32,247 nt of DNA from a virus, in IMG/VR virus record IMGVR_UViG_3300008050_000169, positions 1-32,247 of that record; one strand, given 5' to 3'. Below, piece by piece: positions 1-32,247 of the stretch. The notes under the pieces are model-generated. The model did not search any database. It was not told where the DNA came from and worked only from the letters and a program-made list of their open reading frames with translations. Every line of letters begins with the position of its first letter. Positions within the stretch are counted from its first letter, which is position 1. The position numbers and the translations under genes were made by a program.

Positions 1-45
1 TCTTTGGAATATCGAGCAAACCCACAGGAACAACAACAACTATAG
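1..45 (+). CDS. Possible 3' end of an upstream gene
   Basis: An open frame enters from the left edge and ends at TAG 43-45, giving a glutamine-rich tail (about 14 residues). There is no start in the window, so it is supported only by the open frame and by the well-spaced gene that follows. It may be chance. Confidence 0.25.
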   Translation, partial: SLEYRANPQEQQQL

Positions 46-71
46 GGTTCTAAATTTAGAGGTGATAAATA

Positions 72-302
72 ATGGATGCATTTGAAGCAATGACTTATTA
101 CAAGCAGATGGAACGAGACAATCCCAATAGTGGAATGCTCCGTGAAGTCAAGTGGCAGTATGCTGACATGGCCCGGGGCGGCGATGGAGGTGAGCTCGGA
201 TTCGAAAGAAATGGAGAAGACACCTGTCGAGGTGTCAACTACAAGGGCTGCCCTGATTCGTTCTTTCAGGAGGTCTGTGCACTCATGAATTGGGTATGGT
301 GA
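72..302 (+). CDS. Small protein of a GGDGG paralogous family
   Basis: 76 aa, ATG start behind GAGGTG. The function is not recognised. It holds the segment DMARGGDGGE near residues 32-41, followed by a hydrophobic-acidic tail. The same pattern (M, two or three residues, GG-D/T-GG or GG-T-GE, then a spaced L-x-F/Y ... D-F-x-x-V segment) occurs in the proteins at 21379-21696 and 21702-22148, so the three look like diverged paralogues. Its stop codon overlaps the DUF3310 start as TGATG, which suggests translational coupling. Confidence 0.7.
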   Translation: MDAFEAMTYYKQMERDNPNSGMLREVKWQYADMARGGDGGELGFERNGEDTCRGVNYKGCPDSFFQEVCALMNWVW

Positions 303-529
303 TGGAAGATTCGAGAACAAAAGAGATGGTCAATCATCCTTCCCATTATAACACGGGAAAGATTGAGGTCATAGACGCAATTGAAGATTGGGGTCTTAAC
401 TTCTGCGAAGGTAACGTCATCAAATATGTCGCGAGACATCGACACAAAGACGTGCCCGTGGAAGACCTCAACAAGGCAAAATGGTACCTTGAGCGACTCA
501 TTAAGAAGATCGAAGATGAAAATTGCTGA
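302..529 (+). CDS. DUF3310 family phage protein
   Basis: About 75 aa. The conserved core reads NHPSHY near the N-terminus, then a G-K-I-E-V-I-D segment, an N-x-I-K-Y-V-x-R helix and a final D-L-x-K-A-x-W-Y-L helix. This is the signature of DUF3310 (PF11753), a small family common in tailed phages, sometimes annotated as nucleotide-kinase related without proof. The start at 302 is chosen because of the TGATG overlap with the upstream gene; TTG 290 and ATG 296 are alternatives. Its last 14 bases are also the first codons of the next MKIADLV gene, the same junction used in the array downstream. Confidence 0.85.
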   Translation: MEDSRTKEMVNHPSHYNTGKIEVIDAIEDWGLNFCEGNVIKYVARHRHKDVPVEDLNKAKWYLERLIKKIEDENC

Positions 530-701
530 TTTGGTGAGGTTTCAGGAGTCGGGATTTCTCGGCACTATCCTGGAGATCTCAAAAGACTTCGGTGAATACG
601 CTGTGATATGGATTCACGCCGATGTGAGCTTCAAGAATCCCACGCATATGAGTTTAAAAATGCTTGGTCGGACATCGGAGGTGGTCAGTGAAAGTCGGTG
701 A
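516..701 (+). CDS. MKVGDLV-family small protein, array member 1
   Basis: 61 aa, starting MKIADLV. Like its neighbours it has a short N-terminal motif, a G-x-I/V-L turn, a central beta-rich V-x-W strand pattern and a C-terminal E-V-V-S-E-S-R. The alternating hydrophobic pattern suggests a small SH3-like or KOW-like beta barrel (inference). The start is internal to a longer open frame; ATG 516 is fixed by homology with the other members. It overlaps DUF3310 by 14 bases and the next member by 14 bases. Confidence 0.75.
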   Translation: MKIADLVRFQESGFLGTILEISKDFGEYAVIWIHADVSFKNPTHMSLKMLGRTSEVVSESR

Positions 702-738
702 TTGTGTGCAAATATTTTCTATGTGTAGTATAATATAA
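688..738 (+). pseudogene. Truncated MKVGDLV cassette, 16 codons
   Basis: GTG 688 begins MKVGD exactly as in intact members, using the same 14-base overlap with the gene before it. The frame then runs only 16 codons to TAA 736-738. The interrupted part contains a promoter (706-734). It looks like an array member whose body was lost or replaced by regulatory DNA. It could still be translated as a short peptide. Confidence 0.55.
706..734 (+). promoter_or_regulatory. Promoter, GTGCAA-N17-TATAAT type
   Basis: GTGCAA 706-711 and TATAAT 729-734 are separated by exactly 17 bases. It is a member of the promoter family repeated through this window. It would drive the array from the gene at 759, whose ribosome site AAGGAAG lies just downstream. 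Confidence 0.65.
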
Positions 739-758
739 ACATACACAAAGGAAGTATC

Positions 759-959
759 ATGAAAGTTGGTGATTTAGTACAGATTATGAGGTCTTCAATT
801 GGTGTGTCAAAGGGCACGATGGGTTTAATCATAAACACCACTCTGTCCCGATCGGGCACATATCATCATGAGGTTCAAACATTTGGAATTCCGGCGCGCC
901 AAGGCGGTTACCGCCGATTTTTTGAAAGAGATTTGGAAGTCATCAATGAAAGTCGGTAA
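759..959 (+). CDS. MKVGDLV-family small protein, array member 2
   Basis: 66 aa, MKVGDLVQ start behind AAGGAAG. It has the G-x-M-G-L-I-I turn typical of the family and ends D-L-E-V-I-N-E-S-R. It is the first member downstream of the internal promoter. Its final 14 bases double as the start of the next gene; here the stop is TAA instead of TGA, which turns the next protein's MKVGD into MKVGN. Confidence 0.8.
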   Translation: MKVGDLVQIMRSSIGVSKGTMGLIINTTLSRSGTYHHEVQTFGIPARQGGYRRFFERDLEVINESR

Positions 960-1152
960 TCTGGTTCTTCTTCGAGGCACCATGCATTCCTCATACGGCC
1001 GACAAGGCGAGATCGGTCTAGTGATAGAAACGAAATTGATGATCAACCGCAATGGATACCCCGATGCCGAGTTTTCACGAGTTATGTGGAGCAAAACTGC
1101 GACAAAGATTTACAAGACTGAGCACCTGGAGGTGGTCAATGAAAGTCGGTGA
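946..1152 (+). CDS. MKVGDLV-family small protein, array member 3
   Basis: 68 aa, starting MKVGNLV at ATG 946 by alignment with its neighbours. The longer frame that opens at 868 is only read-through of the previous gene's region. It has the family G-L-V-I-E turn and V-M-W strand, ending L-E-V-V-N-E-S-R. It overlaps both neighbours by 14 bases. Confidence 0.78.
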   Translation: MKVGNLVLLRGTMHSSYGRQGEIGLVIETKLMINRNGYPDAEFSRVMWSKTATKIYKTEHLEVVNESR

Positions 1153-1306
1153 TATGGTTCGAGTCTCCGGAGAGCACAGTGATGGCTGGCAAAATAAGGT
1201 GGGCGTCGTGATCTATGTGAGCGAGTACATGCCTGCTGCCGACGTCCTTTTTACCGTGGACGAACAGATGCACTTTATGATGGATTCACTCGAGGTGATA
1301 TCATGA
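1139..1306 (+). CDS. MKVGDLV-family small protein, array member 4
   Basis: 55 aa, MKVGDMVRV start at ATG 1139. The G-V-V-I turn and a D-S-L-E-V-I-S end are visible. The C-terminus is shorter than usual: it lacks the N-E-S-R tail, because the following gene is a diverged member joined by a 4-base ATGA overlap rather than the 14-base junction. Confidence 0.75.
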   Translation: MKVGDMVRVSGEHSDGWQNKVGVVIYVSEYMPAADVLFTVDEQMHFMMDSLEVIS

Positions 1307-1470
1307 CTCGACAAGATGTGAGATACCCCGGAGACTTATGTATGTTTATGAGTCGGGTGGTTCTTGTCATTGAAAAGATCGATCCTGACTGGTGCCTGTG
1401 TCAGGAGATCGGTGAGCCAGGATTCCGTAAGATACGTGAGGATGTGCTTACCATGGTGCAACCGGCATGA
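1303..1470 (+). CDS. Diverged array member 5
   Basis: 55 aa, starting MTRQDV at ATG 1303. It lacks the MKVGD motif but keeps the family layout: a Y-P-G-D-L-C segment near residues 8-13, a V-V-L-V-I-E turn and a closing L-T-M-V. It is joined to both neighbours by 4-base ATGA overlaps. It is probably a distant relative with an SH3-like fold, but that is inferred from pattern only. Confidence 0.65.
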   Translation: MTRQDVRYPGDLCMFMSRVVLVIEKIDPDWCLCQEIGEPGFRKIREDVLTMVQPA

Positions 1471-1643
1471 AAGTCGGTGACCTTGTGAGACGAACGGTAT
1501 CCATTCCTGGCCTTGATAAGATTCTTGGTGTCGTCTTGAAGACGTGGGCGCACAATAGCGAGGCATGCGAAGTAATGTGGCCTGGAGGAAACATCACGTT
1601 GCCATTTAAGGCAAATCTTGAGGTAGTCAATGAAGGTCGGTGA
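1467..1643 (+). CDS. MKVGDLV-family small protein, array member 6
   Basis: 58 aa, MKVGDLVRR start at ATG 1467. It has the family turn L-G-V-V-L and strand E-V-M-W, ending L-E-V-V-N-E-G-R. The final arginine-stop is written in the dual-coding junction with one base changed (AAGGTC instead of AAAGTC), so the tail reads E-G-R while the next start stays MKVGD. Confidence 0.78.
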   Translation: MKVGDLVRRTVSIPGLDKILGVVLKTWAHNSEACEVMWPGGNITLPFKANLEVVNEGR

Positions 1644-1806
1644 TCTGATAAAGCTACCGCAAGGCCTTGGTTACGATCTTGTACTTAGAATAATCGATAG
1701 TAAGCCTGGAATGGAGTACCATCCATATCAAACAGTCGTTCCACTAGACGAGAGTCTAGGACCATGGGACGCAGATGCATGTGAGGTGATAAGTGAAAGT
1801 CGGTGA
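1630..1806 (+). CDS. MKVGDLV-family small protein, array member 7
   Basis: 58 aa, MKVGDLIKL start at ATG 1630, ending C-E-V-I-S-E-S-R. The central part is proline- and acid-rich and diverged from its neighbours. It overlaps the previous and next members by 14 bases each. Confidence 0.75.
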   Translation: MKVGDLIKLPQGLGYDLVLRIIDSKPGMEYHPYQTVVPLDESLGPWDADACEVISESR

Positions 1807-1978
1807 TTTGGTAAAGTATAACTGTGGACGAGGGGGTTACACCAGTACCATTATCGGCCTCATTATTAAACGGGTGCCCGACACAGACCCCGAATATTTT
1901 GCATGGGACGTTAACGGTCCCGGCGGAACCCAGGCGGTTCATGAGAGTTTTCTTGAGGTGATTAGTGAAAATAGGTGA
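1793..1978 (+). CDS. MKVGDLV-family small protein, array member 8
   Basis: 61 aa, GTG start at 1793, MKVGDLVKY. It contains the I-I-G-L-I-I turn and F-A-W-D strand, and ends L-E-V-I-S-E-N-R. It overlaps by 14 bases at both ends; the junction with the next gene is a variant (GTGAAAATAGGTGA) that still encodes a legal end and start in both frames. Confidence 0.78.
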   Translation: MKVGDLVKYNCGRGGYTSTIIGLIIKRVPDTDPEYFAWDVNGPGGTQAVHESFLEVISENR

Positions 1979-2171
1979 TATAGTAAAAAAAGTCTGTCGT
2001 TACTCTGGAAAGAAGGTAAGAGGCTCGACCGCGGTAATAACCGAAGTCCACAGTTTCAAGTCGGCACCAAAGCTGGACATTGTTATTCTCAATAGTCATC
2101 CTTCGGGTCGACCCCAGCGCCTGGCACATGTCTACCAACGAGACTACGTTGTAGTGAGGGAATGCGCATGA
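1965..2171 (+). CDS. MKVGDLV-family small protein, array member 9
   Basis: 68 aa, GTG start at 1965, MKIGDIVKK. It is basic, with the A-V-I-T-E-V turn and a D-I-V-I-L strand. It ends R-E-C-A and is joined to the next gene by a 4-base ATGA overlap instead of the 14-base junction. Confidence 0.76.
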   Translation: MKIGDIVKKVCRYSGKKVRGSTAVITEVHSFKSAPKLDIVILNSHPSGRPQRLAHVYQRDYVVVRECA

Positions 2172-2365
2172 AAGTCGGTGACCTGGTAAAGTACAGGTTT
2201 CGTCTTGGGTCGGAGGTGGGCCCTGAAGGTGTGGGACTAGTGACCGATGTATCTAATACAACCGCAGTTTTTGAAAATCGTCATGCTACCGTTATGTGGT
2301 GGGGCACCTTAAGATTGCAACTACATCGATTTGCACTTCTGGAGGTCGTCAGTGAAAGTCGGTGA
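2168..2365 (+). CDS. MKVGDLV-family small protein, array member 10
   Basis: 65 aa, MKVGDLVKY start at ATG 2168, overlapping the previous stop as ATGA; ATG 2162 is an alternative two codons upstream. It shows G-V-G-L-V-T turn and V-M-W-W strand, ending L-E-V-V-S-E-S-R. It overlaps the next gene by 14 bases. Confidence 0.78.
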   Translation: MKVGDLVKYRFRLGSEVGPEGVGLVTDVSNTTAVFENRHATVMWWGTLRLQLHRFALLEVVSESR

Positions 2366-2543
2366 TCTGGTGAAATGTAAAGACGAAAACTATATTTTTG
2401 GATCGGGCATCGATGCCGGCACGGGAATCATAATTCAAGTAGAAAAGTACAGTCATGAAGGCCTCAGCATATGTGTCCAGTGGTCCGACGATTTTTTGTG
2501 GTATGAAGAAAAAGATTTGGAGTTGATCAATGAAAGTCGGTGA
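2352..2543 (+). CDS. MKVGDLV-family small protein, array member 11
   Basis: 63 aa, GTG start at 2352, MKVGDLVKC. It contains the G-T-G-I-I-I turn and V-Q-W strand, ending L-E-L-I-N-E-S-R. It overlaps the previous and following members by 14 bases. Confidence 0.78.
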   Translation: MKVGDLVKCKDENYIFGSGIDAGTGIIIQVEKYSHEGLSICVQWSDDFLWYEEKDLELINESR

Positions 2544-2742
2544 TCTCGTTAAAATGAAGTATGAGATGTGCCGGAAAATTCGCAACTCACCAGGAAAAAG
2601 TCGATCAAATGATTATACTGACCAGTATGGGATTGTTTACGGTATTGCCGGCAAGGGACTCAAAATTTTAATGCCTGATAACACTATTAAATTAGGCCTT
2701 ATTAAACATTGGGACATTGTAAATTTGCCACCTCAGGATTAG
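2530..2742 (+). CDS. MKVGDLV-family small protein, last array member
   Basis: 70 aa, MKVGDLVKM at ATG 2530. It has the Y-G-I-V-Y-G turn and ends without the N-E-S-R tail, as expected for the last gene since no cassette follows. It is lysine-rich. Confidence 0.78.
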   Translation: MKVGDLVKMKYEMCRKIRNSPGKSRSNDYTDQYGIVYGIAGKGLKILMPDNTIKLGLIKHWDIVNLPPQD

Positions 2743-2745
2743 ACT
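2717..2745 (+). promoter_or_regulatory. Possible promoter, weak member of the family
   Basis: TTGTAA 2717-2722 and TAGACT 2740-2745 are 17 bases apart, ahead of the gene at 2784. The -10 matches TATAAT at four of six positions. It would separate the next gene from the array. Confidence 0.35.
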
Positions 2746-2783
2746 TATCACTATAGGCCGGTCTATAAAATAGGAGAAATGAC

Positions 2784-3260
2784 ATGTCTGAAATGATTAA
2801 TAAACTGATAAATTTGGATCTCAAAGATGAGACAATCGTGACACTTACTTATTCTGAGGGAACTGACGTATTTGTTCATAACGAGACAGAAGTCGAAACA
2901 GCATTGGATGAAACACATGTTGTCAACGCCTTTAGTGACCTTATTACTACGCCTGGCCTAAAAGTCAAAACCACTTATGGTCATGACGTCATGGATTCTT
3001 TGAGAGACTCTTATCTCTTAGAAGATTACCCTAGAGACTTTTCGGGTTTTTCTGAGTTTGTCGCCGATGTTATTCGTGAAAATTTTTACGATATCGACTA
3101 CATAGACTACAGCGTCGAGAAGTATGATCATAAGAGAGGGTTTTGCACCCTTTCAGCAGATGTAAAGTTGACACTTTCTGAAATACTCGAGACCCGACCG
3201 CCAATTGACGGTTGGAAGGCAAGTGTTAAGACAGCAAACGGTACACTAACAATTAATTAA
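2784..3260 (+). CDS. Hypothetical acidic protein
   Basis: 158 aa, ATG start with TAGGAGA eight bases upstream. It is not recognised. It is acidic and soluble, with no membrane segment, rich in D, E and Y in the middle (residues about 70-110), and closes with a beta-like V-K-T-A-N-G-T-L-T-I. It stands alone between the array and dnaK, with a possible promoter on either side. Confidence 0.75.
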   Translation: MSEMINKLINLDLKDETIVTLTYSEGTDVFVHNETEVETALDETHVVNAFSDLITTPGLKVKTTYGHDVMDSLRDSYLLEDYPRDFSGFSEFVADVIRENFYDIDYIDYSVEKYDHKRGFCTLSADVKLTLSEILETRPPIDGWKASVKTANGTLTIN

Positions 3261-3276
3261 AATAGATCAAATAGCG

Positions 3277-3305
3277 GTGTAAACATCGAAAACCGTGTCT
3301 ATACT
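3277..3305 (+). promoter_or_regulatory. Promoter of dnaK, GTGTAA-N17-TATACT
   Basis: GTGTAA 3277-3282 and TATACT 3300-3305, spacer 17, match the promoter family of this window. They lie 74 bases before the dnaK start, so the chaperone appears to be under the phage's own promoter type rather than a heat-shock promoter. Confidence 0.55.
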
Positions 3306-3378
3306 ATTCAAGGACATTTCTATTGCTTGAGTGGATAGACATGTTTTGTTATCAGCTCGCTTTAAAAGGAGATAAAAG

Positions 3379-5247
3379 ATGAGTAAAATTATTGGTATTG
3401 ATTTGGGCACGACAAACTCTTGTGTTGCCGTCGTAGAAGGCGGAGAGCCTCGAGTTATTGTCAACGAAGAGGGAAGTCGAACGACGCCCTCTGTTGTCGC
3501 ATTTAATGACAACGAAGTCCTCGTTGGTGTTACCGCGAGACGACAATCTGTCGTAAACCCTGATAAGACTGTGTATTCAGTCAAAAGATTTATCGGCTCG
3601 AAGCTGAATGAAGTCAAGTCTGCAGCTAAAAAAGTTGCATTCAATGTGATTGCAACACCTTCTGGTGATGCATGTGTGAAGGTCGATGACAAGACATATT
3701 CACCCCCAGAAGTTAGTGCGAAAGTTCTTCAGAAACTCAAGAGAGCAGCTGAGAAGCACCTGGGTGAGTCGGTGACCGAAGCTGTGATCACTGTGCCCGC
3801 ATATTTTAATGACAGCCAACGTCAAGCCACAAAGGATGCAGGAAAAATTGCAGGATTAGACGTCAAGCGAATTATCAATGAGCCCACAGCAGCAGCGCTA
3901 GCGTATGGGTTGAATAGTGATTCTGAGCAGGTCATTGCCGTGTATGACTTTGGAGGCGGGACATTTGATGTCTCTGTTCTTGAGGTTACTGGTGACGTAG
4001 TTGAAGTGCTTTCGACTAGCGGAGACACTTATTTGGGTGGTGATAATCTAGATGAGGTCATTATTGACCATCTATTTGATTCTTTTAAGGAGCAGACTGG
4101 GATTGACATCAGCGCTGATAATATGGCACTACAGCGCGTTCGCGAGGCAGCTGAAAAGGCCAAGGTTGAGTTAAGCTCAGCCCAGCAAGCAGAAATCAAC
4201 TTGCCCTTCCTCACAGCTGACGCAACAGGCCCTAAGCACTTGACTCATACTTTGACTCGCTCGAAGTTTGAGCAGCTCACGGAGGGCGTGGTCAAAAAGA
4301 CATTTAAGTCGTGTCGTCGTGCGCTCAAGGATGCTGGCAAGAAAGCAAGTGAGATCGATCAAGTCATTTTAGTGGGTGGATCGACCCGCATTCCTCTCGT
4401 TATTGATAAGGTAAAGAAGTTTTTTGGAAAAGCACCGCATCAAGGTGTCAATCCTGACGAAGTGGTCGCATTGGGCGCTGCTGTCCAGGGTGGCGTTCTC
4501 TCAGGCGATGTCAAGGACGTGTTACTCTTAGATGTGACGCCGCTCTCTTTGGGCATCGAGACGATGGGTGGTATTACCACCAAGCTCATTAATCGTAATA
4601 CAACAGTCCCGACGAAAAAGTCTGAGATTTTCTCGACGGCAGCGGATGGTCAAATGCAAGTCGATATTCACGTTCTTCAAGGCGAAAGAGAGATGTCGAT
4701 TGATAATCGGTCATTAAGTCGATTTGCGCTCGACGGGATTCCGCCTGCTCCACGTGGCGTGCCACAGATTGAGGTGACGTTTGATATTGACGCGAACGGT
4801 ATCTTGAGCGTCTCAGCTAAGGATAAGGCAACAGGCAAAGAGCAGAGCATTACTATTCAAGATTCAAGCGGCCTGTCTGAAGATGAGATCGACCAGATGG
4901 TTAAGGACGCGTCGAAATTTGAAGCGGAAGACCAGAAGAAGAAAGCGCTGGTCGAGTCACGAAACGGCCTCAGCAATCTCGCACATCAGGCCGGCAAGCT
5001 GAAGGAGACGTTAGCTGAAAAGCTTGGTGACGAAGACATCTCAATGTTATCTGCTGCTATTGCCAAGGCGGAGTCAAGTTTGGAATGTGAGACAAAAGAT
5101 GAGCTTGATGCCGCAACGAATGAGCTGAGTGGGGTTTTACAGCAGTTAGCAAGTCAGGCTTATGAGGCAGTGTCCCCATCAGGTGATTCGCAGGCTGGAT
5201 CTGCTCCACCTGACGAAGATGTAATTGACGCTAAATTTGCTGAGTAA
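3379..5247 (+). CDS. dnaK: DnaK, Hsp70 chaperone
   Basis: 622 aa, close to the usual 610-640 of bacterial DnaK. The N-terminal ATPase domain shows IDLGTTNSC (residues 7-15), VPAYFND and DFGGGTFD, and VGGSTRIP near residue 336. A substrate-binding domain with the linker [15 protein letters not shown] and a helical lid follow. The end, [11 protein letters not shown], resembles the cytosolic DnaK tail that binds co-chaperones. Start ATG follows AAAAGGAG. It refolds client proteins by ATP cycles with a J-protein and GrpE; a J-domain protein is encoded at 22893-23480, while no GrpE is seen here. A full chaperone gene is unusual for a phage. All signature segments seem intact. Confidence 0.97.
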
Positions 5248-5271
5248 GAAAACTAAATCAGGAGGTGTGTC

Positions 5272-5526
5272 TTGAGAAATTGCAAGACCCCCGAGGCAAA
5301 GTTTAACATTAGAATTGGGCCTAGGGTTGTTAGCTGTAAAGTAGACATACCTTTTGATTTAGATCTTTCTAGGGACGAAGCTATTGATCTCGAGAACAAG
5401 GTGCATGACGCGCTAGAAAACGTGCTTCAGGATTATTGGATTTACGAAGAGGAATTTGAGCTTAATTTTGATGAGACGTTTGAAGAACTTCTCGAAAGAA
5501 GACTACAGGAGAAAAAGTCCCGATGA
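5272..5526 (+). CDS. Hypothetical acidic protein
   Basis: 84 aa with a TTG start, chosen because AGGAGG lies six bases upstream. It is acidic, with a helical C-terminal half rich in E and L (F-E-E-L-L-E-R-R-L). It is unrecognised. It directly follows dnaK and overlaps the next lipoprotein gene by 4 bases, so it probably shares the dnaK transcript. Confidence 0.7.
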   Translation: MRNCKTPEAKFNIRIGPRVVSCKVDIPFDLDLSRDEAIDLENKVHDALENVLQDYWIYEEEFELNFDETFEELLERRLQEKKSR

Positions 5527-5957
5527 AAAAAATATGCTTGTTAGTGCTAATAGGCTTGTTGATGATTCTTGCCGCAACTTTACTGTTTTCGTGTGGCTCG
5601 ACAAAGAATATTAAAAAAGCAGACAGTGATTACACGATACAGAAATACGATTCATGTGTAAACCCAACAGAAAGCTACTTCATTAATCAGTTTAGAGCAA
5701 GAGTCCACAGGCATGAGAATTGCATGGGTGTCAACGATCTATTAACTGTTGTTTGGATGGGGCCGCTAAGAGAGTCGGGCGTTCTGGCTGCGAGGTTTTT
5801 GGCTGTGATATTTGCTGAGAGGCAGACAAGCATTGACGCTGAGGGACGACAATTTTCTGTGTGGCATTTAAACACAGACACTTTTCCTCTTAAGGGTCAC
5901 AATGGCAATATTGCATTTTTTGAGATTAAGCACAAGATGATAAAAAATGCACGATGA
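5523..5957 (+). CDS. Predicted lipoprotein
   Basis: 144 aa. A lysine-start signal peptide of about 23 residues (MKKICLLVLIGLLMI...) ends in L-L-F-S-C, a lipobox, so the mature protein would be anchored to a membrane through the cysteine near residue 24. The rest is soluble with no recognised domain. Start ATG overlaps the previous stop (ATGA) and its own stop overlaps the next MKVGD gene. Confidence 0.75.
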   Translation: MKKICLLVLIGLLMILAATLLFSCGSTKNIKKADSDYTIQKYDSCVNPTESYFINQFRARVHRHENCMGVNDLLTVVWMGPLRESGVLAARFLAVIFAERQTSIDAEGRQFSVWHLNTDTFPLKGHNGNIAFFEIKHKMIKNAR

Positions 5958-6139
5958 AAGTGGGCGACATTGTTAAGCTCATGCCAAGTAATCCCGTTTC
6001 TGGATCTATTGGCATTGTAATTCGATCGCCTTATAAAAAGTATCTTTCTACTGACAGAATTGTTGAAGTTCTTGTTCAAGGAAAAGTTCAACATATACTA
6101 GAAAAGAATTTGAGGCTGCTTAGACAAAATAAGGCTTAA
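5954..6139 (+). CDS. MKVGDLV-family small protein, dispersed copy
   Basis: 61 aa, MKVGDIVKL at ATG 5954, joined to the lipoprotein gene by ATGA. It has the family turn S-I-G-I-V-I and a V-L-V strand. It lacks the N-E-S-R tail. This is a copy outside the array, positioned as the last gene of the dnaK transcript. Confidence 0.75.
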   Translation: MKVGDIVKLMPSNPVSGSIGIVIRSPYKKYLSTDRIVEVLVQGKVQHILEKNLRLLRQNKA

Positions 6140-6142
6140 ATT

Positions 6143-6171
6143 GTGCAAAGCACCTCTACATAATGTATAAT
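6143..6171 (+). promoter_or_regulatory. Promoter, GTGCAA-N17-TATAAT type
   Basis: GTGCAA 6143-6148, TATAAT 6166-6171, followed by AGATATGT, which is also conserved downstream of other members (AGAMATGT). Transcription would start near 6178 and give a long leader. Confidence 0.75.
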
Positions 6172-6177
6172 AGATAT

Positions 6178-6431
6178 GTCTCGGAGGGAATGACCTCGAG
6201 ACGATCGTTCTTTGAAAAGTTCCGTAGCTCAGATACCCACGATCCTTTTACAGGACGACTAGGCTGGTAACCAAGTCTGACAAAGCCGTGATACTCCCCA
6301 AAAACACCTTACCAACGGGGACGGGGAGTGGCGAAAGAGATTGAAGAGCGCCCTCGACGACAACTGGGGGAGGTCGCAGGTGAGAATCCTGCCGGAACCT
6401 TTCAACGAATGAAGATTTTAGGAGAAAAGAG
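6178..6431 (+). ncRNA. Structured leader RNA with tRNA-like ends
   Basis: About 250 bases without a gene between a strong promoter and ATG 6432. The first 25 bases form a hairpin (GTCTCG..CGAGAC around 6178-6202). A second domain is closed by GTTCCG 6219-6224 pairing with CGGAAC 6393-6398, extended by GAAA/TTTC. Beside it are TAGCTCAG (6225-6232), the usual tRNA positions 8-15, and a GCAGG/CCTGC arm with a 7-base loop (6376-6392) placed like a T-arm. Between them sit helices such as CTCCCC/GGGGAG (6294-6299 with 6323-6328). No standard anticodon arm is found, so it is not a normal tRNA. Function unknown; it may be a cis-regulatory element or a processed RNA. Confidence 0.5.
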
Positions 6432-6644
6432 ATGAATAGCCCAAACGCCCCAACTTCAGCTGTTATCGAGGTCATTAAGACCTTTCGAGGTGTCACGGTT
6501 ACCGGAGGCACGAATGGATGGTTGGTCGCCTTTGACGACCGCGGAAAGTTCCAGAACGCGCTCTCTTTGATTAACATGCTGAAGGGCTGGGAGGCTACGG
6601 CTGATCCTGGCATCAAGAACATGATTCAAATTTCTGGCAGCTGA
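6432..6644 (+). CDS. Hypothetical small protein, paralogue of 6805-7008
   Basis: 70 aa, ATG behind AGGAGA. It shares with the protein at 6805-7008 an N-terminal V-I-x-x-I-K-x-F-R-G-V helix, a central L-I-N-M-L-x-G-W motif and the ending I-Q-I-S. It is not recognised. It is the first gene after the structured leader. Confidence 0.7.
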   Translation: MNSPNAPTSAVIEVIKTFRGVTVTGGTNGWLVAFDDRGKFQNALSLINMLKGWEATADPGIKNMIQISGS

Positions 6645-6653
6645 GGAGCGTCA

Positions 6654-6794
6654 ATGTCTGACAAGGAAATTATTCAAGAAGCTTTTGTCGCACTAGCAGG
6701 TTACAAGGACCCGTCTCGCACTAAGAAGCAACAGGAAGATGAGTTGAATCGCTGCTGGGAGATTCTGGCAGCTTCTGTCTACAAAAAGAGTTAA
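6654..6794 (+). CDS. Hypothetical 46-aa helical protein
   Basis: ATG 6654 follows GAGGAGCG and the frame runs to TAA 6792-6794. The predicted peptide is helical and charged (begins MSDKEIIQEAF, ends A-A-S-V-Y-K-K-S). It fits exactly between the two paralogues with normal spacing, which supports it as a real gene. Confidence 0.55.
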   Translation: MSDKEIIQEAFVALAGYKDPSRTKKQQEDELNRCWEILAASVYKKS

Positions 6795-6804
6795 AGAGAG
6801 ATAG

Positions 6805-7008
6805 ATGAGCGCACCATACGATAGGGTTAATACCATCATTAAAGCTTTTCGAGGAGTCCTCGAGCGCGCCACGCCTCCTGGTACGCAAGCAAAGTTTGCT
6901 AACACAAAAGATGAAAAGCATGCGATTGTACTAATCAATATGCTTCCAGGCTGGCATGCAAAGAGTCATTCTGAACAACAGCATGTGATTCAAATTTCCG
7001 CTATTTAA
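6805..7008 (+). CDS. Hypothetical small protein, paralogue of 6432-6644
   Basis: 67 aa, ATG behind AGAGAG. It repeats the I-I-K-A-F-R-G-V, I-N-M-L-P-G-W and I-Q-I-S segments of the protein two genes upstream, with the middle diverged. This indicates a local duplication. Function unknown. Confidence 0.7.
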   Translation: MSAPYDRVNTIIKAFRGVLERATPPGTQAKFANTKDEKHAIVLINMLPGWHAKSHSEQQHVIQISAI

Positions 7009-7024
7009 AAAGCTAGGAGGATTC

Positions 7025-7258
7025 ATGAACAGTCTCAGAAAAAAGATTATGGAGCAACTCGACCTGCTGATTGGCGCTGAGCAGAGCGCATTACCTATAG
7101 CAGATTATGATGAGTGTTACGACGAGATCGTTGATAATCTCGAGGCGCTTGTTATCGGATATTCCGTTGACGTTACGTCCGACACGCTATCTGACATTGC
7201 TGCGGTTAGGGGAAAGCTTGAGGGCTACGAACTTCAAGAAAATGATGAAAATCGATAA
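7025..7258 (+). CDS. Hypothetical acidic helical protein
   Basis: 77 aa, ATG behind AGGAGG. It is acidic and mostly helical, without recognised motifs. It is the last gene before a new promoter at 7264. Confidence 0.68.
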   Translation: MNSLRKKIMEQLDLLIGAEQSALPIADYDECYDEIVDNLEALVIGYSVDVTSDTLSDIAAVRGKLEGYELQENDENR

Positions 7259-7263
7259 TACTC

Positions 7264-7292
7264 GTGCAAATTACGTGAATTTGTTGTATAAT
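7264..7292 (+). promoter_or_regulatory. Promoter, GTGCAA-N17-TATAAT type
   Basis: GTGCAA 7264-7269, TATAAT 7287-7292, then AGAAATGT. The early transcript folds into GGGG-loop-CCCC (about 7305-7319), echoing the hairpin that follows the promoter at 6143. Confidence 0.75.
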
Positions 7293-7335
7293 AGAAATGT
7301 CTGGAGGGGATGAACCCCGGAAGATAGGAGAAAAG

Positions 7336-7503
7336 ATGACAATCATTTTTCACCTTCCCACCGAAGAGGAGTTGGCACACGATCGAATGGATTTGCTGCC
7401 CCAGACTCTCAACCAGGTGGCCAACACTTACGCCCAAAATCTCACTCGTGAGATGTACGGTAACACTGAGAACACGATTCAGATCGTGATTCCTACTCGA
7501 TAA
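7336..7503 (+). CDS. Hypothetical 55-aa protein
   Basis: ATG 7336 is chosen because AGGAG lies 7 bases upstream; ATG 7297 in frame falls at the expected transcription start and is rejected. The protein begins MTIIFHLPTEEE and ends T-I-Q-I-V-I-P. It is unrecognised. Confidence 0.6.
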   Translation: MTIIFHLPTEEELAHDRMDLLPQTLNQVANTYAQNLTREMYGNTENTIQIVIPTR

Positions 7504-7514
7504 AGGAGAAAAGA

Positions 7515-7655
7515 ATGGGATACTACCCCTGGTATGATAATGATGACGACGACGCAGATCGCGGCGGAAACGATGAGTACTACACCACGTACTGTCCAGG
7601 CTGCAATGAAGTCACCGAGCACGATGTGTGCACGGATGAGTGCGTCGAGTGCTAA
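7515..7655 (+). CDS. Small acidic zinc-ribbon-like protein, 46 aa
   Basis: ATG 7515 follows AGGAGAAAAGA. The protein has an acidic stretch (N-D-D-D-D-A-D) and five cysteines: C-P-G-C at residues 27-30, then C39, C43 and C46, with H36 between. This is consistent with a small metal-binding fold. It ends just before a strong terminator, so it is the last gene of the 7264 transcript. Confidence 0.6.
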   Translation: MGYYPWYDNDDDDADRGGNDEYYTTYCPGCNEVTEHDVCTDECVEC

Positions 7656-7680
7656 CAGCACTATCAACATTATTTTGCGC

Positions 7681-7704
7681 GACGGCCGTATGGGCCGTCT
7701 TTTT
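7681..7704 (+). terminator. Rho-independent terminator
   Basis: GACGGCC 7681-7687 pairs with GGCCGTC 7693-7699 around a 5-base loop, followed by TTTTT. It ends the transcript that starts at the 7264 promoter. Confidence 0.8.
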
Positions 7705-7734
7705 AAACTGGGCTGCCAGCTAGGAGAAAATCAA

Positions 7735-8046
7735 GTGTCTATTCAATTTTCAGATCATACCTTCGTCTCAGACGGTGATGTAGACGGTGATGGTACCGTT
7801 CTTATTCCCCTTGAGTCTCTTGGTTATGACTCTGCCGGTCTTCGTAAGTTTGCTGTTGTTGACCGTTCAGGTCGCTCAGCTGTCTTTGAGGGTGGGTCTT
7901 GTACCTACTACTCCGATTCGGTGGCTGGTACTAAAGAGTTTGTTGGTTGGTCCTACTGGGAGTCCGAGTCTACTGAGGACCCGGATGGACCATGTGTTCA
8001 TCTTATGGTACTTTCACCCGGCTTTAATGAAGCCGATTATCGATAG
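7735..8046 (+). CDS. Hypothetical beta-rich protein
   Basis: 103 aa, GTG start at 7735 behind TAGGAGA; the longer frame upstream passes through the terminator and the zinc-ribbon gene. The protein is beta-rich and acidic with a D-G-D-V-D-G-D-G segment near residues 14-21, resembling a calcium-loop pattern. It ends in a V-H-L-M-V-L-S strand. No clear promoter is seen between the terminator and this gene. Confidence 0.68.
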   Translation: MSIQFSDHTFVSDGDVDGDGTVLIPLESLGYDSAGLRKFAVVDRSGRSAVFEGGSCTYYSDSVAGTKEFVGWSYWESESTEDPDGPCVHLMVLSPGFNEADYR

Positions 8047-8053
8047 GAGAAAA

Positions 8054-8326
8054 ATGTCTGTCCAAGAAGAAGCACAGGAAAAAGTTGCGCGCCTACTGAC
8101 AATGGTGTGCACTGACAAAACAAACCCTGAAGCGTATGAGTTCGTGCTGGCTAAGCTGACACGAATGACAATTCTGGGAACACTTCCGGCCGGCTGCAGT
8201 CCGCGGTCATGGTCTTATAAGTCGGTGCCACCGAAGAGCACCGACCCGAACACCGAAGACGACGCACCAGAGAAGACTGGCGATGAGGACTTTAGCGCGA
8301 AGAAAGAGAGCTTCATCGCTCCGTAA
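8054..8326 (+). CDS. Hypothetical protein
   Basis: 90 aa, ATG behind AGGAGAAAA. It has a helical first half (MSVQEEAQEK...) and a low-complexity, charged C-terminal part with many K, D, E and P. It shares its leader style with the gene before it. Not recognised. Confidence 0.68.
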   Translation: MSVQEEAQEKVARLLTMVCTDKTNPEAYEFVLAKLTRMTILGTLPAGCSPRSWSYKSVPPKSTDPNTEDDAPEKTGDEDFSAKKESFIAP

Positions 8327-8365
8327 CAAACGACGCAAGTTTTTAAATCAGAGCAGGAGACGCTT

Positions 8366-8581
8366 ATGCGAAACATCTATCTTTTATTTGCTACGACGCT
8401 AATAGCTCTCACGACTGTCATGATAATAAACTGTCACAACATCAAAGAGCAAGAAGAAAAAGATCAAGCATTTAAAGAATGTTTGGAAGAAGTATCCAAT
8501 AAGTGTGGAAGCTTATTTGAGTATGCGACAATGCTCGAAGCTGAAAATGCACGTCTGAATAGGGAGTGTTCATGCAAATGA
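8366..8581 (+). CDS. Membrane-anchored coiled-coil protein
   Basis: 71 aa, ATG after AGCAGGAGACGCTT. One N-terminal hydrophobic helix (residues 4-22) precedes a charged coiled-coil stretch rich in E and K. A cysteine at the end of the hydrophobic stretch (I-I-N-C) could be a weak lipobox, but a signal anchor is more likely. The size and layout could suit a spanin-type lysis protein, without direct proof. Confidence 0.65.
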   Translation: MRNIYLLFATTLIALTTVMIINCHNIKEQEEKDQAFKECLEEVSNKCGSLFEYATMLEAENARLNRECSCK

Positions 8582-8739
8582 AGGTCGGAGACGCAGTCTG
8601 CCATGAGAAAAATCCTGAGTATGGTGCGGGGAAAATTGTATCTTTTCAACATAAACAGGGCACTATTCTAGTTAAATTTGAAAATCTTAAAGCACATACA
8701 TACCATATAGCATGGGACCTTAAACCAGAGAGAAAATAA
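8578..8739 (+). CDS. MKVGDLV-family small protein, dispersed copy
   Basis: 53 aa, MKVGDAV at ATG 8578, overlapping the previous stop as ATGA; ATG 8572 is an alternative. It contains a Y-G-A-G-K-I-V turn and I-L-V-K-F strand, the clearest SH3/KOW-like pattern of the family. It precedes the methylase by two bases. Confidence 0.7.
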   Translation: MKVGDAVCHEKNPEYGAGKIVSFQHKQGTILVKFENLKAHTYHIAWDLKPERK

Positions 8740-8740
8740 C

Positions 8741-9598
8741 ATGAAACCATTGTTTATGTGGGCAGGCGGAAAAAATAGAATGCTAAAAAGATATTCTTCA
8801 CATCTGCCCAAAGACTTTGATAGATATATTGAGCCTCTTTTTGGCGGCGGAGCTCTGTTTATTTGGGCATTCAATAAAAATCCAAATGCAGAGTTTATCA
8901 TTAGCGATTCAAATGTTGGAATCATGTCAATCTACAAAGCTGTTAAAAATGACATAACAAATTTTGTAGACAAATTAGACAAGCTAGAAGATCAATATCT
9001 TCCGCTAAGCAAAAGTGATAGAAAGGTATGGTACTATGAGCTTCGACATGATCATGCTTACAATTACAAAAAGTGGTCGTCTACTGAAGAAGCAGCTGTC
9101 TTATACTTTTTGCTGAAGACCTGCTTTAACGGAATTTGGCAGATCAATAAAAACACAAATGGTAGATTTGGCACGCCTTTTGGACTGGGTATTCAAAAAG
9201 GCAGTGTGTACAATAGGGAAATCGTAGATTGGTGGCACCGCGCACTTCAGAATACAATTATTCTGGACAGCGACTTTGAAAAAGTTGTAAAAAAGTACAC
9301 AACACCCAAGAGTTTTGTCTTCATGGACCCACCCTACAGGGGGTGCTTTACTCATTACGAGACTAACTTTGATGACAATGATCAAATCCGTGCTGTTAAT
9401 TGCCTACACCATTGTGACTCTCTAGGAGCCCACGGAATTCTCACCAATAGAGATATTTCTGATGATTTCTTTGAGCACAAGTGGCATACTGGCAAGATTC
9501 ATTATTTTGATGTGACATACACTGCCGGCCGACGCAAGAAGACTCAATTCGGGTTTAAAGCGAAGCAAGCAAGAGAAATGATTCTTGTGACAAAGTAA
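8741..9598 (+). CDS. dam: DNA adenine N6-methyltransferase, D12 (Dam) class
   Basis: 285 aa, typical for Dam. Motif I and the SAM site are visible as WAGGKNRML (7-15) and E-P-L-F-G-G-G-A-L-F (31-40); the catalytic motif IV is DPPY at 196-199. A D12-type F-N-G-I-W segment lies near residues 129-133. The enzyme would methylate adenine using S-adenosylmethionine, probably at a short palindrome such as GATC, which is not provable here. Likely roles are protection from host restriction or timing of phage gene expression. No cognate nuclease is seen nearby, so it is an orphan. Confidence 0.95.
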   Translation: MKPLFMWAGGKNRMLKRYSSHLPKDFDRYIEPLFGGGALFIWAFNKNPNAEFIISDSNVGIMSIYKAVKNDITNFVDKLDKLEDQYLPLSKSDRKVWYYELRHDHAYNYKKWSSTEEAAVLYFLLKTCFNGIWQINKNTNGRFGTPFGLGIQKGSVYNREIVDWWHRALQNTIILDSDFEKVVKKYTTPKSFVFMDPPYRGCFTHYETNFDDNDQIRAVNCLHHCDSLGAHGILTNRDISDDFFEHKWHTGKIHYFDVTYTAGRRKKTQFGFKAKQAREMILVTK

Positions 9599-9606
9599 TT
9601 ATTTTC

Positions 9607-9798
9607 ATGAAGATTGGTGACCTCGTTACACTCTTGTATGAGACAGTAAAATATTACATCATTATCGGTGACGCAGGAAGGCAAGGAGAGTTCGGAGAAA
9701 AGCAATATCTACTGCAGCCCATAGTAGGCGGCCCAGAGAAAAAAGCAAGATACTCAGATATTCGAACTGTTTGTAAAATTGATAGATGTAAAAATTAA
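9607..9798 (+). CDS. MKVGDLV-family small protein, dispersed copy
   Basis: 63 aa, MKIGDLVTL at ATG 9607, nine bases after the methylase. The core contains a Y-Y-I-I-I-G-D turn and Y-L-L-Q-P-I strand. Its end overlaps the next family member. Confidence 0.7.
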   Translation: MKIGDLVTLLYETVKYYIIIGDAGRQGEFGEKQYLLQPIVGGPEKKARYSDIRTVCKIDRCKN

Positions 9799-9985
9799 AG
9801 TAGGCTCACTGGTTAAGACCAGACGGTTGATTATTATCGATGGCCACGATTTTTCTAATCAAGTGGGGATTATAACCCACATATCAGAGGCAACACCTAT
9901 ATTGCCGTACCGTGTCGCGACTGTGTCGTTTGATGACAGGGTGCAAGATGGAATACTAATTCAAAATCTGGAGATTGTTACATGA
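9779..9985 (+). CDS. MKVGDLV-family small protein with unusual start
   Basis: The body K-V-G-S-L-V-K-T is a clear family member. By alignment its first codon is ATT 9794, which replaces the usual ATG or GTG. The only standard start in frame is TTG 9779, giving 68 aa (MIDVKIKVGSLV...). It has the Q-V-G-I-I-T turn and ends L-E-I-V-T. It is joined to the next gene by ATGA. The start is uncertain. Confidence 0.65.
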   Translation: MIDVKIKVGSLVKTRRLIIIDGHDFSNQVGIITHISEATPILPYRVATVSFDDRVQDGILIQNLEIVT

Positions 9986-10158
9986 AAGTCGGTGACCTAA
10001 TACAGACAATAGATCAGGGCCTTGATCGTTCTTTGGGCATCGGAATTATTCTAGAGACTATTCACGAGGCTAATAGATTGACTGAGGTTGTGATTCTTTG
10101 GGATGCTGGACATGTATCAAGAACATTAGATATTTCTCTCTTGGAAGCGGCTTTATAA
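9982..10158 (+). CDS. MKVGDLV-family small protein, dispersed copy
   Basis: 58 aa, MKVGDLIQ at ATG 9982. It has the G-I-G-I-I-L turn and V-V-I-L-W strand, which match array members closely. It overlaps the previous gene by 4 bases and ends in TAA before a 52-base gap without a gene. Confidence 0.7.
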   Translation: MKVGDLIQTIDQGLDRSLGIGIILETIHEANRLTEVVILWDAGHVSRTLDISLLEAAL

Positions 10159-10210
10159 TGCTGAAGGGTCTGATATTTGGGTTGATGGTATATTGCTTTC
10201 AGGAGCTTTC

Positions 10211-10408
10211 ATGAAAATTGGTGATCTTGTGGTCGTCCATCCTGCGAAATCAAGCATGTGTCTAATTGTGGGATGTCAGCCTGAAAGGGAAAATAACTGG
10301 CCGGATACTAATGGCATTCCTCTTGGGAAATTATGGGAGTTATATACCCCTGAAGAAAAAGACATTATTCCCATGCATGAAAAGTGGATAGAAGTGATCA
10401 ATGAATAA
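10211..10408 (+). CDS. MKVGDLV-family small protein, dispersed copy
   Basis: 65 aa, MKIGDLVVV at ATG 10211 behind AGGAG. Its C-terminus (W-I-E-V-I-N-E-stop) uses an AATGAATAA overlap: the same N-E coding serves as the start of the next, unrelated membrane-protein gene at 10401. The junction therefore also works with non-family genes. Confidence 0.72.
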   Translation: MKIGDLVVVHPAKSSMCLIVGCQPERENNWPDTNGIPLGKLWELYTPEEKDIIPMHEKWIEVINE

Positions 10409-10742
10409 AAGACAGTTTTTTGCATGGTCAACTCTGATGGTTCTGGGTGTCTACATATTACAGCCAGTTCATAATGGAATTTTTGGTTTGTTGGACAATG
10501 GCCCTATGCTTCTGCTAATGTTGATGGGCCTCGATCCTAACGGCTGGATTGGAATTAAGCTTGCCAAATACAACCTAGACCCTGCTTACGTTGCGTGTGG
10601 AGTCGCTATGCTGGTCAATACCATGACTGACGGAATTGCGGGAGCAGGGGATCCTGCTGCATCGTTTACTGGTGTGGTCATAGGCTGTCTGGTTCCTATT
10701 GCGTTTCTTCCCGTGATCTGGAGACTACGTCATGAAAATTAA
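10401..10742 (+). CDS. Small multi-pass membrane protein
   Basis: 113 aa with three or four predicted membrane segments: residues about 8-24, 30-45, 65-82 and 88-106. The end is basic (W-R-L-R-H-E-N). It is not recognised; the size and position before secreted proteins could suit a holin or a channel, but nothing specific proves it. It overlaps the MKIGD gene before and the protease gene after. Confidence 0.7.
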   Translation: MNKRQFFAWSTLMVLGVYILQPVHNGIFGLLDNGPMLLLMLMGLDPNGWIGIKLAKYNLDPAYVACGVAMLVNTMTDGIAGAGDPAASFTGVVIGCLVPIAFLPVIWRLRHEN

Positions 10743-11418
10743 GATTTTGCTGTTTTGCGCCTTGACATTGTCAGTATCATGTGTAAATCGTCAATATTAC
10801 AAAGAGCCGCAGATGCCATTCAGCTCTTTTGCGAGAGTTGATGTCAAGCGCTACAAAGCGAATTGTTTTAATTGTGTGATAGAATCAGGAGTAGGATCTG
10901 GTGCTGTGATTGGTCCCACACAATTTTTAACTGCAGGACATATATGCGCAGGGATTCGTGACATGATTGACAATGCATCACAATCTGAAATTTTGGATCG
11001 TGTTCTTGCTACAATTCATGATGACAACGGAGAATCCTACGGAGTGACAGCTCTCAATATTCATGAGACAGCTGACATTTGTATCATGGAGACTGATAAG
11101 TCTTTTCTTGTGAGAAGCATAGGCATTGCGTCAAAAAGTCCTCGCCGAGGAAAAACAGTGTGGAGTATGATGGTACCTGATGGTATTGGAGGCCAGGGAT
11201 TAGTTCCAGTCGTCATAGGGCACTACGCAGGAGGCGATAGTAAGACGTCAGTCTTTACCATTCCAGCCCACCCAGGCGCGTCAGGAGGCCCTATTTTCAA
11301 CGAGAAGGGGAAGCTTGTTGGCTTGGTGTCACAGATCAATAAGCAGTTTCACCATATTGTCATTTCTCCTTCGCTTACTTTGATCAAAAGGTACATTGTA
11401 CAGACTGAGAAGGATTAG
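10732..11418 (+). CDS. Trypsin-like serine protease, lipoprotein
   Basis: 228 aa. The signal peptide (MKIKILLFCALTLSV) ends at Cys17 in a lipobox-like S-V-S-C, so the mature enzyme would be membrane-anchored outside the cytoplasm. The catalytic triad is visible: H70 in T-A-G-H, D115 in A-D-I-C-I, S184 in G-A-S-G-G-P. Paired cysteines around residues 45 and 48 may be structural. It hydrolyses peptide bonds; the substrate is unknown. A second, related protease is encoded on the opposite strand at 25183-25959. It overlaps the membrane protein gene by 11 bases. Confidence 0.88.
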   Translation: MKIKILLFCALTLSVSCVNRQYYKEPQMPFSSFARVDVKRYKANCFNCVIESGVGSGAVIGPTQFLTAGHICAGIRDMIDNASQSEILDRVLATIHDDNGESYGVTALNIHETADICIMETDKSFLVRSIGIASKSPRRGKTVWSMMVPDGIGGQGLVPVVIGHYAGGDSKTSVFTIPAHPGASGGPIFNEKGKLVGLVSQINKQFHHIVISPSLTLIKRYIVQTEKD

Positions 11419-11434
11419 AATATCGGGTTAGAAT

Positions 11435-11674
11435 ATGAGTAGAAGATTAACGAGAAGAATGAAATGTTTTGTGTGTGCTCTTATTGTTTTAGCGCCTGCT
11501 GGATGTGACATTAAGAGCGCTATCGGAAGCGCGAGTGAACGCTGTGAAGATGAAATTGCAAAAATTATTCAAAGCATCGAGAGCACGTGCCTAACAAAAG
11601 ATGAGTTGTTAGATATAATAGACTCAGTAAGAGATCGAAATGATCAATTGGCTGATAGTACCTCCGGAGATTAA
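11435..11674 (+). CDS. Small predicted lipoprotein
   Basis: 79 aa. A basic N-terminus is followed by a hydrophobic stretch that ends L-A-P-A-G-C, a good lipobox near residue 24. The mature part is a short acidic helix. Its form resembles outer-membrane spanin subunits (o-spanin), which is only an inference. It lies 16 bases after the protease. Confidence 0.68.
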   Translation: MSRRLTRRMKCFVCALIVLAPAGCDIKSAIGSASERCEDEIAKIIQSIESTCLTKDELLDIIDSVRDRNDQLADSTSGD

Positions 11675-11684
11675 GAGGAAGAAG

Positions 11685-11942
11685 ATGAGTAAGATTTGTA
11701 AGTATGCTTTAGTTTTAATGTTGACGATGGTCGCATGTGATGCGCCGTTTATGCCTGAAATTTCAAATGTACCTGATGATACAAACGTTGAAAGTAGGAC
11801 TGATGCCGAGAGACGAGACGCAAGGGTGCATCATCAAAACAGCCTGGACACAATAGGCCCAGAGCGTGACGGCACTTTTTGGATGAACGATCAAGAGGTG
11901 ACGGTATCTACTGATTTCCCCGCGCCCAGTTGGTTCAGATGA
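11685..11942 (+). CDS. Small predicted lipoprotein
   Basis: 85 aa, start ATG 11685 chosen for the AGAGGAAGAAG ribosome site; the longer frame from 11640 has none. The signal peptide (MSKICKYALVLMLTMV) ends at an A-C lipobox near residue 17. The mature part is polar and proline-containing. Stop and next start overlap (ATGA). Confidence 0.68.
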   Translation: MSKICKYALVLMLTMVACDAPFMPEISNVPDDTNVESRTDAERRDARVHHQNSLDTIGPERDGTFWMNDQEVTVSTDFPAPSWFR

Positions 11943-12082
11943 GAACGCGTAGCTGGTTAGGAAGTGTGATTCATAACTGCATTGCGCATCCATTAATGCC
12001 TTTTCTTCCCAAAGTGTGGGGAGATAGGTTCCACGATTGGACAATTGAAAAGTTTTGGCCGCCACTAGATGATGATGAATAG
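11939..12082 (+). CDS. Conserved small phage-type protein, 47 aa
   Basis: ATG 11939 overlaps the previous stop. The protein has the pattern H-N-C-I-A-H-P-L-M-P-F-L-P followed by G-D-R-F-H-D-W-T, which I associate with a small uncharacterised phage family; this is recognition from memory and not a search result. It may be a short membrane-associated peptide. Function unknown. Confidence 0.65.
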   Translation: MRTRSWLGSVIHNCIAHPLMPFLPKVWGDRFHDWTIEKFWPPLDDDE

Positions 12083-12086
12083 GGTA

Positions 12087-12263
12087 ATGAGTATGAGATG
12101 TATTATAACTGTCGTGTTGTTTGGCGTTCTGGCCATGGGTTGTTATGTGCCAATGCCATCAACCGGCATTAGGTCAATTCAGGTTCGTCATATTGAAACG
12201 TGTGTTCATGTGGGCACTGCTGGGAAACTTAAGTGTACCCACACTCGCACGTGGATAAAGTAA
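12087..12263 (+). CDS. Small predicted lipoprotein
   Basis: The frame from ATG 12087 gives about 58 aa: a hydrophobic signal peptide ending L-A-M-G-C, a lipobox, then a basic, cysteine-containing tail. ATG 12069 and 12093 are other possible starts; 12087 follows AGGGTA. It is the fourth lipoprotein in this 1.5-kb block. Confidence 0.62.
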   Translation: MSMRCIITVVLFGVLAMGCYVPMPSTGIRSIQVRHIETCVHVGTAGKLKCTHTRTWIK

Positions 12264-12265
12264 TA

Positions 12266-12484
12266 ATGGAAGTCGGCGATATGGTTGAAATAGCTTTTCA
12301 TGTAACCCAAAGGGGTTTACCCGAAGAGAAGAACCTCGGCCTAATTGTAGAGATTAAAGAAATCGATTTTGATCAAAAAGATCGCCGAGAGATTGCAGTT
12401 GTAAATTTTTGTGGCTCTGTCTTAGAGTATCCTGTAAGTCACTTGAGAATAGTCAGTAAACTACGGACGCGGGGTGGGGTATGA
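12266..12484 (+). CDS. MKVGDLV-family small protein, dispersed copy
   Basis: 72 aa, MEVGDMVEI at ATG 12266. The family turn is N-L-G-L-I-V-E-I and the closing part S-H-L-R-I-V. It sits two bases after the lipoprotein stop. Its last bases overlap an unrelated nucleotidyltransferase fragment that follows. Confidence 0.7.
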   Translation: MEVGDMVEIAFHVTQRGLPEEKNLGLIVEIKEIDFDQKDRREIAVVNFCGSVLEYPVSHLRIVSKLRTRGGV

Positions 12485-12629
12485 TATTATCGAACATGTA
12501 CCACCTGAAAGCGTAGGATACATTTCAGCCACTCAGATTCGAGAGCAGATTAGAGAAGGCAACGACGTGTGGAAAGAAAGTGTAGATGAAAAGATTCATG
12601 ACGCGGTTTATGATTATCTAAAGGGTTAG
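12474..12629 (+). pseudogene. C-terminal remnant of an NMN-adenylyltransferase-like enzyme
   Basis: The frame read from 12453, with a possible GTG start at 12474, gives about 51 residues that include the C-terminal signature I-S-A-T-Q-I-R near residue 19 and the closing W-K-E-S-V ... V-Y-D-Y-L pattern typical of nicotinamide-nucleotide adenylyltransferases (NadM/NadR type) and related cytidylyltransferases. The nucleotide-binding half with the HxGH motif is absent; TAG 12450-12452 closes the frame upstream. It is best read as the stump of a gene cut by the insertion of the MEVGD cassette or by deletion. Confidence 0.6.
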
Positions 12630-12670
12630 TGACGTTTAAGTAAAGAAAGATAGATTGCATACTTAATTTT

Positions 12671-13270
12671 ATGCGATTATTCATCATGGTTCTTTCCGTT
12701 GTTACGTTGATCTCTTGCGTAGGTTATCAATGGATTGCAAATCCACAACCTGATAAGATCTATGAAAAATGTGATGCATCAAAATCATTTCCACAAATGA
12801 TTAGAGTTCCCGGATTCCCCGGAATTTGGCAAGTTGTTGAAAATTGTGATGAATATCCCAGGGAAAAGACTGCTATAGCTTTGAGGGTTTTTCGAGATGA
12901 GTGGAGAAAAGAGTTTGGAAATGCTCGTCAAGTAGACAAAGGCTATCGTGACATTATGATCACATGGTCTAGAAGACAAACGAGACACACAGGGTTTACA
13001 TTGACGGGCGAGATTTTTAAGCATGGATATCTTAGAGGAATGACATTAAGTCCTTCTATGATCTATGTCTTTCAAGATCCGTACGGCCGAAGAGAGCACA
13101 CCAGAATATGCGAAAGCTCCTTGGCCCACGAGCTGGTCCATGCAACACTTTGGACTGACGGAGAGCACGGAGATCCTGATCATTTGGGCGATAAATTCGA
13201 GGGATGGACGATCGATCACTCGGCAGTTATTCAAAGGACAAATAAGACCTTATGTGTGCTGGGTATCTGA
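12671..13270 (+). CDS. Lipoprotein with zinc-metalloprotease motif
   Basis: 199 aa. A signal peptide (MRLFIMVLSVVTLIS) ends at Cys16 in L-I-S-C. The active-site helix is H-E-L-V-H at 153-157 (HExxH); H166 or H171 in the segment G-E-H-G-D-P-D-H could be the third zinc ligand. The middle is polar with several aromatic residues. It would be a membrane-tethered zinc peptidase, family not assigned. It lies next to the serine protease and lipoprotein block, on the same strand. Confidence 0.72.
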   Translation: MRLFIMVLSVVTLISCVGYQWIANPQPDKIYEKCDASKSFPQMIRVPGFPGIWQVVENCDEYPREKTAIALRVFRDEWRKEFGNARQVDKGYRDIMITWSRRQTRHTGFTLTGEIFKHGYLRGMTLSPSMIYVFQDPYGRREHTRICESSLAHELVHATLWTDGEHGDPDHLGDKFEGWTIDHSAVIQRTNKTLCVLGI

Positions 13271-13304
13271 TCTTGAAAACAGGTGCTACTAACAGGAGAA
13301 TGTG

Positions 13305-13619
13305 CTAGAGGTACTCAATGTTTTCTTTGACGGCAGGAATTTCCAGGGTAATCTCTTCTATGTCGTCGTCTTCGTCCTCAAGGAGACATTCTTGAGTGTA
13401 GGCAATCTCAGACTCTAGCCTCTTTATCTTGTCATTGGTACACCACAACGTAGTTCTAACGTCAGATGCAAATGTCTCTAGCTTAGAATTTAACATGTCA
13501 ATGCATAGGTCGTGTTCTTGAGAGCCTAGCTTTCTCTCAAGTATGACCCCAATGCTAAAACCAAGTATCACGCAACCTATTATCATTCCGACTAATGAAG
13601 CTATTAAGTAGATGTCCAT
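13305..13619 (-). CDS. Membrane-anchored coiled-coil protein
   Basis: 104 aa on the minus strand. A strong hydrophobic helix (residues 5-27, with G-x-x-x-G spacing) is followed by basic residues and then a long charged helix ending in an acidic run of D and E. The layout is a single-pass membrane protein with a cytoplasmic coiled coil. Its function is unknown. It is convergent with the metalloprotease gene. Confidence 0.62.
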   Translation of the reverse strand: MDIYLIASLVGMIIGCVILGFSIGVILERKLGSQEHDLCIDMLNSKLETFASDVRTTLWCTNDKIKRLESEIAYTQECLLEDEDDDIEEITLEIPAVKENIEYL

Positions 13620-13646
13620 GTAAATAAGTATGTCGATGTGTTATAT
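13618..13646 (+). promoter_or_regulatory. Possible promoter of the same family
   Basis: ATGTAA 13618-13623 and TTATAT 13641-13646 are 17 bases apart, before the plus-strand gene at 13661. The downstream GACATGG also resembles the family. The -10 match is weak. Confidence 0.35.
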
Positions 13647-13660
13647 TTCTCTCACTAGAC

Positions 13661-13864
13661 ATGGCGGAAGAAATACGTAGATATATGCTTCAAAAACTCA
13701 TGAGTTTTCTCGACGGAATCTTTGAGGCCTGCTCCGGACGACGAGTTCAGTGTAAAGCCAGAATGTCCGTCACACGAAAATTGAATTGTTGCGTCTTGGC
13801 AAGAGGGCACATCGGACTGCATCGCACTGCCGACGGACTAAATTTTCAAGACAGGCGCAGTTAA
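13661..13864 (+). CDS. Small cysteine/histidine protein
   Basis: 67 aa, ATG 13661. The C-terminal part C-C-V-L-A-R-G-H-I-G-L-H-R with D-G-L-N-F behind it follows a pattern seen in small phage and actinobacterial proteins with a short metal-binding turn (C ... C-x-L-x-x-G-H-x-G-x-H). The first part is helical. The upstream ribosome site is poor. Confidence 0.6.
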   Translation: MAEEIRRYMLQKLMSFLDGIFEACSGRRVQCKARMSVTRKLNCCVLARGHIGLHRTADGLNFQDRRS

Positions 13865-13882
13865 CAAGAAAAGTAAGTAAAC

Positions 13883-14104
13883 ATGAATAAGCAGAATAAA
13901 GAGATAGTAAAAGCATGCATAGACGAAGTAGCAAAAACACTTAAGCTACCTCCTTCAGTAAAGCATCCCAAGGGAAGGAATCCCCACGCCCACATCGCTC
14001 GAGTAATCAAGGACACCTGTGGCTCTAGCTATACAGAGCTATCCGATGAGTCCCTCCCAATCGTGCTAGAGATCATTCAGTACTGCCGGAACCACCCGTT
14101 CTAA
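13883..14104 (+). CDS. Hypothetical helical protein
   Basis: 73 aa, ATG behind AAGAAAAGTAAG. It is predicted to be helical, with a basic centre (K-H-P-K-G-R-N-P-H-A-H). It is not recognised. It is the last gene before a 700-base non-coding region. Confidence 0.62.
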   Translation: MNKQNKEIVKACIDEVAKTLKLPPSVKHPKGRNPHAHIARVIKDTCGSSYTELSDESLPIVLEIIQYCRNHPF

Positions 14105-14150
14105 CCACTGTGTTCCACTGCGGGCCCACTTCATACCACTTCTTACCACT
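14105..14150 (+). repeat. Five helically phased CCACT boxes
   Basis: CCACT occurs at 14105, 14115, 14126, 14136 and 14146, so every 10-11 bases, one DNA turn. The last two form TACCACTT repeats. They are directly upstream of a TATGAT box (14162-14167) and the structured RNA. This is the pattern of an array of protein-binding sites, for activation or for an origin. Confidence 0.5.
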
Positions 14151-14173
14151 TGACTGTATGCTATGATTAATAG

Positions 14174-14345
14174 GCTGTGGTCTCGTGGCCACATCCCTAG
14201 GGTCATGGTGGGTACCTCTGGGTAAGCGTTGCACGGCCCTCAAATTGCTGCAGCAATGGAGCTACCCAGAATATTCTGTGGTCCGGGGTGAACGTAGACT
14301 TAGCCCGCCCGCCGGCGGTTGTACACCTTTTTTTTCACTTTTTGA
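14174..14345 (+). ncRNA. Candidate structured non-coding RNA
   Basis: No gene is found. The segment folds into nested helices: GGCCACA 14187-14193 with TGTGGTC 14277-14283 (one G-U), TCTGGGTA 14217-14224 with TACCCAGA 14263-14270 (perfect), and ATTGC/GCAAT 14244-14257 around a tetraloop. A T-run of eight follows at about 14337, preceded by a weak GGTG/CACC stem that may terminate it. It does not match tRNA, tmRNA, 6S, SRP or RNase P RNA features that I can recall. Confidence 0.45.
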
Positions 14346-14423
14346 CTCAAATAGGTAACCGATAGGTAAGTCCGAGTGCAGGTTTCGGGCCAAATGTAAA
14401 GGAAAAAGTACCTCTCGGCAAGA

Positions 14424-14452
14424 ATGAGGCGCCATTTAGCGCGCCCTCGAGT
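14424..14452 (+). repeat. 29-base direct repeat, copy 1
   Basis: It begins ATGAGGCGCCATTTAGCG and is repeated with one mismatch at 14680-14708. The inner part can form a GCGC hairpin. It marks the left border of an AT-rich segment with internal repeats. Confidence 0.75.
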
Positions 14453-14460
14453 GAGTTTTA

Positions 14461-14640
14461 TTTGTAATTTGCAAATGAGATTGTCATTCTCAATTTGCAA
14501 TATTCCCAACATTTAATTTGAGATTTGCATTTTGCACATGTAATTACAAATTGCAATATTCCATATTCGAGTTTGAGATTCGTAATTGTAATTTGCATAT
14601 GTAACATGTCAATATTCGATATACAATTGGGGACATTCGT
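14461..14640. repeat. AT-rich segment with iteron-like ATTTGCA repeats
   Basis: It has no convincing gene. ATTTGCA occurs about five times (near 14467, 14493, 14523 and 14590, plus TTTGCAC at 14531), and AATATTC three times. Two longer units repeat: TTGTAATTTGCA near 14462 and 14585, and TTGCAATATTCC near 14495 and 14551. The composition is sharply AT-rich between the two GC-rich 29-base repeats. This would suit an origin or a protein-binding region, but nothing proves either. Confidence 0.45.
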
Positions 14641-14679
14641 GTACACTGTGATCTCTCTCGATGATTGCTGTCACCATCC

Positions 14680-14708
14680 ATGAGGCGCCATTTGGCGCGC
14701 CCTCGAGT
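14680..14708 (+). repeat. 29-base direct repeat, copy 2
   Basis: It is identical to 14424-14452 except one base (G for A), which perfects a GCGCCA/TGGCGC hairpin. A short A-run follows. It lies just upstream of the promoter at 14730. Confidence 0.75.
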
Positions 14709-14729
14709 CAAAAAAAGTTACACAATGTC

Positions 14730-14758
14730 TTGTAAATCCGACTGGTGGTACATATTAT
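14730..14758 (+). promoter_or_regulatory. Promoter, TTGTAA-N17-TATTAT
   Basis: TTGTAA 14730-14735 and TATTAT 14753-14758, spacer 17, with TTGTAAAT extending the match to the family. It drives the gene at 14815 after a leader of about 50 bases. Confidence 0.55.
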
Positions 14759-14814
14759 TATCAAGTTCCTCAAAAGAGGAACAGAAAGACGAATCTAACA
14801 AGGAGAAAACGTCT

Positions 14815-15057
14815 ATGATTAACAGCAATAGCAAGTATTACAGCAAGAAGTCCACTTCCCGATTTACCTTCGACATGAGCCGAAACCACACCGCCAAGCA
14901 GGCCGGTTCGAATGTCGTTACGATCGCAACCAACCCAGCACTCGATAGTCAGTACAGCATCGGGCAGACTGCCCTTACGTTGACAGTTCGCGAGGCCAAG
15001 GCTCTTCAGAGCTTCCTCAACGACTCGTTCGCGAAGTCGGATTCTCTTGACATCTAG
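14815..15057 (+). CDS. Hypothetical protein
   Basis: 80 aa, ATG 14815 behind AAGGAG; the frame open from 14665 runs across the 29-base repeat and the promoter, and is not used. The protein is serine-, lysine- and threonine-rich at the start and then has a T-L-T-V-R-E-A-K-A-L-Q-S-F-L helix. It is the only gene between its promoter and a strong terminator, so it is a single-gene unit. Confidence 0.7.
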   Translation: MINSNSKYYSKKSTSRFTFDMSRNHTAKQAGSNVVTIATNPALDSQYSIGQTALTLTVREAKALQSFLNDSFAKSDSLDI

Positions 15058-15081
15058 TCGTTGAGACCGGTGTCTAAATCG

Positions 15082-15109
15082 TGCGGGTCTTTCGGGGCCC
15101 GCATTTTTT
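15082..15109 (+). terminator. Rho-independent terminator
   Basis: TGCGGG 15082-15087 pairs with CCCGCA 15098-15103 around a 10-base loop, followed by TTTTTT. It closes the unit of the gene at 14815. Confidence 0.85.
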
Positions 15110-15120
15110 CTGTCCTTCCT

Positions 15121-15149
15121 GTGCAAATTTGTGCACGATAGTGTATAAT
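15121..15149 (+). promoter_or_regulatory. Promoter, GTGCAA-N17-TATAAT type
   Basis: GTGCAA 15121-15126, TATAAT 15144-15149, followed by AGACATGT, the full consensus. It lies just after the terminator at 15082 and drives the gene at 15177 and probably tRNA-Leu. Confidence 0.8.
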
Positions 15150-15176
15150 AGACATGTAAACGAGGAAGGGACAGAA

Positions 15177-15527
15177 ATGACAAAGTTCACCAAAGAAAAT
15201 CTGATCGCCCAGGGCAAATACCTTACGTACATGCCCGATGGCTTCAACACACCCTACAAGGACCGCAAGTTCGTGGCTCGATTCCGCACAGCAGGCATCG
15301 GGTCTTTCGCGACCTGCCTCCGCAAGAACTTCACCGTCGAGGAATATTTCGCCCGCATGGACGCCGGTGAATCGCCCCTTCCCATCGCTCAGAGCAAGGG
15401 ATACATCCTGCCTCACATCAAGCGCTGGATCAAGGAGGCTGGGTATCCAGTCACTCCGGCCGGCAAGAATGCCTGGTGGAAAGCGGAAATGGAAAAAGTT
15501 GAAGCGAGGAACGCATCTAGTGTTTGA
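15177..15527 (+). CDS. Hypothetical basic protein
   Basis: 116 aa, ATG 15177 behind GAGGAAGGG. It is basic and aromatic, begins MTKFTKENLIAQGKYL and has a W-I-K-E-A-G-Y-P-V-T segment near the end. Not recognised. Codons end in G or C more often than in the regions to the left and right. Confidence 0.7.
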   Translation: MTKFTKENLIAQGKYLTYMPDGFNTPYKDRKFVARFRTAGIGSFATCLRKNFTVEEYFARMDAGESPLPIAQSKGYILPHIKRWIKEAGYPVTPAGKNAWWKAEMEKVEARNASSV

Positions 15528-15588
15528 GATCTTGATCAGTATCGCTTTTTGCATGTGGGTGTGGAACACGTTGCATGCGGATTAATGT

Positions 15589-15675
15589 GGCACCATGGCG
15601 GAACTGGCATACGCAACAGACTTAAAATCTGTCGCCCGATTGGGCTTGAGGGTTCGAGTCCCTCTGGTGCTACCA
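15589..15675 (+). tRNA. tRNA-Leu (TAA)
   Basis: Long variable arm (GCCC..GGGC), T-arm GAGGG-TTCGAGT-CCCTC, acceptor GGCACCA with TGGTGCT, encoded CCA end. The anticodon loop CTTAAAA gives TAA. The 43 bases of its 3' half are duplicated at 15893-15935. Confidence 0.92.
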
Positions 15676-15704
15676 AATAATTTATATGTCTTATACTTTA
15701 TAAA

Positions 15705-15854
15705 ATGATGTTTTGGCTCTGCTTTCTTTTATGTTTAAATATTTGGACGTTCTATGTAGTATCAATAGTCTTTAAAACGGGTAAATCAGAAACGAATGAG
15801 GATTTATTTAAAAAGAATAAAGATTCCAACACTGATATTGAGGAAGAACAATGA
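15705..15854 (+). CDS. Small membrane protein inside the duplicated tRNA segment
   Basis: 49 aa from ATG 15705 (ATG 15708 also possible). A strong N-terminal hydrophobic helix (residues 3-23) precedes a charged K/D/E tail. It lies between the tRNA-Leu and its duplicated 3' half. No clear ribosome site is visible, so it is uncertain. Confidence 0.45.
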   Translation: MMFWLCFLLCLNIWTFYVVSIVFKTGKSETNEDLFKKNKDSNTDIEEEQ

Positions 15855-15991
15855 GAAAAGAGAGCAAGCACAAATATGAGTACTACGAAGTACGCCCGAT
15901 CGGGCTTGAGGATTCGAGTCCCTCTGGTGCTACCAGTCATTCTTCAGCACACACTGTTCGCGCCGAGAGATCGGCCGTCTGGAGCCGATAG
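15851..15991 (+). CDS. Small open frame reading through the tRNA-Leu copy
   Basis: ATG 15851 overlaps the previous stop (ATGA). About 14 codons later the frame enters the duplicated tRNA 3' half and encodes R-P-I-G-L-E-D-S-S-P-S-G-A-T from it. It ends at TAG 15989-15991. If translated, part of the peptide comes from tRNA sequence. Supported only by the coupling overlap. Confidence 0.3.
   Translation: MRKESKHKYEYYEVRPIGLEDSSPSGATSHSSAHTVRAERSAVWSR
15893..15935 (+). repeat. Duplicated 3' half of tRNA-Leu
   Basis: 43 bases match tRNA-Leu 15633-15675 with two differences, including the CCA end. The rest of the tRNA is absent. The distance between copies is 260 bases. This is the shape left by tRNA-targeted integration, or by a duplication during repair. 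Confidence 0.8.
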
Positions 15992-16045
15992 GCTAGGTGT
16001 GTTGGGGGTGTTTATAAATAGTCTAATGATATCAAGGAGTTAGAC

Positions 16046-16159
16046 ATGCGAAAAAATCAACGGCGAAGGCCAGAGCCCAGTGCTCTGCACGATGCTATTG
16101 GTGCCCTAATTTTGACGACGATGGGATTTGTTCTCACTGTGTGCGTCTTTTTTCTGTAG
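16046..16159 (+). CDS. Small single-pass membrane protein, 37 aa
   Basis: ATG 16046 behind AAGGAG. A basic start (M-R-K-N-Q-R-R-R) is followed by one hydrophobic helix that runs to the end. Function unknown; the topology is N-in. Confidence 0.5.
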   Translation: MRKNQRRRPEPSALHDAIGALILTTMGFVLTVCVFFL

Positions 16160-16167
16160 GAGATTGT

Positions 16168-16299
16168 ATGAAGATGATTTTTCAAACAGTTGAACAGATT
16201 TTTTGTCTCATCCTCCGTTACTGGACAGGCTACATTATTGTGGCCGCGGCAGCAACGTGGGCACTGTGGCTTATTTTCAACTATTATTTTCAATTTTAG
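16168..16299 (+). CDS. Small membrane protein, 43 aa
   Basis: ATG 16168, seven bases after AGGAGA. It is almost wholly hydrophobic and aromatic (two helices, with W and A-rich core). It sits directly after another tiny membrane protein. Its last base is the first base of the promoter at 16299. Confidence 0.5.
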   Translation: MKMIFQTVEQIFCLILRYWTGYIIVAAAATWALWLIFNYYFQF

Positions 16300-16327
16300 T
16301 GCAAATTGGCTGCAGCGATGTTATAAT
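16299..16327 (+). promoter_or_regulatory. Promoter, GTGCAA-N17-TATAAT type
   Basis: GTGCAA 16299-16304, TATAAT 16322-16327, then ATATATGT. A small hairpin CGGG..CCCG follows around 16338-16354. It drives the AAA+ ATPase gene. Confidence 0.75.
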
Positions 16328-16391
16328 ATATATGTAGACGGGGAAGAGGACCCGGTACGCCGAACGAAGATATTTAGACAGGAGACGCTCC

Positions 16392-17477
16392 ATGGACATC
16401 AAGACCTTTAAAACCCTAAGCTCGAAGCTCCCCGCAGAGATCGCAGTTCTGATGCGCGGGCCGACTGGGGTCGGCAAGTCCCACATGGGCAAGGCGCTGG
16501 CCAAGGAGGTCGGCCTTCCGTTCCTGGACGTTCGTGGTTCCACCATGGATGAGTCCCAGGTGAGCGGTATTCCTGATTTTGAGACGAGCAAGACGTCGGG
16601 CGTGGCAACCTTTTGCCTCCCGTCTTGGTACATCCGAGCCTGCCGCGAGCCAGTGGTCCTGATGTTGGACGAGCTGAACCGCTCGATGCCGCAGGTCATG
16701 CAGAGCTTCTTCCAGATCGTTCTGGACCGTGAGCTTGGAAACAACGTGGATGGTGAGCCGCTTCGGCTTCACCCTGAGACGCGTGTCATCGCTGCTGTTA
16801 ATCACGGCGCCGAGTACGACGTCAATGATATGGACCCGGCTCTCCTTCGTCGGTTCTGGGTCGTGGACCTTGAGCCTACTGTAACTGATTGGATTGATTG
16901 GGCTAATTGTAACGAGATCGATCCGATCACCATCGATTATGTCCGACAACACCCGGAGCATTTTCGAGTTGACCCCTCATCTGTGGACCCTGGAACGGTC
17001 ATTCCTACCCCTGCTTCATGGCACCGGTTGGATGACTCCCTGCGTCACATGGGGATGGCTGCGAGTGATGTGGCAGGCTCACGTCCGGAGGGATTCTACG
17101 CTCTGGCCACGGGTTTCATCGGAACTGAGGCCGCGATTTCCTACACGGATTTCGTTAACCGGTATGAGCGCGTCATCTCTGCTGAGGACGTCATGGCTGG
17201 AAACGTAGACGATGAGAGAGCTTCTGAGCTGAATGCCTCCGAGGCATTGACTGTCCTGGATAAGCTCGTTAATCACTGCAAGGATAACACCTGGACCAAG
17301 AAGCAGGCGAAGAACATCTCGGCTTTCGTTAAGACACGAGGTGGCGAACAGCTGGTCTACTTCTGGAACGCGGTCAGTAAGACCCAGCAGCTTCCAAATA
17401 TTCAGGCGCTCCACGGCCAGATTGGCCAGGACGTCGTCCGGTTGGTCCGCGAGGCCCGCGGTTTGTCGACCAAGTAA
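16392..17477 (+). CDS. MoxR-type AAA+ ATPase
   Basis: 361 aa, ATG 16392 behind AGGAGA. Walker A is GPTGVGKS (23-30), Walker B is V-V-L-M-L-D-E (88-94), the sensor-1 asparagine is N137 in A-A-V-N-H-G, and arginine-finger candidates are R153 and R154 in A-L-L-R-R-F. This fits the MoxR/CbbQ group, ring ATPases that remodel partner proteins, usually with a VWA-domain partner. No VWA gene is next to it; the only VWA-like protein in the window, YeaH at 29242, is 12 kb away and has its own PrkA ATPase. Substrate unknown. Confidence 0.88.
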   Translation: MDIKTFKTLSSKLPAEIAVLMRGPTGVGKSHMGKALAKEVGLPFLDVRGSTMDESQVSGIPDFETSKTSGVATFCLPSWYIRACREPVVLMLDELNRSMPQVMQSFFQIVLDRELGNNVDGEPLRLHPETRVIAAVNHGAEYDVNDMDPALLRRFWVVDLEPTVTDWIDWANCNEIDPITIDYVRQHPEHFRVDPSSVDPGTVIPTPASWHRLDDSLRHMGMAASDVAGSRPEGFYALATGFIGTEAAISYTDFVNRYERVISAEDVMAGNVDDERASELNASEALTVLDKLVNHCKDNTWTKKQAKNISAFVKTRGGEQLVYFWNAVSKTQQLPNIQALHGQIGQDVVRLVREARGLSTK

Positions 17478-17540
17478 AAATAAATGAACATCTCTGCTCC
17501 CTAGGCTACACTATAACAGTTGGCTGCGGGAGTAGAGAAT

Positions 17541-17568
17541 GTGTAATAAACAAAGTATGTGATAAAAT
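17541..17568 (+). promoter_or_regulatory. Possible promoter of the same family
   Basis: GTGTAA 17541-17546 and TAAAAT 17563-17568, spacer 16. It is placed before tRNA-Arg and tRNA-Lys. The interval 17478-17692 otherwise shows only a short signal-peptide-like frame that I do not call. Confidence 0.35.
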
Positions 17569-17692
17569 TTAAGAAACTGCTGTTAATTGTCGGATTAGCA
17601 ACAACCCTAATGGCTTAATGCTGTTAGGGAATATGATTTAGGATAACACAGGGTGAATTGAGGGCCGATACGCTTTTAGTAACCCGAACTCT

Positions 17693-17769
17693 GCTCCCGT
17701 AGCTCAGCTGGATAGAGCATCGGCCTTCTAAGCCGAGGGTCACAGGTTCGAATCCTGTCGGGAGCGCCA
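17693..17769 (+). tRNA. tRNA-Arg (TCT)
   Basis: 77 bases. Acceptor GCTCCCG/CGGGAGC, D-arm AGCTCAGC..GGATAGAGC, anticodon loop CTTCTAA (TCT), T-arm ACAGG-TTCGAAT-CCTGT, encoded CCA. Confidence 0.93.
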
Positions 17770-17775
17770 GACCAC

Positions 17776-17852
17776 GGGCCGTTAGCTCAACCAGGTAGAG
17801 CACTTGGCTTTTAACCAATAGGTTCAGGGTTCAATTCCCTGGCGGCCCACCA
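17776..17852 (+). tRNA. tRNA-Lys (TTT)
   Basis: 77 bases, 6 bases after tRNA-Arg. Acceptor GGGCCGT with GCGGCCC, anticodon loop CTTTTAA (TTT), T-arm CAGGG-TTCAATT-CCCTG, encoded CCA. Confidence 0.93.
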
Positions 17853-17890
17853 AAAATGTCAATGATTTCAAGGACTTAGGAGGAATCATA

Positions 17891-18139
17891 ATGGGAAGGC
17901 CATGGACGGCTATCGCAAAGAATAGTGAGACAGGAAATCGTACAACTCTCATTTTTGAGGGGAGCTACGATGGACGCGTGGCAGTCGAAGACTTTCAAAA
18001 GAAGTTTGATAAGATGTCTCTCGAGGCACTGATCCCTGGAATTCACAGGGATGTGTACATTGAGAATGCCACGACTACTATTAAAAAGATGGCCATGAAA
18101 AATCGGCTGCCAGAAGATAAGCTGTTCTCAGGATTTTAG
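17891..18139 (+). CDS. Hypothetical protein
   Basis: 82 aa, ATG behind AGGAGG. It starts MGRPWTAIAKN and has an L-I-F-E-G-S-Y-D strand followed by helices; the end is F-S-G-F. Not recognised. It is located between tRNA genes. Confidence 0.68.
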   Translation: MGRPWTAIAKNSETGNRTTLIFEGSYDGRVAVEDFQKKFDKMSLEALIPGIHRDVYIENATTTIKKMAMKNRLPEDKLFSGF

Positions 18140-18148
18140 GAGATAATC

Positions 18149-18331
18149 TTGGCTAAGAAGAAGTCAAATAAAACAGCCCAATACATACCGAAGAAGACCA
18201 GTCAAGGGACTGGAAAGTATACTAGAACACCCCATGCAGGTGGTGAGAGATTCCTGCAAGGTGTTAGATCCGGGTCACCTCCCTCGAAAGCAAGAAGAAA
18301 CAAGAAGCCTTACCGAGGACAAGGCCACTAA
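18149..18331 (+). CDS. Very basic low-complexity protein
   Basis: 60 aa, TTG start 9 bases after TAGGAGA. It is rich in K, R, G, T and Q, with no hydrophobic core, as in RNA- or DNA-binding or structural-assembly peptides. It is directly followed by tRNA-Met. Confidence 0.6.
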   Translation: MAKKKSNKTAQYIPKKTSQGTGKYTRTPHAGGERFLQGVRSGSPPSKARRNKKPYRGQGH

Positions 18332-18336
18332 TTTCT

Positions 18337-18413
18337 GGGCTCCTAGCTCATTCGGTTAGAGCACCGGTCTCATAAACCGGCGGTACTGGGTTCGATTCCC
18401 AGGGAGCCCACCA
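18337..18413 (+). tRNA. tRNA-Met (CAT)
   Basis: 77 bases. Acceptor GGGCTCC/GGAGCCC, D-arm AGCTC..GAGC, anticodon loop CTCATAA (CAT), T-arm CTGGG-TTCGATT-CCCAG, encoded CCA. The first pair is G-C, so this is an elongator or a tRNA-Ile that is modified at the C, not an initiator. Confidence 0.92.
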
Positions 18414-18430
18414 ATTTATTGACGTAGCTA

Positions 18431-18459
18431 GTGTAAATACGGCGCAGATAGTGTATAAT
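18431..18459 (+). promoter_or_regulatory. Promoter, GTGTAA-N17-TATAAT type
   Basis: GTGTAA 18431-18436, TATAAT 18454-18459, then AGTCATGT. It drives the small basic gene at 18480. Confidence 0.75.
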
Positions 18460-18479
18460 AGTCATGTAAGAGGAAAAGC

Positions 18480-18647
18480 ATGACACGCTCAAACCCCAAA
18501 AAGACCAAGACTCGTAACTGGTATGCTGTTGCAGCGTTTCAGAAGACGGGTAGCGGTAAGCACCACACGAGAGACCGTGATGTGGCCATGGGACGATCTA
18601 GAAAGATCAAGCATAAAAAGCGTCTGTCTAGTGCAAATTACTCCTAA
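18480..18647 (+). CDS. Small basic protein, 55 aa
   Basis: ATG 18480 behind AGAGGAAAA. It is highly basic (K, R, H), begins MTRSNPKKTKTRNWYAVAAF and carries a G-R-S-R-K-I-K-H-K-K-R segment near the end. The 3' end of the gene also carries the promoter at 18631. Nucleic-acid binding is likely but inferred. Confidence 0.6.
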   Translation: MTRSNPKKTKTRNWYAVAAFQKTGSGKHHTRDRDVAMGRSRKIKHKKRLSSANYS

Positions 18648-18659
18648 CAGTGATATTAT
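18631..18659 (+). promoter_or_regulatory. Promoter, GTGCAA-N17-TATTAT type
   Basis: GTGCAA 18631-18636, TATTAT 18654-18659, then AGAAATGT. The -35 part lies within the end of the previous gene. It drives the RadA-like gene. Confidence 0.7.
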
Positions 18660-18730
18660 AGAAATGTGGCCGAAAAAGGCTACAAAAGCCGAAGCTACAT
18701 GTTAATTAAGTCTATAGGAGACACTCCCCG

Positions 18731-19486
18731 ATGAAGCTAAACGTCAAAACAGATAATGTCGAGTTTGGCACCAATATCCTCAAGGTCAAGGTGCCCAAGC
18801 AGTTGCGTAACAAGGTTAAGTGCGGCATCGACTACATCGACTCTGCTCTCGGTGGCGGTGGGTTTACCCCTTCGGCTGTGACCTTCTTTACAGGCACGCC
18901 TGGCTCTGGTAAGACCACGATGATGCTCAAGATGGCCGACAGTCTCACTTCACGTGGCGCGCTGGTAGTCTTCAACACCGCAGAGGAGAGCCTTTTCCAG
19001 GTTAAGTTGGTCGCAGAGCGTCTCAACCTGCAGCACGGCTTCCATGCCGGCCAGGAGACCTCGGTCCCGAACCTTCTCGAGTACTGCACCGCGCTTCGAA
19101 ACAAGCGGGGTAACAAGAACAAGCCGTTCTTCCTGATCGTTGATAGCCTTCAGACGCTGTCCGACGGGAAGTACGCCAATGGCGGAGGAGGACGTGCTAA
19201 GGATAAGCGCTGCCTCGCCATGATTACTGATTACTGCAAGGAGCACTACACCAATGCGGTGGTCATCGGCCAGGTCAACAAGTCTGGTCAGATGGCAGGT
19301 TCTAATGTTCTCAAGCACATGGTCGACGCGATGATGACGCTGTCGGTTGAGGAGCGTGACCCGGACCTTCGTGGTTGTCGGGTGCTCCAAATGGTCAAGA
19401 ATCGATTCGGTGGAGCAGGGGGTACCTTCTTCCTCGAGTTGAAAAAGCGTGGTTTTCGTGAAGTGGCTCGTGTCTCTGCCGCTTAA
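18731..19486 (+). CDS. RadA/Sms-like RecA-superfamily ATPase
   Basis: 251 aa, ATG behind AGGAGA. Walker A is GTPGSGKT (55-62), Walker B is F-L-I-V-D-S-L (134-140), and K-N-R-F-G (223-227) is the RadA-specific motif that distinguishes it from RecA. Further marks are G-Q-V-N-K-S-G-Q-M-A-G and V-L-K-H-M-V-D. The zinc finger before the ATPase and the Lon-like domain after it in bacterial RadA are both missing, so this is the RecA-like core only. RadA helps branch migration in recombination; here it may serve phage recombination or replication. Confidence 0.85.
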   Translation: MKLNVKTDNVEFGTNILKVKVPKQLRNKVKCGIDYIDSALGGGGFTPSAVTFFTGTPGSGKTTMMLKMADSLTSRGALVVFNTAEESLFQVKLVAERLNLQHGFHAGQETSVPNLLEYCTALRNKRGNKNKPFFLIVDSLQTLSDGKYANGGGGRAKDKRCLAMITDYCKEHYTNAVVIGQVNKSGQMAGSNVLKHMVDAMMTLSVEERDPDLRGCRVLQMVKNRFGGAGGTFFLELKKRGFREVARVSAA

Positions 19487-19504
19487 CGGTTCGGCGAATC
19501 ATGC

Positions 19505-19533
19505 TTGCCGGGGGCTTTGCCCCCCGGCCTTTT
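19505..19533 (+). terminator. Rho-independent terminator
   Basis: GCCGGGGG 19507-19514 pairs with CCCCCGGC 19521-19528, followed by CTTTT. It ends the RadA-like gene. Confidence 0.8.
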
Positions 19534-19560
19534 CATAGCCGTAACACATAGGAAATTGAG

Positions 19561-19752
19561 ATGAATGTAAGCCCCGGTGATTGGATTGAATATCACCATG
19601 ACGGCCATGCATATACTGCGCTAGTGCTAGATGTGATTTACGCAGGTGTCCTGCAGGTCCGTCTTCAACAGGATAATCCGGGTCACCCCAGGCTAATCCC
19701 TGTCAGGCAGTGTAAAAGAATTGAAAATCAGCTCTCCGGAGCTTGCCCATGA
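19561..19752 (+). CDS. Hypothetical SH3-like small protein
   Basis: 63 aa, ATG 19561 behind AGGAAATTGAG. Pattern S-P-G-D-W-I-E-Y followed by T-A-L-V-L-D-V turn and L-Q-V-R-L-Q strand resembles the MKVGDLV family though the first residues differ, so a distant member is likely. Stop overlaps the NUDIX start as ATGA. Confidence 0.62.
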   Translation: MNVSPGDWIEYHHDGHAYTALVLDVIYAGVLQVRLQQDNPGHPRLIPVRQCKRIENQLSGACP

Positions 19753-20204
19753 TCGAGACAGCCGGTGTCGCAATTGTAGATCTGGTCGACATGGACGTGA
19801 ACACAGACCCCACAGTGCTCTGTGTCCGAGCGTATTCCAATTGGGACTTCCCCAAAGGCTGCCTCGACCCCGACGAGACGCACATTTCTGCGGCGGTCAG
19901 AGAGGTAGAAGAGGAGACATGTCTAACCCATGGAAATGATTACATTTTAATCGGCCAACCGTGTGCTCCAGTAGTGTATAAACCAGCTGCTGATCAGAAG
20001 AGAGCGACGTACTACATCGGAGTACGCACGTCAGACAAGACACCGTTCCTTCCGTACAGCGAGGAGATAGGCAAACCCGAGAACGACGAGTTCCGCTGGG
20101 TTCCCCTGTCCCAGCTATCAGACCTGTGCCCAGCTCGCTTAAGCGGCGTCGTAGAGGAGATTCGCCAATGGACCGAAGGACAGCAACATGGCAGAACTGA
20201 TTGA
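19749..20204 (+). CDS. NUDIX hydrolase
   Basis: 151 aa, ATG 19749 overlapping the previous stop; TTG 19743 is an alternative. The NUDIX box is intact: G-C-L-D-P-D-E at about residues 38-44, seven residues, R-E-V-E-E-E. It would hydrolyse a nucleoside diphosphate linked to another group, with Mg; the exact substrate is not readable. It could cleanse oxidised nucleotides or remove RNA caps. Confidence 0.85.
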   Translation: MIETAGVAIVDLVDMDVNTDPTVLCVRAYSNWDFPKGCLDPDETHISAAVREVEEETCLTHGNDYILIGQPCAPVVYKPAADQKRATYYIGVRTSDKTPFLPYSEEIGKPENDEFRWVPLSQLSDLCPARLSGVVEEIRQWTEGQQHGRTD

Positions 20205-20436
20205 TTACACAACCGAGGCCCTCGAACGCAGACTGCTGGACCATTTGAACCGGGGCGACAACGACCTCGCGGAGGTCCTGTCATCTTTGCTCGAGGGCTA
20301 TCTCGACGGGATCTTCGAGGTCAAGTGGGTCGACGGCGACCCTAGGTTCAAGATCCGAGAGGGACTGGACCAGGCTGATCTAGACGCCTATCACGGTAGC
20401 ATCGCCTGGGCCGATGATGAGGACGAGGACGAATGA
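20188..20436 (+). CDS. Hypothetical acidic protein
   Basis: 82 aa, ATG behind AAGGACAGC; it overlaps the NUDIX gene by 17 bases. It starts MAELIDYTTEALERRLL, is helical, and ends in D-D-E-D-E-D-E. Not recognised. Confidence 0.66.
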   Translation: MAELIDYTTEALERRLLDHLNRGDNDLAEVLSSLLEGYLDGIFEVKWVDGDPRFKIREGLDQADLDAYHGSIAWADDEDEDE

Positions 20437-20489
20437 GATTTGCATATTGTATACTGTAATTGACAATGTCAATCTCGTGGGGCCATATG

Positions 20490-20633
20490 GGTCCTCTAGA
20501 GGGGTGGCTCTATGAAGGTGAGTAGAGCCCCTCTGCGTGGGGCCTCTGCAGGGCTCCCTATAGCCCCTCTGGGAGGGGCCTCTGCATACTCAGTGGGAGC
20601 CCTCTGCGGGGGCCGGCCTTAGGCTAAGCACAA
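20490..20633 (+). repeat. Tandem GC-rich 36-base repeat
   Basis: Units begin at 20490 (degenerate), 20526, 20562 and 20598, a constant 36-base period. The core AGCCCCTCTG..GGGGCCTCTGCA can form a GCCCC/GGGGC hairpin. The flank TAGAGCC 20523-20529 also pairs with GGCTCTA 20506-20512. No spacers between copies, so not a CRISPR array. No gene was seen here. It may be an RNA structure or a terminator cluster. Confidence 0.6.
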
Positions 20634-20674
20634 AAATTTCCGCGCAGCTTTTGGGAAGCTTTTTAGTTTTTGAG
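20629..20674 (+). repeat. Direct repeat, copy 1 (CACAAAAATTTCCG)
   Basis: The first 14 bases are identical to those at 20884-20897, followed by a similar T-rich part with GCTTTTTA-TTTTT. The local AGCTT/AAGCT hairpin with its T-run resembles a weak terminator. It lies just before the membrane-protein gene at 20675. Confidence 0.5.
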
Positions 20675-20845
20675 ATGAAAATGCATATGTTGCACAAGGC
20701 ACCGTTACTACTTTTCTTGATATGGACAGGCTTCACCGTCATTGGTCTAGACTGTGATCTTTTTGGACCGGAACACTGGTTTGGAGCCCTAGTAATCGGC
20801 ACATTTTGGTGCCTATTCGCAATGATCAAGGGCATCTTTGACTAA
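20675..20845 (+). CDS. Small two-helix membrane protein
   Basis: 56 aa from ATG 20675. Two hydrophobic helices (about residues 7-24 and 34-52) with a short acidic loop, D-C-D-L-F-G-P-E-H. The ribosome site is poor. It sits between the two CACAAAAATTTCCG repeats, so gene and repeat may travel together. Confidence 0.55.
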   Translation: MKMHMLHKAPLLLFLIWTGFTVIGLDCDLFGPEHWFGALVIGTFWCLFAMIKGIFD

Positions 20846-20883
20846 AAACGGCACAAAGCTTAAAAAGTAAAAGGGCCCTAACT

Positions 20884-20929
20884 CACAAAAATTTCCGGAG
20901 CAATTTCGAAAAAGCTTTTTACTTTTTCT
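20884..20929 (+). repeat. Direct repeat, copy 2 (CACAAAAATTTCCG)
   Basis: Matches 20629-20674 (14 identical bases, then about 75 percent similar). CTTTTTACTTTTT at 20915-20927 is also complementary to AAAAAGTAAAAG near 20860, forming a long inverted repeat. Confidence 0.5.
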
Positions 20930-20981
20930 CTTTGGAGGTTAAAAAGAAAGGGGTGGTTCGTGGATCACTTTAAGGAACACC

Positions 20982-21350
20982 ATGGGAAAGAAAGGAAAGA
21001 GAGTTAATATTTTGAGGGAGGCCCGGGAGTTAACAGTGCTTAAAGCTGGCCACAAGAAGCCCAAGGGATTTTGGGCGTGGCTACAGTCCCGGTCTAGACC
21101 GGCTGTATTCTGCCAGGGTGTCGCGGTGGCACTTTTCAGTCACTGGAAGGACGCATCAGATTACATTGCATGGGCATCAGGTCCGGGAGTTAAGGGCCCT
21201 GGAGGCAGATTCCGTAAGGACTCAGTCTTGTCAGAGTATGACCGAGCCTGGGAGGCTTCCTATTTCACAGAGCTGCCAGTCAACCCATACATTCCTGGTA
21301 GTAAGATAAAGCCCCGGGCTAAAAATGTGCATAACATCAGACCCAAATGA
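20982..21350 (+). CDS. Hypothetical basic protein
   Basis: 122 aa, ATG 20982 behind AAGGAACACC. It is basic at both ends (begins MGKKGKRVN, ends K-N-V-H-N-I-R-P-K), with a central aromatic and glycine-rich segment (F-W-A-W-L; G-P-G-V-K-G-P-G-G). Not recognised. Confidence 0.68.
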   Translation: MGKKGKRVNILREARELTVLKAGHKKPKGFWAWLQSRSRPAVFCQGVAVALFSHWKDASDYIAWASGPGVKGPGGRFRKDSVLSEYDRAWEASYFTELPVNPYIPGSKIKPRAKNVHNIRPK

Positions 21351-21378
21351 AATATTTAAGATAACATAGGAGTGAAAT

Positions 21379-21696
21379 ATGGGCAAATCCAAGGAAGAGA
21401 GGATTAACGACCTAGTGACCACGCTTAGCCGTATTCGCGACCAGATGCCCCATGAGTACCCAGCACGCCTAGCACACTACGTTGACATGCGCGCCGGGGG
21501 TGACGGGGGTCCATGGCGAGAAGGGGCAACATCTGCGCTTAGAGAATTACACTACACGGACTTCCTGGATGAGGACTTTCAGACTGTGCTAGAGCTACTT
21601 GATGAGACCCCTATTATGCCAGAGTCAGAACGGGCGGAGCGCTTCTCTCATGAACGAGGCCTCTGGAAGCGCATCAAGAAATCCCTAGGGAATTAG
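21379..21696 (+). CDS. Small protein of the GGDGG paralogous family
   Basis: 105 aa, ATG behind AGGAGTGAAA. The family segment is D-M-R-A-G-G-D-G-G-P (about residues 36-45), followed by L-R-E-L-H-Y ... D-E-D-F-Q-T-V-L-E-L-L. It resembles the proteins at 72-302 and 21702-22148. It is helical and charged, function unknown. Confidence 0.7.
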   Translation: MGKSKEERINDLVTTLSRIRDQMPHEYPARLAHYVDMRAGGDGGPWREGATSALRELHYTDFLDEDFQTVLELLDETPIMPESERAERFSHERGLWKRIKKSLGN

Positions 21697-21701
21697 CAGA
21701 T

Positions 21702-22148
21702 ATGGGAGCATCAAAGTCTGAAATCTATCGGCACATCAAGAATATTGTCAAGCGAAAGTCGTACGGAGCCAACGGTGCTAAGCACTATAAGATTCAGAAA
21801 GAGCGCTTCAAGATCATGGCCAAGGGCGGAACCGGAGAACTTCCTTCCGAGACTGACACCATGGTCTCTACAGAGGGTCACACAGGAACTGTCCGCGAGC
21901 TGCACTTTGATGATTGGGATGACAAGGACTTCAGGGCAGTCCTGCGTGCTCTGAACAAGTTTGATAAGACCGATGTGATGCCCCCACCGCCCAAGATAGA
22001 TGATGACTCGGTCGACGTGACCAGCACAGTCCAGATTGTCGTGCAGCGCGCGATGGTCCTCTTTGATGCCCTAGATCGTGATGACCAGATTGACGCCCTG
22101 AACGCGCTTGCTGTGCGATTGGGCGTCATGGATCCGGACGACGTATAG
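21702..22148 (+). CDS. Protein of the GGDGG paralogous family
   Basis: 148 aa, ATG six bases after the previous stop. It repeats the motif as M-A-K-G-G-T-G-E-L followed by R-E-L-H-F-D-D ... K-D-F-R-A-V-L-R-A-L. The N-terminal part is basic and the C-terminal part helical and acidic. Adjacent to its paralogue, indicating tandem duplication. Confidence 0.7.
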   Translation: MGASKSEIYRHIKNIVKRKSYGANGAKHYKIQKERFKIMAKGGTGELPSETDTMVSTEGHTGTVRELHFDDWDDKDFRAVLRALNKFDKTDVMPPPPKIDDDSVDVTSTVQIVVQRAMVLFDALDRDDQIDALNALAVRLGVMDPDDV

Positions 22149-22170
22149 GGCCAAAAAGAGGCTGCTGCGT

Positions 22171-22193
22171 GATCATAGAATGATCTTTAATTT
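22171..22193 (+). terminator. Possible weak terminator
   Basis: GATCAT 22171-22176 pairs with ATGATC 22180-22185, followed by TTTAATTT. The stem is short and AT-rich. Confidence 0.3.
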
Positions 22194-22211
22194 ACTTTGG
22201 ATAGAATACAC

Positions 22212-22421
22212 ATGAAGACTTATAAGCTGTCACAGAGTGACGATCTGGACACCCTAGAGCATACCGATGAGTGTCATGTGATCGCCTCGCGAGGTCTCAT
22301 GTTCCCCGTCGAGTTCGTACGTTCGGATGGGGACGTGATTTACTACATTGATGATCGAGGTGTCCCGGGAAGCTGCCATCGGGCGGAATTCTTGCGAGTG
22401 ATCCGGCCGGTGTCGCCCTAA
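22212..22421 (+). CDS. Hypothetical SH3-like small protein
   Basis: 69 aa from ATG 22212; TTG 22197 is an alternative. Strand-rich pattern with H-V-I-A-S-R-G and D-V-I-Y-Y-I-D-D, ending F-L-R-V-I-R-P. The layout resembles the MKVGDLV family although the first residues do not match. Function unknown. Confidence 0.6.
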   Translation: MKTYKLSQSDDLDTLEHTDECHVIASRGLMFPVEFVRSDGDVIYYIDDRGVPGSCHRAEFLRVIRPVSP

Positions 22422-22426
22422 TTTTG

Positions 22427-22455
22427 GTGCATTGTCCCCGCGCATGTGTTATAAT
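22427..22455 (+). promoter_or_regulatory. Promoter, GTGCAT-N17-TATAAT, leaderless position
   Basis: GTGCAT 22427-22432, TATAAT 22450-22455. The next ATG is at 22462, only six bases after the -10, so the transcript would begin at or within one base of the start codon. Confidence 0.6.
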
Positions 22456-22461
22456 TGGTAT

Positions 22462-22896
22462 ATGGAAGACATTAAGATAGTCACATTCGATTTTGACAGT
22501 ACCCTCTGGCTATGGGGGTTTGATCCGTCGGATGGGATCTTCTCGCGCTCTTGTGGCCCGGATCCTGCTGCCCTCGAGGAATTGCGGTCATGGGTATCTA
22601 GAGGTGCCTCGGTTCACATCGTGACGAGTCGAGTGAGCTCGAATCGGAGCGAAGTAGACGAGTTTATGCGCGCTCACGGAGATCTCGTGATCGGTGTTCA
22701 CTTTACTGATGGCGCCTGGAAAGGGCCCGCGCTCGCCGAGCTTCGCTCGGATTTACATCATGATGATGATCCCGAAGAGCTGGTGCATCTCGAAGCGCGC
22801 ACGCGCGGAGTGCTATGGACATCCGGGAATGTTGATGAAAAAAATGAAGTGTGCAATCCTGAGGACTCTAGATTTCATTTTGATAATTGGCACTAG
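22462..22896 (+). CDS. HAD-superfamily phosphatase
   Basis: 144 aa, ATG 22462 selected because the promoter -10 is six bases upstream. Motif I is D-F-D-S-T (10-14; D10 nucleophile, D12 acid/base), motif II is V-T-S-R (54-57), the lysine is K87 in W-K-G-P-A-L, and motif III acids D101-D103 follow. The cap is small. It should dephosphorylate a small substrate or nucleotide; substrate unknown. It ends convergently, overlapping the J-domain gene by 4 bases. Confidence 0.82.
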   Translation: MEDIKIVTFDFDSTLWLWGFDPSDGIFSRSCGPDPAALEELRSWVSRGASVHIVTSRVSSNRSEVDEFMRAHGDLVIGVHFTDGAWKGPALAELRSDLHHDDDPEELVHLEARTRGVLWTSGNVDEKNEVCNPEDSRFHFDNWH

Positions 22897-23480
22897 CTCT
22901 TCGGCTGATTTTTCTGCCACTCGAAAAAAGCCTTGGGATCGATGCCCAGGGCTTCTTGAATTGTTCTTCTCATCTTATCAGACTTATTTGACTGGGCCCA
23001 TGCCCACCGAGCCGTTGACTTAATTTTAACGAGAGACGCTCGCTGGTCGTCAATTTGGCTCTCTAGTATTGTCAAGTCCTCAAGTGTCATGTCAACATCC
23101 ACACCCAATTCTAGTGATGCTATTAACATTTCAGCTAAATCTCCCTCTTCGTACGCGCTCTGTATTCTCTTAAAAGCTAGCTCATCACCTGTGATATCAG
23201 GATGCGTCAGCATGGCCAGCTTCCGATGAAGAAATTTTGCCGGTCCACTTTCTATCTTGGGAAAAGTCGTATCGATCTCATGGCCATGGTCACCGGCCAT
23301 TTTTTCTCCGTTTTTGGACCGGTCAGTACAGAATAGTTCCTCTTCGCGAAAATCGTTAACAAACTGCCCACCATACAACATATCAAGCTCTTTAAGCTCT
23401 TCCTTCTCGAGAGAAAGAGCGATTGCCAAATGAGTGAGTTTCTTAAATTTCTTTTTTTCTATTGTTTTCATTCTATTCAT
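22893..23480 (-). CDS. J-domain protein (DnaJ-like co-chaperone)
   Basis: 195 aa on the minus strand. H-P-D is at 93-95 in the segment K-L-A-M-L-T-H-P-D-I-T-G, followed by F-K-R-I-Q-S-A-Y-E-E-G-D-L-A-E-M-L. This is a divergent J-domain placed in the middle of the protein. The N-terminus is basic and helical; the C-terminus is a long helix ending in aromatic residues. It would stimulate an Hsp70 ATPase; the phage DnaK at 3379 is a natural partner. It lacks the G/F region and zinc fingers of classical DnaJ. Confidence 0.75.
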   Translation of the reverse strand: MNRMKTIEKKKFKKLTHLAIALSLEKEELKELDMLYGGQFVNDFREEELFCTDRSKNGEKMAGDHGHEIDTTFPKIESGPAKFLHRKLAMLTHPDITGDELAFKRIQSAYEEGDLAEMLIASLELGVDVDMTLEDLTILESQIDDQRASLVKIKSTARWAWAQSNKSDKMRRTIQEALGIDPKAFFEWQKNQPKS

Positions 23481-23502
23481 AATTAGATCTAGAGGTGATC
23501 AC

Positions 23503-23865
23503 ATGAGAAGCAAAAGACAGATCAGGGCAATTGTTAATAAAATCGTATCCGAAGATAGAGATCCGCTCAAAGACATTCTAGATCACGATAACACAGAGGA
23601 CGTTGTTCACGCGTTGCACACTGCATGGGAAGGCGGAGAGCCATCAGCGAGATGGAGCACAGAAGATGATCAAAAAGCGCCAGAGCGCGAAAATCTTGTA
23701 CAGCCTATTGATCATGCCGAGGCAGCCGGAGGAGAACCTACTACGAAAGGCCAAGAGGTCATTCAGCATCACGACGGTTCAGTCGTTTCTGTCGATGATA
23801 GAAAGCTTAAGATGACAGAGTCGCAGCTTCGATCGATTGTCAGAGGGGCACTCACCAGAATTTAA
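23503..23865 (+). CDS. Hypothetical protein with terminal R-x-I-V motifs
   Basis: 120 aa from ATG 23503 behind AGAGGTG. Begins M-R-S-K-R-Q-I-R-A-I-V and ends M-T-E-S-Q-L-R-S-I-V-R-G-A-L. The E-S-Q-L-R-x-I-I-R-x-x-L type helix recurs in proteins of marine T4-like phages (from memory) and the gene at 24631 begins similarly. The middle is acidic and low-complexity. Function unknown; a structural or scaffold role is possible. Confidence 0.68.
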   Translation: MRSKRQIRAIVNKIVSEDRDPLKDILDHDNTEDVVHALHTAWEGGEPSARWSTEDDQKAPERENLVQPIDHAEAAGGEPTTKGQEVIQHHDGSVVSVDDRKLKMTESQLRSIVRGALTRI

Positions 23866-23873
23866 TGCCCCTT

Positions 23874-23902
23874 GTACACTTTGTGTCGTCATCGATTATA
23901 AT
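23874..23902 (+). promoter_or_regulatory. Promoter, GTACAC-N17-TATAAT
   Basis: GTACAC 23874-23879 (four of six to GTGCAA), TATAAT 23897-23902, then GACGCATGG. It drives the gene at 23922. Confidence 0.55.
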
Positions 23903-23921
23903 GACGCATGGGGGGTAAAAG

Positions 23922-24221
23922 ATGAATCTAAATGTATCAGGTAGCCAAGATGTTCATTTAAGTTCCATGCATTTTATGAAAAACGGTGAATTGATTCTAG
24001 AGGGTAATCCGGATACAGATGCATCAATTGAAGAAATGACATCACTTATGATGACGCAAGACTATATCATATACGCCCTAACTAGAGATGATTGGATGAT
24101 GCATTTTATGGAAGCGCTAAATGATAAATTGACACCCGTTCAAGAAAAGATAAGCCGATCACACTTAACTGTTATTGACGGCGGAAAATCTAGAAAAAAG
24201 TCCGGACCGAAGGGGAGTTAA
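23922..24221 (+). CDS. Hypothetical protein
   Basis: 99 aa, ATG behind GGGGGG. Methionine-rich in its middle, acidic first half, then a basic end (S-R-K-K-S-G-P-K-G-S). No recognised domain. It follows a family promoter directly. Confidence 0.68.
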   Translation: MNLNVSGSQDVHLSSMHFMKNGELILEGNPDTDASIEEMTSLMMTQDYIIYALTRDDWMMHFMEALNDKLTPVQEKISRSHLTVIDGGKSRKKSGPKGS

Positions 24222-24377
24222 TTAACTTTGTCATATTCTCATAACAACCATATTTATTAACAATTGCAGCAAATAAATTATCATAATGATCTGCGAGAGT
24301 GGTAAAAATTAATTTATCTAGATAGATACTAGTAAGTGAATATGCATCTAAGCTTTTCACATAGAGCGGCGTTAAGA

Positions 24378-24620
24378 ATGATAAAAACAATTTTGGCAAT
24401 AATACTGTTGACAGCGTCAACTAGCATTGTAAAGGCCGGTGACAAGAGAACGGTAACCTCTTTAGAGGAAGCACCCAAAACTAGACTTCTTCTAAAGCGA
24501 GAGATGACTTCAATAGGTGAAGATTTTCGAAATAATCGTAAATCTCTTCCGGATCCAACCCAAACCAACGAAAAACAAGTGTCTGCTTGGTGCAAAATAA
24601 TAACTTCAATCCTAAAATAG
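24378..24620 (+). CDS. Predicted secreted small protein
   Basis: 80 aa from ATG 24378, with a signal peptide (M-I-K-T-I-L-A-I-I-L-L-T-A-S-T) and an A-x-A-like site near residues 19-21 (V-K-A-G). GTG 24336 gives a longer frame but no visible ribosome site. The mature part is short and basic. Its 3' end overlaps the promoter at 24590. Confidence 0.55.
   Translation: MIKTILAIILLTASTSIVKAGDKRTVTSLEEAPKTRLLLKREMTSIGEDFRNNRKSLPDPTQTNEKQVSAWCKIITSILK
24590..24618 (+). promoter_or_regulatory. Promoter, GTGCAA-N17-TAAAAT type
   Basis: GTGCAA 24590-24595, TAAAAT 24613-24618, then AGATTC. It lies within the end of the secreted-protein gene and immediately before the gene at 24631. Confidence 0.5.
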
Positions 24621-24630
24621 ATTCAGGTCA

Positions 24631-24909
24631 ATGAAATCGTCTATAGCAATAATTAGAAAATTTATTAGGGAAGAGATTGGAAGAAATTTTCATACATTAG
24701 ATAACTCTCCTTATACATTTGACGATCTAGATGATTATAATGTAGAAATAATCAGTAATTCTATAGATGATAATTTTTTGCTAGACGTTTATTTTCAAGG
24801 TGAAAAAATTTCTCCGTCAGGTGTTTACAAGACACACGAAGAAGCTCATCATGCAAGTAGAATGATAATCGATAGAGACAGAGTCAAAAGGATGAATAAT
24901 GGGGCGTAA
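24631..24909 (+). CDS. Hypothetical protein with N-terminal R-x-F-I-R-E-E helix
   Basis: 92 aa. Begins M-K-S-S-I-A-I-I-R-K-F-I-R-E-E-I, similar in style to the terminal helices of the protein at 23503-23865. Acidic, aromatic middle; ends with a basic segment. It overlaps the next gene by 11 bases. Confidence 0.68.
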   Translation: MKSSIAIIRKFIREEIGRNFHTLDNSPYTFDDLDDYNVEIISNSIDDNFLLDVYFQGEKISPSGVYKTHEEAHHASRMIIDRDRVKRMNNGA

Positions 24910-25186
24910 GCGTAATAGTCTGCCCGACTTCATTGATGGTAAGCGATATTTTCTAAGACACGGGCGCTATAGAGATGGATCCGAAATTGTCTATAAGCGA
25001 CTTTCTGATGGTGAGACGTCTCTCGGGTCGGTGAGATGGTTTGAAAAAGAGAAATCAGGAAAAATTTCGATAACTGTTATTGACAATATACTGCACAATT
25101 ATCAAACATGCTACATTGAAGACATAATAGAGAAGGTTGATCAAAAAACAAGAAAGAAACTTGTAAGCAAAATGAACAAGCCTTAA
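24899..25186 (+). CDS. Hypothetical basic protein
   Basis: 95 aa, ATG overlapping the end of the previous gene. Beta-rich, basic (K and R throughout), with D-G-K-R-Y-F-L-R-H-G-R-Y near the N-terminus and a lysine-rich end. Not recognised. It is convergent with the protease on the other strand, overlapping it by 4 bases. Confidence 0.66.
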   Translation: MGRKRNSLPDFIDGKRYFLRHGRYRDGSEIVYKRLSDGETSLGSVRWFEKEKSGKISITVIDNILHNYQTCYIEDIIEKVDQKTRKKLVSKMNKP

Positions 25187-25959
25187 TTGATCCCCTTTAA
25201 GAAATTTACAATATCTTTATGACCAGCTCCGAGCCCCACACTTTCAATGTCTAGGTACGCAGCGTTAAGCATACCGACAGCTTGAAAATTTTCATTCAAA
25301 ACAACGGAACCACTAGATCCTGGGCGTGTCGGTATTGTAAAAAAGTGCCAGCGCTTATCATGGCCAGAATAATATCCTGAAAATATGAGTGTCATGGTTG
25401 GCGAATTGATTCCATACGGTGCTGATATCGCGTAAATGGGGTCGCCTATTTTAGGTGGCTTGTGTGATACTTTGACGGGCGGGGCTACCATCGATGGAAC
25501 AGATAGTGCACATAAGTCCTTTTTTTCATCGAGCGTAATAACTTCTGTTTCTAAAAATTTTCCAGACGTATTTCTTATCTTGATAATCGATTCTAACCTT
25601 ACAGAAAATTTTATTCCTTGCTGCTCAAAAATTTCCGGAAAATCATGTGTGCAAACATGTGCTGCGGTTAAAAAAATTGGTCGACCATTAGCCCACATTA
25701 AAAGCCCAGAACCAGAGCCACGTGCTACTATGGGAGGAAGCTTGCTAATAATCTCTTCACATTTATCAAATTCATCTGAAGGGAGGCACTTGTCAGGAAT
25801 TACCCTGTGAGTCACAGACACAAAGGCGAATGCGTCTACTGGTATTTCTGATGGTGATCGATTTGCATACTGAAGGTGGCTACTAAGAGATACACAGCTT
25901 ATAGATAAGCTTGATAACAGCACTATAAGCATCAAAATTGAGAGAAAATTCTTAAACAT
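25183..25959 (-). CDS. Trypsin-like serine protease, lipoprotein, minus strand
   Basis: 258 aa. Signal peptide (residues 1-21) ends at Cys22 in L-S-I-S-C. The triad is H101 in T-A-A-H, D148 in K-D-L-C-A-L and S216 in R-P-G-S-S-G. It is larger than, and on the opposite strand from, the related protease at 10732-11418, with the same domain order. Membrane-anchored, periplasmic or outer-membrane facing by prediction. The substrate is unknown. Confidence 0.86.
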   Translation of the reverse strand: MFKNFLSILMLIVLLSSLSISCVSLSSHLQYANRSPSEIPVDAFAFVSVTHRVIPDKCLPSDEFDKCEEIISKLPPIVARGSGSGLLMWANGRPIFLTAAHVCTHDFPEIFEQQGIKFSVRLESIIKIRNTSGKFLETEVITLDEKKDLCALSVPSMVAPPVKVSHKPPKIGDPIYAISAPYGINSPTMTLIFSGYYSGHDKRWHFFTIPTRPGSSGSVVLNENFQAVGMLNAAYLDIESVGLGAGHKDIVNFLKGIN

Positions 25960-25970
25960 TACATATCATC

Positions 25971-25999
25971 TTGTAATTTTTGATCTAGATTACCATAAT
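25971..25999 (+). promoter_or_regulatory. Promoter, TTGTAA-N17-CATAAT
   Basis: TTGTAA 25971-25976 and CATAAT 25994-25999, spacer 17. It lies between divergent genes and drives the gene at 26028, which begins the block of ClpP, cytidylyltransferase and helicase. Confidence 0.45.
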
Positions 26000-26027
26000 A
26001 TAAGTATGAAAGCTATGGAGATAAAAA

Positions 26028-26465
26028 ATGAGTGTAGGAGTTCATGATAAAATTGACAAATTTTTAAAAAAGCAAGCTGTAGGCAATCTAAGCTCAGTTG
26101 TGTGTAGATTGAGATACGATGGGTTTATTCCTAGGGCTTCGTTGAATAGTGACAGTATCTTAGAAAAATTTTCGATAGAGCTTTCAAACCTAATAGCCAT
26201 GGGTCAACACCCCACCCTGAATCCCATTATGGATAGTTTACTATCGTACGATAAGGGAACGCTAGCTAAAGATATTCAAGCTCATATTAAAAAAAATTGC
26301 ACGTTCGAATCTTTCGAATGTGATGATAAAAATGATGTCGCAATCATTCGAACAGAAATTCACTTAGTTACCAGCAACATCACACCTTTTTTAAAGCAGG
26401 AGAAGGTGATAATAGAATCAGCAGAGTTTCAAACTTTTCTTTTCAAATATGAAATTAGGGATTAG
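26028..26465 (+). CDS. Hypothetical protein
   Basis: 145 aa, ATG with GGAG upstream. Mixed helical and strand pattern, ends F-K-Y-E-I-R-D. Not recognised. First gene of the AT-rich operon that continues with ClpP. Confidence 0.68.
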   Translation: MSVGVHDKIDKFLKKQAVGNLSSVVCRLRYDGFIPRASLNSDSILEKFSIELSNLIAMGQHPTLNPIMDSLLSYDKGTLAKDIQAHIKKNCTFESFECDDKNDVAIIRTEIHLVTSNITPFLKQEKVIIESAEFQTFLFKYEIRD

Positions 26466-26473
26466 ATACATAC

Positions 26474-27142
26474 ATGAAGTCAAACAAAAAAAAGAGATCG
26501 TCTTACAGAATGAGTAATGACCTAGAAAGATCTGAAGTTGGTGAGCAAATTTTATCGCAAGTAGAGTTAAACGGTTTTGACTTGGGACAAGACAGAGTTC
26601 CTCGAGGAATAGAAGTTGAAGAAAATAGAATTTATTTTTACTGTCCCATAGGAGATAAAGAGGCGCTTGAATTAAATAGAGTGATTAGAAGGCTAGACGT
26701 AGAAATGCAGTACCTTTCAAATAGACTAGAATGCGAAGAAATTCCAATCCATCTTCATATACACAGCCCTGGTGGTTCTGTATTTGCGGGATTGTCTATT
26801 ATCGACACGATGAAAAGGTGTAGAACATCAATTCATACACATGTAGAAGGATCAGCAGCTTCTGCAGCTACTCTTCTTGCATGTTGCGGAAAAAAAGAGC
26901 ATAGAACAATCGGCCAGAATGGATACATGCTTGTTCATCAACCACACATCGAGTGGTTTGGAAAATTGGATGACTTTAGAGACGAGATAGAAAATCAAAA
27001 GGAGCTGTACGAAAAGATAGTACAAATATATTTGAAAAATACCAATTTTAAAAAGAAAGAATTAGAAAAGCTTTTAGAGCATGAACTATGGCTAAATTCA
27101 GAAAAATGCATCTCTTATGGACTGGTGGACAAAATTTCATGA
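26474..27142 (+). CDS. ClpP-like serine protease (S14 family)
   Basis: 222 aa. Basic N-terminal extension of about 25 residues, then the ClpP core: oxyanion loop S-P-G-G-S (98-102), catalytic S130 in G-S-A-A-S-A, H155 in V-H-Q-P. At the site of the catalytic Asp of ClpP (R-D-x-F in E. coli) the sequence reads H-E-L-W, so the acid may be Glu here; this needs a structure-based check. Such proteins either cleave capsid or tail precursors, or work with a Clp ATPase, which is not seen in the window. It overlaps the next gene by 4 bases. Confidence 0.85.
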   Translation: MKSNKKKRSSYRMSNDLERSEVGEQILSQVELNGFDLGQDRVPRGIEVEENRIYFYCPIGDKEALELNRVIRRLDVEMQYLSNRLECEEIPIHLHIHSPGGSVFAGLSIIDTMKRCRTSIHTHVEGSAASAATLLACCGKKEHRTIGQNGYMLVHQPHIEWFGKLDDFRDEIENQKELYEKIVQIYLKNTNFKKKELEKLLEHELWLNSEKCISYGLVDKIS

Positions 27143-27570
27143 TAGTAGGATTTACATGTGGCACATTTGATTTGTTACATGCTGGGCATGCACTTATGCT
27201 TAAAGAATGCAAAAATTATTGTGATTATCTAATTGTAGGTGTCCAATCTGACCCTAGCATAGATAGAAAAGAAAAAAATAAGCCTGTTCAAACTTTTGTA
27301 GAGCGCATCACGATGGTCCAGTCTATCAAATGGGTAGATGAAATTGTACAGTACAATACCGAAAGTGACCTCTATCGCCTTTTAGAGCAGCTCTCAATAG
27401 ACGTAAGAATAGTAGGCACAGACTGGAAGCATAAAAAGTTTACTGGACATGACTTACCCATCAAAGTCATCTTTAACAGCAGAGACCACGGATATTCGTC
27501 ATCAGAGCTCAAAAAAAGAGTTTATGAGTCTGTAAGGGTTAAAATTTCTCGAGATGCACATAATGACTAA
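27139..27570 (+). CDS. Cytidylyltransferase, TagD/RfaE-N type
   Basis: 143 aa, ATG 27139 overlapping the ClpP stop. Nucleotidyltransferase marks: C-G-T-F-D-L-L-H-A-G-H (7-17) with HxGH at 14-17, R-I-T-M-V-Q-S, I-V-G-T-D-W, and a final Y-S-S-S-E-L. This is the family of glycerol-3-phosphate and sugar-phosphate cytidylyltransferases. It would attach a CMP to a small phosphorylated compound. The remnant at 12474 belongs to a related family. Confidence 0.83.
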   Translation: MIVGFTCGTFDLLHAGHALMLKECKNYCDYLIVGVQSDPSIDRKEKNKPVQTFVERITMVQSIKWVDEIVQYNTESDLYRLLEQLSIDVRIVGTDWKHKKFTGHDLPIKVIFNSRDHGYSSSELKKRVYESVRVKISRDAHND

Positions 27571-29164
27571 GTGGCAAAAATATTTTCCGTATAAGCAGCC
27601 AAGAGACTTGCAAGTTAGTGCTATTAATGAAATACTTGACAGCTTCAAGACAAACAGATTTTTTGCCCTTGAGGCAGGCACCGGAGTTGGTAAAAGTGCA
27701 GTTGGGTTAACAGTCGCCAAGTCTATTTTAGAAAATCCGGCAGAAGAAGGGTATGAAAAGGGAGCAATTTTTGTAACAACGCAAAAGCTGTTACAAGATC
27801 AGTATGAAAAGGACTTCGGAAATCTTTCTATGAAGTCAATTAAAAGCTCCTCTAACTACACGTGCAATTTCAAAAAAACAAAATCATGCAATGAGGGTCA
27901 ATCTGAATTGCAGTCAATTGAAAAGGGAACTAGACAGTGGAATACATGCACGTTCAATTGCAATTATAAAAAGGCCAAACAAGACTTTTTAGATAGCCCG
28001 CTATCAGTGACAAATTTTCCCTATCTTATGACAGAAGCAAATTATAATGGTAAGATAAAGCCGCGGCAACTCTTAATAATTGATGAGGCACACAATGTCG
28101 AAACAGAACTTTCTAAATTTATTGAAGTAGCAGTCTCTGAAAGATTTGCCAAGTCGAGTCTTAAAATTAGCTTCCCCAGCTTAAAGACACATCATCAAGC
28201 ATTTGTCTGGATTAGGGACATTTATTTTCCAAAACTTAAGAGACATTGTGATCACATTAAAAAAATGTTAGAAAAATATCATGGCTTAAAGGGCAAAATC
28301 GATCAATTTACGAAGCTATCTAGGCAGCTTAGAGCAACAGATAGTCATCAAAAGAAAATCGAACAATTTTTAGAAGTTCATGAAAAAGACAATTGGGTCT
28401 TTGAAAATACATTTAGCGACCACAAGGGGTATAAAAAAATAACTTTCAAACCCATCGATGTTTCTAAATTTGCAGAACAGTACCTATTTCGGCTGGGGCA
28501 CAAAGTCCTGTTCATGTCAGCTACAATTCTTTGTAGTGATAAATTTTTTGAATCTCTTGGAATCGCGTCTAGATCTTCTAGCCTTTCTTTGCCTTCACCG
28601 TTCCCTGTAAAGAATAGACCCATTCTACATGTTCCCATGGGAAAAATGACAGCTAAAGAAATCGATAAGACACTGCCTATTTTGTGCAAAGCAATTGAAA
28701 AAATTCTAGAACAGCACAAAACAGAGAAGGGAATTATCCACACACACTCTTACAAGATAGCAAATTATCTTAAGAGTCACATTAAATCTAAACGACTTCT
28801 ATTTTCTGATGCTAGTAATAGAGATGAAATTTTAAAGAAGCACATGAGTGCCAAAACACCCACAGTCCTTGTATCACCCTCAATGACTGAAGGTGTTGAC
28901 CTACACGGTGATCATTCCAGATTTCAAGTAATTTGTAAAGTACCCTATCCATACTTGGGAGATAAATTAGTGAAAAAAAGAATGAACAAGTGGAAGTGGT
29001 GGTACTCATTTCAAACGGCAAAGTGTCTAATACAATCGATAGGAAGATCAATAAGATCAAAAGAAGATAGAGCAGTCACGTACATACTAGACTCAGATTG
29101 GGATAGATTCTATTGTTACAATGGAAGCCTCTTTCCGACAGACTTCTCAAATTGCATCAAGTAG
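27554..29164 (+). CDS. DinG/XPD-family DNA helicase
   Basis: 536 aa; overlaps the previous gene by 17 bases (ATG 27563 is an alternative). Walker A is AGTGVGKS (41-48). Four cysteines at 104, 112, 132 and 136 lie where XPD/DinG proteins carry the iron-sulfur cluster. D-E-A-H is at 177-180. The second RecA domain contains Q-S-I-G-R-S-I-R, the motif VI of this group. It would unwind DNA 5' to 3' at forks, R-loops or damage. It is shorter than E. coli DinG but complete in motifs. Confidence 0.88.
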   Translation: MHIMTKWQKYFPYKQPRDLQVSAINEILDSFKTNRFFALEAGTGVGKSAVGLTVAKSILENPAEEGYEKGAIFVTTQKLLQDQYEKDFGNLSMKSIKSSSNYTCNFKKTKSCNEGQSELQSIEKGTRQWNTCTFNCNYKKAKQDFLDSPLSVTNFPYLMTEANYNGKIKPRQLLIIDEAHNVETELSKFIEVAVSERFAKSSLKISFPSLKTHHQAFVWIRDIYFPKLKRHCDHIKKMLEKYHGLKGKIDQFTKLSRQLRATDSHQKKIEQFLEVHEKDNWVFENTFSDHKGYKKITFKPIDVSKFAEQYLFRLGHKVLFMSATILCSDKFFESLGIASRSSSLSLPSPFPVKNRPILHVPMGKMTAKEIDKTLPILCKAIEKILEQHKTEKGIIHTHSYKIANYLKSHIKSKRLLFSDASNRDEILKKHMSAKTPTVLVSPSMTEGVDLHGDHSRFQVICKVPYPYLGDKLVKKRMNKWKWWYSFQTAKCLIQSIGRSIRSKEDRAVTYILDSDWDRFYCYNGSLFPTDFSNCIK

Positions 29165-29241
29165 AGACCTATTTATAAGTGTATGGTGCAATAATTGAGT
29201 GTAATTTGTTAAACCCGCTGGATTTTTGGATAGTCTGATAC

Positions 29242-30162
29242 ATGTCAATTTTTAGAGAACATAAGACAGTCGCCGATCGATCAGCCTCAGATAGACGTCG
29301 TCACAAGAAAAAAATAGAAAAGTCTATTAGGGAAGGCATCCACAATATTGTTGCAGAAGAATCTATTATCGGTAAAGATGGAAAAAAGAAAATAAGAATT
29401 CCAGTGCGCGGAATTAAGGAGTATAGATTCGTATATGGAAGCAATGAAACAAATAGAAAAGTAGGATCTGCCCCAGACAAGGACATTAAACGTGGGCAAA
29501 AAATAGGTGATACACAAAAAAAGAAACCTGGCCGCGGCGAAAATAATCCTGGTGATGACCCCGGTGAGGAGTACTATGAAGTAGAGATCACATTAGAAGA
29601 ATTGGCAGACTACCTTTTTTCTGATTTAGAATTGCCAGATCTTGAAAGAAAATCGCTCAAGGTGTCTGAGCTGGATCGTCTCAAGAGGAAGGGATACAGA
29701 TCAGAAGGCATCACACCTAGACTAGATAAAAAGAAATCTGCTATCGCAAGAATTAAGAGAAGAAGTGCGGCGTCTAAAAGAGAGGGTTTTGATGAAAACG
29801 AGAAATTTTCTTTTCATGAAGAAGATCTCAAATATCGACATTTCAAAAAAACTAAAAAGCCTTGTTCGAGTGCCGTAATATTTTTTGTAATGGACATATC
29901 AGGATCCATGACAACTCAGAAAAAATTTATAGCAAGAAGCTTCTATTTTTTACTATATCATTTTATCAGATCAAAATATAATCATACAGAAATAGTGTTT
30001 GTGTCACACGATACAATGGCATATGAAGTAAGTGAAGATCAATTCTTTACTAGGGGAAACTCTGGCGGAACGATGGTCTCATCAGGCTTAAACTTGGTAG
30101 AGGAAATAATAAACCAAAGATTTCATCCAGACGCTTGGAACATATATGTTTTTCAATGTTGA
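29242..30162 (+). CDS. yeaH: YeaH (DUF444, VWA-like) protein, N-terminal part up to in-frame TGA
   Basis: 306 aa before the stop. Basic N-terminus, R-x-x-H-x-K-K-I-E-K-S-I-R segment, then the VWA-like metal site D-I-S-G-S at 218-222. The gene stops at TGA 30160-30162, but the same frame continues without break for 90 codons and encodes the family C-terminus (D-G-D-N-W-P-D-D). In relatives a serine or similar residue stands where the TGA is. So this is a nonsense mutation, read-through, or a sequencing error. YeaH acts with PrkA and SpoVR in stress responses of bacteria. Confidence 0.85.
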   Translation: MSIFREHKTVADRSASDRRRHKKKIEKSIREGIHNIVAEESIIGKDGKKKIRIPVRGIKEYRFVYGSNETNRKVGSAPDKDIKRGQKIGDTQKKKPGRGENNPGDDPGEEYYEVEITLEELADYLFSDLELPDLERKSLKVSELDRLKRKGYRSEGITPRLDKKKSAIARIKRRSAASKREGFDENEKFSFHEEDLKYRHFKKTKKPCSSAVIFFVMDISGSMTTQKKFIARSFYFLLYHFIRSKYNHTEIVFVSHDTMAYEVSEDQFFTRGNSGGTMVSSGLNLVEEIINQRFHPDAWNIYVFQC

Positions 30163-30432
30163 GACGGAGATAATTGGCCAGACGACACAGAAAAAACGCT
30201 CGCATCGTTGGAAAACCTCAAGCGAATCGCACAGCTTTTTGGCTACTGTGAAATTGATACAGCCCCCTTAAGGAAAAGTGACACTTCTGGATGGTTTAGA
30301 GAGAGTCGACTCTCTAAGGTTTATACACCCTACATAGATAGAAAATTAAAAATTGTTGAAGTAAATTCTAAAGAAGATGTATGGCCTGCTTTTAATAAAT
30401 TTTTCAACAGAAGGGTTATAACGAGCAACTGA
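30163..30432 (+). pseudogene. yeaH: YeaH C-terminal part, continuing in frame
   Basis: Directly follows the TGA in the same frame, to the TGA at 30430-30432. Residues D-G-D-N-W-P-D-D and the F-G-Y-C-E-I-D segment match the family end. TTG 30208 could start a separate peptide. If the TGA is read through, the combined protein would be about 396 aa, close to the usual length. Confidence 0.7.
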
Positions 30433-30433
30433 T

Positions 30434-31738
30434 ATGGATTGGACGTTTAATTTATTAGAAGAATGGGATCAAAAGATATCCATTATTGCTGCTAAGAACG
30501 GTTTGGATTGGTTTCCCATCACATATGAAGTGTGTGATTACTATTCCATGATTGGACACATGTCTTACCATGGTATGCCCACTCATTATGGGCACTGGTC
30601 ATATGGCAAATCTTTTGAAAGAACACACACGATGTATAACATGGGTGCAGAAGGCCTTCCATATGAGTTGATCATCAATTCCAATCCATCAATTGCTTAT
30701 CTTATGAGAGAGAATCCTGCTTATTTGCAAATATTGATCATGGCTCACTGTGTGGGTCATTCTGATTTTTTTAAAAACAATAGAATGTTCAAGAATACTA
30801 ATCCCGAATCTATTGTTGGAAAACTTAGGAGCGCAAAAAAAAGAATTCAACAGTATGTTGAAGATCCTACAATAGGAATTGACGAAGTTGAGATAATTCT
30901 GGACGCTGCACAAGCGCTTCAATACCAGACTTATAGATACGGTCAAAAAAGAAAATCTCATCATGAGCTTTTAGAAAAATACACAAAGTTAATAAAAGCG
31001 TCTGATGATGATGAATTTGATAATTTCGACCTAGACAAAAAACCTCTTGAACCTGACTATGACATCTTGGGCTTTATATTAGAAAATTCTAGAAGCATGC
31101 CTTCATGGAAAAGAGATGTCATAGAAATTGTAAGAGAAGAATCAAAATATTTTATTCCACAAATTCAAACTAAAATTATGAATGAGGGGTGGGCGAGCTA
31201 CTGGCACTATACTCTGTGTCATGAATTAAATTTGCCAGCCGAGTGGCACATACCTTTTCTAAAAATGCATAATCAAGTAATAAGACCGCATGTGGGAGGA
31301 TTAAATCCGTACCATCTTGGGTTTGTGGTGTTTCAGGACATCAAAGAGAAGCACGGAATAGAAGAATGTTTTATAGCTAGAGAATCTTCACACGATGTTG
31401 CATTTTTGCGTCAGTATTTAACAAGAGAGCTTTGTCAAAAGTTAGGTCTATTCTCATATTCAGAAAAAAAGAAAGATATCACAATAGATGAAATACACGA
31501 TGAGGATGGATGGAAATCTGTAAAAAAATCTCTCTTGACAAATATAGGGACAAATGGGATTCCAGTAATTTACGTGGACGAAATAGAAATTGATGGGACA
31601 TTAGTTTTAAGACACGAGCATGATGGTCGCGACCTTGATCTCGACAATTCTGATGAGGTTTTGTGTCATGCAAAAACTCTATGGGACGACGATGTTAAAT
31701 TATTTACTATCATTGAAGAGGAAGTTTGGGAAATTTAG
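30434..31738 (+). CDS. spoVR: SpoVR family protein
   Basis: 434 aa, starting one base after the YeaH stop. It matches SpoVR in its conserved segments: W-F-P-I-T-Y-E-V-C near residue 26, Y-E-L-I-I-N-S-N-P, A-H-C-V-G-H-S-D-F-F, and N-E-G-W-A-S-Y-W-H-Y at about 248. In bacilli SpoVR is needed for normal spore cortex; in other bacteria it is co-expressed with PrkA and YeaH under stress. Its molecular function is not settled. Length and all major segments are normal. Confidence 0.92.
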   Translation: MDWTFNLLEEWDQKISIIAAKNGLDWFPITYEVCDYYSMIGHMSYHGMPTHYGHWSYGKSFERTHTMYNMGAEGLPYELIINSNPSIAYLMRENPAYLQILIMAHCVGHSDFFKNNRMFKNTNPESIVGKLRSAKKRIQQYVEDPTIGIDEVEIILDAAQALQYQTYRYGQKRKSHHELLEKYTKLIKASDDDEFDNFDLDKKPLEPDYDILGFILENSRSMPSWKRDVIEIVREESKYFIPQIQTKIMNEGWASYWHYTLCHELNLPAEWHIPFLKMHNQVIRPHVGGLNPYHLGFVVFQDIKEKHGIEECFIARESSHDVAFLRQYLTRELCQKLGLFSYSEKKKDITIDEIHDEDGWKSVKKSLLTNIGTNGIPVIYVDEIEIDGTLVLRHEHDGRDLDLDNSDEVLCHAKTLWDDDVKLFTIIEEEVWEI

Positions 31739-31791
31739 AAAGATTTCAATTTTTCAAAATACGAGACACACTTTAGAGGTATTATAGAATC

Positions 31792-32247
31792 ATGTCTATT
31801 AAAAATGAACTTTTAGAAGCTATTAAAGCACAGAGAAAAGCAAGCGAATCTAATCAAAAGTTTGAAGGAACATTTTTGGACTATCTAGAGATAGTGGAAA
31901 AAGATCCTAGCATTATTGAATCTAGTCATAAACGGCTCCATTCAGCACTTGTTGAGCATGGGGTTAAAAATATGTCAGATTCTGACCCTCGAAAGAGAAA
32001 AATCTTTGATGGCAATAGTGTTAGAATTTATCATTACTTTAAAGATCACTTCTTTGGTATGGAACATGTGATCATGAAAGTAATGAGATTTTTAAAATCA
32101 GCTTCGCACAAAGGTGAAGAAAGTAGGCAGGTATTATTGCTAATGGGCCCAGTTGGAGCAGGCAAATCAGCTCTCACCGAACACATTAAAAAATCGCTAA
32201 TTGGGAAGTCATATTACCACTTAAAGGGAGATCCTCAAAGAGGAGAA
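31792..32247 (+). CDS. prkA: PrkA serine protein kinase, partial (right edge)
   Basis: 152 codons in frame, running off the window. It has a T-F-L-D-Y-L-E-I-V segment near residue 27, I-F-D-G-N near 71, Y-F-K-D-H-F-F-G-M at 82-90, and Walker A G-P-V-G-A-G-K-S at 119-126. This is the AAA+ part of PrkA, an unusual kinase with an AAA+ core. Start ATG 31792 follows TTAGAGG by about 13 bases. It follows SpoVR by 53 bases and completes the YeaH-SpoVR-PrkA module. Confidence 0.9.
   Translation, partial: MSIKNELLEAIKAQRKASESNQKFEGTFLDYLEIVEKDPSIIESSHKRLHSALVEHGVKNMSDSDPRKRKIFDGNSVRIYHYFKDHFFGMEHVIMKVMRFLKSASHKGEESRQVLLLMGPVGAGKSALTEHIKKSLIGKSYYHLKGDPQRGE

Follow-up and report, generated by a model that had tools for sequence, protein, structure and literature searches.

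A Reordered yeaH-spoVR-prkA Gene Trio in Mostly Marine Jumbo Phages and Its Putative Role During Infection

What would a phage do with a set of genes that bacteria use in the physiology of starvation and sporulation? The question is raised by an IMG/VR virus record of 32,247 bp (in the following "the window"), a contig fragment that carries genes of the YeaH, SpoVR and PrkA families at its right end (29242-32247). A first-pass annotation made from the letters of this record had interpreted them as a complete stress module carried by a phage behind a helicase, with which the virus may hold its host in a stress-like state. Here we analyze how far this interpretation holds for the window itself and for its viral relatives, where the genes may have come from, and which function they could fulfill.

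Organization of the Three Genes in the Window

All three genes were found as annotated, adjacent to each other and on the + strand. The first is an interrupted reading frame for yeaH (DUF444, 29242-30432), which on read-through matches PF04285 with an E-value of 3.1e-111 and ends in a C-terminal VWA domain with a MIDAS site. It is followed after 1 nt by an uninterrupted spoVR of 434 aa (30434-31738), which scores above the cut-offs for both PF04293 (E 1.4e-122) and SpoVR_C (PF24755) and could be aligned with 25 relatives, and after another 53 nt by the 5' part of prkA (31792-32247, AAA_PrkA, PF08298, E 7.8e-33), inside which the contig ends. The designation as a "complete" module could not be sustained, since yeaH is interrupted by a TGA at codon 307 and PrkA is cut to 152 aa (of about 644 aa) that comprise the start of the AAA domain and its Walker A motif. 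For the same two reasons a functional module is not supported for the window record either.

The helicase reported ahead of the trio is indeed present (27554-29164, + strand, phrog_2488, DEAD/Helicase_C_2), and a helicase was also found upstream in 30 of the 71 distinct relatives that have more than 6 kb of upstream sequence. Further upstream lie a gene for a ClpP-like protease (26474-27142, + strand), assigned to Clp protease in Pfam and to head maturation protease in PHROG and shared with several of the closest relatives, and, on the - strand, a gene for a trypsin-like peptidase (25183-25959, PF13365, E 4.8e-14); an upstream cluster with a trypsin-like representative occurs in 15 of 30 sampled loci.

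A Gibbs search for a promoter motif of its own upstream of yeaH returned a weak A/T-rich signal only, and sigma-70-like sites were not commoner than in shuffled sequence. A strong "motif" preceding prkA turned out to be the conserved 3' end of spoVR and was discarded.

Conservation of the Trio in Viral Relatives

Scans of IMG/VR retrieved 58 viral loci with yeaH and 195 with spoVR, of which the best 80 were used; some contigs were fetched twice, and the set comprises about 100 distinct proteins. The order yeaH-spoVR-prkA on a single strand was observed in 135 out of 135 viral loci (with the spoVR scan represented by its best 80 of 195). The first two genes usually overlap (median gap -4 nt), which suggests co-transcription of the three, and spoVR and prkA are separated by a median of 31 nt. 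PrkA has a length of 640-648 aa in all 132 complete viral copies, and the three viral proteins that were checked possess both the AAA_PrkA domain and the C-terminal kinase-like domain. Contigs with the trio reach 361 kb; a terminase gene (TerL) is encoded in 20 of 20 large records and a tail-sheath match was obtained in 15 of these 20, and in one locus (L047) a Gp23-type capsid gene is located close to the trio. The overlapping genes and the recurrence of the same trio in viral loci therefore uphold the idea of a three-gene module carried by a phage, and the check that had been proposed, i.e., whether other jumbo phages carry the three genes together, had a positive outcome in all 135 loci and in the 20 large records with terminase. 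The term jumbo phage itself is appropriate for these relatives, given their contig sizes and terminases, but is not demonstrated by the window. Nor is the trio universal: only 3 of 17 large contigs picked by TerL similarity carry it, many of the 17 being fragments. From the genomic data the trio would represent a fixed and strongly selected phage operon, predominantly of marine jumbo tailed phages.

Downstream of prkA and on the same strand, 61 of 92 distinct loci contain a gene for a divergent GroEL-like chaperonin (phrog_5725; match to GroEL in the PDB with E 3.6e-7; for example L046:7539-8837), and in the other 31 loci no chaperonin is found within 6 kb. In 7 of 30 sampled loci, the trio is followed after a few kb by an FtsZ/tubulin-like gene; in one of the encoded proteins (L055:15572-16651) the match to FtsZ has an E-value of 3.5e-10 and that to PhuZ is weak and under the Pfam cut-off.

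Median dN/dS ratios of the three genes are about 0.03-0.04 in the marine phages (rough values from few pairs with high dS), and the distances among the trio proteins follow those among the TerL proteins (Mantel r 0.75-0.88, 0 of 2000 permutations, 18 records). The low ratios together with the co-divergence with TerL point to long vertical retention under purifying selection. The conservation extends to residues of likely functional relevance. The MIDAS residues of YeaH (D218, S220, S222, T277 and D308) are invariant across phages and bacteria, the Walker A motif of PrkA (GPVGAGKS) is fully conserved in the sampled phages, and the lysine equivalent to K426 of E. coli YeaG is kept in every sampled phage PrkA. 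SpoVR has an invariant set of histidine and glutamate residues (H54, H105, H109, E251 and H258), which could bind metal. In a structural model of the read-through frame, a VWA domain with MIDAS is predicted for the C-terminal half of YeaH, and among the folds that it matches are MIDAS domains of AAA+ proteins, namely Rea1/MDN1. The model of SpoVR (pLDDT 77) had no match in the PDB at E <0.001.

An In-Frame Stop Codon in yeaH

The interruption of yeaH in the window consists of a single in-frame TGA (30160-30162), located immediately before the MIDAS aspartate D308. Because it adjoins this invariant residue, termination at codon 307 should disable the VWA domain, and the remark in the first-pass annotation that a TGA in YeaH would matter is justified to this extent. 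But the codon is private to the window record among about 135 viral loci, the others having mostly Ser, or else Thr or Gly, at this site (never Cys or Trp), and so it does not characterize the phages as a group. The frame downstream of the TGA shares 61% with that of L061, as compared to 49-61% in intact control pairs, and the changes are mainly in third positions. As conservation past the TGA thus equals that in intact pairs, the codon appears to be a contig error or else a nonsense allele of very recent date, rather than a recoded codon.

We lean slightly toward a sequencing or assembly error in the metagenome contig, in which case yeaH would be intact in the phage: a single codon, found in no other viral locus, is affected, and the constraint downstream of it is not relaxed. 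This is countered by a scan with the 35-mer around the TGA, in which the base in question was left free and which found no other viral contig, although the records closest to the window possibly lie outside the scan. A second copy of the window phage was not found by an exact-match scan either. A true nonsense mutation, by which yeaH would be dead in this record and the module possibly on a first step toward its loss, is possible but not the reading we favor. It would remove D308 and the 90 C-terminal residues, and translation would end 272 nt before the start of spoVR, a gene that overlaps with yeaH in most relatives, so that spoVR could become uncoupled. That such alleles may arise is suggested by another private in-frame TGA in the yeaH of L068, whose frame ends after 280 aa and whose near-identical sister L067 is intact. 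However, spoVR is intact in the window, and the conserved frame with its third-position changes implies that any loss would be very recent. Recoding of the TGA through a suppressor tRNA, an alternative code or selenocysteine is highly improbable in spite of the 90 conserved residues over which the frame stays open, because TGA serves as the normal stop of about a dozen other probable genes of the window, including the neighboring clpP-like gene, and because the four tRNAs encoded in the window (Leu, Arg, Lys and Met) include no suppressor or Sec tRNA; the absence of Cys and Trp from this site in the relatives is also at odds with it.

Bacterial Counterparts and Origin of the Phage Genes

Our bacterial sample covers Pseudomonadota, Bacillota and Bdellovibrionota. 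The sampled clusters of Pseudomonadota and Bacillota that contain all three genes have the order prkA-yeaH-spoVR, with a single exception (L206 in G151), a 2.8-Mb contig of a genome from the phylum Bacillota which shows the phage-like order yeaH-spoVR-prkA. The order prkA-yeaH-spoVR had earlier been attributed to enterobacteria; other Pseudomonadota do have it, but in E. coli MG1655 only yeaG and yeaH adjoin each other, and ycgB, which encodes SpoVR, is found about 0.6 Mb away.

The phylogeny of the three proteins, which had also been suggested as a check, places the phage copies in one clade each: PrkA of the marine phages with a support of 99 (100 in a quick tree, for a single clade of 30 rows), SpoVR with 100/99 and YeaH with 89. 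The possibility that the window is host chromosome, which the first-pass annotation had itself raised, was rejected on the basis of the phage gene order, the phage-only clade and the terminase on large relatives. Even the matches on genome contigs (L138-L140, 73-74% identity) show the phage gene order and nest within the phage clade, and one of them (L139, NHDW01000006, 305,838 bp) carries TerL. These three contigs with a phage-type trio belong to public MAGs assigned to Methylococcaceae TMED69, Legionellales and Halobacteriovorax, and it seems that jumbo-phage contigs have been binned there as bacterial genome. The record of Enterobacter phage LAU1 (MN688132), a "phage" sequence of 30 kb with annotated YeaG and YeaH, may include host DNA.

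Among the sampled bacteria, the PrkA nearest to that of the marine phages is from a minor Bacillota lineage. A recent pick-up from the present host was rejected for the sampled groups, as the copies of Pseudomonadota and Bdellovibrionota are far more distant than those of this lineage. Uncultured huge phages of 600 kb group with Pseudomonadota, and phages of Thermus with other Bacillota, the latter placement being on long branches. Since both branch apart from the marine phage clade, the trees indicate at least three separate uptakes of the trio by phages.

Comparison to Known Systems

With the bacterial prkA(yeaG)-yeaH-spoVR(ycgB) module, represented by YeaG/YeaH/YcgB of E. coli and PrkA/SpoVR of B. 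subtilis, the phage trio shares the protein families, the domain pair of PrkA, the MIDAS, the equivalent of Lys426 and the adjacency of the genes. It differs in the permuted order yeaH-spoVR-prkA, the phage-only clade, the location in a jumbo genome and the GroEL-like gene that is often found downstream. The Thermus phages phiYS40, TMA and Lalka8 likewise encode the trio in the order yeaH-spoVR-prkA; in the record of phiYS40, SpoVR and a "serine kinase" are annotated and the YeaH homolog adjoins in the same order. In contrast to the marine phages, however, these are smaller phages with a trio near portal and TerL, and their PrkA has about 30-33% identity and a separate origin in the tree; in phiYS40, one extra gene is located between spoVR and prkA. 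The 600-kb huge phages (LR745206, LR756502 and LR756504) resemble the marine phages in being large and in having PrkA and YeaH, with SpoVR encoded in the same genome, but exhibit the bacterial gene order and sequences of the Pseudomonadota type, indicative of an independent acquisition. In the Ralstonia jumbo phage RsoM2USA, SpoVR (ORF28) and a PrkA-family kinase (ORF30) have been annotated (PMC8504454), two families that are also part of the window trio.

In marine viromes of the ETNP oxygen minimum zone, spoVR was reported to be more abundant than any other viral sporulation gene (PMC8940887). As far as the accessible part of that study shows, this "sporulation AMG" is treated there as a single gene, with no trio, gene order or clade described, and "prka" does not appear in its text (PMC8940887). 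It is thus already known that cultured phages such as phiYS40 and Lalka8 have the genes of the trio, that SpoVR and PrkA occur together in RsoM2USA and that spoVR is abundant in marine viromes. In our literature search we found no paper describing the trio as a phage operon, which is weak evidence of absence. What has so far been listed under "sporulation" among the auxiliary genes of ocean viruses would, from our data, be one third of a trio with PrkA and YeaH, which unrelated phages captured repeatedly. In place of a vague annotation there is now a putative complex of three proteins that can be tested, for which cultured phages such as phiYS40 and Lalka8 make experiments practical, and the phage trio would offer a second system for asking what PrkA, YeaH and SpoVR do.

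Putative Function of the Trio

We consider it about an even chance that the trio is a bacterial PrkA-YeaH-SpoVR module adopted by phages that works as a remodeling complex, with host physiology as the most likely side of its targets. In this model the trio would be made as one transcript, PrkA would assemble into an AAA+ ring and YeaH would be the adaptor that docks onto this ring via its MIDAS/VWA domain, with SpoVR as a third subunit or substrate-facing partner. Driven by ATP, the complex would remodel target proteins during infection, most likely as a metabolic brake on the host, through which a starved and slow-growing cell may stay productive over the long infection of a jumbo phage; a close alternative would be that it acts like a chaperone on proteins of the phage. 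The pairing of an AAA+ ring with a MIDAS protein has precedents in MoxR/RavA-ViaA, Mg-chelatase and Rea1/MDN1.

In E. coli starved of nitrogen, YeaG and YeaH serve as a metabolic brake (PMC4664914, PMC10954441), and for this reason we favor host control in long infections, with the holding of the host in a stress-like state, as proposed in the first-pass annotation, being the leading functional guess. The K426A variant of YeaG is inactive, and loss of K426 abolishes the effect of YeaG (PMC10954441). PrkA of B. anthracis forms ATP-dependent oligomers, and protease activity was not detectable for it (PMC13001217).

A chaperone or assembly role on the phage side fits the gene neighborhood about as well as a host stress state. 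The neighboring genes for ClpP-like, trypsin-like and GroEL-like proteins, the DnaK encoded in the window and the position of the trio of Lalka8 between portal and TerL speak against host control in that they could equally indicate folding or head assembly. The trio could accordingly serve phage proteins as an AAA+/VWA remodeler which, with the GroEL-like chaperonin and the proteases, folds, assembles or matures, e.g., head proteins. The same-strand chaperonin gene behind prkA in the majority of the loci (61/92), the two neighboring protease genes, the location of the trio, which in Lalka8 is flanked by portal/minor head protein and TerL and in phiYS40 is close to TerL, and its co-divergence with TerL would all be compatible with such a role. 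We nevertheless regard it as the less likely of the two: in the marine phages a long stretch separates TerL from the trio (about 100 kb in G003), the bacterial homologs work in the physiology of starvation and sporulation and not in virion assembly, and 31 of the 92 loci are without a chaperonin within 6 kb. Returning to the adopted bacterial module, we tentatively propose, with some doubt, a more comprehensive scenario in which a quiescence module of bacteria, captured at least three times, became a reordered operon of marine jumbo phages coupled to a chaperonin-like protein, and was retained over long times as a phage-specific AAA+/VWA machine that would set host metabolism or phage assembly in long infections.

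Other Features of the Window

The GC content of the window is 0.41-0.51 to the left of about 24 kb and 0.36 to the right. A chimeric origin of the window with this step as its junction was considered and is not supported for 16-32 kb, because several jumbo relatives keep a gene for a MoxR-like AAA ATPase (phrog_1297, 16392-17477 in the window) at a distance of roughly 10-25 kb from the trio. This ATPase might belong to a second AAA+ system. A match to a DNA methyltransferase (8735-9829) overruns its own stop and contains five in-frame stops, which may reflect either a decayed gene or an alignment that exceeds a short gene. Finally, a complete DnaK/HSP70 gene is present at 3379-5247, similar to genes in one large relative (G003, 62%) and in two of the huge phages (LR745206 and LR756502).
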